IMG/VR virus record: IMGVR_UViG_3300008267_000148
Span: 1-64,000 of that record
Length of the DNA: 64,000 nucleotides
Direction: 5' to 3' (one strand)
DNA from: a virus
The position numbers and the translations under genes are program-made. Below are positions 1 through 64,000 of this stretch, one piece after another (within the stretch, counting starts at the first letter, position 1; the number at the start of each line of letters is the position of its first letter). The notes beneath the pieces were generated by a model. That model was not told where the DNA came from, did not search any database, and saw only the letters and a list, made by a program, of their open reading frames with translations.

Positions 1-22
1 CGTAAAATTTAAAATCATCCAT
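1..22 (-). CDS. 5' end of a gene running off the left edge
   Basis: Only the first seven codons are in the window (M-D-D-F-K-F-Y). The start is inferred from the promoter context: a TATCTTTG element followed by TGGT and then ATG, the same arrangement seen at two other genes here. Nothing can be said about the product. Confidence 0.45.
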
Positions 23-26
23 ACCA

Positions 27-34
27 CAAAGATA
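27..34 (-). promoter_or_regulatory. Bacteroidetes-type -7 element TATCTTTG
   Basis: The coding strand reads TATCTTTG-TGGT-ATG, a perfect TAnnTTTG element 4 nt before a start codon. No TTTG is seen at the expected -33 distance. The close spacing predicts a leaderless transcript for the gene leaving the window. Confidence 0.5.
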
Positions 35-45
35 CGTAAAATTTT

Positions 46-687
46 TTAATATCCGTAATATATCATCACATTATTTTCCCAATCAAAATTGTGATACAAG
101 AAAACTAAGTTGAAGATTCCGTATTCGTATTTCCAACTAGTAATGTAATTTTTGTCGGGACTTGTTAGGTTGTAAGGTCTTTCGTCATCATTAAACGTAT
201 TGTTAACACCCCACTCCATTCCCATACTTCTAATATGTTCAATTAATCCGTAGACACCAGACATTTCGTCTTTAGTTATAGGTGTCTCTTTGGTTTTCAT
301 AAACCCAGCACTTATCCCCTGTTCATTAAAAAATGGTTTCAATAATTTTTTATAGTAACTTCTAATATTATTGGTATAATAATTTAATATTTCTTCAACA
401 AACTCTTTCTCAACTATATAGAAGTCGTGTTCCTCTTGGAAATGTTTTTGGGTTTCCTCGTTCTGAAATACCGGCTTGTAAAACTCTTCGTTAAAGGTGT
501 CGACATACTTACCGAGTTCGTAGTGTGTATTATACGCAACATCGTACACACCAACATGGCCTGGCATATCATCTGGGTCATCACTCCATTCTTCATTCTT
601 ATATTCATACAACTCTTTTAATGTCATATTTTTAATGACATCGTATTCACTTTTGGGTAAAGAACCCAAATAATTTCTATACCCCAT
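46..687 (-). CDS. Hypothetical protein, 213 aa
   Basis: Starts MGYRNYLGSL and ends ATG-proximal to the 61-aa gene at 691, from which it is separated by only 3 nt, so the two are probably co-transcribed. It is rich in aromatic and acidic residues and has no signal peptide, membrane segment or metal-binding motif that I can see. I do not recognise a family with certainty. Its place in a run of small minus-strand genes suggests an accessory phage protein. Confidence 0.75.
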   Translation of the reverse strand: MGYRNYLGSLPKSEYDVIKNMTLKELYEYKNEEWSDDPDDMPGHVGVYDVAYNTHYELGKYVDTFNEEFYKPVFQNEETQKHFQEEHDFYIVEKEFVEEILNYYTNNIRSYYKKLLKPFFNEQGISAGFMKTKETPITKDEMSGVYGLIEHIRSMGMEWGVNNTFNDDERPYNLTSPDKNYITSWKYEYGIFNLVFLYHNFDWENNVMIYYGY

Positions 688-690
688 ATT

Positions 691-876
691 TTAATTTTGC
701 CAAGTGATAATCATTTTATCAGGACCATGTTCTAACCATTCCATCTGATTATCCCACATCATTTTAATTGATGGTTCAGTAAGTTCACCATTTGGGCATT
801 GGATAACCAAAGGTAGTTTTCGTTTGTCCTCACTAATCCTTTGTAGTTCTTTAATAAAATCGTCTATCGTTTTCAT
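691..876 (-). CDS. Small hypothetical protein, 61 aa
   Basis: Begins MKTIDDFIKEL with a short amphipathic helix and contains a CPNGE turn. It starts inside the stop codon of the 41-aa gene upstream (ATGA overlap at 873-876), which argues that it is translated by coupling within one operon. No family was recognised. Confidence 0.65.
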   Translation of the reverse strand: MKTIDDFIKELQRISEDKRKLPLVIQCPNGELTEPSIKMMWDNQMEWLEHGPDKMIITWQN

Positions 877-998
877 AATTTTCTTATTCCGTAACCAATA
901 ACTTCTTCATCTCTAATAATTGAACATATTTCAACTTTGAATAGTTTTCTAAGTGTTGGGTTAAACCATCTTTTAAACCATATGTTGTGAGATTCCAT
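873..998 (-). CDS. Very small protein, 41 aa
   Basis: The reading frame MESHNIWFKRW... to ...GYGIRKL fits exactly between two genes. Its ATG overlaps the stop of the gene at 998-1459 as TAATG, and its TGA overlaps the ATG of the gene at 876 as ATGA. Two tight overlaps are good evidence that this 41-codon frame is real. It is basic and has no recognisable domain. Confidence 0.6.
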   Translation of the reverse strand: MESHNIWFKRWFNPTLRKLFKVEICSIIRDEEVIGYGIRKL

Positions 999-1459
999 TA
1001 TCTTGATTTATAAAGTACCGTTAATTTACCCCTACAATCACCATGACCTGGTAACCCTCTGTAATTTTTTCCCATGTAATTGTTATACTTCTCATCCATC
1101 TCACAGATGTAAGCTAATTTACCGTTGTAATAGATACAAGCGAAACCGTACCAATCATTCTCAATTATAACGGTGTACGCAGATGTCATTGCTGAACCAC
1201 CTATACCCTGCCAACCACCTGAGGTATTACCCCAAGTTTGTTTAATCATATGGAAATTAATCTCTTTCCAATATCTATATTCTTCTTGGGTCATTTGGGT
1301 TGAGGTTTCTCTCTTAACGACCTTCTCATTCCAGAACTTAACCAATCTTTCTCTATCATCACCACTAGTTAGTTGTGGGAATGTGTTTGCCAAGTATTCA
1401 TACTCTGAAATACTTTTCATTAAGTCCGACATATCGGACAATTCTATGTTTAACATCAT
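998..1459 (-). CDS. Hypothetical protein, 153 aa
   Basis: A soluble protein with a Gly/Trp-rich centre (WGNTSGGWQGIGG) and Tyr-rich C-terminal half. Six nucleotides separate it from the 265-aa gene upstream, and it overlaps the 41-aa gene downstream, so it belongs to the same minus-strand operon. No catalytic motif was recognised. Confidence 0.7.
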   Translation of the reverse strand: MMLNIELSDMSDLMKSISEYEYLANTFPQLTSGDDRERLVKFWNEKVVKRETSTQMTQEEYRYWKEINFHMIKQTWGNTSGGWQGIGGSAMTSAYTVIIENDWYGFACIYYNGKLAYICEMDEKYNNYMGKNYRGLPGHGDCRGKLTVLYKSR

Positions 1460-1465
1460 TTTTTT

Positions 1466-2263
1466 TTAATTTAAGAGTATATTATTCTCAATCAGAACCT
1501 CATCGTGTCCCAAACATTTCAACCATGTTTCTTTTGAAACAAAATTATTGGTTCCGAATATACTAGCATTCTCAGTACACCAATCACAAAGTTCGTCAAG
1601 GGTTTCAAACACCGGTGATTGTGGAGAACCTTCACTTGTGTTTTCCCACATTTGATAACCATCACCTACAGGTGGTTCGTATCCAACCCAATTCTCAGCG
1701 AGTTTTTTAATATCATCACTGAACCAAATCTCACCTTCACCATTACAACATTCACACTCTCCGTAAACACCAAGTTCTTTTGCTCGAACTTCAACACAAA
1801 CGCTACGGTTGATTGCGTCGTGCCCCATCCCTGTAATGTTCCATCTGTTAACCTCTTCGGGTGTTGGGAATGTTGGTTGTTCACATTCTACCCACCGTCT
1901 TTCTTCTCGTGGTAGGGTTATGTCATTCTTTTCCCATACATTTTTCTCATCGTTAAAATGATACCAAGCATCTAATAAATCGGATAATCTACCCGCTCTA
2001 ACCAACGCTTCAACCTCACTCTCGGTAATATTATTACTATGAGCGTTTATGTTATACCTAGCGTTAGGTCTATATGGATTTGGTCTATAAACCGCATTGT
2101 CAGAGTTATACCATTCGTCGTGAATTTTCTTTGTCTCAGGATTAAGACCTGTTCTTTCACACGCATTACACTCCTGACTATGATAAGGGTTAAGATACCC
2201 TTTCCATACTTGTTTTTCTGACCACTTAAAATCAAGTGGAACTCTTTTTAAAATTCTTCCCAT
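1466..2263 (-). CDS. Cys-rich phage protein with two zinc-knuckle-like clusters, 265 aa
   Basis: The N-terminus MGRILKRVPLDF, followed by a YLNPY segment, resembles a family of uncharacterised phage proteins that I recall only in outline. A CNACERTG cluster lies near residue 33 and a CECCNGEGE cluster near residue 185. Both are CxxC-type knuckles like those in DnaJ zinc domains, so metal binding is likely. A role in protein or nucleic-acid contact is inference. It lies in the operon running from 2263 down to 46. Confidence 0.75.
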   Translation of the reverse strand: MGRILKRVPLDFKWSEKQVWKGYLNPYHSQECNACERTGLNPETKKIHDEWYNSDNAVYRPNPYRPNARYNINAHSNNITESEVEALVRAGRLSDLLDAWYHFNDEKNVWEKNDITLPREERRWVECEQPTFPTPEEVNRWNITGMGHDAINRSVCVEVRAKELGVYGECECCNGEGEIWFSDDIKKLAENWVGYEPPVGDGYQMWENTSEGSPQSPVFETLDELCDWCTENASIFGTNNFVSKETWLKCLGHDEVLIENNILLN

Positions 2264-2269
2264 AATGTC

Positions 2270-2491
2270 TTATTTTTCAATTAACATATTTGTGTTTGAA
2301 ATCGGAACTCTCATAACAGGGATTGCCGAGTTTGTTTCATCACTTGTTTTTTGCATGATTTCATAAAATCCCGCTTCGTTAATTTTAACGGTTGATACGT
2401 TGGTAAACGATTCTAAAATATTAGATTTGCGTGTAGACCCATCTAATAAAGTAACCTCTTTTGTTGTCGTATTAAATACTAAAGTTTGCAT
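2270..2491 (-). CDS. Small conserved phage protein, 73 aa
   Basis: Starts MQTLVFNTTTKEV and ends SNTNMLIEK. This pattern of a short beta-rich protein resembles small proteins seen in other Bacteroidetes phages, from memory. It overlaps the gene upstream by 20 nt and is followed after 6 nt by the 265-aa gene, which indicates an operon. Function unknown. Confidence 0.7.
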   Translation of the reverse strand: MQTLVFNTTTKEVTLLDGSTRKSNILESFTNVSTVKINEAGFYEIMQKTSDETNSAIPVMRVPISNTNMLIEK

Positions 2492-3035
2492 ATTGTTTGA
2501 TTTTGTTTATAGTATAAGTAAAAATATTTGCTTTATCCATCATTACCGTAGCTAATCTAACCTCTTCGGCACGTTTTTTTTGTTCACCCCATTCAATTAT
2601 TTGTTTTCTCTTGGTTTCACTCATTGATACAGTAAACCCAGTTTCTTCACTATACTTAATACCCCAATACGCCAATGTGTAGTAATCGACTTTAGCGAAA
2701 CTTTTATCTTGACAAGTCTTAACCACAAAGTTATCAAAATCAGATAAGTCCATCCACATAATAACGTCTTGGATTACTTGAAATGTTGCCATCCAAAATA
2801 AATCGGGGTTATTGTAAGGTCTCGGAACCTTAAGGGTGAACCCATACTTTTGATTTGGTATTTCAGCATGAAACTCGGCACTAATACCATGTTCTATTAC
2901 GTCTTTGGTAATAATTGAACTGAGTAATTTATTAAGGTAATTGGTTTTCTTGTCTTGAGCGTGGGGGTAGTAAAATTCCTGACGACTAATTTCGTTTATA
3001 CTTGAATAAAGGACTGTCTTACTATTTACTACCAT
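2472..3035 (-). CDS. Hypothetical protein, 187 aa, probably leaderless
   Basis: The longest frame begins six codons earlier with TTG, but that start lies inside a TACATTTG promoter element. ATG at 3035 (MVVNSK), 4 nt after the element, is preferred. The protein is soluble with an amphipathic C-terminus and no recognised motif. It follows directly after the terminator at 3064-3090, so it is the first gene of the operon reading down to 46. Confidence 0.7.
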   Translation of the reverse strand: MVVNSKTVLYSSINEISRQEFYYPHAQDKKTNYLNKLLSSIITKDVIEHGISAEFHAEIPNQKYGFTLKVPRPYNNPDLFWMATFQVIQDVIMWMDLSDFDNFVVKTCQDKSFAKVDYYTLAYWGIKYSEETGFTVSMSETKRKQIIEWGEQKKRAEEVRLATVMMDKANIFTYTINKIKQYANFSI

Positions 3036-3039
3036 ACCA

Positions 3040-3047
3040 CAAATGTA
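3040..3047 (-). promoter_or_regulatory. Bacteroidetes-type -7 element TACATTTG
   Basis: The coding strand reads TACATTTG-TGGT-ATG. It matches TAnnTTTG and uses the same TGGT spacer as the elements at 27 and 20714. The -33 region falls in the T-run of the preceding terminator and is not a clear TTTG. It probably drives the operon from 3035 leftward. Confidence 0.6.
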
Positions 3048-3063
3048 CGGCAAATATCTGATA

Positions 3064-3090
3064 TAAAAAAACCCTCAGGTGAGGGTTTTA
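3064..3090 (-). terminator. Intrinsic terminator
   Basis: Stem AAACCCTC / GAGGGTTT with an ACCT loop, followed by T7 on the minus strand. It ends the transcript of the 368-aa gene and sits directly before the promoter at 3040. Confidence 0.85.
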
Positions 3091-3095
3091 AATTA

Positions 3096-4202
3096 TTATC
3101 TTTTATTTTCGTTGATTAGTTTCCAAACTTCCCAATTTATTATGGATTCGTTTTTAACATCAGACGCCATGTCGTATAATTTGGCAATTTTTCTAATCAT
3201 GTTGTTACCAACATAATTCATAATTTTGATTTCATGGTCGATAAATTTTTTAGGGTTTTTTTGATATTTCTGAACGTCGTTAACAAACTTATCAAAATAT
3301 TTACCCTTTTTACCTTCAAACCCTATCATAGCCTCCATGAAGTTAGTAGTTAATCTCCTTCTCATTCTATCACCCATCCAGTTACCAAAATTAATGGCGA
3401 CGAGTCTTATAACATCATCAGCAAGTTCTTCATCACTTTTACCCTCATAAGGAAAATCAAGTCTTTCAAAAAATCGTTTGATTTTGTCCGATTCTTTAAT
3501 TAGGTCATTACGTAATGTTTCATACGTATACCCCCTCATTCTATTTAATCTTTCGTAGGTTCTTGTCGATGTTAAGAACTTATAGAATTGTTGTTTATCA
3601 ATCTCACCAGCCTTAACTAATGCAGCAAACTCAGATGGTCTAACTAAACTTTCAATAGCATTTGCGTAGTAAATGTAATGTATAAACTCATTTACGGGTG
3701 TTATATTTGCAAAACCCTCACTTGATGCAGTTTCATATTTAACTCTTTTAGTTAAAGGTGTTGGTCCAATTTTTCTATTGTCATAAAAATGTTTTAACTC
3801 GTGAGATATACTACCAATATATTCTAATTTATTAGTAATCATATCCTGAACTAAATCCTCGCCAGTAGTATCTGATTTAACAGCATATCTAAATGATAGA
3901 TTGAATGTCGTGGTTGTTAGTTTTTCAACCTTAAAGTCGTTATTTAACTTACTTTTTTCACTAGTTGCCATACCAATCAAGTCCAACTCATCAGTTACAC
4001 CTTCAATATCAATTTCAAAATCAACAGTACTAAATGTTACATCACCTACTTTAAATTCACCTCTAAACTTTTTCTTAAAGTCTTTTAAATCACTAACGTC
4101 GTAATCTTTAGGTATAATCTTTAATATCTTTTCATAAATCTTAATAGCAGTATCAATCTGATTTTCTGGTACACCTAAGGCCTCATTAAATTCTTTTCTC
4201 AT
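3096..4202 (-). CDS. Putative zinc metallopeptidase (HExxH), 368 aa
   Basis: A HELKH motif at residues 134-138, inside a helix preceded by a hydrophobic segment (IGSIS), matches the zincin HExxH signature in which two His bind zinc and Glu is catalytic. A third zinc ligand cannot be assigned by eye. The rest is helical and charged, with no signal peptide. It has its own terminator and a TATTTATG element upstream in the divergent region with the tagged gene at 4250, so late expression is likely. A structural protein with a chance motif remains possible. Confidence 0.65.
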   Translation of the reverse strand: MRKEFNEALGVPENQIDTAIKIYEKILKIIPKDYDVSDLKDFKKKFRGEFKVGDVTFSTVDFEIDIEGVTDELDLIGMATSEKSKLNNDFKVEKLTTTTFNLSFRYAVKSDTTGEDLVQDMITNKLEYIGSISHELKHFYDNRKIGPTPLTKRVKYETASSEGFANITPVNEFIHYIYYANAIESLVRPSEFAALVKAGEIDKQQFYKFLTSTRTYERLNRMRGYTYETLRNDLIKESDKIKRFFERLDFPYEGKSDEELADDVIRLVAINFGNWMGDRMRRRLTTNFMEAMIGFEGKKGKYFDKFVNDVQKYQKNPKKFIDHEIKIMNYVGNNMIRKIAKLYDMASDVKNESIINWEVWKLINENKR

Positions 4203-4210
4203 CTCTGAAT

Positions 4211-4226
4211 TATTTATACATAAATA
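4211..4226. promoter_or_regulatory. Divergent TATTTAT element, inverted repeat
   Basis: The 16-bp sequence TATTTATACATAAATA reads as TATTTATA on plus and TATTTATG on minus. It therefore presents the candidate late-promoter element to both flanking genes, 23 nt before ATG 4250 and 8-16 nt before ATG 4202, depending on which arm is used. Confidence 0.55.
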
Positions 4227-4249
4227 CCTTAATAAAACTATTTAATAGT

Positions 4250-4633
4250 ATGGAGTTAAAAATTAACGAGTCTAAGTTCAAAAAACTATTATTCAATTAC
4301 TTGGATAACGAAACTGAATTTAAAAGAGCTCAAGAACACAGAACGGGTTATGGTTCTAATGTTAGAGAGTTCTTTATTGAAATGAATTTTGGTGAGGAGG
4401 ACTACCCTGAATATGATTGGTTATTTACTTATTATAAAACATCCAATGATTATGAAGATATCGTAGGTGTTGTTAGTCCATATAGTTCAAATGAATTTCC
4501 TTTAATTGAATACAATTCATACTTCTTTGACCCCATCTTAAAAATGTTCGGTAGTAAACTATCTCACGAATACGTTCTTGAATGGTTAAATTATTATTTT
4601 GGTGTGGGCGCAATAACAATGCACGGTGGTTAA
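4250..4633 (+). CDS. Tagged virion-type protein, 127 aa
   Basis: Begins MELKINESKFKKLLFNYL, a short helix with an I-N-E site at residues 5-7, the tag shared by many proteins here. The remainder is acidic and aromatic with no known domain. It is divergent from the HExxH gene and convergent, with no gap, with the secreted protein ending at 4634. If the tag is a capsid-targeting peptide, this is an internal head protein, which is inference. Confidence 0.7.
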   Translation: MELKINESKFKKLLFNYLDNETEFKRAQEHRTGYGSNVREFFIEMNFGEEDYPEYDWLFTYYKTSNDYEDIVGVVSPYSSNEFPLIEYNSYFFDPILKMFGSKLSHEYVLEWLNYYFGVGAITMHGG

Positions 4634-6841
4634 TTATCTTAACACATTAACATAACCACCAATCACTTTTTTATAATCAAAACCAACAGCACTAATTGTC
4701 ATGACCCAATTGTAGATTCCGGCAGGAACTAATTGATAATTATATGTCCCATCCCAACCTTCAAGATGATTGTGACTTTCAAAAATAACTTCACCCCATC
4801 TATTGATAACGACTAAACTATAGTTGTAAGGGTCAAACCCTGAAGTTAATATTGGCGACCAAAGGTTATTGTGTTCATCACCATCAGGTGTAAATGAATT
4901 AGGTACATAGATTAACTCTTCAGGACAATTTTCTACGGTAATCACAGTTTCTTGTTGATTAGAAACACAACCATTGGAATAGTGAACAACAGATAACGTA
5001 AACATACCCTCATCCTCAAAACTTATTGTAAAATTATCTGACTCATAATCATTACTCATCCAAGACCAAACATTATAACCGGGTAAGTTTGAAATCGCAG
5101 TGAATACAACATTAACAGAATCACCCTCACATATCTCGTAAAAAGGGTTATATGGTGAAATAGAATCGAGTATTGGTTGTGGATAAACAACCACATTTGT
5201 TGTTGTGTCAAACATACAACCACTTTGTGTGTACACGTAACTGATGATGTTATTACCAATCGCATTACTTGGATAAAAATCATTACCTATTACTCCGTTA
5301 CCACTAAACACCCCACCAATAGGTGTTCCTTGAAGGGTTGTGAACTCATCATAAGAACAAAATGGTCCTATAGGTTCAATCACGGGTAAAACATTAAATA
5401 CGTTTAAGTCAACCGATATTGGTAAACTTGGGCAGTTATTCCCATCGTAGCCGGTAACTTGGATTCCGCCAGGGATAAACCCATCCCCAATGTTACCCCA
5501 ATTAACATTAACACTATCAGTTCCTTGCCCGTTGTAAATATTACCAACTGATGACCATTGGTAAGTATAACCAACTTGTTCAGGTACTGAGTAAACTTCA
5601 TTATTAGAGTGGTAACAAATAGTGTCGTTATATATAATTGGACCAACAACAGGTATTGGTGGGTTATTTAATATAACATTACTTGATACGGTACAACCCG
5701 CAACATCTGTTATGGTGAATGAATAGTTACCCGAACATAATCCTGTAGGGTTGAAGCCTGTTTGACCACCATTCCATGAAATTGTTTGTACTCCGTTACC
5801 ACCGTTTGGTGAAATGAAAATACTACCATTACAATCACCGAAACAAGTTGGGTTAATATTGAATATTGTTGGGTTTGGTAAATTTGGCGGACCAGGTAAA
5901 ACAAATACGGTATCAGGTCCAAAACCACCTTGTTGTTGATTACAGGTATTCCATCCCGCGTTACATGTGGGATAAACAAAATGACAGGTATATTGAGCAC
6001 CTCCTGCAGGTGGTGTTACGTTAATAGTCGGACCTGTACCTATTGGAATTGGATTACCCACTTGATACCAAGTTAGTGTTGGTGTTACAGTAGGTCCAGA
6101 AGGTGTCCATCTATAAGCATCGTTGTTTGTCACCCATTGTGTTGAGTTTCTACCAGGTGAGGTAATACCAATCGTCCCACCTAAATTATGAATACCTTGT
6201 GTTGCGGTACCGTTCTGCCATTGGATACAAGACGGTTTATTTTGAATATGATTCTCAATATAGTTAGTGGATTCGTAAATAACTATGTGGAATGTTCCTT
6301 GATTACCTGTACAAGAAAACATTGGCATATTTAACCAGCTCACAACTAATTTTCTACATGGAGCAACCCCTTGGACTTGGTATTTAATTTGTCCTCCGAT
6401 ACCAGGATGCCAATCTTGCCAAGGACCCATAATACAATTTTTAGGTACTAAAACATTTCCTGTTGGGATTGGTTGGGATGTAAAAGTTGTTGGTTGACCA
6501 CCACTAAAAGAAATCCAACCATTTGACCCAACATAGAATTGTGTATATGTGTTACCAAAAAAACAAAAATTAAACCCTATTTGAAATGGTCCTTGTTGCG
6601 AATCATCCGTCATGAATAAACTATTCCCATTATTAGTTTGAGCCACGTAAGGAATGTTTGTGACATTATAGTTTGTTGTTTGATTTGGGTTAGCTCCACC
6701 AGGTCCACACTGACTTAAATCAGCGGTTAATGTTGTTGACCCTACACCACAAGGTAATATTTGGTCGGGCCCTAATGACGGACAAAATTGTGAATAAGCA
6801 AAACTTGTTATAAACGTAAATAAAATTAAAAGACTCTTCAT
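4634..6841 (-). CDS. Secreted CHU_C/T9SS-type protein with SprB-like repeat, 735 aa
   Basis: ATG at 6841 gives a clear signal peptide (MKSLLILFTFITSFAYSQ); the longer frame starts with TTG and has none. Residues of the first third resemble the Cys/Gly/Trp-rich domain that often precedes gliding-motility C-terminal domains (NGWISFSGG, CIMGPWQDWHPG). A SprB-like repeat lies near residues 325-395 (PTCFGDCNGSIFI, SWNGGQTGF, TDVAGC). The last 95 residues (VPNSFTPDGDEHNN, INRWGEVIFES, GWDGTYN, PAGIYNW) form a CHU_C domain, a type IX secretion sorting signal. The protein is probably exported and surface-displayed by the host T9SS. A host origin by transfer is likely. Confidence 0.88.
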   Translation of the reverse strand: MKSLLILFTFITSFAYSQFCPSLGPDQILPCGVGSTTLTADLSQCGPGGANPNQTTNYNVTNIPYVAQTNNGNSLFMTDDSQQGPFQIGFNFCFFGNTYTQFYVGSNGWISFSGGQPTTFTSQPIPTGNVLVPKNCIMGPWQDWHPGIGGQIKYQVQGVAPCRKLVVSWLNMPMFSCTGNQGTFHIVIYESTNYIENHIQNKPSCIQWQNGTATQGIHNLGGTIGITSPGRNSTQWVTNNDAYRWTPSGPTVTPTLTWYQVGNPIPIGTGPTINVTPPAGGAQYTCHFVYPTCNAGWNTCNQQQGGFGPDTVFVLPGPPNLPNPTIFNINPTCFGDCNGSIFISPNGGNGVQTISWNGGQTGFNPTGLCSGNYSFTITDVAGCTVSSNVILNNPPIPVVGPIIYNDTICYHSNNEVYSVPEQVGYTYQWSSVGNIYNGQGTDSVNVNWGNIGDGFIPGGIQVTGYDGNNCPSLPISVDLNVFNVLPVIEPIGPFCSYDEFTTLQGTPIGGVFSGNGVIGNDFYPSNAIGNNIISYVYTQSGCMFDTTTNVVVYPQPILDSISPYNPFYEICEGDSVNVVFTAISNLPGYNVWSWMSNDYESDNFTISFEDEGMFTLSVVHYSNGCVSNQQETVITVENCPEELIYVPNSFTPDGDEHNNLWSPILTSGFDPYNYSLVVINRWGEVIFESHNHLEGWDGTYNYQLVPAGIYNWVMTISAVGFDYKKVIGGYVNVLR

Positions 6842-6936
6842 AAAAATAAGTATATAAGTAAACTTAAGGTTAGACGGACAATTAGCATTAAAGCTGTCCT
6901 GGTTTTCAACGAAAACAATATTTCTAATATTAAATA

Positions 6937-6944
6937 TATTTATC
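6937..6944 (+). promoter_or_regulatory. TATTTATC element
   Basis: TATTTATC lies 4 nt before ATG 6949. This is the short-spacing class of the candidate late element. Confidence 0.45.
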
Positions 6945-6948
6945 AAAT

Positions 6949-7443
6949 ATGGAAAGGTCTAAATTAGAAAATGTGGGTAACACTCAACTATACTTTGTAT
7001 TAAAGAGAGTTATAGAAGAATATGATGAACCGATAGGTAGTGATTCTATTGAGGACAACTCATTTATGGATGTGTGCGAAACTTCATGTAAAATTGTTGG
7101 TATAGGTGTCCCATATTATATTGACTATAATTATATATTAGCAACTTTATTACTTAATAAAGGTTTTGATTATAGTGAAAATAAAGTTTCAGGTACGATA
7201 AAAAGACCTGAGGTTGGTTTATTTTCATTTGATATTGATGAGATTAGGGTTGAGACCGTTAGAACCACCTACACACACGAAATTTCTTCATATAGTAAAT
7301 CCTTAGTATTCCCAACCGTCCAATCAATGCAAAATGATGGTGGTTTTGATTACTATGAAGGCACTGAAAGTGATAAAGATTATCTTGATGGTGAAACCAC
7401 TGATATTAACTACGACCACAGGTCTTTACGACAAATTAAATAA
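6949..7443 (+). CDS. Hypothetical protein, 164 aa
   Basis: An acidic soluble protein (MERSKLENVGNTQ) with a C-terminal stretch rich in Asp, Tyr and Gly. Its stop overlaps the start of the next gene as TAATG, so the two are translationally coupled. No family was recognised. It is divergent from the secreted CHU_C protein and carries a TATTTATC element 4 nt before its ATG. Confidence 0.7.
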   Translation: MERSKLENVGNTQLYFVLKRVIEEYDEPIGSDSIEDNSFMDVCETSCKIVGIGVPYYIDYNYILATLLLNKGFDYSENKVSGTIKRPEVGLFSFDIDEIRVETVRTTYTHEISSYSKSLVFPTVQSMQNDGGFDYYEGTESDKDYLDGETTDINYDHRSLRQIK

Positions 7444-8159
7444 TGAACTATCAACGTATCTTTTCTTTAAGTAAAAAGTTATTACCTAACTATAAAAATT
7501 TGGGTAGTCCAACCGAAATATTTCAATCAATCATTAATAATGGTATGATTAAAAGCATAATAGGTACTAATGCCAGATATATTAGTATTACAATCATGTT
7601 ATTTAAAAAAGGATTGTCTGAAGAAGAAATTCATAGTTTATTTGAAGATGGTAGATTCACATTTACTGTAACAACTATAAGTGAAAGAGACCCTAATGAA
7701 GACTGTCCTCAATGTGGTGGTGATGGTAAATACGATTGTGATTCTTGTGGTGGTGATGGTGAAATAACCTGTAATGATTGTGGTGGTGATGGTACAATAA
7801 ACCAATACGAAGATGATGAACATGAATGTGATTCATGCTCGGGTGGTGGTTATGTTAATTGTGACGATTGTGATGCAAACGGTCAATTAGAATGTAATTA
7901 TTGTGACGGTATTGGTTCTACTGAAAAAACAGGTCATGATGAGATTGAGAATATAGTATTCCTTAGCGTTAATCAGAAATTAAAAGATTACTTTATCACT
8001 CATGACACACCTGTAAAAATTAGCGATGAAGCCCTTAGTAAAATATTCAACGACGAATATACTGTTGCAACAGGTAAGTTTTATGAACAGAGTAGTGACT
8101 ATTATGAAGACTTTAATGTTGATGATAATATTGTCACCGAATTTGACGAACTATATTAA
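7443..8159 (+). CDS. Cys-rich protein with DnaJ-type zinc repeats, 238 aa
   Basis: Residues about 82-160 hold five to six CxxC(x)GxG-type modules (CPQCGGDG, CDSCGGDG, CNDCGGDG, CDSCSGGG, CDDCDANG, CNYCDGIG). These closely resemble the zinc-binding centre of DnaJ, but there is no J domain and no HPD motif. Such domains bind unfolded polypeptides in DnaJ proteins. A chaperone-like or assembly role is inference. It is coupled to the 164-aa gene upstream, and its 3' end overlaps the convergent 34-aa gene by 4 nt. Confidence 0.8.
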   Translation: MNYQRIFSLSKKLLPNYKNLGSPTEIFQSIINNGMIKSIIGTNARYISITIMLFKKGLSEEEIHSLFEDGRFTFTVTTISERDPNEDCPQCGGDGKYDCDSCGGDGEITCNDCGGDGTINQYEDDEHECDSCSGGGYVNCDDCDANGQLECNYCDGIGSTEKTGHDEIENIVFLSVNQKLKDYFITHDTPVKISDEALSKIFNDEYTVATGKFYEQSSDYYEDFNVDDNIVTEFDELY

Positions 8160-8260
8160 TTCTCATCTTCTTTTTTAAAAGTAATGAAGTGGTATATTAA
8201 AAACACCACAGTAGATACTACCCCTATTAATTGAATAACGCTTTCTATTTTAAAATTCAT
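8156..8260 (-). CDS. Small single-pass membrane protein, 34 aa
   Basis: The frame starts MNFKIESVIQLIGV, has one hydrophobic segment of about 20 residues and ends FKKEDEN. It begins 1 nt after the stop of the 236-aa gene and ends by overlapping the convergent gene by 4 nt, so it fills the gap exactly. The hydrophobic core and charged tail make it a credible tiny membrane protein. Function unknown. Confidence 0.55.
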   Translation of the reverse strand: MNFKIESVIQLIGVVSTVVFLIYHFITFKKEDEN

Positions 8261-8261
8261 A

Positions 8262-8972
8262 TTACCTATTTTTATATTCGTAGTTTATTTCATCAATACA
8301 GATGTGTGGTAATATATTAGAAACATTACCTCGTATTGAATCAATCATATTCTCCCAACTATATTCTGGTATACCATATCTATTACGTAATGTCTCCCAA
8401 TCGTTTTTATCTTCAAACCCAACCATTAATTCGGTTACGTACATAGTAACACTCACACTATATAAACAATCGTCCTCATTTGAATTTCGGACTGAGTCAA
8501 CTTCAAGAATGAATTTAATTTTCCAATCAACATATTCATCATCTTCAGAATACGGCATAAGATATTCCCCCTGATAAGTTGTTACGGTATTTAGGTATTT
8601 TTGTAAGGTGTTTTTAACGGTCTCCATCATTTTGGGTGAACCGCTAGTTCTTGTAAAATTAACCGTAATGTCTTCTTCATAATCATAACCAAGACTACGA
8701 ATGGCCTGGTCAACCACGGCAGTTACCAATTTTTTAACCTTACCCATTCTACCGTCTTTAGCATCAATATCAACCTCAACGGTTATGTATCCAAACTTTG
8801 GTGAATCACCATTAGTGATAATATCCCAACTATTTCTTGGTGAGCCATTAATTTCTCTTATACTAAATTTGGGTAAGGTAAAATTATAGTTTTTGTGGAA
8901 TCTTTCCACAAATTTAGGTAAGACTCTTTGAGCCACCTTCTCAATATCACTTGTATAAATATTATTACCCAT
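8262..8972 (-). CDS. Hypothetical protein, 236 aa
   Basis: A soluble protein beginning MGNNIYTSDIEK with mixed alpha/beta character. There is no recognised motif. A TATTTATT element sits 4 nt before the ATG. The 34-aa membrane protein follows immediately. Its expression with other TATTTAT genes suggests a late or virion-associated protein, but the sequence itself does not say which. Confidence 0.72.
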   Translation of the reverse strand: MGNNIYTSDIEKVAQRVLPKFVERFHKNYNFTLPKFSIREINGSPRNSWDIITNGDSPKFGYITVEVDIDAKDGRMGKVKKLVTAVVDQAIRSLGYDYEEDITVNFTRTSGSPKMMETVKNTLQKYLNTVTTYQGEYLMPYSEDDEYVDWKIKFILEVDSVRNSNEDDCLYSVSVTMYVTELMVGFEDKNDWETLRNRYGIPEYSWENMIDSIRGNVSNILPHICIDEINYEYKNR

Positions 8973-8976
8973 ATTA

Positions 8977-8984
8977 AATAAATA
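8977..8984 (-). promoter_or_regulatory. TATTTATT element
   Basis: Coding strand G-TATTTATT-TAAT-ATG, 4 nt before ATG 8972. Confidence 0.45.
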
Positions 8985-9011
8985 CTAAGGTAGGTAATAT
9001 AATCGAGTTAT

Positions 9012-9125
9012 TCAACCAAAAGTGGTGATTGAGTGGTCACCAAAATTGTCGTATTCGTCAGGTTCGTACATAATGTGAATATTAAGATAATTTAAATACT
9101 CGGATAAATAATAAAATTCTTCCAT
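9012..9125 (-). CDS. Very small acidic protein, 37 aa
   Basis: The frame starts MEEFYYLSEYLNYL and ends HSITTFG. It fills most of the gap between the gene ending its 5' side at 8972 and the plus-strand gene at 9170. It is aromatic and acidic like its neighbours, which supports coding, but no overlap or homology confirms it. Confidence 0.4.
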   Translation of the reverse strand: MEEFYYLSEYLNYLNIHIMYEPDEYDNFGDHSITTFG

Positions 9126-9133
9126 ATAGTCAA

Positions 9134-9141
9134 TATTTATT
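9134..9141 (+). promoter_or_regulatory. TATTTATT element
   Basis: TATTTATT lies 28 nt before ATG 9170, farther than usual, and could serve the candidate lysin gene. Confidence 0.3.
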
Positions 9142-9169
9142 TAGAAATAAACACACATAATTAAAAAAA

Positions 9170-9772
9170 ATGAAGTATTCAAAAGAATTGATTGAAAAAT
9201 CTGTCAAATCAAAAGGACATGTTTGGTTTGAGGACGCAAACAACAAGGGTTATGATGTTAACATTGTTGGTGTAAGAAACTCCGCAACAGGGGATAAAGT
9301 TACTAATGTATTTGATGATGCAATCACAGTATCATTCAAAGAAAATGGTGAGTGGAAATACTATGAATGGCCATGTACTACAGACCCTGGTAAAAAAGCA
9401 ATGTTGGAATACCATAACCCAAATGGTGTTGCAAGATTAGTAGAAGGACAATATAGAGGTTCTCACTCAATAGGGTTACACCAAGGTAAATACCCAGCAT
9501 TAAAACAAGCAAAAAACGTTAAAGTATATCGTGATAAAGATAAAGATATGCAATACGATGAGAACACAATCCAAGAAGGTATTTTTGGTATTAACATCCA
9601 CAGAAGTTCTGCAACAGGTACATCTACTTATGTTGAAAACTGGAGTGAAGGTTGTCAAGTGTTTGCAAATGTTAAAGACTTTGAAGCTTTTATGGCGATT
9701 TGTAACAAAGCTAAAGACATTCATGGTAATTCGTTTACCTACACATTAATCGAATCTGCGGATATCGTATAA
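9170..9772 (+). CDS. YkuD-like (L,D-transpeptidase fold) protein, candidate lysin, 200 aa
   Basis: His144 in GINIHRSS and the S159-E-G-C162 motif are spaced by 14 residues, which fits the YkuD signature H-x(14-17)-[ST]-x-G-C with catalytic Cys. Similar proteins occur in phages, where a peptidoglycan-cleaving or -modifying role is assumed. There is no signal peptide, so export would need a holin or the virion. It is a single gene with a terminator shared with the convergent tagged gene. A second lytic enzyme candidate (amidase) is at 44829. Confidence 0.65.
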   Translation: MKYSKELIEKSVKSKGHVWFEDANNKGYDVNIVGVRNSATGDKVTNVFDDAITVSFKENGEWKYYEWPCTTDPGKKAMLEYHNPNGVARLVEGQYRGSHSIGLHQGKYPALKQAKNVKVYRDKDKDMQYDENTIQEGIFGINIHRSSATGTSTYVENWSEGCQVFANVKDFEAFMAICNKAKDIHGNSFTYTLIESADIV

Positions 9773-9808
9773 TAAAAAACCCGAGTTAATCTCGGGTTAA
9801 GCCTTTTT
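9773..9808. terminator. Bidirectional terminator between convergent genes
   Basis: Perfect 8-bp stem AACCCGAG / CTCGGGTT with a 5-nt loop. It is flanked by A6 on the left, which gives a T-run on minus, and by CTTTTTAT on the right. The tagged gene's last codons overlap its edge. Confidence 0.85.
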
Positions 9809-10349
9809 ATTTATATAAAGAACTAAAGATTGTAACATTAACACCAGTCTTATTTGTAATTTGTTCTAAGTAATCTCTTACACAGTCTTCAATCTCACTT
9901 TCAATTTCATATCCTATCTCCTCATCATCGATGGCTTTCTGTAGTTGAAAAGTCTCACCTGTTACAATATTAACCTCGGCATTAGGGTCTTCAGCATCAA
10001 CCAACACATCAACGTAAATGTTCGCATCTTCAATATCGTTAATTGATAGTTCAAACTTAAAATCATAACCACCACAAACCATCCCCCCATCACCAATCTT
10101 GTGTGGGTTCTTAAGTATTAGTTCTTCAGTCATCTTCATTGCGTTTTCATAACCCAAAAACTCTCTAAGATGAGCATAAACATTATTAATATTGGTACCA
10201 TCAAGATTACCTCGTTTAAATCCAAACAAATTAAGGAAGTTTTCATCAACACCAGGTCCGAATCGTTCCCAATATTTTTGAAACATTTTTCTATGTTGTA
10301 GATTTTCTTGAATGGTTTTAACCTGTGATTCTGTTAGTACTAATTTCAT
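9807..10349 (-). CDS. Tagged virion-type protein, 180 aa
   Basis: Starts MKLVLTESQVKTIQENLQ. It has (L/I)-x-E sites at residues 5-7 (LTE) and 13-15 (IQE), the two-site tag found in this group. The rest is soluble, with an acidic C-terminal half and no known domain. A TATTTATA element is 3 nt before the ATG, so the tag must begin exactly here. It ends in the bidirectional terminator. Packaging into the head is inference from the tag. Confidence 0.75.
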   Translation of the reverse strand: MKLVLTESQVKTIQENLQHRKMFQKYWERFGPGVDENFLNLFGFKRGNLDGTNINNVYAHLREFLGYENAMKMTEELILKNPHKIGDGGMVCGGYDFKFELSINDIEDANIYVDVLVDAEDPNAEVNIVTGETFQLQKAIDDEEIGYEIESEIEDCVRDYLEQITNKTGVNVTIFSSLYK

Positions 10350-10352
10350 ACC

Positions 10353-10360
10353 TATAAATA
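10353..10360 (-). promoter_or_regulatory. TATTTATA element
   Basis: Coding strand G-TATTTATA-GGT-ATG, 3 nt before ATG 10349. Confidence 0.5.
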
Positions 10361-10801
10361 CTATTTGTATTGCTCAACGACTTCCATAACATCAGGTCGT
10401 TTTACAAACTCCAATACGTCGTCTTTTAATTGTTTATTGGAACACCATCGGTTAAAAAACATCTCAGGGATGTTTTCACTTTGTTCTTCCCACGTTTCAA
10501 AGTCATAACCATCAGGAGTTAAGTCTTTCTCAACGTCAGCCCAACTTTGAGCTCTGTCAGAAGCGGTGTCAATAGAGTGAACACCTTCCGAATCAATAAG
10601 ATAATCACCAACCTTTAAATAAGCATGGATTAACACATCATCAATAATTTCTTCATCGTCATCATATCTTGCCGCTAACACCAAATGATATTTGACATCA
10701 ACCTTAGGTAACATCTCTTTGAATACCCTGATTAGGTATTTAGCGAAGTAGTGACAATGACCAAACTGATAATCATTACGTCCAAAATGTTTCTCACTCA
10801 T
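10361..10801 (-). CDS. Hypothetical protein, possible Cys-His-Asp hydrolase fold, 146 aa
   Basis: Cys16 in FGHCHYFAKYL is followed by His59 (VLIHAYLKVGD) and Asp70 (YLIDSEG). This order resembles papain-like or NlpC/P60-like enzymes, with Cys at the start of a helix and His and Asp on strands. The similarity is by pattern only. The protein is acidic, 11 nt upstream of the tagged 180-aa gene, and has a TATTTATT element 3 nt before its ATG. A virion peptidase or a defunct fold are both possible. Confidence 0.55.
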   Translation of the reverse strand: MSEKHFGRNDYQFGHCHYFAKYLIRVFKEMLPKVDVKYHLVLAARYDDDEEIIDDVLIHAYLKVGDYLIDSEGVHSIDTASDRAQSWADVEKDLTPDGYDFETWEEQSENIPEMFFNRWCSNKQLKDDVLEFVKRPDVMEVVEQYK

Positions 10802-10804
10802 ACT

Positions 10805-10812
10805 AATAAATA
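10805..10812 (-). promoter_or_regulatory. TATTTATT element
   Basis: Coding strand A-TATTTATT-AGT-ATG, 3 nt before ATG 10801. Confidence 0.45.
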
Positions 10813-10827
10813 TAAGTGAGAAACAAA

Positions 10828-11805
10828 TTACTTACCGAATCCGATATCTGTTTTAGGTTTTGCTGTTGGTCGTTTCTTCATACCATCAAGGTTCTCCATA
10901 GTTTCTTCAAAACTACGACCCATTACGATGGTTGATACAACAACTTCTTTAAGGTGAGATAAAGACATACCTTCAGTTCTTGTTAACCATTCTTTGATGT
11001 TAATCTGAGCCAAGTCCTCATCATTCAATTTATGTTTGATGTAAGCCTCACGAATCTCTTCATTTGGTAACTCAACTCGGTATCTACGGTCGAAACGTGA
11101 TGGTCGGTTGGTGATACGCTCTTCCAATTTCTCAGGGTAGTTTGTTGTTGCGATATAAACAACATTCTCAATTTGTTTAACCCCATCCAAAATATTTAAC
11201 AAACGACTAGTCTGACTTCTACTCTCACCCGCAATTGAATCGATGTCTTCTAAGATAACAACCAATGGTCGGTTAGGTTCAATCTTACGGAACGTTGGGA
11301 TGAACTTGGTGAATGATTCGACATCCTCCTCGTCTTTGATGTTAATTACAATACCATTCTTATCCATGATAAGTTTAGATAACAACTGAATGATACCTGA
11401 CTTACCACAACCTGGTTCACCATACATCAAAATACCTCGTTTGTGAATGAAGTTGTATTTTTTATATACATCAACTCGGTTCCAAAAACTATCAATGTCC
11501 TCTAAGATATCAGTAATCTCAGGTGAAGGTAAGTGATACAACTCATCGGTTTTGAATGGTTGTTTCTTTAATGTATAATTTTGTAATTGGTGGTTCCAAA
11601 CAATCTCGTAAATACCTGCGGGAACTTGGGGTGTTGTCACATAAGAAGGTGAGAACTCCTCGTCTTTTAACATACTCCAACAAGTGGGGATATCAGAATC
11701 AACCTTTTCATCTTCAATCACTCCGTTAATTGGTCCGTCGTATGTAGCAACCTCATCGTTATCCAATTCTGATATAAGTTTTTGAATGTCCTTAAAATTT
11801 TTCAT
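10828..11805 (-). CDS. AAA+ ATPase, 325 aa
   Basis: The AAA module is clear: Walker A GEPGCGKSG (residues 129-137), Walker B VVILEDID (182-189), sensor-1 ATTN (219-222) and arginine-finger region RPSRFDRR (234-241). The RPSRFDRR layout is like that of the FtsH/BCS1/proteasomal AAA clade. The N-terminal 100 residues are a family-specific substrate domain. A phage remodelling or replication-related ATPase is likely, but the substrate is unknown. ATG at 11805 is chosen; an ATG 7 codons upstream (11826) is an alternative, while the longest frame starts with TTG. Confidence 0.92.
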   Translation of the reverse strand: MKNFKDIQKLISELDNDEVATYDGPINGVIEDEKVDSDIPTCWSMLKDEEFSPSYVTTPQVPAGIYEIVWNHQLQNYTLKKQPFKTDELYHLPSPEITDILEDIDSFWNRVDVYKKYNFIHKRGILMYGEPGCGKSGIIQLLSKLIMDKNGIVINIKDEEDVESFTKFIPTFRKIEPNRPLVVILEDIDSIAGESRSQTSRLLNILDGVKQIENVVYIATTNYPEKLEERITNRPSRFDRRYRVELPNEEIREAYIKHKLNDEDLAQINIKEWLTRTEGMSLSHLKEVVVSTIVMGRSFEETMENLDGMKKRPTAKPKTDIGFGK

Positions 11806-11883
11806 GTATAATGTTTTTACAATCATAAAAAAATAAAATCCATTTATCAAGTGGGTTCATAACTTATATTTAAAGAAAAAGAT

Positions 11884-12234
11884 ATGGCACATCCTATTAT
11901 ACACGCAAAAAGTTCCGCTAAAAAGTTCGGTGGAAAATGGGAAGAATATATAGATATTCATAACTGGTTCGACGAGACCAAATCTTGGTATGGTCATTCA
12001 AATCACAGAATGTTTCGACATCATTCAGAGGGTATCTTTGAAATGGAAAAGATATTCGGAAGTCACTTTACCAATAGTGAGGGTAAAGTTGTTTACACTC
12101 GTTATGTTGGTGAGCAACACGTAAAGGAAGATTGTTATAATCACATTCCATCGGCGAAAGAATGGTTAATGGCGTTAGAAGCAAAAGAAAGACCAATGTG
12201 GATGATGAGAACTTTAGAATTAAATGTAGATTAA
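11884..12234 (+). CDS. DUF6915-like protein, 116 aa
   Basis: MAHPIIHAKSSAKKFGG, then a DIHNWFDETK segment, RHHSEGIFEMEKIFG and a YVGEQHVKEDC segment, closely fit the DUF6915 family as I remember it. The family is His-rich and widespread in phages and mobile elements, and its function is unknown. The conserved His and Asp residues suggest metal binding, which is inference. It starts a two-gene plus-strand unit with the 224-aa gene and is divergent from the AAA+ ATPase. Confidence 0.8.
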   Translation: MAHPIIHAKSSAKKFGGKWEEYIDIHNWFDETKSWYGHSNHRMFRHHSEGIFEMEKIFGSHFTNSEGKVVYTRYVGEQHVKEDCYNHIPSAKEWLMALEAKERPMWMMRTLELNVD

Positions 12235-12236
12235 AG

Positions 12237-12244
12237 TATTTATA
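12237..12244 (+). promoter_or_regulatory. TATTTATA element
   Basis: G-TATTTATA, 11 nt before ATG 12256, placed just after the stop of the DUF6915-like gene. Confidence 0.5.
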
Positions 12245-12255
12245 ATAAAAAAATT

Positions 12256-12930
12256 ATGACACCAATAGTTACAGAAGAAGAATTAAAATCACTTAAATTA
12301 TTTTCATATTACCTACAATCACACGGTATTAAAAAAGCGGAAATGCAAGTTTATATTGAAGAATGTGGTATTGGTTATATGCCAGATAACGCGTATGGTG
12401 ATGGTGGTCATGCTGAACTATACGACGCAGTTAGAAAAACTTTAGAAGATATTATTGAAAATAATGAATTGCATTCACAAGGTAATGATTGTGATAATAG
12501 AGGTAGTTTAAATTTATTTATCGATTGCGTAGAAAGAACTTTGGAGGCTGAGTATGATGAATATGTTCAAGGAACAAACGAAATGTCAGACTCAAAATAC
12601 ATAGATAATGATGATTTAGATGGCGATGAGAAAGATGCTATTGAGGGTTTCTTCGGTGAAATCAGTAAAACAGGTGATAGACTATACTTCAACGGTGGTG
12701 GTGACTCAGGTGAAATTGATAGTAGAACCGACAATGGTATTGAGGTACCAACTGATGTTTTAAATTTCCTTTATTCATGGTTAGAAAACTTCTACGGTGG
12801 TTGGGAAATAAACGAGGGTTCTCAAGGTAGTTTTTATTTTGACCCAAGTGAAAGAGCAATATTCTTAGACTTTGGTGAGAACACTGAAGAAACCGTAAGT
12901 GCCGGTATTGACTTCCAAATCAAATTCTAA
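12256..12930 (+). CDS. Acidic hypothetical protein, 224 aa
   Basis: A strongly acidic protein (many Asp, Glu, Gly) starting MTPIVTEEELKSL. Its middle and C-terminal parts have Gly-rich turns (YFNGGGDSGEID, ENFYGGWEINEG). No family was recognised. It ends in a strong terminator at 12937-12964 and has its own TATTTATA element, so it may be transcribed independently of the gene upstream. Confidence 0.72.
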   Translation: MTPIVTEEELKSLKLFSYYLQSHGIKKAEMQVYIEECGIGYMPDNAYGDGGHAELYDAVRKTLEDIIENNELHSQGNDCDNRGSLNLFIDCVERTLEAEYDEYVQGTNEMSDSKYIDNDDLDGDEKDAIEGFFGEISKTGDRLYFNGGGDSGEIDSRTDNGIEVPTDVLNFLYSWLENFYGGWEINEGSQGSFYFDPSERAIFLDFGENTEETVSAGIDFQIKF

Positions 12931-12936
12931 TAAATA

Positions 12937-12964
12937 ACAAAACCCCTCCGAAGAGGGGTTTTTC
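12937..12964. terminator. Strong intrinsic terminator, both directions
   Basis: Stem AACCCCTC / GAGGGGTT. On plus it is followed by T5 and ends the 224-aa gene. On minus the loop is cTTCGg, an ultrastable tetraloop, followed by TTTTGTTATT. The minus reading would end an RNA covering 12966-13149. Confidence 0.9.
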
Positions 12965-12965
12965 A

Positions 12966-13149
12966 GTCTGGCTAAAATGAGTAAGTTTCAAAGAAGTTTG
13001 CGTTTTGACGAGCGAATTTTGAATTTGGCAAATTTTGACTAAAGGACTGTACTATATCAAAATCGTATCATCAAGGTGCGAACCTTTTCCAGAATATGTA
13101 GTGAAGTATGGATAACCATACGTCTACTCATTTTTCGCCGAGACCGGCT
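12966..13149. other. Intergenic region with possible structured RNA
   Basis: No gene was found in about 180 nt between convergent genes. AAAATGAGTA (12974-12983) is perfectly complementary to TACTCATTTT (13125-13134), which would close a 140-nt domain. Inside lie a GTATGG-ATAA-CCATAC hairpin nested in GTAG/CTAC (13099-13126) and an AAGGT-GCGA-ACCTT hairpin (about 13073-13086). A GCCG-AGAC-CGGC hairpin follows at 13137-13148. On minus this lies in the 3' region of the 143-aa gene and ends in the cTTCGg terminator. Confidence 0.4.
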
Positions 13150-13581
13150 TTAGATTTGAGTGATTGAATTGTGAGCGTCTAACTCATCTTGAATCTCTTC
13201 AATTTGAGCTTCTAATGCTTTCACCATGTCGTCTCTTTGTAAGACTCCGATTTCGGAAACCATCATAATAGGTTCACTCTCTCTCCACCCTCTACTTGAC
13301 TTACCTTCAGTACAACTTAGGCTACGTAGTTTTGTAACCATTGACTTTAACTCAGCTAATTTAAAGATTTTGTCATAGACGGGAGCATTCGCTCTATGAA
13401 TTCTTGTCTTCAAATCTACAAGTTGTTTAACACCTTCGTTAAACATAGCCAACATTTCAGTTGGGTTGTAAGGTCTTGTCATTCCTTCTTCAACAGAGTT
13501 GTAAGAACTAACTCTACTGAAGTACTCGGCGTTCTCTTTGACGAGTTTGTTTTTCAGTTTTAACGCTTGTTTAATATTCAT
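13150..13581 (-). CDS. Coiled-coil protein, DIP1984/septicolysin-like, 143 aa
   Basis: Two long helices (residues 1-20 and 115-140) flank a centre with RIHRANAPV and a Leu/Lys-rich helix. The RI-x-R-x-N-A pattern and helical layout recall the DIP1984 family once named septicolysin. The match is by eye and only moderate. It is a cytosolic protein with no signal peptide. Its 3' region runs into the structured intergenic segment. Confidence 0.55.
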   Translation of the reverse strand: MNIKQALKLKNKLVKENAEYFSRVSSYNSVEEGMTRPYNPTEMLAMFNEGVKQLVDLKTRIHRANAPVYDKIFKLAELKSMVTKLRSLSCTEGKSSRGWRESEPIMMVSEIGVLQRDDMVKALEAQIEEIQDELDAHNSITQI

Positions 13582-13634
13582 CTTTTTCTCTTTTAACTTC
13601 TATACAATTATAATAACAAAACTCAGAAAGTCAA

Positions 13635-13961
13635 TTACCATATCTCGTGAAATATCAATCTAAATTCACTACCGCGTCTTTCGTTATATTCATCTTCAAG
13701 TTGTTTTCTAATCTGATTATTAAAAACTTCCCAATCCATAGCTTCCACTTCAAACCCTAAAACATTGGCAATAGTTCTAATATCGTCACCAATACCCTCT
13801 AATGGAATTGGTTTACCATTAGTTAATATAATGATACTCTCTTGTACTTTTGGGTAATCAGTATACAAATAGAACATCCTGTAATCAGGGTGTCTCCTCA
13901 TCTCAGGTCGTCTTTCGTATACCTCTTTTAAGAACGTTTCTACTCGTTTAGAATAAATCAT
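13635..13961 (-). CDS. Hypothetical protein, 108 aa
   Basis: A basic/acidic mixed soluble protein (MIYSKRVETFLKEV). It is preceded by a weak ACATTTATC variant of the TATTTAT element and by the terminator of the DUF6011-like gene. No family was recognised. Confidence 0.65.
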   Translation of the reverse strand: MIYSKRVETFLKEVYERRPEMRRHPDYRMFYLYTDYPKVQESIIILTNGKPIPLEGIGDDIRTIANVLGFEVEAMDWEVFNNQIRKQLEDEYNERRGSEFRLIFHEIW

Positions 13962-13980
13962 AGATAAATGTATACAAAAT

Positions 13981-14004
13981 AAAAAAGGGAGTCAAACTCC
14001 CTTC
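13981..14004 (-). terminator. Intrinsic terminator
   Basis: Stem AAGGGAGT / ACTCCCTT with a 3-nt loop, followed by T6 on minus. It ends the 245-aa gene. Confidence 0.85.
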
Positions 14005-14009
14005 TTAAA

Positions 14010-14747
14010 TTAAATCATCTTCAAGATGACTTCAGTCTTACCATCCCACTTTACGATTTGACTTTTTGGAATCCAAAACTCCATCTCACCAATCTCCTCA
14101 ACTCGTTTCATGTAGTCGTTACGGAAACGCTCTGCTTGACTACGGTCAGTGATGTACTCAATCTTCATGTGTTTAGCACAAGTCTTACCCATCTTAGTAA
14201 TCATTGAGAACTCGTCAGTCAAAGTCTTACCACAACATACACAGATGTTACCACGTTTCTCAGTCATCTTACCTGCGAACTTCACTGCTTTAGGTGACAC
14301 AGCCAACAACTTAGTGATGTCAAGAAGAACAGGGTTGAACTCAAGACCGTAAGCCTCTTTCATTCCTTGACCAACTTTACGGCCAACTTTCAAAGTCTCA
14401 CCGATAAGGTTGAGGTTGAAGTTACGGGTCTTCTTTTGGTCTTCTTCTTTTTGGATTTGTTTCAAAGCTGCTGAAACTTGTTTGTCGGTCAATTTACCGT
14501 ACTTCTCAAGTTTAGCTTGTAATTCTTTAACGAAAGCGTTCTCACCTTCGTAAGACTGAACTTTCTTCATGTCGTCAGTCAATTCAACCTGTTTTGCTTC
14601 AACAGGTGCTGAGAGGATTTTCTCTACGGCTGCGGATTGGTTGGGTGTCAATTGACCCCACTTATTAAGAGTTTCCTTCATCTTAAGGATGAATGAGTTG
14701 TTGCCTTGGTAGTTACGAACTTGGGTAGTGGTGTTGGTGGTTGTCAT
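14010..14747 (-). CDS. Two-repeat protein with C-terminal DUF6011-like zinc motif, 245 aa
   Basis: Two copies of a 33-residue module are visible: YQGNNSFILKMKETLNKWGQ near residue 13 and YEGENAFVKELQAKLEKYGK near residue 66, each followed by LT-x-x-Q. Residues about 168-195 contain CVCCGKTLTD and CAKHMK, the four-ligand pattern of DUF6011. The gene has visibly higher GC and more uniform codons than its neighbours. It also has a full host-like promoter at 14769-14800, so strong early expression is likely. A nucleic-acid-binding role is plausible but unproved. Confidence 0.78.
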   Translation of the reverse strand: MTTTNTTTQVRNYQGNNSFILKMKETLNKWGQLTPNQSAAVEKILSAPVEAKQVELTDDMKKVQSYEGENAFVKELQAKLEKYGKLTDKQVSAALKQIQKEEDQKKTRNFNLNLIGETLKVGRKVGQGMKEAYGLEFNPVLLDITKLLAVSPKAVKFAGKMTEKRGNICVCCGKTLTDEFSMITKMGKTCAKHMKIEYITDRSQAERFRNDYMKRVEEIGEMEFWIPKSQIVKWDGKTEVILKMI

Positions 14748-14768
14748 AGTATCTCTGATTTTGTTTTA

Positions 14769-14800
14769 CAAAGATACTGCGAATATTTGACTTTACCAAA
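14769..14800 (-). promoter_or_regulatory. Host-like promoter TTTG-N20-TATCTTTG
   Basis: On the minus strand TTTG is followed after 20 nt by TATCTTTG, which matches the Bacteroidetes -33/-7 consensus. About 21 nt separate the -7 element from ATG 14747, which leaves a normal short leader. Confidence 0.82.
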
Positions 14801-14801
14801 T

Positions 14802-15752
14802 TTATTTTGGGTGATTGAATGTAAATGTTACGTTGTCGTCATTTAAATACTTACTATTGTCAGTAATAAAACGATACTTGACACCTTTTTCGATGTCCTC
14901 AGAGAATGGACTTGGTACCACATAACCTTCAGGGTTAACAACTAATCTGTTTGTCCCTTCTACGTTTCCGGCCTTGTTGATTGTAATTTCAACATTAATC
15001 TTACCACCAGTCTTTTTAATCTTATCTACGGTAAAATTAACTTTCTTTTTGTCTGGACCCCAACCCATACTTACCCATCTTGGTTTACCAATCAATGATT
15101 TTTTAATATCGGCTTTACTGAACTCCTCAACTCTTTCTTTTTTAATTCGGTCAAATGTTTTTATACCACGAACTAAAGCGTCCATTTCATTTCTAGTAAC
15201 ATCATAAACATTTGATTGAAGTCCTGAATTGTATCTAACAGGATTGGATTGTGATAAATGTTTTGAGGTTGAGCTTGAGTAGTTGTCACTAACTCTAAAC
15301 CACTTATTATCTTTAAATAAGAAGATTGGGTACCATGAATACGAACTAACTATATAATGCCAGTTGTGACTATTATCAACATCCCAATAACCTTCTAAGT
15401 TTGAACCTTTAAAGGGGATTTTAGCTGAACTATATTCGTAAGCAGTATTGTTTGGTGTCTTTCTTTGTTTGAAACTTCTGAAGTCTTTGAAACTTAACTT
15501 ATCTAAGTTCTCGTAGTCACCTTCAGGTCTGTAGTTTGCCGTATAAACTTCGTAGTAGAATCTTGCATCAGTTGCTGGTCGACCAACAAACGGCATCATG
15601 GTTTTGATGAACTCTAATAACTTTGATTGTGTTGGGTATTCCGTTTTGTGTTTGTTCAAGTATTTGAATAAACGTACTTCTTTCTCAGACAACGGTTTGT
15701 CCACACCACCATCAAGTTGTTCTTGTAATATTTGTAATATCAACTCTTTCAT
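14802..15752 (-). CDS. Tagged virion-type protein, 316 aa
   Basis: ATG 15752 gives MKELILQILQEQLDGG, with an L-Q-E-Q site at residues 9-12 that fits the tag. The longer frame starts with GTG inside the preceding terminator and is rejected. A TATTTATT element lies 4 nt upstream of this ATG. The body has a Tyr/Ser/Trp-rich middle and a beta-rich Lys-rich C-terminus. No enzyme motif is seen. A packaged head protein is the inference. Confidence 0.72.
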   Translation of the reverse strand: MKELILQILQEQLDGGVDKPLSEKEVRLFKYLNKHKTEYPTQSKLLEFIKTMMPFVGRPATDARFYYEVYTANYRPEGDYENLDKLSFKDFRSFKQRKTPNNTAYEYSSAKIPFKGSNLEGYWDVDNSHNWHYIVSSYSWYPIFLFKDNKWFRVSDNYSSSTSKHLSQSNPVRYNSGLQSNVYDVTRNEMDALVRGIKTFDRIKKERVEEFSKADIKKSLIGKPRWVSMGWGPDKKKVNFTVDKIKKTGGKINVEITINKAGNVEGTNRLVVNPEGYVVPSPFSEDIEKGVKYRFITDNSKYLNDDNVTFTFNHPK

Positions 15753-15756
15753 CAGT

Positions 15757-15764
15757 AATAAATA
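15757..15764 (-). promoter_or_regulatory. TATTTATT element
   Basis: Coding strand GA-TATTTATT-ACTG-ATG, 4 nt before ATG 15752. It decides the start of that gene. Confidence 0.5.
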
Positions 15765-15774
15765 TCTTGTAAAC

Positions 15775-15803
15775 GAAAAAACCCCCACATTTCTGTGAGG
15801 GTC
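15775..15803 (-). terminator. Intrinsic terminator
   Basis: Stem ACCCTCACA / TGTGGGGGT (one G.T pair) with a GAAA loop and T6 on minus. It separates the 148-aa tagged gene from the next. Confidence 0.85.
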
Positions 15804-15822
15804 TTTTAATATTTATGATACC

Positions 15823-16269
15823 TTATTTCAAGAATCTTAATTTGTATAATGTTGAATTGATTAACTCACAAACATTATCAATTTGATTTTGGATGTAGGA
15901 GTCTTTACAACAATCTCTTAATTCGGTCACCTTTTCACAAAGGTCTTTAAGATAATTAATAGTTGATGTGGAATCTTTATAGTCATCAATCGGGTATTGT
16001 TTATAACCCTTTAAGATTGTGTACTTACCTTGATAAGACTCAATTAATCCGTCAATGAGTCCTCCGATTCCGTCGTAATAACCATTTAACGCAATATGTT
16101 CAGCGTATGATTTAGTTTGTAAATGTAAAGTATGTGCTTGTGTTCTTGAGTGAAGTAACAAAGACATCATTTCTGTAAAATCTTTTTTACCACCGTTATT
16201 TTGTTCAACAATCAAACCTTTTTGTTTAACCGCTTCAAATAATTTCTCTTTTAATAATTCTTTATCCAT
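15823..16269 (-). CDS. Tagged virion-type protein, 148 aa
   Basis: ATG 16269 is preferred because it is 14 nt after a TATTTATA element, while the ATG at 16284 overlaps the element. The N-terminus MDKELLKEKLFEAVKQKG ends in L-I-V-E-Q at residues 19-23, the second-site form of the tag. The rest is helical (about residues 30-145) with a His/Gln-rich segment. It is followed by a strong terminator. Probably packaged, by the tag argument. Confidence 0.7.
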   Translation of the reverse strand: MDKELLKEKLFEAVKQKGLIVEQNNGGKKDFTEMMSLLLHSRTQAHTLHLQTKSYAEHIALNGYYDGIGGLIDGLIESYQGKYTILKGYKQYPIDDYKDSTSTINYLKDLCEKVTELRDCCKDSYIQNQIDNVCELINSTLYKLRFLK

Positions 16270-16283
16270 AATTAAAGTTTTCA

Positions 16284-16291
16284 TATAAATA
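16284..16291 (-). promoter_or_regulatory. TATTTATA element
   Basis: Coding strand GA-TATTTATA, 14 nt before ATG 16269. Confidence 0.5.
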
Positions 16292-16564
16292 TCAAAAATC
16301 TACAAAACAACTACCGTCAATTGAAAATAATTTGATTCTAGTATCCATATCCTTCTTCATATAATATTTCAATATTTTGTCAGTATATTCACCGAAATCA
16401 CCTCTATTTAGAATTTTAACCAGAAACTCGTGAATATTAATATTAATAGATTTATATGGTCTATTGTTATATCCTATAATAACAAACTTAATCCGGTTGG
16501 GGTTTTTTGGAATGTCAACCTCAACAGGTTTAGTTTCGTGTATCTTTAATGGATTATCTATCAA
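16292..16564 (-). CDS. Hypothetical protein, 90 aa
   Basis: A basic protein that overlaps the end of rfbC by 11 nt. Its only upstream start is TTG at 16564 (then IDNPLKIHETK); the next ATG is far downstream. It is probably translated by coupling to rfbC. No family was recognised. The dTDP-sugar context may point to a related role, but nothing in the sequence shows it. Confidence 0.5.
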   Translation of the reverse strand: MIDNPLKIHETKPVEVDIPKNPNRIKFVIIGYNNRPYKSININIHEFLVKILNRGDFGEYTDKILKYYMKKDMDTRIKLFSIDGSCFVDF

Positions 16565-17072
16565 AGGTAAAGTTCTTGGTGTAGTTATCTTTATGTGAAA
16601 TAATCAAATCATCAGTTGATAACTTACCATCAAAAAACTCTTTAATGGTCTCTCTAATCTCAGGAAACTCGTTCCAATAAATTGAACCTTCGTTCTCAGG
16701 ACTATACACATTATCAACCAAATATTGAACAACCGTGTTATCCTCGGTAGTTAAAAATCCGTGAGCGTAACCTCTTGGGACCAATAATACTTCACCAGGT
16801 GATACTATAAACGTACTAACCTTCATATACTCAGGTGACTCAGGTCTAATGTCAACAATAAAGTCAATTATCATACCGTGAATTACTTTAATTAACTTAG
16901 CTTGAGCAAAGTCACCTAATTGGAAGTGCAATCCTCTAAAAGTCCCTCTAGTAGTGTTTACACTAACATTACTCTGTAACCATTGTTTACCTAATAAATC
17001 TAAAGCTAGTGGTGCAAATGACCCTCTATGGTCCACAAAAACATCGTTTTTAATTTTATAACCGAATTCCAT
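16554..17072 (-). CDS. rfbC: dTDP-4-dehydrorhamnose 3,5-epimerase, 172 aa
   Basis: A cupin-fold epimerase of the RmlC family, which converts dTDP-4-keto-6-deoxyglucose to the 4-keto-rhamnose form. RGTFRGLHFQ (catalytic His49 and Arg46), a VDIRPESP segment and VPRGYAHGFL are the family landmarks, and the length is typical. It lies 1 nt from rfbB, so the two make consecutive steps of the dTDP-sugar route. No rfbA or rfbD is in the window. The product may decorate virion proteins or DNA, or alter the host surface, which is inference. Confidence 0.93.
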   Translation of the reverse strand: MEFGYKIKNDVFVDHRGSFAPLALDLLGKQWLQSNVSVNTTRGTFRGLHFQLGDFAQAKLIKVIHGMIIDFIVDIRPESPEYMKVSTFIVSPGEVLLVPRGYAHGFLTTEDNTVVQYLVDNVYSPENEGSIYWNEFPEIRETIKEFFDGKLSTDDLIISHKDNYTKNFTFDR

Positions 17073-17073
17073 A

Positions 17074-17988
17074 TTACTTAATAATTTTTTCTAACCAATC
17101 TTTTAGTTTAATTGTTTGTATTTCACCAAACTCTATTCTGTATTTTGAACTACTTAAAGAATATCTTCTGTCATGACCTAGTCGGTCTTCAACATATTTG
17201 TATTTAACTTCTTTACCTAAGATTTCACTAATCATACTTACCACTTGATTATTGGTGTAGGTCTCTTCACTACCAATATTGTAGATTTGATTAATCTGGT
17301 CTGACTTTAATAGTGTATAGATAGCCCTTGAGTTATCGTCAGCATGAATCCATTCTCTAACTTGATTACCATCACCATAAACAGGAACCTCAACATTGTT
17401 CTTAATTGATTGGATAATCTTAGGAATGAATTTTTCGTGGTGTTGATTCTCACCGTAATTGTTACAAGTTCTGGTGATAAGATAAGGTAAACCAAATGTT
17501 CTGTTGGCTGAGATTACCAATAGGTCAGCCGCCGCTTTGGTTGATGAGTAATAAGAACTTGGGTGAAGTCCATCACCTTCTTGAGCTACGTGGTTTGGTG
17601 ACCAAGTAAAATCATCCATATCACCATAAACCTCATCCGTTGAGATGTGTAAGAATTTCTTTAGTTTGTCGTTCTTTCTGGCAACCTCCAACATGTTGAA
17701 TGTTCCCTGGACGTTTGATTTAACAAATGGTAAACCGTCTTTGATTGAATTGTCTACGTGAGATTCTGCGGCGAAGTTAACAATGTAATCATACTCACCT
17801 AATTCTTCTGCAGTAACATCACAAATGTCTTTTTGAATAAACTTAACTGACTTACGGATATTATTAGGGTTCGCAGCATAAGTCATTTTATCAATCAAAA
17901 CAATCTCGTCGTTTGTATTCTCGTTTACGTAATTAATAAAGTGTGAACCAATAAATCCAAGTCCACCTGTTACAATAATTTTACTCAT
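17074..17988 (-). CDS. rfbB: dTDP-glucose 4,6-dehydratase, 304 aa
   Basis: An extended SDR enzyme with a Rossmann GGLGFIGSH motif (residues 8-16), the catalytic triad T117-D118-E119 in ISTDEVYGD, and Y147-x3-K151 in YYSSTK. RTCNNYGENQHHEKFIP and a REWIHADDN segment are typical of RmlB. It oxidises dTDP-glucose with NAD and eliminates water to give the 4-keto-6-deoxy sugar. The ATG follows directly on the T-run of a terminator, so there is no room for a leader. It may be expressed by read-through. Confidence 0.95.
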   Translation of the reverse strand: MSKIIVTGGLGFIGSHFINYVNENTNDEIVLIDKMTYAANPNNIRKSVKFIQKDICDVTAEELGEYDYIVNFAAESHVDNSIKDGLPFVKSNVQGTFNMLEVARKNDKLKKFLHISTDEVYGDMDDFTWSPNHVAQEGDGLHPSSYYSSTKAAADLLVISANRTFGLPYLITRTCNNYGENQHHEKFIPKIIQSIKNNVEVPVYGDGNQVREWIHADDNSRAIYTLLKSDQINQIYNIGSEETYTNNQVVSMISEILGKEVKYKYVEDRLGHDRRYSLSSSKYRIEFGEIQTIKLKDWLEKIIK

Positions 17989-18022
17989 AAAAAAACCTTT
18001 GTATCAATCATAATACAAAGGT
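17989..18022 (-). terminator. Terminator abutting the rfbB start codon
   Basis: Perfect 10-bp stem ACCTTTGTAT / ATACAAAGGT with an 8-nt loop and a T-run that leads straight into ATG 17988 on minus. It ends the 100-aa tagged gene's transcript and probably limits rfbB to read-through or attenuation. Confidence 0.8.
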
Positions 18023-18046
18023 CTTCAATTGTAAAATATTCGTAAG

Positions 18047-18349
18047 TTATTTACCTATAACAATCTCGTCAAAATTTAAGGAACCCATCCCTCTATTATC
18101 GTCAACAAATTCATCATACATAAACGATTTCGCAACTGATACAATACTTTGTTCACACTGAGCAATTTTAGACTCCATCCAATCTTCCAACTGTTCATTA
18201 TCTTCCATTGATTCCCACATTTTTTGAGCCATGATAGCAATAGTGTATAATTGTTGTTTCGCCATGTAAGAACCTTCTTTGTGTTCTTCATTCAAACCAT
18301 TAACCAACTTTTCAAGTTGTTTCTCGGTTAATATAATATCTTTACCCAT
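18047..18349 (-). CDS. Tagged helical protein, 100 aa
   Basis: ATG 18349 gives MGKDIILTEKQLEKLV, with L-T-E at 7-9 and L-N-E-E at 19-22. The longer frame starts with GTG upstream of a terminator and is rejected. A TATTTATA element sits 14 nt upstream. The body is a run of helices (MAKQQLYTIAIMAQKMWESM, then LEDWMESKIAQCEQ). The pattern of a dimeric helical domain with an E-W-x-x-x-K-I motif is common in phage virion proteins as I recall. Probably packaged. Confidence 0.75.
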   Translation of the reverse strand: MGKDIILTEKQLEKLVNGLNEEHKEGSYMAKQQLYTIAIMAQKMWESMEDNEQLEDWMESKIAQCEQSIVSVAKSFMYDEFVDDNRGMGSLNFDEIVIGK

Positions 18350-18363
18350 AGTTTTCTTTTCTA

Positions 18364-18371
18364 TATAAATA
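18364..18371 (-). promoter_or_regulatory. TATTTATA element
   Basis: Coding strand G-TATTTATA, 14 nt before ATG 18349 and just after the terminator at 18378-18410. Confidence 0.55.
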
Positions 18372-18377
18372 CTTTGA

Positions 18378-18410
18378 AAATAAGAAAGGGAGACGTTTCC
18401 ATCTCCCTTT
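18378..18410 (-). terminator. Intrinsic terminator
   Basis: Stem AAAGGGAGA / TCTCCCTTT with an 8-nt loop. The following tract on minus (CTTATTTTC) is only moderately T-rich. It ends the transcript of the 164-aa gene. Confidence 0.7.
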
Positions 18411-18474
18411 GGGGCCGACCGAATTAACGGGGCTTCCACCACCTTATTTTACTAAACAAGGAAAAACACACACA

Positions 18475-18969
18475 CTACGAAAACTCAACACTGCTCGACA
18501 CTCGGAGTCCGTCAATAATTTTATCAACATGTCTCCTCCAATCAAACCAGATGGATTTCTCGTTCTTTTTGAAGTAATCTTCATCAGCAACTAAACCGTC
18601 CCAGTTTAACGCCATCTCGATGAACTCTTCAGTATCTTGGAGTACTCCGTATTCGTCAACTACTCGACCTGAACGTATGTACTTTAATAACTCCTCTTTA
18701 TTTGAGTAATATTTGTTATTGTGGAAATTCCAACAAAATTTCCAACCACCGCTTCTTTTACCTAAATGAATATTTACCTCATTTAAAAACTCATCCCAAG
18801 GATTTTGTTTGTCCCATTCAAACTCACTATTTTTGTCTTTAATTGTTGCAAAGTTACGACCAATTAAAGACACATCAAACCAATCTAAACGACTTACACG
18901 GTCACACAATCTCTGATGTCTTTCTAACATTTCTTTGGATTTTGGAATCCTGTAAAAATTTGTTCCCAT
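18475..18969 (-). CDS. Conserved phage protein (MGTNFY family), 164 aa
   Basis: The start MGTNFYRIPKSK and the segment HLGKRSGGWKFCWN, with a later DEYGVL, match a family of uncharacterised phage proteins that I recall having the form MGTNFY...H(I/L)GK(R)S.GW. It is soluble, and a Cys and His near the centre may bind metal. It overlaps no gene but is 1 nt from the 72-aa membrane protein upstream, so it is likely operonic. Function unknown. Confidence 0.75.
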   Translation of the reverse strand: MGTNFYRIPKSKEMLERHQRLCDRVSRLDWFDVSLIGRNFATIKDKNSEFEWDKQNPWDEFLNEVNIHLGKRSGGWKFCWNFHNNKYYSNKEELLKYIRSGRVVDEYGVLQDTEEFIEMALNWDGLVADEDYFKKNEKSIWFDWRRHVDKIIDGLRVSSSVEFS

Positions 18970-18970
18970 G

Positions 18971-19189
18971 TCACTTTAAAAATTTATTGGTTACCGTGTC
19001 AATTAATAATTCTTGTTTCTGTGGTGAGTCAACAACATTATCATACAATCCTTTAACCTTAACTACCGCAACGATAAAGGACACCACTAAAATAATCAAT
19101 AATGTTTTTAATATTTTTTTCCAAAATTTCAAAACCATATAGATTACGACTAAGATAGAGATTGCCCACCCGATTAATATACTATCCAT
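18971..19189 (-). CDS. Small membrane protein, 72 aa
   Basis: Two hydrophobic segments (about residues 4-21 and 27-46) separated by FWKK, then a soluble tail with SPQKQELL. It lies in a tight cluster with the 164-aa and 91-aa genes. Probably an inner-membrane phage protein; its function cannot be read. Confidence 0.65.
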   Translation of the reverse strand: MDSILIGWAISILVVIYMVLKFWKKILKTLLIILVVSFIVAVVKVKGLYDNVVDSPQKQELLIDTVTNKFLK

Positions 19190-19197
19190 GTCTTATC

Positions 19198-19473
19198 TTA
19201 TTTAGTAACTAAAGCTTCAATTTTACTTTTCATGTGGTCAGCCAACTCGTACTCGTTAGTTGAGGTGACAACAATTGAATCCTCCAAAAAACGGAAAGGG
19301 ATATTGATAAGAAAATCAGTTCCGTTGAAAAAGGTCAAGTTGTTCTTCAACTCCAAACAACCCTGAATCATCTTCAAGAACAACTTGAACTGAGTACCGT
19401 CAACGAAGGTCTCGTTCAAAAGGGTTCCAAACTTTTCGTTCTCGATACGGATTTTATATACTACTGTGTTCAT
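19198..19473 (-). CDS. Hypothetical protein, 91 aa
   Basis: A compact alpha/beta protein (MNTVVYKIRIENEKF) with no recognised motif. A TATCTTTG element lies 17 nt before the ATG, so it probably heads the small operon 19473 to 18475 under a host-like promoter. Confidence 0.68.
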   Translation of the reverse strand: MNTVVYKIRIENEKFGTLLNETFVDGTQFKLFLKMIQGCLELKNNLTFFNGTDFLINIPFRFLEDSIVVTSTNEYELADHMKSKIEALVTK

Positions 19474-19490
19474 ATGTCTGATTATTTATA

Positions 19491-19498
19491 CAAAGATA
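19491..19498 (-). promoter_or_regulatory. -7 element TATCTTTG
   Basis: Perfect TAnnTTTG match 17 nt before ATG 19473. No clear TTTG is present at the -33 distance. Confidence 0.5.
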
Positions 19499-19501
19499 CT
19501 A

Positions 19502-20236
19502 CTATTTTTGGATTCTACCTAATCCTTCCACCAAATTTTTCAAATTTCTATCAGTTTTGATATTAACTTTTTCAATAATAAATTCAAAGGTATCATCCTC
19601 AGGGTTGTGAATAAATCCAACCTCAACACTGGTGTCGTTACCATTATGGATTGTGAACTTACTAGTGTTTCGATAATCTCTATGAATATAGTTCCAAGGA
19701 TATTGTTTACCCAATTCTAGGTATGCACGATTGTTAAGGTTTTTTCTCTCATCCTCTCTTTTTTGAGCTTCCAACTTACCATCGATAAATTCAAGTATTT
19801 TTTTGGCAACAGTAACACCATTTTTACAATAACGACCACTTTCATAGTTGATATAGGTTCTTACTTTATAACCTTCATTACGAGAACCGTATGAATTTCT
19901 TGAGGATACAAAGTGTTCTGAAATATCCACTCTAACACTGCTTCTTGAGACATTTTCAGGTAGTTTACCTGTGTAGATAATTTCACATTCGTTATATGGT
20001 AACTCTAAAGTCTCAACAGGGAAGTGACTAACATAAACGTTAAAGTTCTCAACTCTTGGTTTTTTAACCAATTCAAAGTCATTAGAGACCTTTTGCATGT
20101 GAGAGAAATACAAATCAAAAGCGTCCTCTCTTTTCTTATAGTCCGTAGAACGACGGTTAATCGATATTAAAACTCGATTTTTTTCGTTCTCGTAACTTTT
20201 TTTAGCGGCTTCTTTATTTGTTTTGGTAGGGGTCAT
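19502..20236 (-). CDS. Hypothetical protein, 244 aa
   Basis: A highly charged soluble protein (MTPTKTNKEAAKKSYENEK) with a central beta-rich part and a basic, Tyr-rich segment. A TATCTTTG element lies 20 nt before the ATG. No family was recognised. Confidence 0.7.
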   Translation of the reverse strand: MTPTKTNKEAAKKSYENEKNRVLISINRRSTDYKKREDAFDLYFSHMQKVSNDFELVKKPRVENFNVYVSHFPVETLELPYNECEIIYTGKLPENVSRSSVRVDISEHFVSSRNSYGSRNEGYKVRTYINYESGRYCKNGVTVAKKILEFIDGKLEAQKREDERKNLNNRAYLELGKQYPWNYIHRDYRNTSKFTIHNGNDTSVEVGFIHNPEDDTFEFIIEKVNIKTDRNLKNLVEGLGRIQK

Positions 20237-20256
20237 ATTCTCTGTGTTTGTGAATA

Positions 20257-20264
20257 CAAAGATA
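20257..20264 (-). promoter_or_regulatory. -7 element TATCTTTG
   Basis: Perfect TAnnTTTG match 20 nt before ATG 20236. The -33 TTTG is not evident. Confidence 0.5.
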
Positions 20265-20271
20265 TTAAAAA

Positions 20272-20709
20272 TTACTTAATCTGCCGCATAATTTCCCGAT
20301 TAATATCTTTTTCTTTTAAACTTTCCCTCTTATCGTAAAGTTTTTTACCCTTACCTAAGACAATTTCCATCTTTAATAATCCCTTCTCAGTGCTAAAAAT
20401 CTTATAGGGTACCAGTGTCAAACCTTTTACCAGTTCTTTTTGTAGTTTGACCAACTCTCGTTTCTTCATTAAGAGTTTACGCTCTCGTAGTGGTTCGTGA
20501 GTATAGGATTGTTTATACTCAGGAATGTTCATTCCCTTCACAAAAAGTTCACCATCGTTAAAGTAACAATACGCATCCACCAACGAGACTTTACTATCAC
20601 GGATTGACTTCACCTCAGAACCCATCAGTTGAATCCCCACGGTAAACGTATCCACGAAGAAATACTCGTGACTCACTTTACGGTTTACTATGTTGACTGA
20701 TTTTTTCAC
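20272..20709 (-). CDS. smpB: SsrA-binding protein SmpB, 145 aa
   Basis: The OB-fold SmpB signature is present: VSHEYFFVDTFTVGIQL, GSEVKSIR, HEPLRERKLLMKKREL and GKGKKLYDKRESLKEKD. SmpB binds tmRNA and brings it to stalled ribosomes for trans-translation. GTG at 20709 (KKSVNIVNRK) is chosen because it follows TATCTTTG-TGGT; an ATG at 20724 lies inside the promoter element. The C-terminal tail is short (INREIMRQIK). No tmRNA gene was found in the window. It stands alone under its own promoter. Confidence 0.93.
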   Translation of the reverse strand: MKKSVNIVNRKVSHEYFFVDTFTVGIQLMGSEVKSIRDSKVSLVDAYCYFNDGELFVKGMNIPEYKQSYTHEPLRERKLLMKKRELVKLQKELVKGLTLVPYKIFSTEKGLLKMEIVLGKGKKLYDKRESLKEKDINREIMRQIK

Positions 20710-20713
20710 ACCA

Positions 20714-20745
20714 CAAAGATACATAAAAAAAAACAAAACCCCAAA
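20714..20745 (-). promoter_or_regulatory. Host-like promoter TTTG-N20-TATCTTTG of smpB
   Basis: TTTG (20745-20742) and TATCTTTG (20721-20714) are separated by 20 nt. The start codon GTG follows after TGGT, which predicts a leaderless smpB transcript. The -33 element lies in the 3' arm of the preceding terminator. Confidence 0.8.
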
Positions 20746-20768
20746 GAGTTTTTACACTTTTGGGGTTT
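20731..20768 (-). terminator. Intrinsic terminator of the Nudix gene
   Basis: Stem AAACCCCAAA / TTTGGGGTTT with a T-rich tract after it on minus. It overlaps the smpB promoter. Between this and the Nudix stop (20769-20841) nothing else was seen. Confidence 0.8.
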
Positions 20769-20841
20769 AAATAATTACCAACTTGTTAGAAAGGGGTGTT
20801 GGGCTTTGGTATCACATAAATACATGATAATTTTAAAAAAA

Positions 20842-21267
20842 CTACTCTTGAGTTAAAATATTTTGAATTAATTTGTATAATTGGTCGGTTTTATCCTCAA
20901 TCGGTAAATTATCTACCGTAAAATACCCACATTCAGTGTGTTCGTCACCATCTTCAGCATTTTCTAAATCAGGTATGATTCTCTCATCGCTCTCTAATAA
21001 GAACACATACATTAAACCTCGGTGTTCACTACCATCACGATTTGTTCGATTAACAAAACCAATTAATTGTAACTTTCCTGAAATCAAATGATTTGTTTCT
21101 TCTTTAAATTCTCTTCTCGCAGCATCAGCCGGTGATTCAACACCATCAATTTTACCCGCGGGTACAGACCAAACGCCTGGTAAGTCACCTTTATTATTTC
21201 TTTTACATAACAAAACTTCATCACCAACTTTAACTAAAACACCGACATATCGTTTTAAAATTTCCAT
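20842..21267 (-). CDS. Nudix hydrolase, MutT-like, 141 aa
   Basis: The Nudix box G38-x5-E44-x7-R52-E53-x2-E56-E57 is intact (AGKIDGVE, AARREFKEET). It follows a typical N-terminal strand with LLCKRN and a VWSVPAGK turn. Such enzymes cleave nucleoside diphosphate-linked compounds with Mg. The substrate cannot be told from sequence; oxidised nucleotides, dNTPs or NDP-sugars are all possible. It is divergent from the DUF192 gene with only 29 nt between them. Confidence 0.92.
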   Translation of the reverse strand: MEILKRYVGVLVKVGDEVLLCKRNNKGDLPGVWSVPAGKIDGVESPADAARREFKEETNHLISGKLQLIGFVNRTNRDGSEHRGLMYVFLLESDERIIPDLENAEDGDEHTECGYFTVDNLPIEDKTDQLYKLIQNILTQE

Positions 21268-21283
21268 TTTATATCTTTCTTTA

Positions 21284-21291
21284 TATTTATG
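21284..21291 (+). promoter_or_regulatory. TATTTATG element
   Basis: TATTTATG lies 5 nt before ATG 21297. Confidence 0.45.
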
Positions 21292-21296
21292 TTTAT

Positions 21297-21638
21297 ATGA
21301 TAATAAGTATTAACAAGAATAAATTCAAGGTCAAAGTTATGATTTCACCTCGTGATACCCAAAAAGGTATGATGGGTCGTAAGTTTGACTCAACCTTCAA
21401 CGGAATGTTATTCTTAATGGATGGTGATGAACAATGTTTCTGGATGAAAAATTGTATAATACCTTTAGACATTATCATGATTGACGGTAACACTATTACA
21501 GAAATCCACCATAGTTGCCCACCATGTACTACAGATGAATGTAATAATTATTGTGGTGAAGGTGATGTAGTATTAGAACTACCTTCAGGTACCTGTAAAA
21601 AATTAGGTTTTCAAATCGGTGATGAGGTTACATTTTAA
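21297..21638 (+). CDS. DUF192 family protein, 113 aa
   Basis: The DUF192 core is visible: SPRDTQKGMMGRKF, GMLFLMDGDEQCFWMKNCIIPLDIIM in two parts, and C-terminal ELPSGTCKKLGFQIGD. In cellular forms the protein often has a signal peptide, but here it does not, so it is cytosolic or virion-borne. An extra Cys-rich insert (CPPCTTDECNNYC) may bind metal. It ends 4 nt inside the convergent DHH gene. Function of the family is not established. Confidence 0.87.
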   Translation: MIISINKNKFKVKVMISPRDTQKGMMGRKFDSTFNGMLFLMDGDEQCFWMKNCIIPLDIIMIDGNTITEIHHSCPPCTTDECNNYCGEGDVVLELPSGTCKKLGFQIGDEVTF

Positions 21639-23044
21639 TCCTCACCATTAATCTTCTCTTGTAATTTTTTAACCAATTCACTTTGAATCATCTTTGTGAA
21701 CTTCACATAAGGTGTGTCATCAGACTCAGGGTCATATTTGTATTTACCTGCCGGTGGTCTTTTACTTCTACCTAAATAACTTAAACCAGAAATGTTTGTA
21801 ATACATTTGTGACCACCACTATTCGACTGAATTAAATCCCAAGCGTTTACCGTAACGTTATCCAAGTCTTCCATCTCTTCAGGTGTAAGGTCACTAAATG
21901 GTTTTTCCATCATCCCACCAATCTGAGTTAAGATATCACGACCGTTCTCAATTGTCTTAAAGTTTTTACCATATAAAGCAACGAAATCTTTAAATGTAAA
22001 ACCAACTGACTCTGGTCCGAAATCTTTACCTGACTCTGAAATCCATTTGATAGTTGATAAAGGAATTTGTCTTTCTTTTAATTGGTCTTCCCATTTCGCA
22101 AGAACCTCTTGAGCAATCTCACCTAAGTTAACACCTTTTAATTCACGTTCTTTTTTAAATGGATTACAAGACGCTTGTACTAAACCTAAAGGCCAAGCAA
22201 TTACTAAGAAGTCAGCTTCAGGGTTATTCTTGAATGGTGTGTATCGGTCATAAGAACCTGGTTTCATCATAGAACCACCACCATATTGAACAATAACATT
22301 ACCTTGTACATTTACGTTAGGGTGGTTTTTCATTTGTTCAATATAACCTTCTCTGTTCTTTTGTAGTTGTTCGATTGGGGCGTAACCCTTCTCGTTCATA
22401 ATACGTTTGATATTCATCACCAAATTAAGTAATGATGGTGAAGTTTCCATAACCAACTCTTCTAAGAAACCTGGTTTGTTTTTAAACGCTAATAATAATT
22501 TGTTAGCAACCAAACCTAAGGCTTGTTTATTCTTAGCCGCTGGTGAGTTTTTGTCTAACTTAAATAAATAATTAATTACTTGGTCAACGCTAACTTCATT
22601 TGCCGCGTAGTTAGCCGAGTCAACCATAGATATCAATTGAATGTCTTCAGGTGAAAACAATTCTTTTGGTGATACCACTTGTGAAATAGTTTCAACGTTT
22701 GAACGTGAGTGTCTGAATGATGTTGATTTAGTATCTTCAGCACCGGCTTGTCTATCGTGGTGGTCAGTATGAATAACGAACATTGGTTTACCGTGAGCAA
22801 AGTCGACTAATACAGGCATCGTATCTCCCTGAGCGTCATTCTTTTTAACCGCAAACTCCTTATCTCCGTATTGAATGATGTGAGCACCAACGACTTTAAT
22901 TCCGTTGTTCTCCAAATACTTCTTCATTGCAATTGCCGTTGTTACACCATCTAAATCTTGGTGAAAATATATTTCAGCCTTAGGATATCTTTCAGCAATT
23001 TTCTTAATATCTCTTAAACCACTTTCTTTTAATAACTTTTTCAT
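21635..23044 (-). CDS. Tagged DHH/DHHA1 phosphoesterase, 469 aa
   Basis: Motif I is D30-L-D32-G33 (FHQDLDGV), motif II D81 (VLVDFAHG) and the namesake D94-H95-H96 (HTDHHD). Near the C-terminus SNSGGHKCI matches the DHHA1 glycine-rich motif. The family includes RecJ, NrnA and c-di-AMP phosphodiesterases, so it should cut short oligonucleotides, ssDNA or cyclic dinucleotides with Mn. The N-terminus MKKLLKESGLRDIKKIAERY carries L-K-E and I-A-E sites of the tag, so the enzyme may travel in the virion. It is co-transcribed with the gene at 24174. Confidence 0.85.
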   Translation of the reverse strand: MKKLLKESGLRDIKKIAERYPKAEIYFHQDLDGVTTAIAMKKYLENNGIKVVGAHIIQYGDKEFAVKKNDAQGDTMPVLVDFAHGKPMFVIHTDHHDRQAGAEDTKSTSFRHSRSNVETISQVVSPKELFSPEDIQLISMVDSANYAANEVSVDQVINYLFKLDKNSPAAKNKQALGLVANKLLLAFKNKPGFLEELVMETSPSLLNLVMNIKRIMNEKGYAPIEQLQKNREGYIEQMKNHPNVNVQGNVIVQYGGGSMMKPGSYDRYTPFKNNPEADFLVIAWPLGLVQASCNPFKKERELKGVNLGEIAQEVLAKWEDQLKERQIPLSTIKWISESGKDFGPESVGFTFKDFVALYGKNFKTIENGRDILTQIGGMMEKPFSDLTPEEMEDLDNVTVNAWDLIQSNSGGHKCITNISGLSYLGRSKRPPAGKYKYDPESDDTPYVKFTKMIQSELVKKLQEKINGED

Positions 23045-23049
23045 AATAA

Positions 23050-24174
23050 TTATCTACCTAATAATGAACCAATCAATGAAGAAAACGCATCTCCACCAAC
23101 TTTATTTGTCGCTGCTTGTCCAACCATATTACCCATACCTGATTCAGATGGTGGTGGTGGTACTTCACCCATTTCGTTACTCCATGTTTGTTGAGCTTCA
23201 GGTGTCTGAGAATATTGGTCCCATTTTTCTTCAGCATTTGGTACTTGGGACAATAATTCATCAGGACCAATAAAGTTTCCGATACCTAACCAATCTAAGA
23301 AACCTAAATAAGTTTTAGTACGTCTCATTAATGAACGAGTTGCGGGATTACCACCAAATATTCTTGGTACACCAGCGGATATTTTTTGACCTAAAGTCGC
23401 GTCGGACTTCATATATTTCAACCAAGAGTTTTTCACGTCTTTATGACCTCTAAACATTTTACCTTGTTCTTTCTCAAGTTGTTTCATCAACTGAGTTTTT
23501 TCAGCTGAACTTAAACTTTTTTCAACATTTACTAATTTACCGTCTTTAACAACGTTTGTTGGCATTTTAAGTTCACGACTAGCCTTTGTGAAAATACCAA
23601 CAAATTCTTCAACCGCTTTAACCATAGGCATTCCAATACCGGGTACTTTACCAACTGACGCTTTTAAAACATCCATTAATTTAGAACCCCAACTTGGAGC
23701 TTTCTCAACCATTTTGGCAACAGGTCCACCAGCTACTTTAGCGGTTTCTGCTATTTTAACCGCATCACCCGCAACAACCGCACCTCTAAAAGCTTTAGTT
23801 GCGGCACCACCGGCTTTAAGTACCCCAACAACAGGTTTAGCAATTGCATCACCAAGTAATGGGACTACCGATATCCAAGATAAAACCGCGAATAATTTAT
23901 CACCTTGTCTCCAATAACTAACCCCGTTAACTAAATCAACCACACCTGTTGGGTCGAAGATACCTACGATATCACCAACTGTGTTGTACCACTTACTTTC
24001 ATTTAATGTTTTGGCTTTTTCAGGGTAAATGGTTTTTAACATTTCAACAACAATAATCTTGTCATTCTTACTTAAACCATTCCACTTCTCCTCTATGATT
24101 TTACTATATTCTTCGTTATAAATCTCTAGAATTCTATCCTTAACTTGAGATTCCGTTAATTTTTTGCTGGTCAT
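23050..24174 (-). CDS. Tagged virion-type protein with hydrophobic centre, 374 aa
   Basis: Starts MTSKKLTESQVKDRILEIYN (L-T-E at 6-8, I-L-E at 15-17), and a further L-N-E-S sits at 57-60. Residues 66-125 contain FDPTGVVDLVNGVSYWRQGD and a hydrophobic LGDAIAKPVVG region. This recalls pre-toxin or colicin-like membrane segments of phage structural proteins. The C-terminal part is Lys-rich and ends in a Pro-rich segment with PPPPSESG. It may be an internal protein that meets the membrane during ejection, which is inference. A TATTTATA element is 14 nt upstream. Confidence 0.72.
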   Translation of the reverse strand: MTSKKLTESQVKDRILEIYNEEYSKIIEEKWNGLSKNDKIIVVEMLKTIYPEKAKTLNESKWYNTVGDIVGIFDPTGVVDLVNGVSYWRQGDKLFAVLSWISVVPLLGDAIAKPVVGVLKAGGAATKAFRGAVVAGDAVKIAETAKVAGGPVAKMVEKAPSWGSKLMDVLKASVGKVPGIGMPMVKAVEEFVGIFTKASRELKMPTNVVKDGKLVNVEKSLSSAEKTQLMKQLEKEQGKMFRGHKDVKNSWLKYMKSDATLGQKISAGVPRIFGGNPATRSLMRRTKTYLGFLDWLGIGNFIGPDELLSQVPNAEEKWDQYSQTPEAQQTWSNEMGEVPPPPSESGMGNMVGQAATNKVGGDAFSSLIGSLLGR

Positions 24175-24188
24175 GATATTATTTTTAA

Positions 24189-24196
24189 TATAAATA
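24189..24196 (-). promoter_or_regulatory. TATTTATA element
   Basis: Coding strand GA-TATTTATA, 14 nt before ATG 24174. It would drive the two-gene unit 24174-21635. Confidence 0.55.
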
Positions 24197-24203
24197 TCAT
24201 AAA

Positions 24204-24233
24204 AACAAAAAAGAGGACTTTATTTGTCCTCTT
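24204..24233 (-). terminator. Terminator overlapping the end of the methyltransferase gene
   Basis: Stem AAGAGGAC / GTCCTCTT with a 7-nt loop and T6 on minus. The 5' arm encodes the last codons (E-E-D-K-stop), so terminator and coding sequence share bases. Confidence 0.85.
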
Positions 24234-25083
24234 CCGCGAATTCAATCTTCACTTGTTTCTTTTCATCCACAAAATGTTGGACTCGAGCTCTCGCTATTTC
24301 AGCATAATTTGGTGATAATTCTATACCTAACCATCGTCTATCTAACGTCTCCGCAGCGACCAAACTAGTTCCTGAACCTGCGAATGGGTCAAGGACCACA
24401 TCATTCTTGTATGTAAGAATTTTAATCGCCTTTGTTGGGATATCCATTGAGAAAGTTGCCTTCGTTAAACTCTTTGTGTCGGCAAAGTAGTTCCATTGTC
24501 CAAACACTAAATCAATAAACTCTCGTTTCTGTGTTTCGGTATAGAATGTTTTGTTTCTCATATTACCATTCTTATCCTCAACCTCACCAAGTTCACCAAC
24601 CCACTCAGGAGTACCTTTAACTTTCTTAATATGGTTTTTCTTATAAGCCAACACAACACACTCTTTAGGGTTGTATATATAAGGTGCTGATGGACTCATC
24701 CAAGAACCCCAAGCCGTGGTACGACTTCTATGTGGTGATTCTTCCTCAAGGTCAACAATTCCGAAAAACTTATAACCAATCTTCTTCATAATCTGCCAAA
24801 CCTCACTAACAATGAATACTCGTCCACCTTTGGCTTGTCGATTAATTTCATAAGGAATGTTTAATGCGATACGACCATCGTCTTTTAAAACTCTAAAGGC
24901 TTCACTCATCCACTTCTCGGTGAATTCAAAGTACTCTTCAACCAACATATCATCTTCATGGACATCGTAAGCAATTCCAACACCATAAGGGGGTGACGTA
25001 ACAATTAGGTCAACACTTCCCTCAGGGAGTGTTTTCATCACTTCAATACAATCCCCGTTTATAATTTTACCTGTTTCTATCAT
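24220..25083 (-). CDS. DNA methyltransferase, TSPPY type, 287 aa
   Basis: The catalytic TSPPY motif is at residues 29-33 and the SAM-binding DPFAGSGT motif near residue 235, the order of beta-class amino-methyltransferases. SPPY is typical of N4-cytosine or some N6-adenine enzymes. A central insert (WGSWMSPSAPYIYNPKECVV, GTPEWVGELG) is usual in solitary phage enzymes. No restriction partner is adjacent. It probably protects phage DNA or marks it for regulation. Its gene ends inside a terminator. Confidence 0.93.
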   Translation of the reverse strand: MIETGKIINGDCIEVMKTLPEGSVDLIVTSPPYGVGIAYDVHEDDMLVEEYFEFTEKWMSEAFRVLKDDGRIALNIPYEINRQAKGGRVFIVSEVWQIMKKIGYKFFGIVDLEEESPHRSRTTAWGSWMSPSAPYIYNPKECVVLAYKKNHIKKVKGTPEWVGELGEVEDKNGNMRNKTFYTETQKREFIDLVFGQWNYFADTKSLTKATFSMDIPTKAIKILTYKNDVVLDPFAGSGTSLVAAETLDRRWLGIELSPNYAEIARARVQHFVDEKKQVKIEFAEEDK

Positions 25084-25113
25084 AAAATATTTTTAATAAG
25101 TATAGGTCTTTTT

Positions 25114-25302
25114 TTACTTAGATTCAACCATAGTATAGGCATCACACTCAACTTTTTTAGTTGTTTTACAACCTAGTAACATACTAACAAATAATACACC
25201 AAAAATTAAGGTTAAGATAACTATCGCAGTCGACGCGACTTTATATGAAAATCGTATTTGATTTTCTGATTTTCCTTGCCAATCATTCTTATTCCACAAC
25301 AT
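25114..25302 (-). CDS. Small membrane protein, 62 aa
   Basis: A basic N-terminus, one hydrophobic segment (about residues 24-44, ending SMLLGC) and a short CKTTKKVECDAY tail. The LLGC could be a lipobox, but the signal would be unusually long. It overlaps the DUF3310 gene by 14 nt and precedes the methyltransferase. Function unknown. Confidence 0.65.
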   Translation of the reverse strand: MLWNKNDWQGKSENQIRFSYKVASTAIVILTLIFGVLFVSMLLGCKTTKKVECDAYTMVESK

Positions 25303-25624
25303 TGTCTTCTAGTGTTTCTACGTGATGTTGGAGATACCAAAGAGCTTTCTTTAAGTCCTCCAATTCTTTTTCTTTATTCTTCTTTCCGGCCCTTGAAATG
25401 TATTTAACCGTATTACCCAAAGAGAATCCTAAACCCCAAGCATCTATTACTTTAATTGCTTCGTAAGGGTTATTTTCTCCACCATAATGTTGTGGGTGAT
25501 TTACTTGTTCTTTTTGAGGTGGTGGTGGTGGATTCCTATGTCCCGGCATGTTGTTTACTTGTTCCACTTTTGGTGAGGTACACTGACAAAGTACGTTAGC
25601 CCCACATACACATTCTTTTTCCAT
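25289..25624 (-). CDS. DUF3310 protein, 111 aa
   Basis: The DUF3310 core is clear: VNHPQHYGG, NPYEAIKVIDAWGL and NTVKYISRAGKK, then a helix with DLKKALWYLQHH. The family is common in tailed phages and is sometimes annotated as a nucleotide-kinase-like protein, without firm proof. ATG 25624 is chosen as it lies just after the glutamine synthetase stop; in-frame ATGs at 25633 and 25657 would overlap that gene. The N-terminal extension is Cys-rich (CVCGANVLCQC). Confidence 0.88.
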   Translation of the reverse strand: MEKECVCGANVLCQCTSPKVEQVNNMPGHRNPPPPPQKEQVNHPQHYGGENNPYEAIKVIDAWGLGFSLGNTVKYISRAGKKNKEKELEDLKKALWYLQHHVETLEDNVVE

Positions 25625-25625
25625 A

Positions 25626-26858
25626 TTAATCATTGTAAATTGAGCCGTTTTTATCATTTTCGAATTCTATCTCAGTAGATTCAATGTTAGCCTTAGATTC
25701 CATCATTTCTTCCGTTAATTCGTAATCATCCTCATCCCTATATTCTTTTAAAAGTTCTTCAGGTTTTAACACCCCATTAAATTTTGATGCAATGTCATCA
25801 AACTTCTTAATATCAACATTAGTGTACATATTACGATGAGCAACTGATAACTCATCCGCCATGTCTAAACTTCTAATAATTTCTCTAATTATTTCATATG
25901 GGTTAGCATTTGACGCAGGTCTTCTATCTTCTAAATAACCTTTCCATTCTTTAGCTGTGTCTCTTGGAACTCTGATTGACGCACCTCTATCTGCAACACC
26001 CCAACTAAACTTATCAATCGATTGTGTCTCGTGTTTACCTGTTAATCTCATATCGTTATCTGAACCATAAACTTCAATGTGAGTATCTTTTCTAGTGTCA
26101 AACGCTTGGAAAATTGCCTTGAAGTATTCTTCGCCTCCTTTGTCTCTCATTTTTCCGGTTGAAAAGTTAGTATGTAAACCTGAACCATTCCAATCCATAT
26201 TTTTACCCAATGGTTTTGGGTGGTATTCAATGTGGTACCCGTATTTTTCAGATATTTTTTCCATAAAATATCTCGACATCCATAGGTCGTCACCAGCCTT
26301 TTTAGAACCTTTAGAGAATACTTGGTATTCCCATTGTCCTAAAGCAACCTCAGCATTAACACCGGTAATTGTTATTCCATGAGACAAACACATATCTAAA
26401 TGTTCTTCAACTAACTCCCTACCAACAACACTTGAGCCAACACCACAATAGAACCTACCTTGAGGTTCTGAATTTAATGTGTGACCTAAAATATTACCTC
26501 GTTTACCTTCTTTAATAAAATATTCTTGTTCAAATCCAAACCAAATATCTGAATCACTATTAATGTCCGCCCTACGGTTTGATGGGTGTGGTGTTCCGTC
26601 AGGATACATCACTTCACAAAAAACATAAATCTTATCTAACTTGTCATTCATATAAAGTCTGACAGGTTCTAAAATACAATCAGAATCGTGTCCTTCCGCT
26701 TGTTGTGTTGATGAACCATCAAAATTCCACTTTGGTATATTTGCAAATACTGGTTTACCATTATCGAACAAAAGACTCTTGTCAACAACTTTAATTTTAC
26801 TCCTTAAATTTGGTTCTGGCGTATAACCATCTAACCATACATACTCTAATTTTATCAT
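25626..26858 (-). CDS. glnA: Glutamine synthetase, type II (GSII), 410 aa
   Basis: ATP-dependent ligation of ammonia to glutamate. The beta-grasp segment KWNFDGSSTQQAEGHDSD (residues 43-60), active-site FEQEY (109-113), the MDWNGSGLHTNFST segment and a RGASIRVPR segment identify the eukaryote-like GSII class. That class also exists in some Bacteroidetes and other bacteria. About 60 acidic residues follow the catalytic part and are not typical. It overlaps the 86-aa gene upstream by 4 nt (ATGA) and is followed by DUF3310. It may boost nitrogen assimilation during infection, which is inference. Confidence 0.95.
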   Translation of the reverse strand: MIKLEYVWLDGYTPEPNLRSKIKVVDKSLLFDNGKPVFANIPKWNFDGSSTQQAEGHDSDCILEPVRLYMNDKLDKIYVFCEVMYPDGTPHPSNRRADINSDSDIWFGFEQEYFIKEGKRGNILGHTLNSEPQGRFYCGVGSSVVGRELVEEHLDMCLSHGITITGVNAEVALGQWEYQVFSKGSKKAGDDLWMSRYFMEKISEKYGYHIEYHPKPLGKNMDWNGSGLHTNFSTGKMRDKGGEEYFKAIFQAFDTRKDTHIEVYGSDNDMRLTGKHETQSIDKFSWGVADRGASIRVPRDTAKEWKGYLEDRRPASNANPYEIIREIIRSLDMADELSVAHRNMYTNVDIKKFDDIASKFNGVLKPEELLKEYRDEDDYELTEEMMESKANIESTEIEFENDKNGSIYND

Positions 26859-27115
26859 ACTTTTGAAATATAATATTTACCTATTTTAATTGATTTTTTC
26901 TTTCCTATTCTTTGTGAGAACCTCGGGGTTGTGGTAACATTAACCCCACACTTTTCACCAAACTTAATATATGAGGTATTATCACTATTACCAATAACAA
27001 TATGATAATTACCAATCGTAATTATCCTTTGGGTTCCAAACCCATCTATCTTATATTTTTTGTGGTTTAACCACGTAGTACCCTTCGGATAACGGACTCT
27101 CTTCAATTTGGTCAT
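26855..27115 (-). CDS. Small basic protein, 86 aa
   Basis: A Lys-rich, beta-type protein (MTKLKRVRYPKGTTWL) with several GNYHI/GKYYI turns. Its TGA overlaps the glutamine synthetase ATG, so it is coupled to it. It overlaps the 74-aa gene upstream by 65 nt in another frame, which is long but occurs repeatedly in this cluster. No family was recognised. Confidence 0.6.
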   Translation of the reverse strand: MTKLKRVRYPKGTTWLNHKKYKIDGFGTQRIITIGNYHIVIGNSDNTSYIKFGEKCGVNVTTTPRFSQRIGKKKSIKIGKYYISKV

Positions 27116-27275
27116 CTTCGATTAATTTATTTAAAATTCTCAATGTTTCCTCATCAGTTTCTTTCAAAATATATTTTGAAATATAAGAGATGTGAACGGG
27201 TTGTCTCAGTTTAGACATTAAGAGTTTGTTCTGATTTGGTGTCATAGTATTCTTTGATTTTGGTTTTAATTTCAT
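27051..27275 (-). CDS. Winged-helix-like small protein, 74 aa
   Basis: The sequence KLRQPVHISYISKYILKETD, then a helix TLRILNKLIEDDQI and a GYYVVK strand, has the size and order of a winged helix. DNA binding is therefore possible. An internal ATG at 27245 (MTPNQNKLL) is an alternative start that shortens the overlap with the 73-aa gene. It sits in the chain of overlapping small genes upstream of glutamine synthetase. Confidence 0.55.
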   Translation of the reverse strand: MKLKPKSKNTMTPNQNKLLMSKLRQPVHISYISKYILKETDEETLRILNKLIEDDQIEESPLSEGYYVVKPQKI

Positions 27276-27432
27276 CGTCAGTCATACCTTTTTCATGCCA
27301 CCCAAAAACTTTTGATGCTAGGTCATCCATGAAAATGAAAGCGTCGGCTTTAAACAATTTTTCCAATGATTTCTCACCTTTTAGGTAAGTTTCAATCACC
27401 CTTGTATCCACAAATCTTTTATTAAATCCCAT
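27211..27432 (-). CDS. Hypothetical protein, 73 aa
   Basis: A helical protein (MGFNKRFVDTRVIETYLKGE) with a central HEKGMTDDEI turn. Its ATG overlaps the stop of the 259-aa gene as TAATG, so the two are coupled. Function unknown. Confidence 0.65.
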   Translation of the reverse strand: MGFNKRFVDTRVIETYLKGEKSLEKLFKADAFIFMDDLASKVFGWHEKGMTDDEIKTKIKEYYDTKSEQTLNV

Positions 27433-28211
27433 TAGTCAGTTAATTTAGTTTCCCTTGTTACAATTTTTTTCTGTTGGTTGATAAAAGCAAGGACCTTTCG
27501 TTTGAATAATGGTAGTAAGGTTTCATCTATTGGGAACACGTCTTTACAAACCATTTCAAAGATTGGATACTTATCTTCACCATTCTTTTCATAAGTTTTA
27601 GAAAAATTAGATAATAATTCAGGTATAGTCAAATTATTTCTCAAACCTTTATAAACTAATTTTGTCGTTGTCCTATATTGACTAACAGTCTTATAAACTC
27701 TTTTGGTTGTGTATTGCCAAATGTAAACCTCATCTTTCCGTTGGTAATAAAAGAAACCACTTTTACTTCGTAAATTATTTTTATTTCGTTTAGGGATAAT
27801 GTCAATTGAATCAAAAGCAATTGTCCAAACGGATTTTGCGAATTGGAAATAATCGTACAGTTGTGGTTGGCTATTTTTAAGAATTTGATGGTATTCAACA
27901 ATTTCCTCCTCAGTTAAAACAGGAATATCTTTAACTTTTAAATCGGTTAACAATAATTCATCATCATTAGTTAAGAATTTTTTTTCGGTATATAAAATCT
28001 TGTTCTGATTAATTAACGTCTGAATGTTTCCTAAATGTAATGATAACTCAATAAACATCGGGTAAACTTCCATAGACTCCAAATGTTTATTTAATTTTTG
28101 GAAGTAGTCTAATAAAATATATTGTTTTTGTTCGGCGTCTAAAATACCCGTGAATAACCAATCAGTATCCATTAAAAACTCTACCTTTTTATTTTTTCTT
28201 TTCTTTTCCAT
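27432..28211 (-). CDS. Conserved phage hypothetical protein, 259 aa
   Basis: Starts with a very basic stretch (MEKKRKNKKVEFLMDTDWLF) followed by a helical, aromatic protein. I have the impression of similar proteins in other large Bacteroidetes phages but cannot name a function. It is first in a chain of overlapping genes that leads to glutamine synthetase and DUF3310. Confidence 0.72.
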   Translation of the reverse strand: MEKKRKNKKVEFLMDTDWLFTGILDAEQKQYILLDYFQKLNKHLESMEVYPMFIELSLHLGNIQTLINQNKILYTEKKFLTNDDELLLTDLKVKDIPVLTEEEIVEYHQILKNSQPQLYDYFQFAKSVWTIAFDSIDIIPKRNKNNLRSKSGFFYYQRKDEVYIWQYTTKRVYKTVSQYRTTTKLVYKGLRNNLTIPELLSNFSKTYEKNGEDKYPIFEMVCKDVFPIDETLLPLFKRKVLAFINQQKKIVTRETKLTD

Positions 28212-28252
28212 TCTTATTAGAAATATAAAAAGGTTTATTGAATTATGTAGTC

Positions 28253-29449
28253 TTATTCGACTCTCATCACATAATAAAGTACTCCGTCCTCACCTCTAAC
28301 AGAATCATAACTTCCGTCGTAACTATTCATAATACCCCAACCATCGTCGGCAACTAAACCTTTGGCTAATTCTTTCTCATCAACAAAATTTTTTAATTCC
28401 ATACCATACTCTCTAATATATTGGATTGGGTCTCTTTTAACTTGATACACCAGTTCTTCAACTTTGTTATCAACCATTTCTTGAGTAACTTCGTCAGGTG
28501 TAATGTCATCCTTCTCTGACTCTAAATCATCTATTAGATTTTGAAAGTCGTCATATAACTCATCGTAATCTTCGGCTTCAGTATCTAACTCTCGTTGTTG
28601 ACGTTCATAATCCTCAATTTGACTCTCAATTTCGGCTATTTTTCTTTCTTGTTCAGATGTTAATTCGTAATCACCCTCAGTAAAGTAAATTTCAGGATTA
28701 TTCCAAACATCGTCTTCATAAAAGTCTTGGAAGTAGTCCGCAACCTCATCTTTATCAACGTATTCATCAATATAACCTTCTCTAAAACCATCTAAACCAA
28801 TATCCTGAATATAGTCTTCTGAGTATCGTAATGCAGCGTCATCCATTTCCCTTTCATCACCAACAGCGTAAGCCCCGTCTTGACCTAAAACTTCAAAAGT
28901 TTGTAGACCATAATGGGCGTAAGGCTGGGGTACAACATCGTACACATCAGCTTCCTCATCATCAATCGTACCTTCTTCATTCAAATATTTAAATAATGCG
29001 TTTGCCTTTAAACCTACATCATCTGAGTTATCAATACTCCATTCTTCGTTTGCTCGTCTAACATCAGCCTCAGCTCTTTTCTTTCTCAATATTTCAGCGT
29101 CAATCTTTCTTTGTAAAGGAGTATTACTTTTACTAACATAACCTCTAACTTGTGTTGTACCTAAATCACTTATGTTTGTACTATTAATATTTAAACTACC
29201 GTTAATGTTTGCAACATTACCAAGTGAATCTGTTGGTGTGTTTGATAAATTAACATCACCATCAATCCATAAAGGCTTACCTTCAAATCTAGGTAAACGA
29301 GTAATACCTTTTCCGTGATAACCAGAAAGTTTCATCAGTTCCATATATTCATTCGCACCAATCTTAAAATAATCACCTTCGGTTTGTTCAACCAATCGTT
29401 TGATTAGATTACGGAACTCGCTCTCATTAAGTCTCACTTTACGTTTCAT
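28253..29449 (-). CDS. Tagged acidic virion-type protein with LRR-like ladder, 398 aa
   Basis: Begins MKRKVRLNESEFRNLIKRLV and continues E-Q-T. L-N-E is at 7-9 and L-V-E-Q at 19-22, a model example of the tag. Residues about 40-110 form a leucine-rich or ladder-like segment (WIDGDVNLSNTPTDSLGNV, then INGSLNINSTNISDLG). The C-terminal two thirds are extremely acidic with a coiled-coil stretch. A TATTTATA element is 3 nt before the ATG. Likely a packaged head protein, by inference. Confidence 0.75.
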   Translation of the reverse strand: MKRKVRLNESEFRNLIKRLVEQTEGDYFKIGANEYMELMKLSGYHGKGITRLPRFEGKPLWIDGDVNLSNTPTDSLGNVANINGSLNINSTNISDLGTTQVRGYVSKSNTPLQRKIDAEILRKKRAEADVRRANEEWSIDNSDDVGLKANALFKYLNEEGTIDDEEADVYDVVPQPYAHYGLQTFEVLGQDGAYAVGDEREMDDAALRYSEDYIQDIGLDGFREGYIDEYVDKDEVADYFQDFYEDDVWNNPEIYFTEGDYELTSEQERKIAEIESQIEDYERQQRELDTEAEDYDELYDDFQNLIDDLESEKDDITPDEVTQEMVDNKVEELVYQVKRDPIQYIREYGMELKNFVDEKELAKGLVADDGWGIMNSYDGSYDSVRGEDGVLYYVMRVE

Positions 29450-29452
29450 AAC

Positions 29453-29460
29453 TATAAATA
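29453..29460 (-). promoter_or_regulatory. TATTTATA element
   Basis: Coding strand G-TATTTATA-GTT-ATG, 3 nt before ATG 29449. Confidence 0.5.
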
Positions 29461-29516
29461 CTCAACAATTATAATAATTTTAATTAGGATGTTGACATTT
29501 AAATGGTTGTGAGTAA

Positions 29517-29524
29517 TATTTATA
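29517..29524 (+). promoter_or_regulatory. TATTTATA element
   Basis: A-TATTTATA lies 29 nt before ATG 29554, longer than the usual spacing. Confidence 0.4.
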
Positions 29525-29553
29525 AGTAAATAAACAAACTAATTTATTTAATC

Positions 29554-29721
29554 ATGGGATGCGGTTGCAAAAACAAAGGTAATCAAACTACACAATCAGT
29601 TTCTTCTGCTCAACCTAGTAGCCAACAAACCTTGGCTCAAGTTCAGGCACAACAAACAAACAATACTTCTATCCAAGAATCTATTCGTAAAGTTGTTGAG
29701 AAATACTACAATAAGAAGTAA
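29554..29721 (+). CDS. Small Cys/Gln-rich phage protein, 55 aa
   Basis: The frame reads MGCGCKNKGNQTTQ, a Gln/Ser-rich middle, and a C-terminal helix IQESIRKVVEKYYNKK. Small proteins with an MGCGCK start and a basic helical end are, as I recall, frequent near structural genes of Bacteroidetes phages. The gene has its own TATTTATA element and a strong terminator after it. The paired Cys may bind metal or form disulfides. Function unknown. Confidence 0.72.
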   Translation: MGCGCKNKGNQTTQSVSSAQPSSQQTLAQVQAQQTNNTSIQESIRKVVEKYYNKK

Positions 29722-29750
29722 TTAACTGAGTCAGTTTGAAATTTAATTGA

Positions 29751-29778
29751 AAGGTGGTATGTTTTACCACCTTTTTCT
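29751..29778 (+). terminator. Intrinsic terminator
   Basis: Stem AAGGTGGTA / TACCACCTT followed by T5 on plus. It ends the 55-aa gene and rules out a start for the next gene upstream of it. Confidence 0.88.
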
Positions 29779-29830
29779 ATTTATATATCCATATTTTTTT
29801 GGTATATATTCTAAAAACATTAGTACAAGT

Positions 29831-30646
29831 ATGAATTTTATCAATCTAAATTCTAATAGGGGTATCGTAAATCTATTTGCCGATTATATCTTAACCCACC
29901 TAAATAAAGACAATGAGTATGACACTGTAATTGAAGTTACTGATTCGGGTAAATTCTTTGTAATTAACGGACTTACAAATAGAAAAGAACTTCTTGATAT
30001 GAATGATATCAAAATAAAGTTCTCAACTGAATATTCAAACCTTCTAAATGACTTTGGTTATACAAATATCAACGTAATTGACCTAATCTCTTATGATGTT
30101 GAGTTGGAAAAGAAAGATGATATGTGGTTAAAATTCTACTCTAGTGATAGAATCATTTACCCACAAGACCTTATTGATACGGTTACTAATGACTTAAATA
30201 AGATTAAGTACCACTCAATATCACCTGAGTTAGTTATTGAATTAGATTACTCGGAAAAAACTTTATCAAACGAATTTTGTAGGTTTGTTCCAATGACCAT
30301 CACATCAGAGTTTCCTCACGGACATAGTTTGAGTATGGGTCGGTCAGTATTATATTATAGTGAATACATATGTAACCATTTAGAATCAAGTTTAAGAACT
30401 GGTGATATTGTATTTAAGTTCAGTACTAAAATGAATGATGATGATGACTACGATATTTCAATAACAACTGATTCGATTTATAAAGACTCTGACATTACAT
30501 CAGTAATTTTAGATGTCTTTGATTTCAACCTTACAAAGTTCACGAATGAAATAAAGGGTTACAATGTCATTAAAGACATCACTAACCCTTTTGATAGTAA
30601 ACCGTGGTTGGTTAAAGATAAATCAAGAGATATTTTTATTGTCTAA
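29831..30646 (+). CDS. Hypothetical protein, 271 aa, two similar halves
   Basis: ATG 29831 (MNFINLNSNRG) is chosen, since the longer frame starts with TTG ahead of the terminator. The two halves look related: VNLFADYILTHLNKDNEYDT near residue 12 and LYYSEYICNHLESSLRTGD near residue 165, each followed by beta strands. This suggests an internal duplication. I considered an S-adenosylmethionine synthetase relation, which also has repeats, but no ATP- or SAM-binding motif is present. It ends 4 nt into the convergent gene. Confidence 0.65.
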   Translation: MNFINLNSNRGIVNLFADYILTHLNKDNEYDTVIEVTDSGKFFVINGLTNRKELLDMNDIKIKFSTEYSNLLNDFGYTNINVIDLISYDVELEKKDDMWLKFYSSDRIIYPQDLIDTVTNDLNKIKYHSISPELVIELDYSEKTLSNEFCRFVPMTITSEFPHGHSLSMGRSVLYYSEYICNHLESSLRTGDIVFKFSTKMNDDDDYDISITTDSIYKDSDITSVILDVFDFNLTKFTNEIKGYNVIKDITNPFDSKPWLVKDKSRDIFIV

Positions 30647-31167
30647 ACTCTTTTTGAGTAAGAGACAATCTGATAGAAATCTTTTTTCTGAGTACAATAA
30701 TCTCGAACCAATTCGAGTAAGTTCTTGAACATGAAAGCCCCTGGTGTTTGTTTCTCACAACGGATAAATAATTCAATCATACCTGATACAAACTCAACCG
30801 AGAACGCACCTAAGTTTTCCAAGTCTTGGTACTTATCACTGAAATACTCAGTGAACATCAACTCATAATTGTTTCTTTGCTCAACAGAACTAAATGGTTC
30901 CAATCTGTCATATAACTCCAACCATTCTATAATAAAGTTGGTCACATTGTTTGGTGCGTGTTCGTACTTTAATAGTAAGTCAACAATCCAATGTGTATGT
31001 GATGGTGCTCGTAATCTAGAGTTTGGTGTTCGATATTTAACAATATAATCTAATTCAGGATTACCACCTCGGCTCCCTTGATAGATTGCAATATAACCAC
31101 CGTTATCCATTTCCCATGACTTGAGTGGTTCGTGTTTTATTCCTTTTTTAGTGTAAGATAGATTCAT
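30643..31167 (-). CDS. Hypothetical protein, 174 aa
   Basis: ATG 31167 (MNLSYTKKGIKH) is preferred over a TTG six codons earlier. The first half is beta-rich with LRAPSHTHWIVDLL and the second helical. No known family. It follows the terminator of the glutaredoxin gene and converges with the 271-aa gene with a 4-nt overlap. Confidence 0.65.
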   Translation of the reverse strand: MNLSYTKKGIKHEPLKSWEMDNGGYIAIYQGSRGGNPELDYIVKYRTPNSRLRAPSHTHWIVDLLLKYEHAPNNVTNFIIEWLELYDRLEPFSSVEQRNNYELMFTEYFSDKYQDLENLGAFSVEFVSGMIELFIRCEKQTPGAFMFKNLLELVRDYCTQKKDFYQIVSYSKRV

Positions 31168-31182
31168 AGTATCAGTATATAA

Positions 31183-31213
31183 CAAAAAAAGGACACTAAC
31201 AAGTATCCTTTTA
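31183..31213 (-). terminator. Intrinsic terminator
   Basis: Stem AAAAGGATAC / GTGTCCTTTT (one non-Watson-Crick pair) with a 6-nt loop and a T-run on minus. It ends the thioredoxin/glutaredoxin unit. Confidence 0.75.
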
Positions 31214-31234
31214 AAAAATCAATGAAAAACTTAA

Positions 31235-31519
31235 TTATTTTTCTAAATGTTCTCGGATTATTTTAACCCCTTCATCTATCTCATTGAAATCTCTTTCAGG
31301 TGCAAATAGATGTGTTTTAGGGTCTTTTTCTGGTGATTCTATAATCATGAAAGCGGGTACATAATCATTTTCAGTAACCTCAACAAAAAGGTCATACTCT
31401 TCTTCATGTTCGTCGATATCTCTCTCGACAAAATTAAGATTAGATTCTTTAAGTTTTTCTTTCATTTCGACACAATAGGGACAACCCTTCATCGTGAACA
31501 ACACCACCAACTTATCCAT
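31235..31519 (-). CDS. Glutaredoxin-like protein, 94 aa
   Basis: A CPYC active site near residue 13 (FTMKGCPYCVEMKEKL), a helix, and a cis-Pro segment (YVPAFMII) give the thioredoxin fold of glutaredoxin class. It reduces disulfides or supports ribonucleotide reductase, using glutathione or another thiol. It overlaps the thioredoxin gene by 8 nt, so both redox proteins are made from one message. No ribonucleotide reductase is in the window. Confidence 0.9.
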   Translation of the reverse strand: MDKLVVLFTMKGCPYCVEMKEKLKESNLNFVERDIDEHEEEYDLFVEVTENDYVPAFMIIESPEKDPKTHLFAPERDFNEIDEGVKIIREHLEK

Positions 31520-31835
31520 TTAACAAATCTTGTGCAAATTCTTTTAATTGTGATTCACCCAAAACTCCTGACCTAGTAAACGATTCTTCACCACCGTTAA
31601 ATCCTTTAACCGTAGGGATTGCTCTAATACCCAAAGTAGCGGCTAAATTTCTGTTTTCTTCAACATTCAAAGTGTACATTTTAACACCACTCTCTGATTC
31701 GTTAACCTCACTAGCAACTCTTTCAAATACCGGTTTCATCATACGACACGGACCACACCAAGGTGCCCAAAAGTCTACGATAAGTTTCTCACCATTGTTA
31801 ATTTTTTCCTGTAAAAGGTCTTCTGTAATTTCCAT
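31512..31835 (-). CDS. trxA: Thioredoxin, 107 aa
   Basis: The WAPWCGPCRMMKP active site near residue 25 and IRAIPTVKGF with the cis-Pro near residue 75 are diagnostic. The length is that of a standard thioredoxin. Phage thioredoxins serve ribonucleotide reductase or, as in T7, polymerase processivity; which applies here is unknown. It is 4 nt from the gene upstream and overlaps the glutaredoxin gene. Confidence 0.95.
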   Translation of the reverse strand: MEITEDLLQEKINNGEKLIVDFWAPWCGPCRMMKPVFERVASEVNESESGVKMYTLNVEENRNLAATLGIRAIPTVKGFNGGEESFTRSGVLGESQLKEFAQDLLNG

Positions 31836-31839
31836 AATT

Positions 31840-32148
31840 CTATTTTATCTTTTTAAGTTCATTTGTTGTATAATCAACAATATCTTGTTTGTTGGTCGTA
31901 CTCAATATAAATACATCACCTTGGTCATTAAGATACAAATATATTCCTGTAGAGTCAAATTCTTTTAATGTTTTTACATCGTGTTTGATACCTTCTTCAT
32001 CAATAAACTTTTCATACCAAATCGTATGATATCTATTACCCAACATTCTATCGTATATCGACTCATTAAATGGTGGTCTTAGGTGGGTAATCGAAGGATA
32101 AGACCCAAATTTATTCATAAAATATATCAAACAATGTTCTGGTACCAT
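31840..32148 (-). CDS. Hypothetical protein, 102 aa
   Basis: ATG 32148 (MVPEHCLIYFM) follows the PcfJ-like stop by 1 nt; an ATG at 32175 would overlap that gene. The protein is soluble with mixed alpha/beta character. It stands between the PcfJ-like gene and thioredoxin, in one operon. No family was recognised. Confidence 0.62.
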   Translation of the reverse strand: MVPEHCLIYFMNKFGSYPSITHLRPPFNESIYDRMLGNRYHTIWYEKFIDEEGIKHDVKTLKEFDSTGIYLYLNDQGDVFILSTTNKQDIVDYTTNELKKIK

Positions 32149-32149
32149 A

Positions 32150-33922
32150 TTACATAAAAGGTAAATCATCCCCATCTAGTTGTAAATATTCATTTACATT
32201 TACTTCTTCACCCCACTGTAATGAAGCGTATTTCCTAGGGTATTCTTCACCCAAATAATAACCTAGTGTAGGTTCACCAACAACCATCTTGGTGTGAATT
32301 TGTTTTTTGTTATGTTCTAAAACACCTTCAGGTAAATCAAATGTTTTGTTGTCAACCAATTTCTGTACTCGTTCATCTAAAATGTTGAGGTATGAATCCC
32401 ACATGTCCTCCAATCTACTATTAAATCTACCCAAACTCTGAACTCTCTTTAATTCAAATATCTTTTCACCGTCGTGGCGTATTTGGTATTCAATGGTGGC
32501 TCTTTCTTTACCATTAACATCTCCCAATCTAAGTGAGATGATAACTGAAGACTCTCGTTTAATATATGTCTTAACACAATTGGACTGGTGGGCGGACTCC
32601 GCATTATACTGACCACTATTCAAAAGTAACACTGGATGAGCAACCTCATCAATACCTAAAATAACTCTCTCAACTTCTTCTTTGAACTTGTGAGGATAAA
32701 TCCTGTGGAATGTTCCTTTATTTATGTAATCAATCTTTTCAGACCAGTCCATATGTTCCTGTAAGAAAGAGTCGTAATTATTAGACTTCCACTTAATATT
32801 TTCAATATCTCGTAATCGAGTGTAAAACCTAAAGTGGTCATTGAATGTTGATTGAGCAATATCACCCGATATAACTAACTTAAGGATTTCAAACGCGTTT
32901 TTGCGTTCCACAGGTCTTTCTTGTAATATTTTAATTCTTTCAGGATTAATACTGTAAGTAATGTGACCTAAATTATGGTCGATAATACTTTTAATCGTAT
33001 TATCATCCAATGATAAGACAAACTTCTCACCAAAAACATTTTGGATATCAAATAATCCAGTTAAGTTAGTTGTTGTGGTAGTATGTAAAATTCGTTTTAG
33101 TTTATCACCCTTAAGACCATTGAGTTTCATGTAGGCTTCAATGTACTTGAAGTTGGTTTTCTTTAAATGTTTTTTGGTAACGGCAGGAAACGAAGTTCTA
33201 AATATTTTCCAATTGTTAGGGTACTTAATACCATTATGGTCCAAGTACAATTTATACATTAACTCATCAGAGGTTAAATTAGTTTCCAACGTCTTAATAG
33301 GTAATTGGCTAAAAAACGTTTGAATAACCTCATTAACAAATTGTGACAGGTTTTCAGGTTCTTTGGTAGAGATTCTACCATCAGGTATAAAATAAGAGTG
33401 TAGAGCACTTCTAAGATGAGCTTTAATACCATTCATAGGTTCACCATAAAAGGTATTCTTAACCATCCTCTTAGAACACTTTCTTTTCTTGTGGTAATTG
33501 GTCATGTGACCGTAATAAACCGAACCTTCCTTTTCATTAAACCCCACGTATCTCATACCAGTGTGTTTAACAAAATAAGGTTTACCAACTCTTCTGGCAT
33601 TTGAGTAATTAAAAACCTTTAAAGCGGTCTTACCTTCAAATCTTTCAATAACAACAATAACCCTTTCGTACATCACAGATGCCAATGGATTACCATAATT
33701 TTTAAGAAAGGTCTCCTCGTCTTTTTTCTCGTGGTCTAAAGTAAACTTACGGTATTTTGGGTGGTATTCGCTAGGACCAAGAATATCACTAATATCACCA
33801 AACGGGTCATCTTTATTTATATCAAAATTTCTCGTGACCGCAACAGGGTTAAAGACATTGGTGTCTTTATGAAACCCGGTGTAATGACGTTCAAATACTC
33901 TCTTATATAACGTTTCCCTCAT
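32150..33922 (-). CDS. PcfJ-like protein, 590 aa
   Basis: Near residues 440-480 the sequence HQSNCVKTYIKRESSVIISLR, followed by ERATIEYQI, matches the core of the PcfJ domain first named in enterococcal conjugative plasmids. The N-terminal 400 residues are helical and basic. Members occur in many phages and mobile elements; the biochemical role is unknown. The conserved Cys and His could be catalytic. It starts an operon that continues through the 102-aa protein to thioredoxin and glutaredoxin. Confidence 0.85.
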   Translation of the reverse strand: MRETLYKRVFERHYTGFHKDTNVFNPVAVTRNFDINKDDPFGDISDILGPSEYHPKYRKFTLDHEKKDEETFLKNYGNPLASVMYERVIVVIERFEGKTALKVFNYSNARRVGKPYFVKHTGMRYVGFNEKEGSVYYGHMTNYHKKRKCSKRMVKNTFYGEPMNGIKAHLRSALHSYFIPDGRISTKEPENLSQFVNEVIQTFFSQLPIKTLETNLTSDELMYKLYLDHNGIKYPNNWKIFRTSFPAVTKKHLKKTNFKYIEAYMKLNGLKGDKLKRILHTTTTTNLTGLFDIQNVFGEKFVLSLDDNTIKSIIDHNLGHITYSINPERIKILQERPVERKNAFEILKLVISGDIAQSTFNDHFRFYTRLRDIENIKWKSNNYDSFLQEHMDWSEKIDYINKGTFHRIYPHKFKEEVERVILGIDEVAHPVLLLNSGQYNAESAHQSNCVKTYIKRESSVIISLRLGDVNGKERATIEYQIRHDGEKIFELKRVQSLGRFNSRLEDMWDSYLNILDERVQKLVDNKTFDLPEGVLEHNKKQIHTKMVVGEPTLGYYLGEEYPRKYASLQWGEEVNVNEYLQLDGDDLPFM

Positions 33923-33936
33923 AATATAAATTTAAG

Positions 33937-33964
33937 TAAAAAAAGGGGGAGTTTCAACTCCCCC
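33937..33964 (-). terminator. Strong intrinsic terminator
   Basis: Stem GGGGGAGTT / AACTCCCCC with a 2-nt spacer in the loop and T7 on minus. It ends the DUF932 gene. Confidence 0.9.
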
Positions 33965-33971
33965 ATTGTGA

Positions 33972-34727
33972 TTAACACAACTCTTCGGCTAGTTCCCAAA
34001 GTTTAGTATTCACTTGGTTCACCGCCATGATGTTTTTCAATCCACGTAGACCAGTCTTACGACCACGAGCCGATGTGTATTCAACACCCCCACGTACAAA
34101 CTTCTCTTGTACCACGTTGAAGACATTCCACAAAGAGTTTTCCTTATCTTCCTCACGAATAGGATTAAGAATAGACATCACATCAAGTGAAGATGGTACT
34201 GAACCTGCTTTCCAACGAATATCAACCGCCTTCTCGATGAAGTTCACACGCTCAAGTTCAGTCAACTCACGACCCATCATTCGGTCAACAGACCCTTGAA
34301 TCTTAGGGAGTCGACCTGCGAAACTCTCAGTCAAACGTTTAACGTCTTCCAAATCAAATCGACTGTGTCGGATGTTAAACGCTTCAGACAATGATGTTGG
34401 TACCGTTAGACCATTACTACAAACCAATCGGTGTAGACCAGCACTTACCGAGAATGTCGCCATTCCGTTGTGTGAATTACGGATGATTGCCTCAACCAAA
34501 GAGTCACCAACCTTTGGCAACTCACCGTTACGGAAACGGAGTTCGTGCATTGAGTGGTTACCACGACCAGTCTGTTTTACAGATGCCAAGTTCCATCCTT
34601 CAGATTGGAAGTTATCCATAATCTCATGGGTAGGAACGAATACGTATCGGTTAGATAATTTTGGTGAGGGTGATGTTGCGAATACTGACGGAGCAACTTC
34701 TTTAATTAATTCGGGAGTATAAATCAT
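33972..34727 (-). CDS. DUF932 protein, 251 aa
   Basis: YVFVPTHEIMDNFQSEGW, then a HELRFRNGE turn, the AGLHRLVCSNGLTV segment and a RHSRFDLEDVK segment are typical of DUF932, a family of phage and plasmid proteins. Its function is unknown, though it is often strongly expressed early. The gene is visibly richer in GC and codon-uniform relative to neighbours, has a full host-like promoter and a strong terminator, and stands alone. This suits a highly expressed early protein. Confidence 0.9.
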   Translation of the reverse strand: MIYTPELIKEVAPSVFATSPSPKLSNRYVFVPTHEIMDNFQSEGWNLASVKQTGRGNHSMHELRFRNGELPKVGDSLVEAIIRNSHNGMATFSVSAGLHRLVCSNGLTVPTSLSEAFNIRHSRFDLEDVKRLTESFAGRLPKIQGSVDRMMGRELTELERVNFIEKAVDIRWKAGSVPSSLDVMSILNPIREEDKENSLWNVFNVVQEKFVRGGVEYTSARGRKTGLRGLKNIMAVNQVNTKLWELAEELC

Positions 34728-34751
34728 ATAAGGTCTTTTTTAATTACCCTA

Positions 34752-34782
34752 CAAAGGTAGGGATAATTTCTCAAACCACAAA
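34752..34782 (-). promoter_or_regulatory. Host-like promoter TTTG-N19-TACCTTTG
   Basis: The minus strand shows TTTG, 19 nt, TACCTTTG, then 24 nt to ATG 34727. It matches the Bacteroidetes consensus at both elements. Confidence 0.85.
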
Positions 34783-34784
34783 AT

Positions 34785-35072
34785 TTAATTCATACAAATA
34801 TCACCGAATTTTGTGTGGATAAAGATATCATCAACAACTTTCTTAGTTTTGATTTCATCTTTATGAGTATCAAGAAGTATATCAAGGATTTGGTTACGAG
34901 TAATCTCAACGTCATCACCCTTTTCAAGGTTTTTATAACACTGAACCTCAACCTTGGCAAAAAATTCATCTTTGTCAGTTTGACCAATCAGCGAAATAAG
35001 TTCGTTAGGATTCTTCTCAAAGAATGTAATGAACTGGCTGATGTATATTTCTACATCCACATTTTTCATCAT
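34785..35072 (-). CDS. Hypothetical protein, 95 aa
   Basis: An acidic helical protein starting MMKNVDVEIYISQF, with KNPNEL and a central IGQTDKDEFF. No family was recognised. Its end overlaps the -33 region of the DUF932 promoter by the stop side only. It lies just downstream of the leucine-rich tagged gene. Confidence 0.65.
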   Translation of the reverse strand: MMKNVDVEIYISQFITFFEKNPNELISLIGQTDKDEFFAKVEVQCYKNLEKGDDVEITRNQILDILLDTHKDEIKTKKVVDDIFIHTKFGDICMN

Positions 35073-35099
35073 ACTATTTTTTTTACAAAAATAATAAAA

Positions 35100-36482
35100 T
35101 TAGTTCACATAGTAAAAACCACCACCCTCATCTGAAAGTTTTTCTTTCAATCTTGGTGGAATATTCACATTCGGGTTAGAGTCTTTCAAGTTAATGAAAG
35201 CCAAACCTGGAATGTCAGCTACCGACTCAGGAACTGCCTGTAAGTCTTTGTTAGATGGTAAAGCTAAGAAGTTTAAGTTCTGTAACTCACCAATAGAGTT
35301 AGGTAATGTTTTAATAATATTTTGGAACAACAACGCTTGAAGTGACTTGAAACGTCCTAATGATTCAGGTACATTCAGTGCAATATCTTCTTTTGATTTG
35401 TTGTTAATTAACAAGTGTTCAATATCTTCAGGTAATGATGCAAATAACTCATCAAATCCGTAAAGTGCTACGAACTTACCTGCCGAACTATCAGGGTAAT
35501 TAATTTCAACTTTCTTACCACCTTTGTTTACCAATCCTTTAGCGAATTCAGGTTTGAAGAACTCTTTCAAACCTTCTTCTTGTCCGTTCAAGAAGTCAAC
35601 CAAATTGATTTGTCTATCTTGTGGGTCCATATATTGGTTAGATGGGAAGTGGAATTGGTATCTCAAAGCCGGAAGACCTGAAACATCACCAAATTCTTTC
35701 TCACCTGAGAATTTTCTACCTGAGTTAGGGATTACAACGTACAAAGGTCCGTCTTTAATGTATCCATTAAAGTAAGATAAACCAGGTGATGATGTACACC
35801 ATCTTGTTTCACCTCTTGAAGGTTCTTGATATGAACCACCGTAGAATTGAGCGGCATCCTTACCTAATTGACCTTGGTCTGAAATACGAGCCACAGTCCA
35901 ATCACTACCACGGAATACAATCTCAGCACCAGGGTGTTCGTATGTTTTAGAGGCTTCTTTCTTCTCTTCTTTGGTCGCCTTTGTTTTCTCTAAACTAAAG
36001 TCTTTAACTTGGTCGTAAAGAGTCTCAGGAGTCAATTTGTTAATATCTCTAAACTCTTGAGGTAAACGGTTCTTAAATCTTTCGTATTTCTGTAGGTCAC
36101 CCGTTACCTTGTACAAGTCTTCAATAAACAAACGTTGGAACTCAGCAAGCGCTGATTTGTACTGAGGTGAATTGGGGTCAACATCAGGTCCAACATTTAA
36201 TTTAGGTGATACAAAGTTTTTCAATAACCACTGAGTATATTTACCAACTTTCACATTGTCCATATCCTCAACACTCAACGATTCAACCTCAGCACCTTGA
36301 GGAGCCTTAGTTGTAGGGTCAGCGAAAATGATATCTTTTAGAGTATTAAAGTCCATAATACCTTTAACTTTTTTACCTGGTTCAGGTTTAGCTTTAGGTG
36401 ATGGCTTAACTAGTTTGTCATATAATACTTGGAATCGTGATTGCTCAACAATTAAATTTGAAAGTAAGTTAGTAAATCTCAT
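35100..36482 (-). CDS. Tagged leucine-rich-repeat virion-type protein, 460 aa
   Basis: MRFTNLLSNLIVEQSRF carries the I-V-E-Q site at residues 11-14. Residues about 225-250 contain TRWCTSSPGLSYFNGY, a WCT motif that I associate with phage virion proteins. The last 110 residues form leucine-rich repeats (VPESLGRFKSLQALLFQN, then LPNSIGELQNLNFLALPS), a protein-binding surface of bacterial LRR type. A TATTTATT element is 16 nt upstream. A packaged or surface virion protein is the inference, and host-protein binding after entry is conceivable. Confidence 0.78.
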   Translation of the reverse strand: MRFTNLLSNLIVEQSRFQVLYDKLVKPSPKAKPEPGKKVKGIMDFNTLKDIIFADPTTKAPQGAEVESLSVEDMDNVKVGKYTQWLLKNFVSPKLNVGPDVDPNSPQYKSALAEFQRLFIEDLYKVTGDLQKYERFKNRLPQEFRDINKLTPETLYDQVKDFSLEKTKATKEEKKEASKTYEHPGAEIVFRGSDWTVARISDQGQLGKDAAQFYGGSYQEPSRGETRWCTSSPGLSYFNGYIKDGPLYVVIPNSGRKFSGEKEFGDVSGLPALRYQFHFPSNQYMDPQDRQINLVDFLNGQEEGLKEFFKPEFAKGLVNKGGKKVEINYPDSSAGKFVALYGFDELFASLPEDIEHLLINNKSKEDIALNVPESLGRFKSLQALLFQNIIKTLPNSIGELQNLNFLALPSNKDLQAVPESVADIPGLAFINLKDSNPNVNIPPRLKEKLSDEGGGFYYVN

Positions 36483-36498
36483 TTCTGTGTTTTTATTA

Positions 36499-36506
36499 AA
36501 TAAATA
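36499..36506 (-). promoter_or_regulatory. TATTTATT element
   Basis: Coding strand GA-TATTTATT, 16 nt before ATG 36482. Confidence 0.5.
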
Positions 36507-36522
36507 TCAAATAAAGCGAAAA

Positions 36523-36566
36523 TATTCTGTTTTTAGTAGTTCATTATTCTGTTTTTAGTAGTTCAT
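36523..36566 (-). repeat. 22-bp tandem duplication at the end of dam
   Basis: Two identical 22-bp units (36523-36544 and 36545-36566), each containing the codons for M-N-Y-stop of the methylase. Only the right-hand copy is in frame, so the second is a recent 3' duplication. Confidence 0.9.
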
Positions 36567-37394
36567 TATTAATAACTCTTCACCCATGTTTTGTGTTGTC
36601 CCTTTTTTAGCCGAGGCAGCCTTAGCAAATTCTTTCTTAACCCATGTGTATTTGTCTTCAGGAAACCACTCATGTAATAATTCAAAATCATAATAAGATA
36701 AACTGAATTTACCTTTAATCTCATCTAAGACATTAGCCAATCTTTCGTGGTCATCTCGGTCAAAATCATGGTTGGAGTAGTAGTTTTCAGTCTTCCAATA
36801 TGGTGGGTCCAAATAGAAGTATGTTGTTGGACTATCAAACTCCTGAATTACACTTGCAAAGTCTCCAAGTCTAAAGTGAGTAATCTTTTTGAAATGGTCA
36901 AGCCAGTCGGGTTTAGAAAGTTTATCTCGGAATGTAAGGTACTTTGATTTGTACTTACCTTTAAGGTCAATGAAGTTAGATGTTTCAGGTTTAGACCCAC
37001 TGAATACCTGTGTTAGAATGTAGGCGTACTTAGCCGCAACATCATAATCAGGGTAATTGATTGTAAACCCTTCACCGTACAACTCAGATTGAAACTTTTT
37101 AAACTGTTCTTTATAGATAGGTGGGGTATTCTCAACATCTCGTTCTTGACACGGAATACGGTTTACCGCATTTAACAAAACATCGGGGTTCTGTAAACAC
37201 ATAAATAAATTGTAATTTAACGGATTGAAGTCGTTGTATACCACCCTCTTTAAATTAGGGTACTTTGACAAATCCATATTAAAGAAACACCAAAACATTC
37301 CACCAAATGTTTCAACGTATGTTTCCATATCTGTAGGGTAATGTGGTACAATCCACTTACCAATTTTACTTTTACCTCCTATATAACTCAACAT
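36555..37394 (-). CDS. dam: DNA adenine methylase, Dam/D12 class, 279 aa
   Basis: The SAM-binding start LSYIGGKSKIGKWI, then FGGMFWCFFN, and the catalytic DPPY in FYLDPPYWKTE near residue 190 mark a D12-class N6-adenine methyltransferase. It has a full host-like promoter and stands alone, so it is likely an early enzyme that protects DNA or sets regulatory marks. No restriction gene is next to it. It is the second amino-methyltransferase in the window. Its 3' end carries a tandem duplication. Confidence 0.93.
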   Translation of the reverse strand: MLSYIGGKSKIGKWIVPHYPTDMETYVETFGGMFWCFFNMDLSKYPNLKRVVYNDFNPLNYNLFMCLQNPDVLLNAVNRIPCQERDVENTPPIYKEQFKKFQSELYGEGFTINYPDYDVAAKYAYILTQVFSGSKPETSNFIDLKGKYKSKYLTFRDKLSKPDWLDHFKKITHFRLGDFASVIQEFDSPTTYFYLDPPYWKTENYYSNHDFDRDDHERLANVLDEIKGKFSLSYYDFELLHEWFPEDKYTWVKKEFAKAASAKKGTTQNMGEELLIMNY

Positions 37395-37412
37395 ATGTTT
37401 TCAAATTTACAA

Positions 37413-37444
37413 CAAAGATAAGTAATAAAAACCAAAAAGGCAAA
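37413..37444 (-). promoter_or_regulatory. Host-like promoter TTTG-N20-TATCTTTG
   Basis: TTTG (37444-37441), 20 nt, TATCTTTG (37420-37413), then 18 nt to ATG 37394 of dam. Confidence 0.85.
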
Positions 37445-37485
37445 TGTTACTTTGAAATATTTTACATTATACATTAAATGAGGTA

Positions 37486-37493
37486 TATTTATC
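37486..37493 (+). promoter_or_regulatory. TATTTATC element
   Basis: TATTTATC lies 10 nt before ATG 37504. Confidence 0.5.
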
Positions 37494-37503
37494 AAAAAAC
37501 ATT

Positions 37504-37650
37504 ATGGGAGAAAAAAAGAAGTGTACTAGTTGTGGAACTTTCGCCAAGAAAAATAGATGGTTCTTATTAATATCTTTATATATGGCTTATGCGGCTATTT
37601 ATGGTACCATCGAAATTGCTAAAAGTGTTTACACTTATTTCACCCGTTAA
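37504..37650 (+). CDS. Small zinc-finger membrane protein, 48 aa
   Basis: The frame starts MGEKKKCTSCGTFAKKN, a CxxC knuckle in a basic context, followed by one hydrophobic segment of about 20 residues (LLISLYMAYAAIYGT) and a short tail. It has a TATTTATC element upstream and ends 4 nt into the convergent dnaJ gene. It is a probable small membrane protein of unknown role. Confidence 0.65.
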   Translation: MGEKKKCTSCGTFAKKNRWFLLISLYMAYAAIYGTIEIAKSVYTYFTR

Positions 37651-37661
37651 TTACGGGTGAA
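37639..37661. terminator. Hairpin over convergent stop codons
   Basis: Perfect 9-bp stem TTCACCCGT / ACGGGTGAA with a TAATT loop that holds both stop codons. No strong T-run follows, so it may protect 3' ends rather than terminate efficiently. Confidence 0.5.
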
Positions 37662-38564
37662 TTTAACGTGTTGTTTAACAAACATATCACCAACCCCATT
37701 ATACCCTCGTCCCTTAACCCTTAAAGGTTTTGACGTATCAAAAAGATTTGGCATTGTGATTGAAATCGCACCGAGGGGATGTGGTACCTCAATGTGACTA
37801 TTATCTAATTCTTCTTTGGTAAAGTACTGATTATATATTAAATCATCACCCATCTTTTCAAAATTTTTCTCAGGTACAGTTTTAGGTCTAATAACCAAAT
37901 TACCGTAGAACCCGTCGTGGTAATCACCTTTACCTTGTAATTTTAAAAATTGACCATCATCAATACCATGTGGTAATTTAATCTTAATAACTTCAGTTAC
38001 TGGTTTGGTAGTTTGACCATGGCACCCACCACAAGTTCTTGTATAAACAAACCCAGAACCTTTACAATTGTTACAAATTTGCCTAACAACTTGTTGGAAC
38101 ATGCTTCCACCTATCGTTTGGTTTCTAAATCCTTGACCCGAACAAGAGCCACAGGTGGTTTTATCACCACCACCACCATTACATAAATCACACTTGTCAT
38201 TTTTGGTGTAGGTAATAACTTTGTCCCCACCTAAATAAGATTCAACAGCTCCAACCGTAACTTCAATAATTTTGTCAGGTACCGTTTTTCTTTTTTGATA
38301 GAACTGACTACCAAATAAATCTTCAAACGGATTAAAACCACCACCACCATTCATAAATGGGTTATTACGTTTATTATCGTATTGGGCTCGTTTTGTCTCA
38401 TCCCCCAATGTGTCATATGCTTCAGATATCTCTTTAAATCTATCTTCAGAACCACCTTTATCAGGGTGATGTTCAACCGCTAGTTTTCGGTATGCTTTCT
38501 TAATTTCAGCTTGTGTCGCCTTTTCATCAACACCTAATACGTTATAAAAATTATTACTACTCAT
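37647..38564 (-). CDS. dnaJ: DnaJ-type co-chaperone, 305 aa
   Basis: A J domain with H33-P34-D35 (VEHHPDKGG) is followed by a Gly/Phe segment, and then by the zinc domain with CDLCNGGGG, CGSCSGQG, CNNCKGSG and CGGCHGQT. The C-terminal substrate domain is present but shorter than in cellular DnaJ (about 375 aa). It stimulates Hsp70 ATPase and hands over unfolded clients. A phage copy may redirect host DnaK to virion assembly. It is divergent from the 215-aa gene. Confidence 0.94.
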   Translation of the reverse strand: MSSNNFYNVLGVDEKATQAEIKKAYRKLAVEHHPDKGGSEDRFKEISEAYDTLGDETKRAQYDNKRNNPFMNGGGGFNPFEDLFGSQFYQKRKTVPDKIIEVTVGAVESYLGGDKVITYTKNDKCDLCNGGGGDKTTCGSCSGQGFRNQTIGGSMFQQVVRQICNNCKGSGFVYTRTCGGCHGQTTKPVTEVIKIKLPHGIDDGQFLKLQGKGDYHDGFYGNLVIRPKTVPEKNFEKMGDDLIYNQYFTKEELDNSHIEVPHPLGAISITMPNLFDTSKPLRVKGRGYNGVGDMFVKQHVKFTRN

Positions 38565-38609
38565 TTACTTATAATGATTTTAATCCAAATTTAATCTATA
38601 TAATATTAT

Positions 38610-39257
38610 ATGGAATATAACTATCAAATAGTTCTTTTTAAAAATAAAGTAAAAAAGAAATTAATCAATAAGTTTAAAACTCATAAAAAAGCATCTGAGT
38701 TTTACGATTCTCTACTGAAGGATAGTGAGGGGGTTATATTTGATATGGAATATGAGAATGGGGTTAAATCTAATTACGAATTAGCAATCGTTGAGCGTAT
38801 GTCAGGTACCATGTTACCGGTGTTTCTGAAAGACGAATTAGGTAGAACTGTCAAGGTTAAACTTGAGGATGATGATTACACCATAACTAAAATACTGAAA
38901 TATAAAATCGATGAAGTTTTTTTGGATTATCAAACAAAAAAGAAGATTAATACCAAACAATTCATTAGAAGATATTTGTCAGGTGATGGGCTTAAAATGA
39001 TATCTAAGTTGAATAATAAAGTTATCGTTCAGAACGACGATGTCTTTAATCTATTTACGTTCAAGAATAATTACGACTCGTCTAGATTTTTAGATTGTCT
39101 TTCTGAAAATTTCTTGAGTTCAAAAAGAACGGATTGTGTTTTTGTTAAAGACTACTCTACTCAACAGAGGAAGTATCTTTATCAGTTACTTGTTGAGAAA
39201 GGTTTTCCAAAGTCGTATTTGATTCGCCATTCAACGACTCATCCATCAAAAACATAA
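38610..39257 (+). CDS. Conserved phage hypothetical protein, 215 aa
   Basis: Starts MEYNYQIVLFKNKVKKK and contains DELGRTVKVKLEDDDY, LSGDGLKMISKLNNKV and KDYSTQQRKYLYQLL. The sequence looks like a conserved family of T4-like Bacteroidetes phages that I recall without a function. Its last 101 nt are also the end of the convergent 100-aa gene, an unusually long coding overlap. Confidence 0.75.
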   Translation: MEYNYQIVLFKNKVKKKLINKFKTHKKASEFYDSLLKDSEGVIFDMEYENGVKSNYELAIVERMSGTMLPVFLKDELGRTVKVKLEDDDYTITKILKYKIDEVFLDYQTKKKINTKQFIRRYLSGDGLKMISKLNNKVIVQNDDVFNLFTFKNNYDSSRFLDCLSENFLSSKRTDCVFVKDYSTQQRKYLYQLLVEKGFPKSYLIRHSTTHPSKT

Positions 39258-39459
39258 ACTGAGTATTTGATATCTCAACCATAAATTGTTTGTGATGATG
39301 GTCAATACTTCTGAAATTATTTTGAACTTTTTTAAAGTCTTCAAGACCTAATTCAATCGCAATTGCAGTTTTAGATGTTGGGAATAGGGTGTCGATGCCA
39401 TCGGCAATTAAAGCCAACTTTTCAATTATCCCATCAATACTTTTTTTATTCTCTTCCAT
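39157..39459 (-). CDS. Hypothetical protein, 100 aa
   Basis: MEENKKSIDGIIEKL and the segment IELGLEDFKKVQNNFR followed by KQFMVEIS look like a conserved small phage protein. Its coding end overlaps the convergent 215-aa gene by 101 nt. It overlaps the 61-aa gene upstream by 34 nt, so it is part of the 39996-39157 operon. Confidence 0.65.
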   Translation of the reverse strand: MEENKKSIDGIIEKLALIADGIDTLFPTSKTAIAIELGLEDFKKVQNNFRSIDHHHKQFMVEISNTQFMFLMDESLNGESNTTLENLSQQVTDKDTSSVE

Positions 39460-39611
39460 AGCGTTAATTTCTCTTGTTTTGGGACAATGTCCTCTTTCTT
39501 TAAACCTTTAATTTTTTTAATGAGTTCGTTTTTTTCTTTATCTAACTCAATCTTGTCCTTCATCAACTCCTTCTCGTACCAGTCTAGCATTCGGTTGGTG
39601 TTCTTCGTCAT
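39426..39611 (-). CDS. Small charged helical protein, 61 aa
   Basis: Almost wholly helical with heptad-like Lys/Glu repeats (MLDWYEKELMKDKIELDKE), ending WKRIKKVLMG. It overlaps its upstream neighbour by 65 nt and its downstream neighbour by 34 nt, in different frames. A coiled coil is likely. Function unknown. Confidence 0.6.
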   Translation of the reverse strand: MTKNTNRMLDWYEKELMKDKIELDKEKNELIKKIKGLKKEDIVPKQEKLTLWKRIKKVLMG

Positions 39612-39996
39612 AATCTAATTGGATTTGTTGTTGTTTAATTTGGAATTCAAGTCCTTTAAGGTTTGTTAAATTTTGTTTTTCAAACAAAACCTTTAACTCA
39701 TTCACTTTATCATTAAATAATCTTTCTTTCTCTTCCCTATCTAAATTGTATTTAATAATACTTTGAATATTTTTATATGTCGTTTCTACGTCTTCCTCGC
39801 TAATCTCAGACACAAACGAAATCATTCTTTCATTGGCAATCTTACTCTCTTGTTCAACTACTCTATCTTCTCTAACGAATTTTTTAGGTAATCTCCAAGT
39901 ATTTGGGAATGAAATATCGAAACTTAAAAATTCTTTAAGTTTTCTTACCGACTGAATGTACGGTAATAGTGTTGAAAATTCTCTATATAAACTCAT
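39547..39996 (-). CDS. Hypothetical helical protein, 149 aa
   Basis: Starts MSLYREFSTLLPYIQSVRKL, contains DISFPNTWRLPKKFV, and has a long charged C-terminal coiled-coil region. It resembles a conserved protein of the same phage group by memory only. First of three overlapping genes (to 39157). Confidence 0.65.
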   Translation of the reverse strand: MSLYREFSTLLPYIQSVRKLKEFLSFDISFPNTWRLPKKFVREDRVVEQESKIANERMISFVSEISEEDVETTYKNIQSIIKYNLDREEKERLFNDKVNELKVLFEKQNLTNLKGLEFQIKQQQIQLDYDEEHQPNARLVREGVDEGQD

Positions 39997-39997
39997 G

Positions 39998-40186
39998 TTA
40001 TGATTTAATTAAGTATGTTAAAATGTATGAAAAAGAAACGCCAAAATAAATAAGTTCCCTCCCATTAAGTATTAACTTAGTAGGAGGGTTTTGTAGTAGG
40101 GCACCTATAAACCTAGCGATTGTTCTTACAACAATCATCGATGAAAAAATGAATAGAAATAAAAATAATGATTCTAAACTAAACAT
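39998..40186 (-). CDS. Small membrane protein, 62 aa
   Basis: Two hydrophobic segments (LFLFLFIFSSMIVV and the C-terminal FGVSFSYILTYLI) separated by a short loop. It begins right after the H1-like gene and is 1 nt from the 149-aa gene. Function unknown. Confidence 0.6.
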   Translation of the reverse strand: MFSLESLFLFLFIFSSMIVVRTIARFIGALLQNPPTKLILNGRELIYFGVSFSYILTYLIKS

Positions 40187-40187
40187 A

Positions 40188-40364
40188 TTAGTTTTCAGTT
40201 TTTTTATGTTCTAAGATTTCACCTCTAAGAGCTTGCAATAAAGCTTTCAATTCCTGAGCGGTTTTTCTAGCACGTGTACCAGCACTCTTGTTACCTTTGA
40301 AGAATTTTGTAGCATCTACTGACAACTCTTCGGTCATTGTTTTGATTTTTTCTAAAGTTTCCAT
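40188..40364 (-). CDS. Histone H1-like small basic protein, 58 aa
   Basis: The frame reads METLEKIKTMTEELSVDATK, then KGNKSAGTRARKTAQELK and an end LEHKKTEN. GNK(A/S)AGTRARK is the hallmark of the small H1-like (Hc1-type) DNA-binding proteins of Bacteroidetes, about 58 residues long, which this matches in length and layout. It would coat or compact DNA. This supports both the host assignment and a nucleoid-directed role. It is followed by the 62-aa membrane protein. Confidence 0.85.
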   Translation of the reverse strand: METLEKIKTMTEELSVDATKFFKGNKSAGTRARKTAQELKALLQALRGEILEHKKTEN

Positions 40365-40448
40365 TTTAATAAAATATACTTTGGTTAATTTATTTTTCTA
40401 CTATATGATAAATTTTTTATTCGTATAGTAAACACTATGAAGGTTTTT

Positions 40449-40916
40449 TTATTTTTTCAACCCTCTATCAAGATGTTTATAAATTGTTGAAATCATATCC
40501 AAATCTGATTTTGTGAATGGTTTTTTTGTGTCAAATAGGTCGTTGAAGAATCCTGATATTGATTGTTTAACTTTATCTTCACTCTGATTATAGAAAATAT
40601 CCTTAAAAAAAGCTTCGAAGTAATCATAGTGTTCTCCCTTACTATTAAACGTAATACTTTCTTTTTTGTAGTTATCAATAACTTTGTTCCAACACCATTC
40701 AAAGTGTTTTTCGTTATCATCATCAGACATAACAATCTTAGTCTCATTCGGTGCGACCTCATCACCCAAATAAGTTTCAACAATCAATAAATTAAGTGAA
40801 TGTGAAAAGTCTGAAAACAACTCAAGTTTTTCAGGTATAATATTATTAGCCCTAAACCATATATCAACATCCTCAGGATTTAATGGTTTGGTTATATAAT
40901 TAAAAAAATTCTCCAT
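40449..40916 (-). CDS. Conserved phage hypothetical protein, 155 aa
   Basis: Begins MENFFNYITKPLNPEDVDIW and contains LLIVETYLGDE and KHFEWCWNKVIDNY. I recall similar proteins in other large Bacteroidetes phages, without a function. The start codon lies in the 3' arm of a terminator hairpin (40909-40935) with T7 in codons 3-5, so translation or transcription may be controlled there. Confidence 0.75.
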   Translation of the reverse strand: MENFFNYITKPLNPEDVDIWFRANNIIPEKLELFSDFSHSLNLLIVETYLGDEVAPNETKIVMSDDDNEKHFEWCWNKVIDNYKKESITFNSKGEHYDYFEAFFKDIFYNQSEDKVKQSISGFFNDLFDTKKPFTKSDLDMISTIYKHLDRGLKK

Positions 40917-40935
40917 AGATTTGGTCTATGGAGAA
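40902..40935 (-). terminator. Terminator that contains a start codon
   Basis: Perfect 10-bp stem TTCTCCATAG / CTATGGAGAA with a 7-nt loop, then T7 on minus. It ends the transcript of the gene at 42625-40964. The ATG of the 155-aa gene is in the stem. Confidence 0.85.
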
Positions 40936-40963
40936 ATTATAAACGATAATATTTTATTGTAAA

Positions 40964-42625
40964 TTATTGTGTCTTTTGAGTGTAACCCATTAACGATTTC
41001 ATTCTACCAAACTCCTCGTTAATTTTTTGTTTTTGTTTTTCATCAATAGACTCAAGTTTAGCCATGATTTTATCACCATCACCTTCACCTGCAGTATCAT
41101 TTACAACTGGTTGAGGTGATTTATTGTAAGCCTTTCTTTTAATCTTAGCCAACATGTTATCTTTTCTGATTTTATTTCTTTTTTTGTTAACATCAGACTC
41201 ACCAGTGTTAGCCCATTCAGGGTTGTTACCTGTCTTAGATGAACCTTCAATGTTAGAACTAACCCAATCCTCATTAGGTTTGATTTCATCATAGTCAAGG
41301 TTCTCTAAAGCCGCCGCAGTGAAGTTGTCAACATACTCTTCAACAGCACCTGATGGTATGTAAGCTTTTTTATTCATTTTTTCAATCTCACCATTTCCTT
41401 TAGGAAACATTTTAGGGTTAGTTTCGTACTCACCTTTAGAACCGTCTTTTAAATAATCTTTCATTTTTTGTGCCACTGACTTCAAATAATCACTATTCTC
41501 TTTACCGTCTTTATCATGTACTTGTTTATATTTTTCAAGACCTTTAGTAGTACCAACCTTTATGTTACTTTTAACTTCTTTTTCTTCTCTAACAATTTTT
41601 TCAATTAAATCAATCATTTCAGATTCAGTTAATTTAACAGATTTTTTCTTTTTGTGGTCAGCACCTTTAAAACCTTTAATGTTCTTAGCAAAGTTCGCCA
41701 TTTTAACAACGTCAGGATTATCTGATTTCATCGCTTTGTCAACACATTCTTTGGTTACTTCACCATCCTCAGATGCTAAACCATTTCTCTTACACCAAGA
41801 ACCAAATTTACCTTCAGTTCCTTTCTTTTCCATTTTATTAGTTGCTTTTTGAATGAATTTTTCATCTTTAGATTCTTTGGTAACTCTAAATTCTTTACCA
41901 TCAACTTCAAATTCATCATCACCACCTGCCTTCGCCTTTGCTAAAGCACCTGTGAACGCATTACCTTCTTTTTCTTCACGCTTTCTTAACATTTTAAAGT
42001 CTTCAGAGTCAATCTTACCATTATGGTTTTTATCTAATTTTTTCTGACCACCGTGTAACTTCTCATTCATTGAGAACTTGTATTTGTCAAGACCCATTTT
42101 GTCTGTTCCACAGAATTTTCTAGTTCTATCGTCCTCAGGTCCAAAGTTATCCATATGATATTTACAAGACTCTTCGTCTTCAACTTCCTCCTCATCCTCA
42201 AACTCAACATCCTCTTCTTCCGCAACATAATCAAACGGTGAACCAGCAGGATTAAATTTAGTTGACATATATAAGTTTTGTTTTGTTCCACACTCACATG
42301 TTTCACCTTCTTCATACATCTCACCTTCCATAGCCATGGGTTTACCACATTGTTCACACATTTCACCGTCACCTTCTTCTAGTTCATCGATGTCATAATC
42401 GTCACCAAAGTAATCTTCATCATCATCTTCGTATGACATATCAGAAGACATTAAATCTTCAATATCATCATCGGACATCTTTGAAAGGTTTAATTTACCG
42501 AATTTAGGGTGACCGTCGTCCATTCCACCTAATTCGTTTAATTTAGTTGCAATACCGTTGGCTTTGTCCTCTAAAGTCTCGGTGATTACTTTAGAGATTA
42601 TACTATCTAAATTATTTTTTCTCAT
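40964..42625 (-). CDS. Tagged acidic virion-type protein with zinc, EF-hand and internal tag, 553 aa
   Basis: N-terminus MRKNNLDSIISKVITETLED has an I-T-E site at 14-16. C90, C93, C110 and C112 form a zinc-ribbon-like group. DKNHNGKIDSED (198-209) fits an EF-hand/dockerin calcium loop. GKFGSWCKRNGLA near residue 272 is a motif I have seen in other phage virion proteins. A second, internal tag (VKLTESEMIDLIEKIVREE, 330-348) suggests proteolytic maturation into two parts. It has a TATTTATA element 13 nt upstream. Likely internal or scaffold-type head protein. Confidence 0.75.
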   Translation of the reverse strand: MRKNNLDSIISKVITETLEDKANGIATKLNELGGMDDGHPKFGKLNLSKMSDDDIEDLMSSDMSYEDDDEDYFGDDYDIDELEEGDGEMCEQCGKPMAMEGEMYEEGETCECGTKQNLYMSTKFNPAGSPFDYVAEEEDVEFEDEEEVEDEESCKYHMDNFGPEDDRTRKFCGTDKMGLDKYKFSMNEKLHGGQKKLDKNHNGKIDSEDFKMLRKREEKEGNAFTGALAKAKAGGDDEFEVDGKEFRVTKESKDEKFIQKATNKMEKKGTEGKFGSWCKRNGLASEDGEVTKECVDKAMKSDNPDVVKMANFAKNIKGFKGADHKKKKSVKLTESEMIDLIEKIVREEKEVKSNIKVGTTKGLEKYKQVHDKDGKENSDYLKSVAQKMKDYLKDGSKGEYETNPKMFPKGNGEIEKMNKKAYIPSGAVEEYVDNFTAAALENLDYDEIKPNEDWVSSNIEGSSKTGNNPEWANTGESDVNKKRNKIRKDNMLAKIKRKAYNKSPQPVVNDTAGEGDGDKIMAKLESIDEKQKQKINEEFGRMKSLMGYTQKTQ

Positions 42626-42638
42626 CTTAATTTTTTAT

Positions 42639-42646
42639 TATAAATA
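42639..42646 (-). promoter_or_regulatory. TATTTATA element
   Basis: Coding strand GA-TATTTATA, 13 nt before ATG 42625. Confidence 0.55.
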
Positions 42647-42661
42647 TCTAAACTTTTTGGT

Positions 42662-43549
42662 TTATTTATCCTTAAATGAATTTTCGTACTCATAAGCAAT
42701 GATAGCCTTGATGACGTTTTCACTGATGTTATGTTTTTCACTTACGTTAGTAATCGCCTTCTGAACTGATTTGTTTTCGAAAATCTTAAGAGCTTTTATA
42801 TCTCCTTGATTACAGTATGGGAATTTTTTACATTTCTTTTTAACTTGGACAAATTTACCACCAGGTATTTGTGTTTTAGCAGCACCTCTCCAATCTTTCT
42901 TATCCATCGATTTAGACCAAGCTGCGGTTGTTTCATACGAACCTGATGACGCAGAATCTGCGGCTTCGTTAGCCTCAACTTTTTGTCTACCCTGACAATG
43001 TGCCTTTTGACTAAATCCTTTAGGGTTATTACAATCAATACTTTTTTTGTATTTTTCAGACCACTTTTCGTCTACGTGTTTTTTAAAAGCGTCTTGCTTA
43101 TGACCACCAACCTCATACTCAAACTTACCAGAACCTTTAGGACCTGTTTCATTTTCACTTACAAAACCACCTTTAACTTTTTTCTTTGGTTGTTCGTCTT
43201 TGAACATACTATCCATTCTTTTTGGTTCACTAAATAAACCAGTCACAAAACTTCCACCCGCACCAGAGGCGGTCGCTTCAGTAGTTTCACCTTCTTCACC
43301 CATAATAGGTAACATCATATTAAGTTTTCCAATTGGTTTTTTCATTTTAACTTTACCAACATTCTTTTTGATTGGTGACTTTTGGATTTTTCTTTTAATG
43401 ATTTCCTCCTCTTCATTTTGAGGTATTGCACCCATCATATCGTTAACAGCATTAATCGCGTCAGTTCCTTGGAGTAAATTCATTTTACTTACTTCGTTAG
43501 CAAACGTTCCTTTTAAATCTGAACCAATACCTTCTTTAACTTTTCTCAT
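42662..43549 (-). CDS. Virion-type protein, 295 aa
   Basis: Low-complexity Lys/Gly/Glu regions surround short motifs that recur in marine-type phage structural proteins as I recall: ETTEATASGAGGSFVTGLF, CNNPKGFSQKAHCQG and DWRGAAKTQIPGGKFVQVKK. The N-terminus (MRKVKEGIGSDLKGTFANEV) lacks a clear (L/I)-x-E tag. It lies directly upstream of the tagged 553-aa protein and carries its own TATTTATT element. A head or scaffold component is likely, but not proved. Confidence 0.68.
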   Translation of the reverse strand: MRKVKEGIGSDLKGTFANEVSKMNLLQGTDAINAVNDMMGAIPQNEEEEIIKRKIQKSPIKKNVGKVKMKKPIGKLNMMLPIMGEEGETTEATASGAGGSFVTGLFSEPKRMDSMFKDEQPKKKVKGGFVSENETGPKGSGKFEYEVGGHKQDAFKKHVDEKWSEKYKKSIDCNNPKGFSQKAHCQGRQKVEANEAADSASSGSYETTAAWSKSMDKKDWRGAAKTQIPGGKFVQVKKKCKKFPYCNQGDIKALKIFENKSVQKAITNVSEKHNISENVIKAIIAYEYENSFKDK

Positions 43550-43550
43550 C

Positions 43551-43967
43551 TTAGTTAGTTATTAATAAATATGATGTGGTTAATACACCAACAACAGAAA
43601 TTACTTTATAGATAATACCCTCAAATTTGTATCTTTTAATTTCTTTTTGTAATTCCTTGTTTAAGTCAGTTGACACTTTAAGTTGTTCTTGTTGTTTTCC
43701 AATAATAATTTGGTTATTACTATCTTTTTGAGTTAATAGACTAATTGTCGTATCTTTTAAAATTTCTCTTTGTTGGGTCATCAACAATTTATCTTGAGTT
43801 AACTTTAACTCTTGTACACACCCATCATACTTTACAAGGTCTTTAGCAATCTGTTTCGCAACCTCTTGGCTGATTACAACCTTAGTGGTGTCTTTACTGA
43901 TACCTGTCTGTGAAAAACAACTCAAGCTCGTTAGGGCGAAGAGTGTCAATACTATTAACTTTTTCAT
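43551..43967 (-). CDS. Exported coiled-coil protein, spanin-like candidate, 138 aa
   Basis: A signal peptide (MKKLIVLTLFALTSLSCFSQ) is followed by a coiled coil (residues about 30-115) and a C-terminal hydrophobic segment. The start is inside the end of the 115-aa membrane coiled-coil gene in a different frame, as in Rz/Rz1 pairs. A true lipobox is not present, and the C-terminal hydrophobic segment is unlike Rz1. A role in envelope disruption is therefore only a proposal. Confidence 0.6.
   Translation of the reverse strand: MKKLIVLTLFALTSLSCFSQTGISKDTTKVVISQEVAKQIAKDLVKYDGCVQELKLTQDKLLMTQQREILKDTTISLLTQKDSNNQIIIGKQQEQLKVSTDLNKELQKEIKRYKFEGIIYKVISVVGVLTTSYLLITN
43564..43571 (-). promoter_or_regulatory. 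TATTTATT element
   Basis: Coding strand A-TATTTATT, 14 nt before ATG 43549, inside the end of the exported coiled-coil gene. Confidence 0.5.
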
Positions 43968-44241
43968 TCGTGTTATTTTTTACTATTTTAATATTTTTAT
44001 CAACCACTTCAATTTGTTCTGTAACCTTTCCTATTTCTTCTTTAGTTTGACTTATTTTTAAATCAATCTTTTCATTTTCACTGTGTACAGAATCAATCTC
44101 AGTTTGTAATTTTTCAATTTTTTCCTCATAAGATTTAACGTCAGTCTTAATTGACTTCGTATTAAAAATATTTAATACAATTAACCCTATTATGATACTA
44201 AAGAGGATAATATCTTTATATTTTGTTAAAAAATTAACCAT
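43894..44241 (-). CDS. Membrane-anchored coiled-coil protein, i-spanin-like, 115 aa
   Basis: ATG 44241 (MVNFLTKYKDIIL) is chosen over a GTG two codons before. One N-terminal membrane helix is followed by a coiled coil with Lys/Glu heptads and an end SIDTLRPNELELFF. The layout (N-terminal anchor, periplasmic coiled coil) is that of an inner-membrane spanin. It overlaps the tagged gene by 8 nt and the exported gene by 74 nt, in the lysis region. Confidence 0.62.
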   Translation of the reverse strand: MVNFLTKYKDIILFSIIIGLIVLNIFNTKSIKTDVKSYEEKIEKLQTEIDSVHSENEKIDLKISQTKEEIGKVTEQIEVVDKNIKIVKNNTNEKVNSIDTLRPNELELFFTDRYQ

Positions 44242-44836
44242 TTTCACTAGTTTTCTTTCTTGATGCCAATATCTTAGACCATTTAGATTTAAACTTCTCG
44301 TAGTATGTTTTTAATTTTTCAATTAATGTTAAAAACTCTTCATCGGTTTTAATCATTTCACCGTTAATGTAAATACCATTTTCCTCACCAATCGAAAAGA
44401 AAAACTCTAAATCAAATTCAATCAATTTACCTGACCACTCAACATTGTTAGGGTATACATTTAACTTATTGAAGTCTACCAAATCAGACACTTCTTCAAC
44501 AAACTCGTCCATAGTCTCTTGGAAAGCGGTTTTCTCATCAGTTGTTAAATCTAAATCGGTTTTATCTTTACCATGTAAAACTAAGATTCCACCTGAGATT
44601 CTATAACCCTGTTGTTTGTCTTGTTTAGGGTCAACATCGTCCTCAATTTTATCTTCAACCGATTGAGCAACGTCATATTTTTTAGTTACGTTGTCATCAG
44701 TTAAATCAACACCTTGTTCGGTTAATAAACCATAACGGCTACGAATGTGTGAGATATCTTCACTCAATCTTTCATTAGTCAATAAACTTCTAGAAGCTTT
44801 TAGTAACTTCTTTATTTCATCGTGTTTGTTATTCAT
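44234..44836 (-). CDS. Tagged protein, 200 aa
   Basis: ATG 44836 (MNNKHDEIKKLLKASRSLL) is preferred over a TTG two codons before. A long helical N-terminus ends in L-L-T-E-Q at residues 37-41, the second-site form of the tag, here farther in than usual. The rest is acidic with a beta-rich middle. It overlaps the amidase gene by 8 nt at its start and the i-spanin-like gene by 8 nt at its end. Head packaging is inference. Confidence 0.65.
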   Translation of the reverse strand: MNNKHDEIKKLLKASRSLLTNERLSEDISHIRSRYGLLTEQGVDLTDDNVTKKYDVAQSVEDKIEDDVDPKQDKQQGYRISGGILVLHGKDKTDLDLTTDEKTAFQETMDEFVEEVSDLVDFNKLNVYPNNVEWSGKLIEFDLEFFFSIGEENGIYINGEMIKTDEEFLTLIEKLKTYYEKFKSKWSKILASRKKTSENG

Positions 44837-45425
44837 TTTCAATTCTTTTTAAAAATTCTTCAAAGTTAAACGAGGGGTTGACATCAGTAAATGATGTATC
44901 AAAGTTACTTCTGGTGACAACTCCTTCGTATTTTTCAATACCATTTATTTTTGTATTGTGTCCAATAACCTTTGGGTTGATTTTCATCTCATTAAACAAC
45001 TCTTTACAAATATTAACAACTGAATTTAGTTGTTCTTCAGTGTAAGGTTGCCAAAAAAAGTAATCTCTCCACTTTTTTTCGTACACTTTACCTTTATAAA
45101 TATCACCAATCCAGTTAACGTAATAATCACGTAGCTGTTCTTTTTGTAACCACCCTAAATTTTCTAAAGATATTATAATTGAATTTCGATTAACATTCGG
45201 TTCTGAGAAATAATCTGAATGTTCTACATTCCCAAGGAGTTGTAAGACCTTACCTTCTCGGGTAACCAAATAATTTGGGATTCTTTTGAAATTACCGTTG
45301 TATCGGTATTTTAATGAATTGATATAATCGGTTGCGTTTCTTGATGTGTGAACCAAAATTATTTGGTTTTTCTTTTTCTGTTTACCAGTTGGCTTGAATT
45401 CGCCGTATTTTATAACGTCAACCAT
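44829..45425 (-). CDS. N-acetylmuramoyl-L-alanine amidase-like endolysin, 198 aa
   Basis: Amidase_2 (T7 lysozyme) fold: the first zinc His26 in IILVHTSRN, a strand with PNYLVTREGKVLQL, LENLGWLQ, and His156 in KVIGHNTKI, then NFDTSF at the place of the third ligand. It should cut the amide bond between muramic acid and the peptide stem. It lacks a signal peptide. It heads the group of membrane coiled-coil proteins to its left, which makes a lysis module likely. Overlaps the tagged gene by 8 nt. Confidence 0.85.
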   Translation of the reverse strand: MVDVIKYGEFKPTGKQKKKNQIILVHTSRNATDYINSLKYRYNGNFKRIPNYLVTREGKVLQLLGNVEHSDYFSEPNVNRNSIIISLENLGWLQKEQLRDYYVNWIGDIYKGKVYEKKWRDYFFWQPYTEEQLNSVVNICKELFNEMKINPKVIGHNTKINGIEKYEGVVTRSNFDTSFTDVNPSFNFEEFLKRIENE

Positions 45426-45456
45426 TATTCCATAAGTAACTATTTTATCGGGTTAG

Positions 45457-46236
45457 TTATTTAGTATAACTTAATCTTCTTACCTCGTCATCAGTTGTTG
45501 TTGTAGTTGTTATTTCCTCAGTATCTACGTTTCGACCTTCTTCGTCATAAACTTCACCTACTTCATTAATAAAATATTTGACAGGTACCTCTTTAATAAC
45601 TTCTACAGGGACTTCAACAATTTTTTCAACTTCTTTAATTACCTCAACAGGAACTTCAACAATTTTTTCAACTTCTTTAATTACCTCAACAGGAACTTCA
45701 ACAATTTTTTCAACTTCCTTAATTACCTCAACAGGAACTTCAACAATTTCTTTTTCACCCACATTCTCATATTCGTTTTCAGTGTATTTCACAAAGAAAT
45801 GTAACGACGTTAATGAAATAACCGGTAGTAATCCACCTTCAAGAAATGCTAACCATCTTTTAATTGATACAATATCATTAATATCAGACCCAAAACTTTC
45901 CCATACAGGCCCTGTTAATTCCACCCATGACTTGAATAATTCGCTATTCGCATCAATTTCTTTGTATGAAAAGAATATATTACCAATCATTTGGACAAAA
46001 GTGACTAATCCAAACATAAACCACACCCCACCTTTAATCTTATTAGTGGCCGCAATAAGAGCAGTCATCGCACCCACCTCAATAGCTATTGATAAGTAAA
46101 TTGCCCATGACAATGGGTTTGATAGGTCATACCACGATACTACGTGAGATATAGAGATGCCCGCAACCAACAAAATAGGTACTAAAAACATAGACCTAAT
46201 TGGGTTGCTCTTAATCCAATTCCAAATTAACTTCAT
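45457..46236 (-). CDS. Membrane protein with E-V-I-K-E repeats, 259 aa
   Basis: About four hydrophobic segments lie in residues 15-150 (SMFLVPILLVAGISI, then AIYLSIAIEVGAMTALIA and others). Then comes a tandem 14-residue repeat VEVPVEVIKEVEKI in about four copies (residues about 163-218) and an acidic, Thr-rich tail. I recall similar proteins in Bacteroidetes phages. The repeat could be an extended stalk or coiled coil. The same repeat type occurs in the protein at 51125. It lies in the lysis region between amidase and a small anchored protein. Confidence 0.75.
   Translation of the reverse strand: MKLIWNWIKSNPIRSMFLVPILLVAGISISHVVSWYDLSNPLSWAIYLSIAIEVGAMTALIAATNKIKGGVWFMFGLVTFVQMIGNIFFSYKEIDANSELFKSWVELTGPVWESFGSDINDIVSIKRWLAFLEGGLLPVISLTSLHFFVKYTENEYENVGEKEIVEVPVEVIKEVEKIVEVPVEVIKEVEKIVEVPVEVIKEVEKIVEVPVEVIKEVPVKYFINEVGEVYDEEGRNVDTEEITTTTTTDDEVRRLSYTK
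45584..45752 (-). repeat. 42-bp tandem coding repeat
   Basis: About four copies of a 42-bp unit with few differences, encoding 14 residues each of the VPVEVIKEVEKIVE type. High DNA identity between copies implies recent expansion or gene conversion. Confidence 0.85.
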
Positions 46237-46238
46237 TA

Positions 46239-46529
46239 TTATTTACCAAGCTTAGATAGTTCGTTATCAATTTCAGTCTGTCTATTAACATCCATCATTT
46301 TTCTATCTGTTGATTGAATCATTCTTTTCTCTGATTTCAACCCTTCAATTTTTATTTCTTTTCTTAACTCAATTTCTAATGAGTCAATTTTTTTATTAGT
46401 TACTTCGATATTATCCTGAACCTTACCGATTCTACCGTTAGTTGAGCAAGTCTTTAAGAAGACAACTAATACCAATAATGTGGTGATTCTTACACCCCAT
46501 TTATCTAAAAAATTTAAAATACTTTTCAT
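46239..46529 (-). CDS. Small membrane-anchored coiled-coil protein, 96 aa
   Basis: ATG 46529 (MKSILNFLDKWGV) is chosen over a TTG two codons before. One hydrophobic segment (ITTLLVLVVFLKTC) is followed by a charged helix with heptad spacing. The topology is spanin- or holin-accessory-like. It is next to the membrane protein with repeats and ahead of the amidase, in the lysis region. Confidence 0.62.
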   Translation of the reverse strand: MKSILNFLDKWGVRITTLLVLVVFLKTCSTNGRIGKVQDNIEVTNKKIDSLEIELRKEIKIEGLKSEKRMIQSTDRKMMDVNRQTEIDNELSKLGK

Positions 46530-46557
46530 AGTCAATTATTTAATATAGTATAAAAGT

Positions 46558-46597
46558 AAAAAACCTTCTATCATAATAAATAGAAGGTTTTTAAAAA
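46558..46597 (-). terminator. Intrinsic terminator after the sigma-factor gene
   Basis: Stem AAACCTTCTA / TAGAAGGTTT with a 10-nt loop and a T-run on minus. Confidence 0.88.
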
Positions 46598-46600
46598 ATA

Positions 46601-47401
46601 TTACATGTAATCGAATAGTATCGAACTATCGTTCCGTAATTTTCGAAGAGCCTTTTCTTTAATCTGTCTGACTCTTTCTTTAGTTAGGTTAAAATCACCA
46701 CCAATATCTTCCAATGTTCGAGGAGTTCCTGATAACCCAAAATAGTCTTCAATGATTACTCGTTCACGTTCATCCAAGTATTCTAAAAGATTCATCAACT
46801 TAGACTTCAACATATCTTTCGTGTTGAAAATCTCGTCGGGCATTTCAGCATCAGGGTTTTGGATGATGTCAATTAATGTATCACCATCTTCATTGATGTG
46901 CATATCCAAATCAATCATCGATGGTAGGTTTTGGAACTTATCATCTAACACTCCGCCAGTGTTCTCAATTTCTTTCTTCGCTCTGTGTAAGTCTTGTACT
47001 ACGTTAACGGGTAGTCGAATAGTCCTAGCATTGTCGTTGAGTGACTGAAGAATGGATTGTTTAACCCACCACACCGCGTATGAGATAAAACGTAGGTCTT
47101 TTGACCAATCAAAGTTTTTAATTGCTTTCATCAATCCAAGATTACCTTCAGCAATTAAGTCAGGAAAATCTAACCCTTGATTTTGATATTGTTTTGCAAC
47201 TGTGATAACGAAACGTAAGTTACCCTCAAGGATTTCTTTATGTACCGCATCAATTTGTCTTTGTGTTAGGGTCCCCGACTTCATAAGTTCAGCTAACTCC
47301 TTTTCACGTTCAGGAGTCATAACTTTAATTTTACGAATGTCTTTCAAGTAAACTTGAATCTCGTCTTGATTAATCGGAATACCAGCGTTTTTTTCTTTCA
47401 T
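46601..47401 (-). CDS. RNA polymerase sigma-70 family factor, 266 aa
   Basis: Region 1.2 (DEIQVYLKDIRKI), region 2 (GNLRFVITVAKQYQNQGLDF, then DLIAEGNLGLMKA), 2.3-2.4 (RFISYAVWWVKQSILQSL, ARTIRLP; residues 104-131), a short region 3 and region 4.2 (TLEDIGGDFNLTKERVRQIK, residues 229-248) are all present. This is an RpoD-like, short group 1/2 type. It would bind host core RNA polymerase. It is a likely reader of the TATTTATN element, which is inference. A TATCTTTG lies 48 nt upstream. Confidence 0.95.
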   Translation of the reverse strand: MKEKNAGIPINQDEIQVYLKDIRKIKVMTPEREKELAELMKSGTLTQRQIDAVHKEILEGNLRFVITVAKQYQNQGLDFPDLIAEGNLGLMKAIKNFDWSKDLRFISYAVWWVKQSILQSLNDNARTIRLPVNVVQDLHRAKKEIENTGGVLDDKFQNLPSMIDLDMHINEDGDTLIDIIQNPDAEMPDEIFNTKDMLKSKLMNLLEYLDERERVIIEDYFGLSGTPRTLEDIGGDFNLTKERVRQIKEKALRKLRNDSSILFDYM

Positions 47402-47406
47402 ATATG

Positions 47407-47955
47407 TTAACAGGTTTTTGAATATGTTTCTAAAAATTTCTTCTCTTGCAAAGATAGTGAATTAATTCCACACTCACTAATTTTATCTAAGATTTCGTCA
47501 ATCTCAATTTTTTTAGGTGAGTTTTTAATCTTAACTATCTCATTATCAACATCATCCTCATCAGTGTACTCCTCTTTAAGGATGTACTGAATATTTTTAG
47601 GAATCTCGTCTTGATTCATATTTTGAGCCATGGTTTCAAAACCTGACATATCTTCATCTTTTGAGATGTTAAATAGGTGTTTAAAGGTTTCTGAATTCAT
47701 ACCTACTGACATATTGTCAGTCTTATACGGTAATAGTAAATAAACAATTGTCTCAGAAAAAAATAAAATACCTAAGTATTCGTGTAGTTCCTGTATTGAA
47801 TCGGTTGATTTAAAGGTGATAATTGCCGAACTAGGTCCGTAATAATATTTGATGTCGTTAGAGTCGCTGACGATTGATACATCCTCAGCGATGCTCTTAA
47901 CGAATCCATCTTGGTCTTTGTGTTCTGCGAAAACAAACAAAATATAATCTGTCAT
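47407..47955 (-). CDS. Hypothetical protein with DUF6576-like C-terminus, 182 aa
   Basis: An alpha/beta N-terminal domain (MTDYILFVFAEHKD) is joined to a C-terminal motif EILDKISECGINSLSLQEKK. That motif resembles the short tail (DUF6576) of many Bacteroidetes rhomboid proteins, but no protease domain is present. It has a full host-like promoter and lies 5 nt before the sigma gene, so both are probably made from the same early or middle message. Confidence 0.75.
   Translation of the reverse strand: MTDYILFVFAEHKDQDGFVKSIAEDVSIVSDSNDIKYYYGPSSAIITFKSTDSIQELHEYLGILFFSETIVYLLLPYKTDNMSVGMNSETFKHLFNISKDEDMSGFETMAQNMNQDEIPKNIQYILKEEYTDEDDVDNEIVKIKNSPKKIEIDEILDKISECGINSLSLQEKKFLETYSKTC
47449..47456 (-). 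promoter_or_regulatory. -7-like element TATCTTTG inside coding sequence
   Basis: A perfect TAnnTTTG, 47 nt before the sigma-factor ATG, in the 3' end of the upstream gene. There is no -33 partner, so it may be chance. Confidence 0.3.
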
Positions 47956-47975
47956 ATTTTTTTAAATTGATATTA

Positions 47976-48007
47976 CAAAGATAGTAATATTTTTTAAACT
48001 AACCAAA
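47976..48007 (-). promoter_or_regulatory. Host-like promoter TTTG-N20-TATCTTTG
   Basis: TTTG (48007-48004), 20 nt, TATCTTTG (47983-47976), then 20 nt to ATG 47955. It would drive the 182-aa gene and the sigma factor. Confidence 0.85.
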
Positions 48008-50377
48008 TTATTGTGAGACGTAACTAATATTCTCTTCTTTTCTAATTTTAATAACGTTGTCCGCCCAGTTATTCACTAATGGGTTGTGTGTGATAACAAA
48101 AATCTTTTCAAAATATTCTTTAATTTTTGTAAAAAATTCGGATACCATTTCTAAGTTATCATTAGATATTTTGCCAAAGACCTCATCGAAAACGATAATG
48201 TTTGGTTTTGGTAAAGAACAAATTTTACTTAATACTGCTCTCAAAGCTAATGACGCAATAGTTCTTTCATAACCAGAACCTGATGACATTAATTTTTCAA
48301 CTTGAGTATTATTATCAATCATTAAGAACTCAACCTCATTTTTATCATTAATCCTAACTTCTAATCTAAAGTGAGAACTATCTTCAAGTAATCTTTGTAA
48401 TTCACTATTGATTAATGGCATCATGGTTTTCATGATTAACTTTGAAACTCCGTTTTTACCATATATCTCTAAGAACACTTTGTAAATCTTTTCTTTTTCA
48501 GCCTCTTCAGCAATCTTAACAATATTTTTCTTATTGGTATCGATTTTTTCGGTTAAAGATTTAATCTGGTAAGTGTTGTTATCAATATTTCTTTGGGTCT
48601 GAGTTTTCTCTCTTTCAAGTTCTTCAAGTCGATTACCAGCCTTAATTAATAAAGCGTCTGTTTTATTGTTCTCAACAATTTTATCCTGAACCTCATTGTA
48701 TCGGTCAAGTTTAACTTTCAAACCTTCAATCTTAAGGTCGATACTCTCAATACTAACTTCATACTTTTCTTTGATAAGTTTGTTTTTTTCATACTCATCA
48801 AACTCTTTTTTAAGTTGTGTGAAACCTTGTTCTTTACTGATTAAATCCTTCATTAACCCCTCTTTTTGGGTTTTTTGCATGATTAATCCGTCAAGTTCAG
48901 CAATTTTGGCGTTAGTAATTGCTGCGTTCATTAACTCAATACCACAGTGTTCACATTTGATTCCACCCTCAACTGAAGACTTTAACGTATTAATTGCGGA
49001 TATTTCCGTATCAATACGTATCACTTCTTTAAGAAGGTTGTTAATTTCATCCTTAACCTCGTCGTGTTTGTCCTCATGATAGAATGAAGATGGTTCAACA
49101 ACTTTAACTTCATTTAATTGTGAAACGACCTTTCGTTTATCCAAATCCAACCCATTAATGTCTTCTTGAATTTTGGTTGGGGATAATAAACTAATTTCCT
49201 TATCGATATTATGCTTACCCTTCAGTAAGTTATCACGATAATCTTGACCTTTAACAATTTTTTCACCGGTTTCAATTAACGATTTTTTATATTCCTCAAC
49301 ACCATTGTTTAGTTCAACAATCTGACCTTCATATGTTTCAATGTCGGTTTTTAATTGTTCACTATTGTAGATGTTGGACATCATCGTTTTTGAAAATTCA
49401 CTATAGATTTCTTTAGCGGCATCTTCCTTACGTTTCAAGAAATCCAATCCCATGAAACGAGATAATACCTGACCACGAGCGGTTGGTTTTGAGTCAATTA
49501 AATCCTCAAGATTGGTTGCTGTAGTCAAAATTGTCATTAAGAAGTCCTCTTTAGAACCGATAGATGTTTTGATGAAAGCTTCAGTTTCTCGTCTTTGTTC
49601 ACCAGTGAAGTTTAACAAACTACCATCTGAAAGTTTTTTGAAGAAGTCTAATTCGGTTTTTACATTCCAATCACCACTTTTGGCCTTTTTACGTTCAATA
49701 TTACGGACGATGATATATTCTTCACCATCAATAATAATCTCACCTTTAACCTTAACGTGGTTCTTATCAGTAAACCTGTTAAATACTTCTTCAGCTTTAG
49801 ATGTTTTTGTCGTTTCATTAAAGAACAAAAACAATAAAAGGTCAACACTCAGAACCGTCTTACCACCAAAGTTAGGTGGGTTCGATTCAACAACACTAAT
49901 ACCATCACACTTCTCAAAATCAATCTTTTGGTTCTCACCATAAGAAAGGAAGTTTGAAAACTCGATGTTCTTAATAAACCATCTTTTAAATGGTGTTGCC
50001 TCAGTCTGAGATAAAACTAGTTTGTTATCCACAACAGAATTCAATTTGAGTATCTCATCCAAGTAATCCTCCTTACCTTTAGACTCCAAGTATGACTTAA
50101 CCAAACCAATCTGATAGTTTTCATCCAAAATATTGAATGAGATGTCTACATTGTGTGTGGTATCTTCACTCACTTTAGTCTTAGTGATAACATTTACATT
50201 TGTTGTCTGGTATTTCTTTTGGAAGTAGTGACGAACACTTTTAATCTTCTCTTGCGTAAAATTTTCCGCACTATCTTCCCATACCACTTGTACATATGGA
50301 TTCTCGAACTTTGTAATATCCAAATCTTTTATCATTATTTTATAATTGTATTCTATTGGGGGATTAAACAAATCCAT
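48008..50377 (-). CDS. Recombination endonuclease subunit, gp46/SbcC/Rad50-like, 789 aa
   Basis: Walker A NPPNFGGKT lies near residue 165, after RWFIKNIEFSNFLSYGE. Long coiled coils flank a CxxC zinc hook (KCEHCGIEL). The C-terminal part has an ABC-type signature (SGSGYERTIASLALRAV) and Walker B IIVFDEVFG. About 130 extra N-terminal residues precede the ATPase. With the SbcD/gp47 protein it should process DNA ends for recombination-dependent replication. Its ATG overlaps the preceding stop as TAATG. Confidence 0.95.
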   Translation of the reverse strand: MDLFNPPIEYNYKIMIKDLDITKFENPYVQVVWEDSAENFTQEKIKSVRHYFQKKYQTTNVNVITKTKVSEDTTHNVDISFNILDENYQIGLVKSYLESKGKEDYLDEILKLNSVVDNKLVLSQTEATPFKRWFIKNIEFSNFLSYGENQKIDFEKCDGISVVESNPPNFGGKTVLSVDLLLFLFFNETTKTSKAEEVFNRFTDKNHVKVKGEIIIDGEEYIIVRNIERKKAKSGDWNVKTELDFFKKLSDGSLLNFTGEQRRETEAFIKTSIGSKEDFLMTILTTATNLEDLIDSKPTARGQVLSRFMGLDFLKRKEDAAKEIYSEFSKTMMSNIYNSEQLKTDIETYEGQIVELNNGVEEYKKSLIETGEKIVKGQDYRDNLLKGKHNIDKEISLLSPTKIQEDINGLDLDKRKVVSQLNEVKVVEPSSFYHEDKHDEVKDEINNLLKEVIRIDTEISAINTLKSSVEGGIKCEHCGIELMNAAITNAKIAELDGLIMQKTQKEGLMKDLISKEQGFTQLKKEFDEYEKNKLIKEKYEVSIESIDLKIEGLKVKLDRYNEVQDKIVENNKTDALLIKAGNRLEELEREKTQTQRNIDNNTYQIKSLTEKIDTNKKNIVKIAEEAEKEKIYKVFLEIYGKNGVSKLIMKTMMPLINSELQRLLEDSSHFRLEVRINDKNEVEFLMIDNNTQVEKLMSSGSGYERTIASLALRAVLSKICSLPKPNIIVFDEVFGKISNDNLEMVSEFFTKIKEYFEKIFVITHNPLVNNWADNVIKIRKEENISYVSQ

Positions 50378-50589
50378 TAGAGTTTAATTTCTGCACCACT
50401 CTCAACTTCTGAAACTACTTCAAAAGGAATTTCACCCGCATTTGAATTAATCTTCATTTTTTCTTGGAGCTCCTCCATTTGTTTGTTAAACATTTCTTGG
50501 TACACCTTCTGCATCTTTTTTTGTTCAGCATTAATCTTTTGATTTCTTGCGGCAACTTTTTTTCTGTGTTCTTTTGCTTTTTTTCCCAT
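50377..50589 (-). CDS. Small basic helical protein, 70 aa
   Basis: A very basic N-terminus (MGKKAKEHRKKVAARNQK), a Met/Gln/Lys-rich helix and an acidic tail. It may bind nucleic acid through the basic helix. It is coupled to gp46 by TAATG and is 1 nt from the membrane protein gene upstream. Confidence 0.68.
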   Translation of the reverse strand: MGKKAKEHRKKVAARNQKINAEQKKMQKVYQEMFNKQMEELQEKMKINSNAGEIPFEVVSEVESGAEIKL

Positions 50590-50590
50590 T

Positions 50591-50785
50591 TTATTTTTTT
50601 TTGTTTTGTTCTCTATAATCTATAATAAATCCTATGGCAACAATCAAGTTCATACCAAAAGACATTATCAATTCGTGAATATCTTCATATACCGATGTCA
50701 TTAAATGGACGTGTCCAACCATCCAAAAAGGTATTGAGAGGTTTTGACTAATCCATACAATAGTATACTTTAAGAAGTTTTTCAT
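50591..50785 (-). CDS. Small membrane protein, 64 aa
   Basis: Two weakly hydrophobic helices (IVWISQNLSIPFWMVG and MSFGMNLIVAIGFII) with a short basic end DYREQNKKK. It overlaps the next membrane protein by 4 nt. It is part of the cluster between gp47 and gp46 and has no recognised function. Confidence 0.62.
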   Translation of the reverse strand: MKNFLKYTIVWISQNLSIPFWMVGHVHLMTSVYEDIHELIMSFGMNLIVAIGFIIDYREQNKKK

Positions 50786-51123
50786 GACGGTCGATTTTCT
50801 TCAAACCATTCAACCATCGCATTAAACCCCCACACAAATCCTGACGCTAACATTCCGTCAAAAAACCAAGATATAATCGGTGAAGTTCCGATTAAAGTGG
50901 TTGATGGTGACATAAATGATAATGATAGGAAGAATCCTACCCATGTGCTAGTACACATCATACAACCTAATAATTCTGAAATGAATTGACCTAAGTCATT
51001 GAATGGTGCGTATTTATTTCCACCCCATCTTTTAAAGAAACCTCTTAATCCATTAAAAATGGAACCATAAACAAGAATGTTTGACATTCCGTAGGCGATT
51101 AATAACCAAATTAAAATATTCAT
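50782..51123 (-). CDS. Membrane protein, DUF1360-like, 113 aa
   Basis: Three hydrophobic segments and a conserved-looking LLGCMMCTSTWVGFFLS motif resemble the CxxC-W core of DUF1360 membrane proteins. The assignment is by pattern. The Cys pair may be redox-active or bind metal. It is followed by the 64-aa membrane protein and preceded by the coiled-coil gene. Confidence 0.65.
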   Translation of the reverse strand: MNILIWLLIAYGMSNILVYGSIFNGLRGFFKRWGGNKYAPFNDLGQFISELLGCMMCTSTWVGFFLSLSFMSPSTTLIGTSPIISWFFDGMLASGFVWGFNAMVEWFEENRPS

Positions 51124-51124
51124 G

Positions 51125-51904
51125 TTATAAATTTTGTTTTAAATTAGAACCTTTAAGGTAGATTGCCTCAACATTTTTGTTTTGAGTTTCAAGTTGTTGG
51201 ATTTTACCTTCGAGTTCGTTTATTTTTGTGTTTTTTAATGATAGTTCTTTTCTAAGATTCTGTAAAGTTTCTTGTAACATATTTACCTTAGTATTTGTTA
51301 CAAGAACATCAGATTTAGACTTAAGTTCATCTAAAGTTTGTCTAAGTTCATCTAGTTCTTCAACCTTTTTAGACATTTCATTTTGGAAAATATTTTCCTT
51401 TTCGGTGGTTATAGTGGAAAATTCTTTCTTTAACAACTCAATTTCATCGTCTTTAGTGGAAAATTTTTGTCTAAGTTCATCTAGTAGTAAATCACTTTTA
51501 GACATTTCATTTTCCAACATTTGTATTTTTAACAACAGTTCATTTACCTGAGCATCATCGGTCACATAAACTTCTTTCTCAACTATTTTTTCAACGGGAA
51601 CTTCTTTAATGACCTCAACTATTTTCTCAACCTCTTTGATGATTTCAACAGGTACTTCCACCCGTTTTTCTAAAATTACCTCTTTTTCCACCCATTTTTC
51701 TTGAACCTCACCTATTTTTCTTGAATCTGACTCGTTTTTTAAGTGGTTTTCACCTTCATTAAGTGTTTTTCCCAAAAGACCATACTTCTTAATGTCAAAA
51801 CCTTGTTTAAAACAATCCTGAATGAACTTATTGATGTCTGTAATACCATTGACCATACAGAAATCATAAATCTCCTTATTGTTTTTAATTTCGACTGAGT
51901 ACAT
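51125..51904 (-). CDS. Coiled-coil protein with V-P-V-E-I-I-K-E repeats, 259 aa
   Basis: A small N-terminal domain (MYSVEIKNNKEIYDFCMVNG) precedes a run of EVIKEVPVEKIVEKE-type repeats (about residues 75-115) and a long coiled coil (about 120-250). The repeats match those of the membrane protein at 45457, which suggests that the two share ancestry for this segment or interact. It lies between gp47 and the small membrane proteins. Confidence 0.7.
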   Translation of the reverse strand: MYSVEIKNNKEIYDFCMVNGITDINKFIQDCFKQGFDIKKYGLLGKTLNEGENHLKNESDSRKIGEVQEKWVEKEVILEKRVEVPVEIIKEVEKIVEVIKEVPVEKIVEKEVYVTDDAQVNELLLKIQMLENEMSKSDLLLDELRQKFSTKDDEIELLKKEFSTITTEKENIFQNEMSKKVEELDELRQTLDELKSKSDVLVTNTKVNMLQETLQNLRKELSLKNTKINELEGKIQQLETQNKNVEAIYLKGSNLKQNL

Positions 51905-51907
51905 TGG

Positions 51908-52687
51908 TTATGAGTTAGCTAGTTTTTCAGTTCCGTTTATAATATCATCAAATGTTTTAATCTTAAACGCTAAGAATGGTCTTGGGTTTTCTAAATCAAC
52001 AAATTCGTATGTATCTTTATCAATATCGTAAATACCGAATCCGTGTTTTCTTATAGTCTCCCCATAATTTTGTTGGATTGTTGACCCAACCATGTAAGCC
52101 TTCTTTTTATTGGGAATATCAAATACTTGTCTCTTATGTATATCACCACATAATACCAAGTCAACACCGTCGAATTTAGATGAATCAAAACCGCTCTCAA
52201 ATTTATATCCGATGTCAGTAGATAAACCAATAACAGGTCCGTGAAAAAGACCAATCTTAACCCGATTTGTTTCAGGAATTTCTGGTGGTAAGTTGTGTTC
52301 CATGAGTGAGTAAACAACCCACTCAACGTTTGAGTCTTCGTAAGTACCTCTGTTCTTATAATAGACAATATTTTCATTCTGTAATGAATCAACGATTGGT
52401 GTTAACGCATCCAATCTCTGCGAATTATTTTCTAAAAAATCGTGGTTACCAATAATAACAATAGTCTTAGCAATCTTAGAACATTCAGTTAAAACCCATG
52501 ACACCATTTCAATAAGCTCAGGTGTCATTTGATTTTTAGAATGAACTAAATCACCGGTAAAAACAATTCTATCGGGTGCAATATCACCCCATTGTTTAAA
52601 CATATCTTGTAAAATTGACCTGTACAAATCATGGTCTTTAAAAAGACGGATGTGTAAGTCTGAAAAGTGTACTAATTTTTTAATCAT
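51908..52687 (-). CDS. Recombination nuclease, gp47/SbcD/Mre11-like, 259 aa
   Basis: The calcineurin-type metallophosphoesterase motifs are present in order: D10-L-H12, then GDLVH, GNHD, a mid His in LFHGP and GDIHKR. The length is compact, without a C-terminal capping domain. It should form the nuclease core with the gp46-like ATPase four genes downstream. It overlaps the 99-aa gene by 8 nt. Confidence 0.95.
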   Translation of the reverse strand: MIKKLVHFSDLHIRLFKDHDLYRSILQDMFKQWGDIAPDRIVFTGDLVHSKNQMTPELIEMVSWVLTECSKIAKTIVIIGNHDFLENNSQRLDALTPIVDSLQNENIVYYKNRGTYEDSNVEWVVYSLMEHNLPPEIPETNRVKIGLFHGPVIGLSTDIGYKFESGFDSSKFDGVDLVLCGDIHKRQVFDIPNKKKAYMVGSTIQQNYGETIRKHGFGIYDIDKDTYEFVDLENPRPFLAFKIKTFDDIINGTEKLANS

Positions 52688-52979
52688 TTGGGTTTGTGTT
52701 GTTTCCGTAATAAGGCATTTGGTCAGGTCTATAAGTCCAATCAGGTGTCAAATCAGGTTTTACCGAAGGATAAAAAGGTGGCACCATTGGGTCGTCTGTT
52801 CTGATTATCGGATTAACAGGTACTGGAACCGTGTATGGTCTAGCGATACCAAAATTATCATCCCCTTTAACAGTTTTTAATTTTTCTTGGATGGTTTCAA
52901 TATCAACTTGAGTAATAGTTGTCCAATTTCTATTGGTCATAAAACCATCTAACCAATAATAAAACTCTTTGTAATTCAT
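52680..52979 (-). CDS. Hypothetical protein with Pro-rich tail, 99 aa
   Basis: ATG 52979 (MNYKEFYYWLDGFM) overlaps the upstream stop as TAATG, so it is preferred over a TTG 14 codons earlier. A short helical N-terminus is followed by a Pro/Asp/Tyr-rich tail. I recall MNYKEFYYWLEG-type phage proteins without a function. It leads into the gp47-like gene. Confidence 0.7.
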   Translation of the reverse strand: MNYKEFYYWLDGFMTNRNWTTITQVDIETIQEKLKTVKGDDNFGIARPYTVPVPVNPIIRTDDPMVPPFYPSVKPDLTPDWTYRPDQMPYYGNNTNPND

Positions 52980-53194
52980 TACTTGTCGAATAGTTTGAAG
53001 TCTTCGTTTACGTGACCACAACCCTCACACATATATGTTGGGAATGGTACTAAAGTATCTTCAGGACTTCCTGTTAATAGTTTAGGTACTTTTTTAATCA
53101 TGGTAACTTCTTTGAAGAAGGTACCCTTACATTTCTCACACTCAACGGTTTCTTGTTGTTTAAGGTCAATTTTTGGTCTAATAATATCGTCCAT
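52979..53194 (-). CDS. Zinc-ribbon protein, 71 aa
   Basis: Two CxxC pairs (VECEKCKGTFF and YMCEGCGHVN), about 35 residues apart, form a zinc ribbon. A KKVPKLLTGSPEDT segment separates them, which looks conserved in related phages by memory. It is coupled to the 99-aa gene by TAATG. Its start follows a 19-bp tandem duplication. Possible nucleic-acid or protein adaptor. Confidence 0.75.
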   Translation of the reverse strand: MDDIIRPKIDLKQQETVECEKCKGTFFKEVTMIKKVPKLLTGSPEDTLVPFPTYMCEGCGHVNEDFKLFDK

Positions 53195-53231
53195 AGTTAT
53201 TTTATTTGATAATAGTTATTTTATTTGATAA
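53194..53231 (-). repeat. 19-bp tandem duplication before the zinc-ribbon gene
   Basis: Two adjacent copies of 19 bp (53194-53212 and 53213-53231) in the 5' leader. The rest of the gap to 53321 holds an imperfect GGTATT/AATACC hairpin (about 53262-53283) and a weak 29-codon frame (53216-53305) that I do not call. Confidence 0.85.
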
Positions 53232-53321
53232 TTTATTTTAATTTTAGTGTTTTGGGTGTCCCATGTGGTATTGTAATACCATGCGAGTGTAATATAACTT
53301 TCCATCTTAAAGTATAACAGA

Positions 53322-54185
53322 TTAAATTTTATTTGTCAAATAGTTTTCCATCTTCATGTCCATGACTGAAGTGATAACTTCTTTAGGAACTCTGAATTCT
53401 TCATAATCACCATTCTCTTTCAATAATACCACAATACAACCTAATAGTTTAATATTTTCATACTTAGTACCTTCCAACATTTTAAGTATTAATTTACCGT
53501 ATAATGGTAGTTGGACAAAGTAGTGCCCTAACGCATTGTCAGGTTGTTTTGTAAACGGGTACTTCATTGGTTTTGTAAAATGACTACTTTCAAAGTTCTT
53601 TGGTTTATTAGTTTTCCAATCTGTAATAATTAAACCAACACTACCATCTTTACCAATTATCAACCAAACCTTGTCTGGTTGTCCTGTGTAACCAAGTTCA
53701 GGATGTCCCAACACTATCTCAGTATCAAGTAACACCGCACCACGTTCAATCATCATTTCAAGATAATCCTTACCAGCACTAATCATACTATCACTCTTTA
53801 GTATTTGAGTAAAATCACATTCAAAGATAGGTTCACGAACATTTTTATAATCACCAAATAATTTAATGGTTTCTTTTTCTAAATAGAAGTGAGTTCGACT
53901 ACCCATATTGGTTGAGTAGGTTCCTGCCATGGCCCACTCCTCTTTCAATTGTTCCGCTAATTCAATATCACCTTTAGCCTTTTTTAAAGCAATTTCGTCA
54001 GCGGGAAACTCAGTATAAAACTTTTTTAAAACTTTAGATACTGATGGAAAGTCATTCCTTAACTTACCATCTTTATCTTTCATAAAATAAATGTGGTCTT
54101 CTTCAATAAATGAAAGACCTAACTCTTCTCTTTTTTTGTCTAAAATATCTCGTATTTCAACAGCAACTTCTCTTAAATTCAACAT
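53322..54185 (-). CDS. PD-(D/E)XK nuclease, RecB/Cas4-like, 287 aa
   Basis: HPELGYTGQPDKVWL supplies the Asp of the PD motif. After about 20 residues IITDWKTNKP gives the D-x-K, and the helix HYFVQLPLYGKLI is the QxxxY motif of RecB-family nucleases. It is probably an exonuclease used in replication or recombination. It is 1 nt from the primase gene, so both act in DNA metabolism. Confidence 0.88.
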   Translation of the reverse strand: MLNLREVAVEIRDILDKKREELGLSFIEEDHIYFMKDKDGKLRNDFPSVSKVLKKFYTEFPADEIALKKAKGDIELAEQLKEEWAMAGTYSTNMGSRTHFYLEKETIKLFGDYKNVREPIFECDFTQILKSDSMISAGKDYLEMMIERGAVLLDTEIVLGHPELGYTGQPDKVWLIIGKDGSVGLIITDWKTNKPKNFESSHFTKPMKYPFTKQPDNALGHYFVQLPLYGKLILKMLEGTKYENIKLLGCIVVLLKENGDYEEFRVPKEVITSVMDMKMENYLTNKI

Positions 54186-54186
54186 A

Positions 54187-55089
54187 TTAATATTTCATCT
54201 TATAATAGTAATTGTCTATCTGACCTTTCAAGTCACAGACATCTTTATCGGGCGGTAATTTCAGGATTTTTAATCTCCCATACAAATCACCACCATTTAA
54301 TTCATTATATAATTTCATTCCATCTTTAAACGCATCTCCGTCTAACGCAATAGTTACAGTACCTTTAGATTTAAGATATAAACTATCAAACAATAGTGAA
54401 CTCATGTGTTTACCTAACATTGGAATACTATTAGGTAAAAAGAACCCGTCAAAGACACCCTCAACTAAAAATATATCTTCATCCCAATTTATCAGGTTCT
54501 CGTTGAAGATGATTTTGTCTTTCTCAGCTTCAGGGTTTTTATATTTTGCACGGGTATTTGGGTCCCAACTTCGAGCAATATAATAATTTAAATTACCATT
54601 CAAGTCATAAGATGGTACGACAATCCTACCTTTATGAGAACCTTTATCACAAAAACCGATACCATATTTTTCAATCATCTCGTCAGTTATCCCTCGACTA
54701 CTCAGATAATTATATGCTTGTCGTCTAACAGGATATACGGGTGTTGAGTCTTTAAATAATGTGAAACTTTCAGGTAGTTTTAATTTTGGTTTTTTCTTTT
54801 CAACAGGTTTGTCATCTTCAGGTTGTAAAACTTTATATATTTTTTTCTGTTTCCGATTACCAAAACTATCAAATAATTTTCCTAACGGACCTTTTGTGTT
54901 GTTTACATCGCCACAACTCCAACATTTATAAACATGATGGTGGTAATTAACCTCTAAGTTTCCTTTATTCCTACCTTCATCGCATACGGGACAGTCAAAG
55001 GCGATTTGGCCTTTGGACTCATAGTGTTGTTTTTCGTCACCTAAGATTTCTCTCAGTAACTCAACTAATATTTCCGCATCATCAGACAT
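54187..55089 (-). CDS. DNA primase, DnaG type, 300 aa
   Basis: A CHC2-like zinc finger (C33, C36, C56, C59 with CPVC and CWSCG), a central RGITDEMIEKYGIGF helical part, and a TOPRIM domain (IFLVEGVFDGF near residue 210 and TIALDGDAFKDG near 250) make a compact primase. It lacks a fused helicase. It would lay RNA primers for lagging-strand synthesis with a helicase encoded elsewhere. Confidence 0.93.
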   Translation of the reverse strand: MSDDAEILVELLREILGDEKQHYESKGQIAFDCPVCDEGRNKGNLEVNYHHHVYKCWSCGDVNNTKGPLGKLFDSFGNRKQKKIYKVLQPEDDKPVEKKKPKLKLPESFTLFKDSTPVYPVRRQAYNYLSSRGITDEMIEKYGIGFCDKGSHKGRIVVPSYDLNGNLNYYIARSWDPNTRAKYKNPEAEKDKIIFNENLINWDEDIFLVEGVFDGFFLPNSIPMLGKHMSSLLFDSLYLKSKGTVTIALDGDAFKDGMKLYNELNGGDLYGRLKILKLPPDKDVCDLKGQIDNYYYKMKY

Positions 55090-55150
55090 CGTTTAAGTAT
55101 AATAAATTTTATTCTGTTAATCAACCTTCACAAGTTTTTGGGAACCATTA

Positions 55151-55158
55151 TATTTATT
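55151..55158 (+). promoter_or_regulatory. TATTTATT element
   Basis: A-TATTTATT lies 18 nt before ATG 55177, at the start of the two-gene tail-protein unit. Confidence 0.5.
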
Positions 55159-55176
55159 AAGGTAAAGAAGTAGAAC

Positions 55177-55392
55177 ATGCCAATTGACATAACAATAAAC
55201 AACATAACAGGAGCTTCACCATACGATGTGTATGTGTGTGACGACCCAGTAAGTACTTGTATCTATATTGATACGATTTCTTTATTACCTTATCAATTTG
55301 AGGTTCCTAATATTATGTCATCTAACACAGTTTTTAATTTAAAAATTGTGGATAATAATGGATGTTTAACTTACCAAACTTTGACCGTTTAA
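55177..55392 (+). CDS. Small tail-type protein, 71 aa
   Basis: A beta-rich protein MPIDITINNITGASPYDVYV, with VSTCIYIDTI and NGCLTYQTL. It resembles a single SprB/Ig-like beta domain and I recall similar small genes ahead of Thr-Pro-rich tail proteins. It is 1 nt from the 1037-aa gene and in the same transcript. Probably a virion or adhesin accessory. Confidence 0.68.
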   Translation: MPIDITINNITGASPYDVYVCDDPVSTCIYIDTISLLPYQFEVPNIMSSNTVFNLKIVDNNGCLTYQTLTV

Positions 55393-55393
55393 A

Positions 55394-58300
55394 ATGAGTT
55401 GTCCTAATACATTAAAATTAAGATGTTGTAGTAACCCAACAGTTATTATTCAACCATGTAGTCCCAAAATTGACGGTGTTGTTTGGCAGTCATTTATTTT
55501 AGGTAATTTCTATTCAGATGACAATGGTGTATGTTGGGAGGCAGGGGAATTTTCACCAATAACTCATTATAACACAACAAACGCCTATGTAACCGAAAGT
55601 AGTTGTGAATCATGTCAATTATTATACCCTTTAGGTGATTGTGAAATCTTACCACCGGTTTCTGGTGAAACTTGTAATTGTATTGATATTTTTATAAACG
55701 ATGAAGATTTATTAAATGCTACGGGTAACACAAATGCACCTAACGGTTCAGTTATTATAGATATTCTCGCTTGTGAAAGTGAATCCCCAACAAGTTTTAT
55801 TTTCTCAACAGCGGGAAGTGCCATATATTGTGGAACATTATTAGGCCCACCATATTATTATCAAGACAATGATTTAGTTGTTGCAACATCAACCGCAACT
55901 CAAACCGCAAATGTTTGTTCACAAGCCGAAGATTGTGCTTTACCAACACCTACACCAACATCAACACCAACACAAACACCAACACAAACTCAAACCCCAA
56001 CTTTAACGTCAACACAAACTCAAACCCCAACACCAACACCAACACCAACATTAACTTCTACACTGACATTAACACCGACATTAACACCGACAGGTACTTT
56101 AAATCCAACACCAACACCAACACCAGTATGTACATGTGAGTGTTTACAAGGGGATACTAATTTACCAACATTAGCAACAGGTAATACCGACACTAACTTA
56201 AATAATTTGGTTAGGGTGACTTATACTGATTGTAGTGGTAATTTAGTTGATGCTGCGTTAACAATGTCCTCAACATTCAGACTTTGTGTTGAGGGTCCTT
56301 GTAACTCAGGTAGTATCAGCCAAATAGTGGTATATGTTGATGACGTTGGGTATACCGGTACAACGTTCCCGTACACACTTAGTGGATACTCGTTTTCATT
56401 TGGGTGTTCATCAACACCTTGTTGTGATAATGACGATTGTGGTAGCCCAATAATACCAATGACTCCAACACCAACCGTAACTTCAACTTCAACACCAACA
56501 CTTACTCCAACACCAACTTTGACGGAGAGTAGTACACCAACCCCTACGCCTACCGTAACACAAACTAGTACCCCCACACCAACACCAACGCCTTGTGCGA
56601 TTTGTGTTTGTTGGACGTTAAGGTATACAGGTTCTACCTCACCTGCAACTGCTGAATATACAAATTGTTCCAATAGTTTGGATACGTTAACCGTATACCC
56701 TAACGAACAATTTAGTCTATGTGTTTGCGATGGTACATCAGTTGAAATTATTGAGGACCCGTCAACTTCATTAGAGACGGTATCATTAGGTCTTTGTTCT
56801 GATGGTATAACTTGTGATACTCCAGCAGCAACTCAAACACCAACACCAACACCAACATCAACACAAGCGAGTACTCCAACCCCCACGCCTACATTAACCG
56901 AAACCCCAACTCCAACACCGACTCGAACTTTAACACCAACCCCAACACCGACTCGAACTTTAACACCAACCCCAACTTCAACACCTACAAGTTGTTTTGA
57001 CGATTATTGTTTGTCTAATACAGGTAACTCAACTTGGAATGATATTTATGAAATAACGGGTACCCATAACGGTAAAGATTACTGGGTAGGTGCAGTTAAT
57101 GGTCTTTATATTTATTACGATTCTACAAATGTACAATGGTGTTTGTCAGACGCATTAGATGGTAGTTGTTATCTATCGGGTCAATCACCATGTCAACACA
57201 ATTGTCCTGACTTATGTACTGATTATTTCACAAATGGAGTTTGTCCAACCCCAACTCCAACACCAACCTCAGCCTGTGAGATTGATTTCGATATTATTTT
57301 TGAATGTGATACTAGTGTTACACCTACCCCAACACCTACACCCACAGTAACCCCAACACAAACACTAACACCAACACCTACTAATGTATGTGCATCTCTT
57401 AGTGTTGACGCATCAATATCTTTCTCAACTCCAACACCGACACCAACTCAAACATTAACCCCAACCCCAAGCGCACCAATATCAAGACCTTGTAACTTTA
57501 CGGGTGATGTAACATTTACAACCTTAGATGAGATTATGTTATGTCCTAATAGTAAACAATTCCAAGATTGTTATAATGGTACAATGTATTATGTGACAGG
57601 AGTTGTTGATACACCAAGTGGTGATACTTTAGAACCGTACATGGTATTTGAGGCATTGGTTGATGGTACTTCAAAATGTATTTCATATATTGGTGAAAAT
57701 AATGAAGTTATTGGTATTAACACCATTGACCTTAGAACAGGTCCTTATGGTTTCTCTAATCTTGGTGATTGTATTAATTGTTCTGTTTTGGTGACTCCAA
57801 CACCTACAATGACACCTACAATGACACCAACCCCAACGATGACACCAACTCAATCATCGTTACCTATTTCAGGATATTACACATTTAAAAAATGTGATAA
57901 TACAAACACTTACATAATTCAAACGTCACCATCATTTGTAACAACCTCGGGTACAACATTCTACAATTCAGGTGACTTATCTTGTTGGACTTATTTATAT
58001 AATACGCCATCAATTCCGTCACTAAACCCAAGTTATAATATTATCAATTTTACGGGTAATTATTTCTCAAGTTCAGGTACAACTTATGATAAGTGTGAGG
58101 AATGTATTGGTTCAACCACTACAACAACCACAACAACTTCGTTACCTGTATCGTGTAGTGTTCCTTACACCCACTACAAAATGAACACATGTGCTAGAAC
58201 GACGGGGTACATTAAAGTTAATGGTATTATACAATATAGTTTTGTTGCAACAACTCCGGTAAATGCTTATTCAGGTGTCTTATCTGTAACAACAGGTGAT

Positions 58301-58507
58301 ATTATTGAGATTAATCTTACTTGTTTAGCACCTAATAATACTTGTCCTGATACAATGTCGATGGGTAGTTTAGGTATATCACCTTTTAATTTGAATTACA
58401 ACACTTATTACCCAAGTACACCTATTAGTGAAACATTTATCGTAGATAGTAGTTGGTGTAATCCAGGAACCCAAATCGTTTTACAGAGTGATTCTATAGG
58501 GGTATAA
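55394..58507 (+). CDS. Giant Thr-Pro-repeat, Cys-rich adhesin/tail protein, 1037 aa
   Basis: Compact Cys-rich beta domains alternate with TPTPTP linkers (coding positions about 55940-56127, 56448-56592, 56821-56994, 57247-57270, 57324-57385, 57424-57480, 57792-57860) and a TTTTTT stretch near 58116. Two domains beginning CTCECLQGD and CAICVCWTL look related to each other. There is no signal peptide, so it is more likely a virion tail or fibre component than a secreted protein. Linkers could be extended or glycosylated. It is followed by a terminator and is near other Thr-Pro tail proteins. Confidence 0.8.
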   Translation: MSCPNTLKLRCCSNPTVIIQPCSPKIDGVVWQSFILGNFYSDDNGVCWEAGEFSPITHYNTTNAYVTESSCESCQLLYPLGDCEILPPVSGETCNCIDIFINDEDLLNATGNTNAPNGSVIIDILACESESPTSFIFSTAGSAIYCGTLLGPPYYYQDNDLVVATSTATQTANVCSQAEDCALPTPTPTSTPTQTPTQTQTPTLTSTQTQTPTPTPTPTLTSTLTLTPTLTPTGTLNPTPTPTPVCTCECLQGDTNLPTLATGNTDTNLNNLVRVTYTDCSGNLVDAALTMSSTFRLCVEGPCNSGSISQIVVYVDDVGYTGTTFPYTLSGYSFSFGCSSTPCCDNDDCGSPIIPMTPTPTVTSTSTPTLTPTPTLTESSTPTPTPTVTQTSTPTPTPTPCAICVCWTLRYTGSTSPATAEYTNCSNSLDTLTVYPNEQFSLCVCDGTSVEIIEDPSTSLETVSLGLCSDGITCDTPAATQTPTPTPTSTQASTPTPTPTLTETPTPTPTRTLTPTPTPTRTLTPTPTSTPTSCFDDYCLSNTGNSTWNDIYEITGTHNGKDYWVGAVNGLYIYYDSTNVQWCLSDALDGSCYLSGQSPCQHNCPDLCTDYFTNGVCPTPTPTPTSACEIDFDIIFECDTSVTPTPTPTPTVTPTQTLTPTPTNVCASLSVDASISFSTPTPTPTQTLTPTPSAPISRPCNFTGDVTFTTLDEIMLCPNSKQFQDCYNGTMYYVTGVVDTPSGDTLEPYMVFEALVDGTSKCISYIGENNEVIGINTIDLRTGPYGFSNLGDCINCSVLVTPTPTMTPTMTPTPTMTPTQSSLPISGYYTFKKCDNTNTYIIQTSPSFVTTSGTTFYNSGDLSCWTYLYNTPSIPSLNPSYNIINFTGNYFSSSGTTYDKCEECIGSTTTTTTTTSLPVSCSVPYTHYKMNTCARTTGYIKVNGIIQYSFVATTPVNAYSGVLSVTTGDIIEINLTCLAPNNTCPDTMSMGSLGISPFNLNYNTYYPSTPISETFIVDSSWCNPGTQIVLQSDSIGV

Positions 58508-58514
58508 AAACCCA

Positions 58515-58550
58515 TATAAAAAAAAATATCGTCTAAAAAGACGATATTTC
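58515..58550. terminator. Bidirectional terminator
   Basis: Perfect 11-bp stem AAATATCGTCT / AGACGATATTT with an A4 loop. On minus a T9 run follows and would end the RuvC-like gene. On plus the tail is TTTC, weaker, after the giant gene. Confidence 0.85.
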
Positions 58551-58574
58551 AAATTATCGGTAAATTAAACGATA

Positions 58575-59174
58575 TTACCAAATTTCTTCTTGTTTCATAT
58601 AACCTAAGACACAACAGTATGCGTCTGTTTGGTCAAAATTTTCTTTCTTAAGAGTGTTATTTTTGGTGTACTGCCATTGAATCTGAGGTTCTCTTTTAGC
58701 AACTAATTCCCATATAATCATCTTCTTATCACAATCTTTAGGATATCCACCAAATAAAACAAACTTCTTTTTATCGTTTTGTTGAGTTAAATGTGGGAAA
58801 GCGAATTTTCTAGAATTATATGTCGATATAAATTCAGGAACCACTCCCAAAATATCATAAACCTCTTTACAGATTAGAGTGTTAAATCTCATTAGTGTTC
58901 CAATCGTATATACGTTGTTTGAGTTTAATAAAGGTTCTTCAATAATCACTTTAGTAATTCCCAAGTCTTTATAAGCTAAAAGTTTAGTTTTGAAGATATC
59001 ACTCTTCAATAGTAACTCTTTAATCTTATTTTCCTCTTTTGGTTTTGGGACTGGTGAAATGTGGGTTAACTCTAATAATTGTTTTGTTTGAATGTCGAAT
59101 AACGCCCATCCAATTGTTTTGGTTGATACATCTAACCCTAAAACTTTGGGGCTTTCTTTGAATTTTTTGCTCAT
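58575..59174 (-). CDS. RuvC-like nuclease, RNase H fold, 199 aa
   Basis: The first acidic residue D15 in VLGLDVSTKTIGWA, a second acidic pair in KVIIEEPLL and a C-terminal DQTDAYCCVLGY supply the RNase H-fold catalytic set. It should resolve Holliday junctions or branched replication DNA before packaging. It stands alone among tail-type genes. Confidence 0.88.
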   Translation of the reverse strand: MSKKFKESPKVLGLDVSTKTIGWALFDIQTKQLLELTHISPVPKPKEENKIKELLLKSDIFKTKLLAYKDLGITKVIIEEPLLNSNNVYTIGTLMRFNTLICKEVYDILGVVPEFISTYNSRKFAFPHLTQQNDKKKFVLFGGYPKDCDKKMIIWELVAKREPQIQWQYTKNNTLKKENFDQTDAYCCVLGYMKQEEIW

Positions 59175-59183
59175 ATTACTATT

Positions 59184-61646
59184 TTAGAAATCAAACTTAA
59201 CCAAGAACTGTTGTATTCCTTGTCTAACAACAGGTGATTGTAGCTTAGATATAATCATAAGGTTCTTGTCTGAATCGTAAAGACCAATTTCAGTAATATA
59301 TGGTGTTAACGTGTCATTCCATGTTGGGTTTGATGACGTTTGAAACTCCGCTTGACCTAAATTAACTTTATATCTCATCTCGTAAATAGTTGCCTGAATA
59401 TCAGTTTCAATGTTTCCGTAGAAATAATATTCGTCACCAAAATTAAGTTGTGGTGTTGTGACATTATTCTCAGTTAAGTTAATGTAATCACTTAAATCAT
59501 AATAATCAGCATTGTCATACATATCTTGTGTGATAACAAACGTAGACCCCGTTAATGCGTCTTGAGTAATGTATCCACCTATGGTTGACCCACTAATAAC
59601 ATTGGTCATGTCAATAATTTTCCATTCATCAGCATCAGGTCTTGTATCACCAGATACTTTTTGACAAATAATTTCAAATTTATCAGCATAATACCCATTT
59701 GGTACATAACAATAGGTTGGGCATAACGTTGTTGTGGTTGTCGTCGTAGTTGTTGTGTCGGTTGGTGTTACTAAACAACCAAACTCAGCCCCAAATCTTA
59801 TACCCACATTTTGAGAAGTAATTGGTTGACAATCAATGTTAGGACCTTGTATTTTTTGATAATAGTTACAATGTAATGAATTAGTAAACGATTGGGTATT
59901 ACTTAATCTATATGTAACATAAAGATATTCTGTTGTTGCGGATAACATACCGACAACAGATTCTTCAGTTGTGTTACAAGTATTAGGTGTTACTAATGTC
60001 AACTTAGGTGCCGGTAAAGTCCAGTTTCTGTTTGACTTGTAAGATAATGCGGCAATAATTTCCTCATCGTCAAAAATAACAATTTGTGAATCAGGGAATA
60101 CTTTACCCACACGATTAGGAATTCCATTATCGTTAGGGTTATTATCCCATAAATGGTAGTAACGTAATCCCGGTACATTCATATCAGGATTTTTAGTTGA
60201 CTTAATGTATTGTACCTCAAATAAACCGAACTCATCAAATCCTGGTGGGTCAACCCAAAATGTTTGTCCATTACAACATGCAGGGTTTTTATGCCACATT
60301 AACCAAGGGATATGAATTCTAAAGTTTCTAGCTTGACCTGTAGTATCGGCAATATTTTGATATGGTTCAAATGCGAACTTCTCACCATAAAAGAAATCAA
60401 TTGTGTTATTAGTATAATGAACAATGGCAATAGCTTTTTGGTCTTTTGGTTCAACAATAACTTTCTCATCAAATGAGTTGTAGTAATATGTTGCACTAGT
60501 ATCTGTTTGACCACTATTTGACATGTATCCGAAGTACTCTTTTGACCCCATGAATCCAACAGAACCAAATTGGTCATACCCTTTATATGTGTTGTTATAT
60601 AAACCTGCAGGATTTTCAGACCATGGAATATTCATATTCCAAACATTAACATTGAACTCGTCAGTATAACAAAGTGATTCGTAATTGATAACGTTTTGAT
60701 TCCAATGTTGCCATGGTGTAACTGAGTCATATAATGAACTCATATTTGGCGGATAGATTAATACTCTTGAGTAACATCCTGAACCTAATGAAGAAAAATC
60801 AGGTGTTGCTCTGTCTAAAGTGTACTTATCTAAACAAATATCAACAATACGATAAGTCATCATAGAGTAACAACTATGTATTGAAATTACACATTGGTCG
60901 GGTAATGGTGTTGGGCAAGGATTTGTTGGTTCAGGAACACAACAAGTTGCTGATGGTGTTGGTGTCGGTGTTACCGTAGCACATGGTAAATTGTTAGTTG
61001 CCGATGGCGTAGGTGTTGGTGTTGTATGACCATTAGATGCGGTCATTGTCATTGTTGGTGTAGGTGTAGGTGTAGGTGGTGTAATACAAGAACAATTGTA
61101 TTGACCATGACCATCATAATAGATAGTAATTAAATCACCAACCGCAGGTAATCTTACAATATCGGTATTACATCCTGAATACGATAACTGAATGGTTGTA
61201 CCACCAGTTAAACTTGACATATCAACAATATAATTAGAATTTATCACATATTGGTCATTAGTCCAAGCACTCCAATTAATAGTAGTTGCCGAAGTATTAC
61301 CTGTGAAAAATCCTCTCATCGCCGCTCTATTATAAACAGGGCTAACAATTGAGTCCATAAATGGTATTCCATAAGTGTTACCACTAACTCCATCAACATA
61401 GAATGGGTATTTTACATATTGTTTGTTTGATTGTGGTGAACCCGCTGAATTTTGAGAATTAAAACTTGGTTCTAAAACAAAAGTATTGGCTTGATTGTAT
61501 GATGAAGGTAATGAATTATACGATACTTCCCCATCACCAATTTGGAAATATGATATATTAAACGTACCTTGAGATAACTTCTGTCTTGCGGTATCGGTTA
61601 ACCTTGTGTTTATCAACCCTGAAGTATTTTTTAAAATATAACTCAT
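59184..61646 (-). CDS. Baseplate/tail-type protein with Thr-Pro linker, 820 aa
   Basis: Residues 15-45 (NTRLTDTARQKLSQGTFNIS, then YFQIGDGEV) are a typical start of tail or baseplate proteins in this phage group as I recall. A TPTPTPTMTMT linker lies near residue 195-225. Beta-rich domains with Trp, Tyr and paired Cys follow, then TTTTTTTTTT near 640 and a final beta domain (QATIYEMRYKVNLGQAEF). A TATTTATA element is 3 nt upstream. A structural role in the adsorption apparatus is likely. Confidence 0.75.
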   Translation of the reverse strand: MSYILKNTSGLINTRLTDTARQKLSQGTFNISYFQIGDGEVSYNSLPSSYNQANTFVLEPSFNSQNSAGSPQSNKQYVKYPFYVDGVSGNTYGIPFMDSIVSPVYNRAAMRGFFTGNTSATTINWSAWTNDQYVINSNYIVDMSSLTGGTTIQLSYSGCNTDIVRLPAVGDLITIYYDGHGQYNCSCITPPTPTPTPTMTMTASNGHTTPTPTPSATNNLPCATVTPTPTPSATCCVPEPTNPCPTPLPDQCVISIHSCYSMMTYRIVDICLDKYTLDRATPDFSSLGSGCYSRVLIYPPNMSSLYDSVTPWQHWNQNVINYESLCYTDEFNVNVWNMNIPWSENPAGLYNNTYKGYDQFGSVGFMGSKEYFGYMSNSGQTDTSATYYYNSFDEKVIVEPKDQKAIAIVHYTNNTIDFFYGEKFAFEPYQNIADTTGQARNFRIHIPWLMWHKNPACCNGQTFWVDPPGFDEFGLFEVQYIKSTKNPDMNVPGLRYYHLWDNNPNDNGIPNRVGKVFPDSQIVIFDDEEIIAALSYKSNRNWTLPAPKLTLVTPNTCNTTEESVVGMLSATTEYLYVTYRLSNTQSFTNSLHCNYYQKIQGPNIDCQPITSQNVGIRFGAEFGCLVTPTDTTTTTTTTTTLCPTYCYVPNGYYADKFEIICQKVSGDTRPDADEWKIIDMTNVISGSTIGGYITQDALTGSTFVITQDMYDNADYYDLSDYINLTENNVTTPQLNFGDEYYFYGNIETDIQATIYEMRYKVNLGQAEFQTSSNPTWNDTLTPYITEIGLYDSDKNLMIISKLQSPVVRQGIQQFLVKFDF

Positions 61647-61649
61647 GTT

Positions 61650-61657
61650 TATAAATA
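61650..61657 (-). promoter_or_regulatory. TATTTATA element
   Basis: Coding strand A-TATTTATA-AAC-ATG, 3 nt before ATG 61646. Confidence 0.5.
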
Positions 61658-61675
61658 TGAAGTATTATTATTTTA

Positions 61676-62950
61676 TTATGAAATTGATTCTTCAATTCCC
61701 ATTGTCGCTGATGAGTCAATCACAACATCACAACAAGAACATCTGTTTATAACTGCGTTTGTAATAACATATGTGTCAACAGCATTTGCCACTAAACATG
61801 ATGATGGTACAAAACTCACAGTTGTTGTAGTATTAATCTCAACCACATCACCACTTCCGATGATAATTGATGACCAATTATCTGTAATAGTATTCACATA
61901 TACAGACCCACTTTGACAACCCGGAAGAGTGTTTGGTATTGTAGAACTTCCACTACTTTGAGAAGAAACTAGTTGTGGTATTCCATTTTTAGTTAAAACA
62001 CTATTAGTCGCTAATGAAGCGGTAAATGGATTAGGTGCTGACTTAAATACATTTAAATGACTTAGATTAACCGTTATGTCAACACCAGGTGGTAATGGAG
62101 GTGTTACACTTACCGTTACGGTATTCTGTTCTGTTGTTGAGTTGGATGTACTTCCTATCGTTGTTGAATACAATAAGTTAACCGTATACGTCACAGGTGT
62201 GACTGAGTTTGTTAACAAAGCCCCTAAACTATATATTTGATTAGTACTATCTTTAACAACTACGGAGTAATTACCTTCACAAAGATTATTATATAATGGC
62301 TTGTTTGAGAACCATGTCACCCCATTATCGATTGAGAATTGATATGGTGGGACTCCACCTGATGGTATTATTGATATTGAACCATCACACTCACAACTTG
62401 GTTGATTAATCGACATTGTGAATGTAACAGGTGTTGTTTGACTGCACTCACCTGAATATGAAATTAAATTACCTATACCTCCACCTACGGTGTACCATCC
62501 TGATAATGGTGGATAAGGGGTTGCACTTAAGACTGAATATGTTAATGAACCTCCACTAAGTGTCCACTTATTTGTTGTCGTATTAAAGTAGATTGAATAA
62601 GTACTATCGTCGGAAATCCAAGATTGGTACCCACCGTATAACCCGTCACTATTGAAATGGACAAAGTCGTCACCACTAATCTGTAAACAAAAATCATATG
62701 TTAATTGTTTATCTTGTACGGGTATTGATATGTTTGTCCCACATAATGTATTAACCACATAAAGAACCGTAGTTCCATTAGGTACCATAACAAAAACACC
62801 GGTAGATATTTGTGAATAAGTGATACCTGTTGCGGGTGACACTGAATTATATAAATTAGCAACGTGAGCACTATCTATTGAGGTATAATAGACCTCATAC
62901 GGACCTGGTGATGTACCACCTGTTAATATCACATTATAATACTGACTCAT
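61676..62950 (-). CDS. Tail-type protein with SprB-like repeat, 424 aa
   Basis: Near residues 180-240 is a SprB-like repeat (QPSCECDGSISIIPSGG, then PPYQFSIDNG and CEGNYSVVVKDS), the beta module known from the gliding adhesin SprB of Flavobacterium. The N-terminal half repeats the small-domain style of the 71-aa protein (GTSPGPYEVYYTS). There is no signal peptide and no CHU_C end, so it is likely a virion adhesin rather than a T9SS cargo. TATAAATA, the reverse of the usual element, precedes its ATG. Confidence 0.72.
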   Translation of the reverse strand: MSQYYNVILTGGTSPGPYEVYYTSIDSAHVANLYNSVSPATGITYSQISTGVFVMVPNGTTVLYVVNTLCGTNISIPVQDKQLTYDFCLQISGDDFVHFNSDGLYGGYQSWISDDSTYSIYFNTTTNKWTLSGGSLTYSVLSATPYPPLSGWYTVGGGIGNLISYSGECSQTTPVTFTMSINQPSCECDGSISIIPSGGVPPYQFSIDNGVTWFSNKPLYNNLCEGNYSVVVKDSTNQIYSLGALLTNSVTPVTYTVNLLYSTTIGSTSNSTTEQNTVTVSVTPPLPPGVDITVNLSHLNVFKSAPNPFTASLATNSVLTKNGIPQLVSSQSSGSSTIPNTLPGCQSGSVYVNTITDNWSSIIIGSGDVVEINTTTTVSFVPSSCLVANAVDTYVITNAVINRCSCCDVVIDSSATMGIEESIS

Positions 62951-62964
62951 TTTATTTATATCTA

Positions 62965-63654
62965 TTATTTACTACAAGTACAATCTTTATGACTACTTTG
63001 GAATAAGTTAGTAACTAATCCGTTTTGGTATTGTATTACCTCGTAACATCCTGAAAGGATAGTACCGCTAGGCCATTTTATTTTAATATAATCACCAATA
63101 CTTGCTAATCCGTTATTAGGAATAACTCGTAAATCAAGGTTATCGTCACAATTTCTAACCAATAATCCATTAGGTTTAGTTGGTGTTGGGGTAGGTGTTT
63201 TAGTTCTTGTTAATGTCGGAGTATTGGTTGGTGTTGGCGTGCTTGTTGTACCTGGAGTTGTTGTTAATGTTGGGGTTGGTGTTAATGTTTTGGTTGGGGT
63301 TGGTGTTAATGTTCTCGTTAATGTTGGTGTTGGTGTTGGTTGAACTGAGAAATTAACCGCGATAACACCAAAATCACAATCGGTTGTTGCGGTTAAGGTA
63401 CATTCAGTAATAGCACTAAAATCATTATAATAATCAATAACCGTGGCAGTATATGTACCAACACTTAAGTTATTAATTGCCGGAGATATTGTACCGTTAC
63501 TCCAAATAATAGAATATGGTGGTGTACCTCCTGTAATTGATACTGTTAATTGTCCGTCTGAAGCGACAGGTGAAGATGGATTTACAGCAATACATTCAAC
63601 TTCCATAGGGAAGATTGTGACTACATTACATTCATTTTGAATTTGTGAACCCAT
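62965..63654 (-). CDS. Tail-type protein: SprB-like domain plus Thr-Pro linker, 229 aa
   Basis: An N-terminal SprB-like module (PVASDGQLTVSITGG, PPYSIIWSNG, LSVGTYTATVIDYY; about residues 30-90) is followed by a TPTPT/TLTRT linker of about 60 residues and a small C-terminal domain with two Cys. It forms a row with the 424-aa and 820-aa proteins, 14 nt from the former, so the three probably build one tail structure. A TATTTATA element lies 15 nt upstream. Confidence 0.72.
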   Translation of the reverse strand: MGSQIQNECNVVTIFPMEVECIAVNPSSPVASDGQLTVSITGGTPPYSIIWSNGTISPAINNLSVGTYTATVIDYYNDFSAITECTLTATTDCDFGVIAVNFSVQPTPTPTLTRTLTPTPTKTLTPTPTLTTTPGTTSTPTPTNTPTLTRTKTPTPTPTKPNGLLVRNCDDNLDLRVIPNNGLASIGDYIKIKWPSGTILSGCYEVIQYQNGLVTNLFQSSHKDCTCSK

Positions 63655-63669
63655 TTAGATACTTTATAC

Positions 63670-63677
63670 TATAAATA
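63670..63677 (-). promoter_or_regulatory. TATTTATA element
   Basis: Coding strand T-TATTTATA, 15 nt before ATG 63654. Confidence 0.5.
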
Positions 63678-63683
63678 ATCCGA

Positions 63684-64000
63684 TTATTGTTTTTTGACTA
63701 TAGATATCATAAGTTCTATATATTTTTTTGTTGAGCTATTATTTTCAACGTAATCAAAATAACTAATATCTTCTTTTAGTTTATCCAATGGACTAACATT
63801 TATGAAATCTCCCTTGAAGAATTTTCTATTTTTTAAGTCTTGTGTGACTCCCGCCATGTGTAGGATAGGTCTTTGTTCGTAAACTCTTATATCATCAGTA
63901 GCCCAAGAAAAATCTAATTCTTTAGTGATTTTAGTTTCTTTTCCAAAGTACCATAGGTTCCACAATAAAGACCACATCTCAGCAGTCCAAAATTGTATTT
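63684..64000 (-). CDS. 3' part of a glycosyltransferase-like gene, truncated by the window edge
   Basis: The frame stays open to the right edge (IQFWTAEMWSLLWNLWYFG...), so only the C-terminal 105 codons are seen. FSWATDDIRVYEQR and ILHMAGVT, then a FFKGDF segment, resemble the end of glycosyltransferase-like proteins found near Thr-Pro tail genes in other phages, by memory. If right, it could glycosylate the Thr-rich linkers next door. Confidence 0.5.
   Translation of the reverse strand, partial: IQFWTAEMWSLLWNLWYFGKETKITKELDFSWATDDIRVYEQRPILHMAGVTQDLKNRKFFKGDFINVSPLDKLKEDISYFDYVENNSSTKKYIELMISIVKKQ

Follow-up and report, generated by a model that had tools for sequence, protein, structure and literature searches.

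We identified a phage gene whose product is likely exported by the host type IX secretion system (T9SS) and displayed on the surface of the infected cell; this reading concerns the route, not its effect, and is drawn from the sequences of the gene and its relatives. The gene lies in a stretch of 64,000 nucleotides (the window, meaning the whole of the DNA analyzed) that makes up most of a 64,829-base virus record. In window coordinates, an intact open reading frame of 735 amino acids occupies positions 4634..6841 on the minus strand, with an ATG start at 6841 and a stop at 4634-4636. A TTG start at 6946 is mechanically possible, and we rejected it because it would add 35 residues ahead of the signal peptide that are absent from relatives. 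The protein contains 22 cysteines and 12 Lys/Arg versus 46 Asp/Glu residues, and no hydrophobic or membrane segments other than the signal peptide were found in it. The predicted features of the gene are as follows.

4634..6841, minus strand: complete gene for a T9SS type B cargo, with full-length relatives in viral contigs
6791..6841, minus strand: Sec signal peptide, residues 1-17 (MKSLLILFTFITSFAYS), with cleavage before Gln18 (from the sequence and from Gln at +1 in viral homologs)
5867..6790, minus strand: Cys-rich head, residues 18-325, with a nidogen-like domain at about residues 76-225 (from alignments, profile comparison, and a structure model)
4922..5866, minus strand: Ig/PKD-like stalk, residues 326-640, variable among phages (PKD_6 match)
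5759..5854, minus strand: SprB-like repeat, residues 330-361 (22.7 bits, below the family cut-off)
4637..4909, minus strand: CHU_C or type B T9SS C-terminal sorting domain, residues 645-735 (PF13585, TIGR04131)

Does this protein carry the signals of a type IX cargo? Matches to PF13585 (CHU_C; 43.2 bits, E 4.3e-11, cut-off 27) and to TIGR04131 (44.5 bits, E 1.3e-11, cut-off 35) span residues 645-718 of 735, at the extreme C terminus. Since both curated cut-offs (Pfam and NCBIfam) are passed, we regard the predicted type B sorting domain as genuine. Type B cargos hold five conserved motifs (A-E) within their last 100 residues (PMC12618676). For comparison among viruses, we used the 80 contigs most like the window out of the 135 that carry a relative of the cargo gene; 73 of these copies are complete. 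The C-terminal motifs of the viral family itself are kept in 72 or 73 of the 73 complete homologs of this best 80 of 135, and its conserved blocks are PNxFTPDGD, NRWGE, WDGTY, GxYxW, and a terminal GxVxxxR. The signal peptide was called from sequence pattern and conservation, not by a predictor, and it is followed by Gln at +1 in every one of the 80 viral homologs (again the best 80 of 135). In Bacteroidota, Gln at +1 is the residue expected after cleavage by signal peptidase I (the "Q-rule").

The first-pass annotation had described a phage gene for a type IX cargo with a signal peptide, an SprB-like repeat, and a CHU_C domain. The intact frame, the two above-cut-off sorting domains, and the invariant Gln agree with the description as a whole, and within the domain set the signal peptide (as a sequence pattern) and CHU_C stood. 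The SprB repeat did not: its match is weak and falls short of the family cut-off of 28 bits. Above-cut-off SprB repeats occur in two fibre-like proteins of the window, at 61676..62950 and 62965..63654 (minus strand), one of which has PT-rich linkers. Because both of these proteins are without a signal peptide, an SprB repeat alone is no sign of secretion, and we rejected it as evidence for export. A PKD_6 match at residues 399-464 of the cargo protein (26.3 bits) lies barely above its cut-off of 25.

We then asked whether the gene belongs to a phage at all. The genes that bear on this question are the following.

46601..47401, minus strand: phage RNA polymerase sigma factor (phrog_351, E 2.8e-54)
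48008..50377, minus strand: SbcC-like recombination protein of phages (phrog_77, E 7e-42)
54187..55089, minus strand: phage DNA primase (phrog_47, E 1e-43)
59184..63654, minus strand: three fibre-like proteins without signal peptide, two of them with SprB repeats (the control for the SprB argument above)

Further genes of the window encode an exonuclease, DNA methyltransferases, and an endolysin-like protein. Terminase and sheath genes were looked for in the window fragment and not found, and no tail genes adjoin its cargo gene. The gene's head and CHU_C domain belong to bacterial families, as they would if the gene sat on a host chromosome that entered the record by contamination or misassembly. 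We consider this extremely unlikely and reject it, since the window carries phage sigma factor, primase, SbcC-like, endolysin-like, and fibre-like genes, its gene order is retained in two other contigs (L048 and L049, the only ones among the neighbourhoods compared), and full-length relatives adjoin sheath and tube genes or share a contig with terminase. In 9 of the 17 phage records searched, TerL is on the same contig as the cargo gene. The flanks are thus viral, as the virus record itself and its phage genes indicate, and the possibility raised by the first-pass annotation that they might prove to be host chromosome can be set aside.

Three other observations were made in the window. A neighbour of the cargo gene at 3096..4202 (minus strand) has a HELKH metalloprotease-like motif, and relatives of it lie near the cargo gene in L007, L010, L011, L048, L049, and L059. 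A small protein at 43551..43967 (minus strand) has a signal peptide (FSQTGIS) and lies near membrane open reading frames at 45457..46535; it is perhaps lysis- or spanin-like. An N-terminal motif resembling MKxxRLTESEL..LI..LLxEE recurs on otherwise different phage proteins (28253..29449, 23050..24174, 9807..10349, and many relatives) and is perhaps a capsid-targeting or cleavage signal.

The cargo gene is widespread among viruses. In addition to the 135 viral contigs with a relative found in one scan, further ones came up in a later scan, and a full-length copy (53% identical) is present in LR745206.1, an uncultured phage of 634,780 bases. A search of 50,697 phage records gave matches in three only, all uncultured or metagenomic. 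A published Bacteroidetes host prediction covers phages of more than 634 kb and bears on the host of the window contig only indirectly (PMC7162821). Large phages of the same kind frequently carry other CHU_C or type A cargo; type A cargo scored above cut-off in 8 of 17 phage records. Some phage proteins are already annotated in databases as "Gliding motility-associated, C-terminal domain." Additional phage CHU_C families (L190, L192, L195, L199, L200, and others) include a 187-amino-acid form with a single module between signal peptide and CHU_C, as well as proteins of 300-1040 amino acids. The earlier impression that CHU_C cargo is rare in phage genomes finds no support in these numbers, nor in published phage T9SS cargo (PMC7468147, PMC6949934).

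Where did the gene come from? Using patterns derived from the phage sequences, we scanned bacterial and archaeal genomes, one per species for 84,980 species, and obtained 132 relatives. Nearly all of the 80 that we kept are labelled Bacteroidota; the contigs of a few are labelled Pseudomonadota, perhaps through binning errors. Next to the nearest bacterial relatives lie genes that, judged by eye from their N-termini, look like pcrA, infC/thrS, and carotenoid genes. In a quick tree of the head (144 rows), the viral sequences form one clade (SH-aLRT 99), and in a careful tree (67 rows) this clade is recovered with UFBoot 100 and SH-aLRT 98 and appears in 100% of bootstrap trees. Its nearest outgroups are Bacteroidota chromosomal sequences, in keeping with the host origin suggested earlier for the gene. 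No bacterial sequence was found inside the viral clade in the scan of 84,980 species; because the scan patterns came from phages, such a sequence would probably have surfaced.

The bacterial relatives resemble the viral family in head (54-67% identical), stalk, and, where complete, CHU_C, and differ from it in being mostly longer, at about 1,050 amino acids (L084-L095). For the two that were compared (L084 and L085), the C-terminal domains share only 28-46% identity with their viral counterparts. The simplest reading is that the gene was apparently captured once, from a Bacteroidota chromosome, by an ancestor phage. Viral copies of other origin may exist, since the viral set took in only the 80 contigs that most resemble the window. 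On the head tree, tail-located versus other contexts require 6 changes, at least 3 of them forced by well-supported branches, and close homologs (73-75%) are without common neighbours. This mismatch between context and tree, together with the unshared neighbours, suggests that the gene moved between phages or within phage genomes. We propose that a single capture would have been followed by transfer between large tailed-phage lineages, with the gene kept under strong selection.

Conservation is highest in the head, far above that of the stalk and the C-terminal domain, and alignments of relatives show the head to be near-invariant. Pairwise dN/dS over ten pairs, with synonymous sites partly saturated, was about 0.05-0.17 for the head versus about 0.14-0.45 for the stalk, which points to strong purifying selection on the head. 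In an hhalign comparison, a profile of the head matched three bacterial NIDO proteins with probability 97 and E 1.2e-10 over 143 columns; these bacterial proteins also carry CHU_C. The window protein gave no match to the Pfam NIDO model (PF06119), so the head is filed as nidogen-like only; 12 of 70 relatives matched that model weakly (E up to 10 allowed; best E 3e-4). From these comparisons, the head is predicted to be a divergent nidogen-like domain. The structure model of the head is confident (pLDDT 92, pTM 0.86). Foldseek of the head against the PDB returned no solved structure below E 0.01, and we rejected its assignment to a known solved fold on that ground. Whole-chain fold searches returned matches to the Ig stalk with poor TM-scores, and by profile and fold the stalk resembles the repeats of the grappling-hook protein GhpA. 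Two bacterial proteins (L225 and L226, from the genome of L097) combine an above-cut-off NIDO domain with PKD-like modules and CHU_C.

A nidogen-like head on a GhpA-like stalk makes a stalked surface adhesin probable as an architecture. Could adhesion also be the function? Exported by the same route, the head might stick infected cells or debris to other cells, matrix, or surfaces, drawing new hosts near the burst. The conservation of the head, so far above that of stalk and C-terminal domain, suits the binding of a constant ligand, and bacterial relatives bear the same head, mostly in longer proteins. However, Ig-like stalks are common in such proteins, the ligand is putative, and the gain for a lytic phage is speculative. 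We therefore see adhesion as possible, if somewhat unlikely.

The position of the gene bears on another alternative. Of 49 non-redundant loci, 20 place the gene downstream of the sheath (phrog_23) and on the same strand as the tail genes; there it has the tail tube gene (phrog_4542) on one side and, on the other, a tail-terminator-like gene (a weak match) or the baseplate hub gene (phrog_150). One potential explanation is that the protein forms part of the tail or baseplate, its signal peptide and CHU_C domain being leftovers or aids to host attachment. We find this very unlikely: a signal peptide with Gln at +1 throughout the homologs would remove the protein from the cytoplasm, the site of tail assembly; outside these 20 loci, the window included, the gene is without adjoining tail genes; and the tail-located copy stands behind a terminator-like hairpin that follows the tube gene, resembling an inserted unit.

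The upstream regions suggest when the gene is expressed. Of 75 window genes, 17 (including 59184..61646, 62965..63654, and 40964..42625) have the heptamer TATTTAT in the 40 nt upstream of them, versus 1.15% of random stretches, an enrichment of about 20-fold. In relatives, where the background is 1.8%, it precedes 23 of 28 sheath genes, 18 of 19 tube genes, and 12 of 12 copies of a 780-residue tail-module gene, and we interpret it as a probable late-promoter element. Against the same background, it lies within 40 nt upstream of 18 of 28 standalone copies of the cargo gene. It was found before none of the 20 tail-located copies, and the exact heptamer was not found upstream of the window cargo gene, so that late timing rests on the relatives and on position. 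A moron, an insert transcribed separately, would bring its own promoter and terminator in among structural genes; around the tail-located copies the terminator-like hairpin was seen and the TATTTAT motif was not. Late synthesis of the cargo protein is what these patterns suggest. Other genes of the window show TATCTTTGTA-like, host-type upstream sequences.

How would the protein reach the cell surface? At the T9SS translocon, PorP/SprF-like shuttles pick up type B cargos, which then remain attached to them at the cell surface (PMC9143113, PMC12618676, PMC12635249). No PorP/SprF shuttle (PF11751) was found in the window record or in 16 other phage records, two of them larger than 630 kb; as a positive control, the family was present in 7 of 7 related bacterial genomes, at 8-20 copies each. 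With no shuttle gene in the phage records tested, a host shuttle would be used. The cognate shuttle gene is commonly adjacent to its cargo gene, and 3 of 12 Flavobacterium johnsoniae type B cargos are without an adjacent one (PMC12618676), so the lack of a shuttle match is compatible with membership in type B. In the F. johnsoniae work, complex prediction recovered the known cargo-shuttle pairs (PMC12618676). Identities among C-terminal domains within one phage gave no clear signal of a common shuttle. We propose that the cargo would be made late in infection, that Sec would carry it into the periplasm with cleavage of the signal peptide before Gln18, and that the type B C-terminal domain would direct it across the outer membrane via the host T9SS. 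The protein would then stay on the surface, held by this domain to a host PorP/SprF-like shuttle, with the Ig/PKD stalk holding the nidogen-like head outward from the cell. We infer actual export, shuttle use, late timing, and effect from these sequence patterns; the surface protein of the first-pass annotation is, in this sense, strongly predicted.

What might the phage gain? The gliding machinery is believed to include the receptors of flavobacterial phages (PMC7345892), and its main adhesin, SprB, is itself a type B cargo, which favours shuttle competition or masking. We tentatively suggest that the cargo occupies the shuttles of gliding adhesins and covers the surface, thereby keeping progeny and competitors from re-adsorbing to the cell or its debris. 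Two points count against blocking. The conservation of the head is unlike that of a part facing variable receptors or phage fibres, and a head that hardly varies points to an unvarying ligand rather than to an arms race with receptors. In addition, known exclusion proteins are often early (PMC9586334), at odds with a protein made late. Among the effects, we infer that shuttle competition and surface masking are the most likely, with adhesion next; superinfection exclusion, receptor masking, and altered gliding, each named earlier as a possible benefit, are conjectural as particular functions.

Some phage proteins join a signal peptide directly to CHU_C, at about 107-116 amino acids (L169:509-859(-) in LR756502.1; L166:895-1218(+) in LR745206.1), and the same layout occurs in L186, L198, L184, L185, and L220. 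These passenger-less proteins are possible secretion or shuttle decoys. Could the cargo protein itself be a decoy that saturates the PorP/SprF shuttles or the T9SS translocon, so that host adhesins or enzymes are no longer exported, with the head mattering little? Passenger-less proteins in two phages above 630 kb and several viral contigs, as well as cross-talk in shuttle pairing (PMC12618676), are consistent with this idea. Yet the head, needless for a pure decoy, is the most conserved part here, and we judge the idea unlikely. More broadly, large Bacteroidota phages might take over host type IX export late in infection, their type B cargos (some passenger-less) competing for PorP/SprF shuttles, stripping the receptor gliding adhesins, and replacing them with a phage adhesin; we regard this general scheme as rather doubtful. 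Returning to display of the cargo by way of the host T9SS, large viruses of Bacteroidota that carry the gene probably remodel the exterior of the infected cell late. The family offers a clean, conserved, and widespread example in which phages would draw on the type IX export route peculiar to Bacteroidota, and what lytic phages place on Bacteroidota surfaces becomes testable with one gene in a standard Flavobacterium strain. Such a test would connect phage receptors, gliding adhesins, and secretion. A signal peptide with Gln at +1 plus CHU_C is also a simple sequence signal for finding such genes in viral genomes.

Full-text literature searches, mostly outside subscription journals, returned nothing on type B T9SS cargo in phages. 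As far as searched, a conserved type B family across many large phages, its single viral clade, and its position in the tail module are new, as are the upstream motif common to virion genes and the passenger-less sorting domains. The phage T9SS cargo reported before is mainly type A. The closest precedent is Cryophage (Bellas et al. 2020, PMC7468147), in which phage genes with T9SS sorting domains were likewise suggested to be exported by the host and a role in superinfection or competition was proposed. Unlike the family described here, which is type B and consists of one conserved gene across many phages, Cryophage has three type A genes (an endoglucanase, a glycoside hydrolase, and a PA14 protein) that vary between phage variants. 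CrAss-like cluster 2 phages of Bacteroidetes also have open reading frames with T9SS sorting domains near structural genes; in the available part of that account, these are mentioned in passing and tied to BACON-domain proteins, without a nidogen-like head, a tree, or an analysis of sorting type (PMC6949934). The T5 protein Llp is similar as a phage-encoded envelope protein that alters host adsorption, an analogy of function only, since Llp is an early periplasmic lipoprotein that acts on FhuA and is not T9SS dependent (PMC9586334). In the SprB/SprF system of F. johnsoniae, SprB resembles the predicted phage cargo in being displayed on the surface through the T9SS and in carrying repeats and a type B C-terminal domain (PMC9143113, PMC12618676, PMC12635249). 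SprB differs in its very large size, in its role as a gliding adhesin, and in having a dedicated shuttle, SprF, whereas the phage records tested are without a shuttle gene.

Follow-up and report, generated by a model that had tools for sequence, protein, structure and literature searches.

The stretch of DNA analysed here (the window) comprises 64,000 nucleotides and is considered a fragment, since it belongs to an IMG/VR virus record of 64.8 kb. Its minus strand carries a gene for a DHH-DHHA1 phosphoesterase, with a partner gene upstream, and several other genes in the window start with a similar tag (Table 1). The translation of the DHH reading frame begins with MKKLLKESGLRDIKKIAERYPKAEIYFHQDLDG... 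and no second methionine was found before residue 40, indicating that the N-terminus of the protein is translated.

Table 1. Features of the DHH locus and other tagged genes in the window
Feature	Position	Strand	Remarks
DHH-DHHA1 phosphoesterase gene	21635..23044	-	ATG start, single intact ORF, 469 aa
Putative capsid-targeting propeptide MKKLLKE, residues 1-7, predicted cut after E7	23024..23044	-	E7 invariant in 40 relatives
LKES, residues 5-8, prohead-protease-type site (L/I)xE/S	23021..23032	-	Conservation; T4 gp21 specificity (PMC9026906)
IAER, residues 16-19, DHH helix 1	22988..22999	-	Not conserved; helix 13-19 in model
DHH domain, motifs HQDLDG 28-33, D81, DHH 94-96, D142	22595..22981	-	About residues 22-150; alignment and model
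DHHA1 domain with internal insert	21638..22315	-	About residues 244-469; alignment, model and fold search
Partner gene, 374 aa, LTES tag at residues 6-9	23050..24174	-	Upstream of DHH gene; alignment
Second predicted cleavage motif of partner, LNE59/SKWYNT (cut after E59)	23998..24006	-	39 homologues
Another tagged gene (MKLVLTESQVKTIQ...)	9807..10349	-	No Pfam match
Another tagged gene (MKRKVRLNESEFRNLIKRLVEQ...)	28253..29449	-	No Pfam match
Another tagged gene (MELKINESKFKKLL...)	4250..4633	+	Tag pattern

The ligands of the active site were recognised as H28, D30 and D32 in motif I, D81 in motif II, D94-H95-H96 in motif III and D142 in motif IV, and the DHHA1 motif as SGGH at residues 409-412 (GGH codons at 21809-21817). 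The DHH metal ligands and SGGH were invariant across 40 aligned relatives with identities down to 23%. The Pfam DHH family was found in 40/40 family members (best 3.7e-6), with the window protein itself under the curated cut-off (23.1 vs 28.1 bits), and PHROGs gave only a weak match to a DHH phosphoesterase (phrog_4771). Searches of PDB sequences with the protein or its profile returned no significant DHH entry and a fold search was therefore needed. With the AlphaFold2 model (pLDDT 83.2, pTM 0.84) the top structural matches were the pAp phosphatase of Methanothermococcus (8a8k) and PggH of Vibrio (7d62), with Z 17.6 each and alignments spanning residues 22-464, followed by T. maritima PDE, Nrn and RecJ enzymes (Z 12.5-14); NrN was also matched (Z 11.7, 11% identity). 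The exact reading frame, the motif residues shared by the 40 relatives and the confident fold bore out the preliminary description, according to which the DHH and DHHA1 motifs are intact, and the gene product is very probably a phosphoesterase. Judging from the model, the fold leans towards small substrates, with a modest Z lead over the RecJ and NrnA enzymes; because identity to the solved structures was only 11-16%, substrate specificity cannot be deduced from them.

The protein stayed far below the cut-off of the RecJ single-strand exonuclease model (TIGR00644 17 bits vs 396.9). The known anti-CBASS, anti-Pycsar and ring-nuclease families Acb1, Apyc1 and AcrIII-1 have the folds of a 2H phosphoesterase, a metallo-beta-lactamase and a viral ring nuclease; the fold found here is DHH-DHHA1 and the catalytic motifs are of DHH type. 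At two loci (L044 2541-4616 and L129 5001-7073) the DHH protein is fused to a C-terminal region of about 225 aa which, by eye, looks like a SET domain.

A tag composed of LKES and IAER had been proposed for the N-terminus of this protein. The first element stood, since [LI]-x-E-S is kept by nearly all close relatives, whose starts follow the consensus MK(K/N/R)(L/I)(L/I)xESG(L/I)R(D/N)I. The second was discarded: the relatives have LAKR, LSKR, LANR, LAAR and others at this position, which lies within the first DHH helix (residues 13-19), and being both variable and helical it is ascribed to the enzyme and not to the tag. In unforced alignments of the 40 relatives E7 was the sole invariant residue upstream of I25. 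A residue table in which E and G had been forced by the search pattern was left out of this estimate, so that the conservation of the cleavage Glu rests on the unforced alignments and on the boundary count made for the neighbouring gene. Residues 1-5 of the leader had pLDDT values below 50 in the AlphaFold2 model, and E7 sits within a low-confidence, probably disordered segment. G9, R11 and I13, just past the predicted cut, are also conserved among the phage DHH proteins, and the leader block could therefore be partly enzyme-specific.

When distant phages were compared, the enzyme was found to be collinear and the leader to have been replaced. With a slash marking the predicted cut, the leaders were MISKYNQFINE/E, MLRKYGQFINE/E and MIKEFHNFALNE/E in distant phages, MKKYTEFVNE/E in clade B and MNILDKINEIEAIEHRLDE/S in a third clade, and further DHH proteins had MKKFQSFVNE/E, MIKKYQNFLNE/E, MNIKDYRLFLGLESDEPINE/E and MNLLETLSLYEEEIILNE/S. 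Although the leader changes, the cleavage Glu persists across clades. The internal proteins II and III of T4 start with MKTYQEFIAE/A, as read from T4 itself; in IPIII, loading into the head depends on residues 4 and 7 and processing on residues 8 and 10, and gp21, the T4 protease, cleaves after L/I-X-E (PMC9026906). The aromatic core of the T4 leader (Tyr4, Phe7) is absent from MKKLLKE of the window and present in MKKYTEFVNE of clade B. According to the roles of these residues in IPIII, the clade-B leaders match the capsid-targeting sequence (CTS) of T4 and the window leader matches only its cleavage half, and since Y4 and F7 are missing, targeting in the window's clade rests on the functional equivalence of the LxES leader.

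The partner and DHH genes abut or overlap in most of the relatives that bear the partner, with gaps mostly of -3 to +8 bases, and the two genes are probably translationally coupled. The second boundary of the partner corresponds to (L/I/V)-x-E/(S/A/D/N/G)-(K/R)WYNT; all 39 distinct homologues have the Glu and all 39 have one of L/I/V, over a background of 0.5% per position. In L051 and L056 about 31-34 residues between the two sites of the partner are deleted and the boundary is retained. The partner is not obligatory, because in some relatives it is missing or reduced to a remnant of 61 codons. Its body after the tag is helical, hydrophobic and rich in Gly/Ala, and recalls, by eye only, the pre-toxin domains of polymorphic toxins. 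A Pfam search with the partner gave no significant match, and no fold is claimed for it since its helical model was of low confidence (pLDDT 63, pTM 0.47). Genes for NUDIX, DUF192 and glutamine synthetase proteins represent metabolic functions in the vicinity of the DHH gene. The window also encodes an SmpB, the tmRNA partner protein (20272-20736, Pfam 2e-48), relatives of which were found near the DHH gene at 41/107 loci; the phage glutamine synthetase lies at 25626-26858 (Pfam Gln-synt_C 4e-18) and a sigma-70 factor with regions 1.2, 2 and 4 at 46601-47401.

The DHH protein belongs to an abundant family of huge phages, with relatives encoded on at least 599 IMG/VR stretches. The DHH protein of contig G012 is 74% identical to that of the window. 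The 'phages' collection contained 4 relatives, all of them in uncultured huge phages of 635-735 kb. When 84,980 prokaryote genomes were scanned twice, one relative emerged, in a Myxococcales MAG, and a search of 289 genomes of the class of this MAG yielded one more; further cellular relatives could have been missed, because these scans relied on short peptide patterns. Both bacterial homologues (L271 4827-6488 and L273 1492-3069) thus derive from MAGs of the myxobacterial class, and the former was 32% identical to the window protein over residues 17-464. Homology between the bacterial and phage proteins begins at residue 17, and the phage leader block is absent from both cellular relatives, which start with MSTTLKSHSLRARTRALLIAILLAFVSSSALAAPR... 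and MRTAHSLLARRDLASRLALFALLAASAFAPVASAK..., judged by eye to be Sec-type signal peptides. The myxobacterial proteins therefore share the family of the window enzyme and differ from it in their starts, and one and the same DHH enzyme seems to bear a capsid-type label in phages and an export label in bacteria. An exported DHH phosphoesterase, as the apparent signal peptides of L271 and L273 suggest, would be unusual.

The abundance of the tag on other genes was evaluated with the pattern M..[LI]xES, taking the first ATG as the gene start. The pattern was present at 5/76 gene starts vs 1/341 internal Met positions in the window (p=9e-4), 13/193 vs 2/943 in G006 (p=5e-9), 9/173 vs 4/796 in G003 (p=6e-5) and 16/275 vs 6/1041 in G012 (p=2e-7), counts in which tandem copies of one tagged family are not independent of each other. 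Shuffled N-termini gave about 0.5-1.2 matches per set for the window, G006 and G003. LxES enrichment was not significant in the clade-C contig G017 (1/139, p=0.57), where the leader takes another form. A strict T4-like pattern was found at 8/370 gene starts vs 0/1343 internal positions and at 7/330 vs 0/1441 in two huge phages, and with a relaxed pattern about 12% of the genes of LR745206 and LR756501 (44/370 and 41/330) had T4-CTS-like leaders, such as MKYLKKFNES, MIKKYNQFVND and MKNFTRFINE (loci L174-L203). A 40-kb stretch of T4 with 114 ORFs served as a positive control: the strict CTS pattern picked out ipII and ipIII and no other ORF, and the LxES pattern picked out gp2, whose annotation is DNA end protector.

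Similar leaders are present on 5-12% of the other genes, unrelated ones among them. None of ten longer tagged proteins of the huge phages gave a Pfam match above the cut-off, and this comparison therefore provided no link between the tag and virion functions. In G012 the leader MNLQESIRRILREE is common to four nearby genes (L255 3916-8128), whose proteins diverge after it, and in G006 a series of tandem short paralogues on the same strand, of about 101-127 aa each, start with MKY(I/L)ITESQ (L164 1050-4076).

Genes for the corresponding head machinery were identified in relatives. G012 encodes a capsid protein of the Gp23 type a few kb away from a prohead protease of the S77 family (2.3e-64 and 2.1e-23), as does the clade-C contig G017 (4e-76 and 2e-31), and both genes are also present in clade B and in the 635-735-kb phages, with a weaker protease match. 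Neither was found on the contig of the window or on several contigs of clade A, all of which are fragments. CTS-like leaders were also seen in LR756501 on genes upstream of the protease, for example MSTLSHYKNFVNEAG.

The first residues of the enzyme look like a shortened T4 head-loading label, which suggests that it is probably injected with the DNA. The earlier proposal that the protein travels in the virion was strengthened by the exchange of leaders between clades, the retained (L/I)xE, the capsid and protease genes of the relatives and the signal peptides of the cellular homologues; on these sequence grounds the DHH protein is likely to be packaged into the head, and packaging followed by ejection is well supported, if unproven. 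The most economical reading, which we favour with some reserve, is a DHH phosphodiesterase that is loaded into the head, cleaved there and ejected. The metal-dependent enzyme would enter the prohead by means of its short N-terminal propeptide, the S77 (T4 gp21-type) prohead protease of the phage would cleave after E7, and the mature enzyme, starting at S8, would be ejected together with the DNA; in the new host it might then hydrolyse dinucleotides, short oligonucleotides or nucleotide signals before phage gene expression. Anti-defence is one possible purpose of this activity. Counting against packaging, tags on 5-12% of the genes are many for head cargo.

That same abundance, which exceeds the known cargo of T4, would be in line with a leader that sorts proteins elsewhere, to a compartment resembling the phage nucleus, to the membrane or to a host factor. 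We regard this as very unlikely, since the clade-B leader matches the experimentally proven T4 CTS, the protease site is retained, and the same contigs carry genes for the S77 protease and the Gp23 capsid protein. An ordinary cytoplasmic nanoRNase, pAp phosphatase or RecJ-like exonuclease, active in nucleotide recycling or DNA repair and having a variable N-terminus with nothing packaged, would agree with the fold common to NrnA, PggH, pAp phosphatase and RecJ, with the conserved G9-R11-I13 block and with the nearby metabolic genes. Nevertheless, the leaders switch by clade to those of unrelated neighbours and one of them fits the T4 CTS pattern; moreover, the G9-R11-I13 block is missing from the cellular relatives and E7 lies in a probably disordered segment, and for these reasons a cytoplasmic enzyme is considered unlikely. 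The packaged enzyme could also serve head assembly or DNA ejection, as a structural protein or in end trimming, and not act on the host at all; T4 gp2, a DNA-end protein, also has the LxES pattern, and DarA of P1 functions both in head morphogenesis and in anti-restriction (PMC12810830). However, a structural function needs neither a fully conserved active site nor a small-substrate fold, which makes such a role quite improbable.

A special case of the favoured reading, the head-packaged and ejected phosphodiesterase, is counter-defence, the role raised in the preliminary description. The enzyme would destroy the signals of CBASS, type III CRISPR (cOA, SAM-AMP) or similar systems before the phage genes are expressed; linear signal products are also possible targets. 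The evidence for packaging applies here too. Substrates of DHH enzymes include pApA and SAM-AMP, and NrN, which was matched in our fold search and is specific for SAM-AMP, shows that a member of this group may be dedicated to one defence signal (PMC10600005). Iyer et al. 2021 cite a DHH-DHHA1 nuclease reported to degrade a type III signal and propose a counter-defence role for the DHH enzymes of jumbo phages (PMC7824862). On the other hand, the defence-system models of PADLOC gave no match to the DHH protein, no known anti-defence gene was found among its neighbours, the nearest folds hydrolyse pAp and pGpG rather than cyclic signals, and the cellular relatives seem to be exported proteins and not cytoplasmic ones. 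The structure does not decide the matter, since fold similarity cannot fix the substrate, and nothing in the analysis singles out counter-defence among the possible roles; it is a tentative and rather unlikely reading. The fuller version, in which a head-preloaded enzyme with a T4-like label destroys nucleotide immune signals at the start of infection, being one among dozens of labelled cargoes per genome, appears doubtful.

Should the leader indeed be a propeptide for head targeting, the proteins injected by whole clades could be read from sequence; they would amount to about 5-12% of the genes, and the DHH enzyme would be a conserved, testable member of this set. A packaged nucleotide-cutting enzyme would act before any anti-defence protein expressed by the phage, and if the cargo did destroy immune signals, the labels would read out the injected arsenal of uncultured huge phages. 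The Sec-type signal of the bacterial proteins and the capsid leader of the phage proteins would, in turn, represent a clean swap of delivery signals on one enzyme.

As regards known enzymes, PggH (7d62) and pAp phosphatase (8a8k) share the full DHH-DHHA1 architecture with the window protein at 13-15% identity, and the latter has in addition an extra DHHA1 segment and the N-terminal leader. NrN, the SAM-AMP phosphodiesterase of the type III-B CRISPR system of B. fragilis, has the same DHH fold, but is less similar than those two, is host-encoded and has a chain of about 250 residues in the structure. The DHH phosphodiesterases of jumbo phages described by Iyer et al. 2021 belong to the same superfamily, the likeness being one of description, and the idea that such enzymes act on defence nucleotide signals was thus already published; no packaging signal is mentioned in the part of that article on which we draw, in contrast to the leader reported here (PMC7824862). 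In the open-licence literature we found no precedent for a DHH enzyme with such leaders or for leader swapping between clades, nor any account of capsid targeting in huge phages or of leaders resembling that of T4 on 5-12% of their genes.

Head-packaged cargo processed by a protease is known from the internal proteins and Alt of T4, Dar of P1 and the ejection proteins of phiKZ and SPN3US, and IPI* of T4 is an injected inhibitor of restriction. The proposed cargo resembles IPII and IPIII of T4 in having a leader at residue 1 which ends in (L/I)xE, the cut site of the S77 protease, and MKKYTEFVNE of clade B is close to MKTYQEFIAE. It differs from them in its size, about 53 kDa, in the shorter leader of the window protein, which lacks Y4/F7, and in that packaging is here a prediction. 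DarA and Hdf of P1 and the ejection proteins of SPN3US and phiKZ are packaged in the head and ejected with the DNA, several of them after cleavage by the prohead protease (PMC12810830, PMC5694885), as we propose for the DHH enzyme, which they resemble in this description. The propeptides of SPN3US are mostly longer than 100 aa and end at A-x-E, and the phiKZ site is S/A-x-E, whereas the leader of the DHH protein is short and ends in (L/I)xE.
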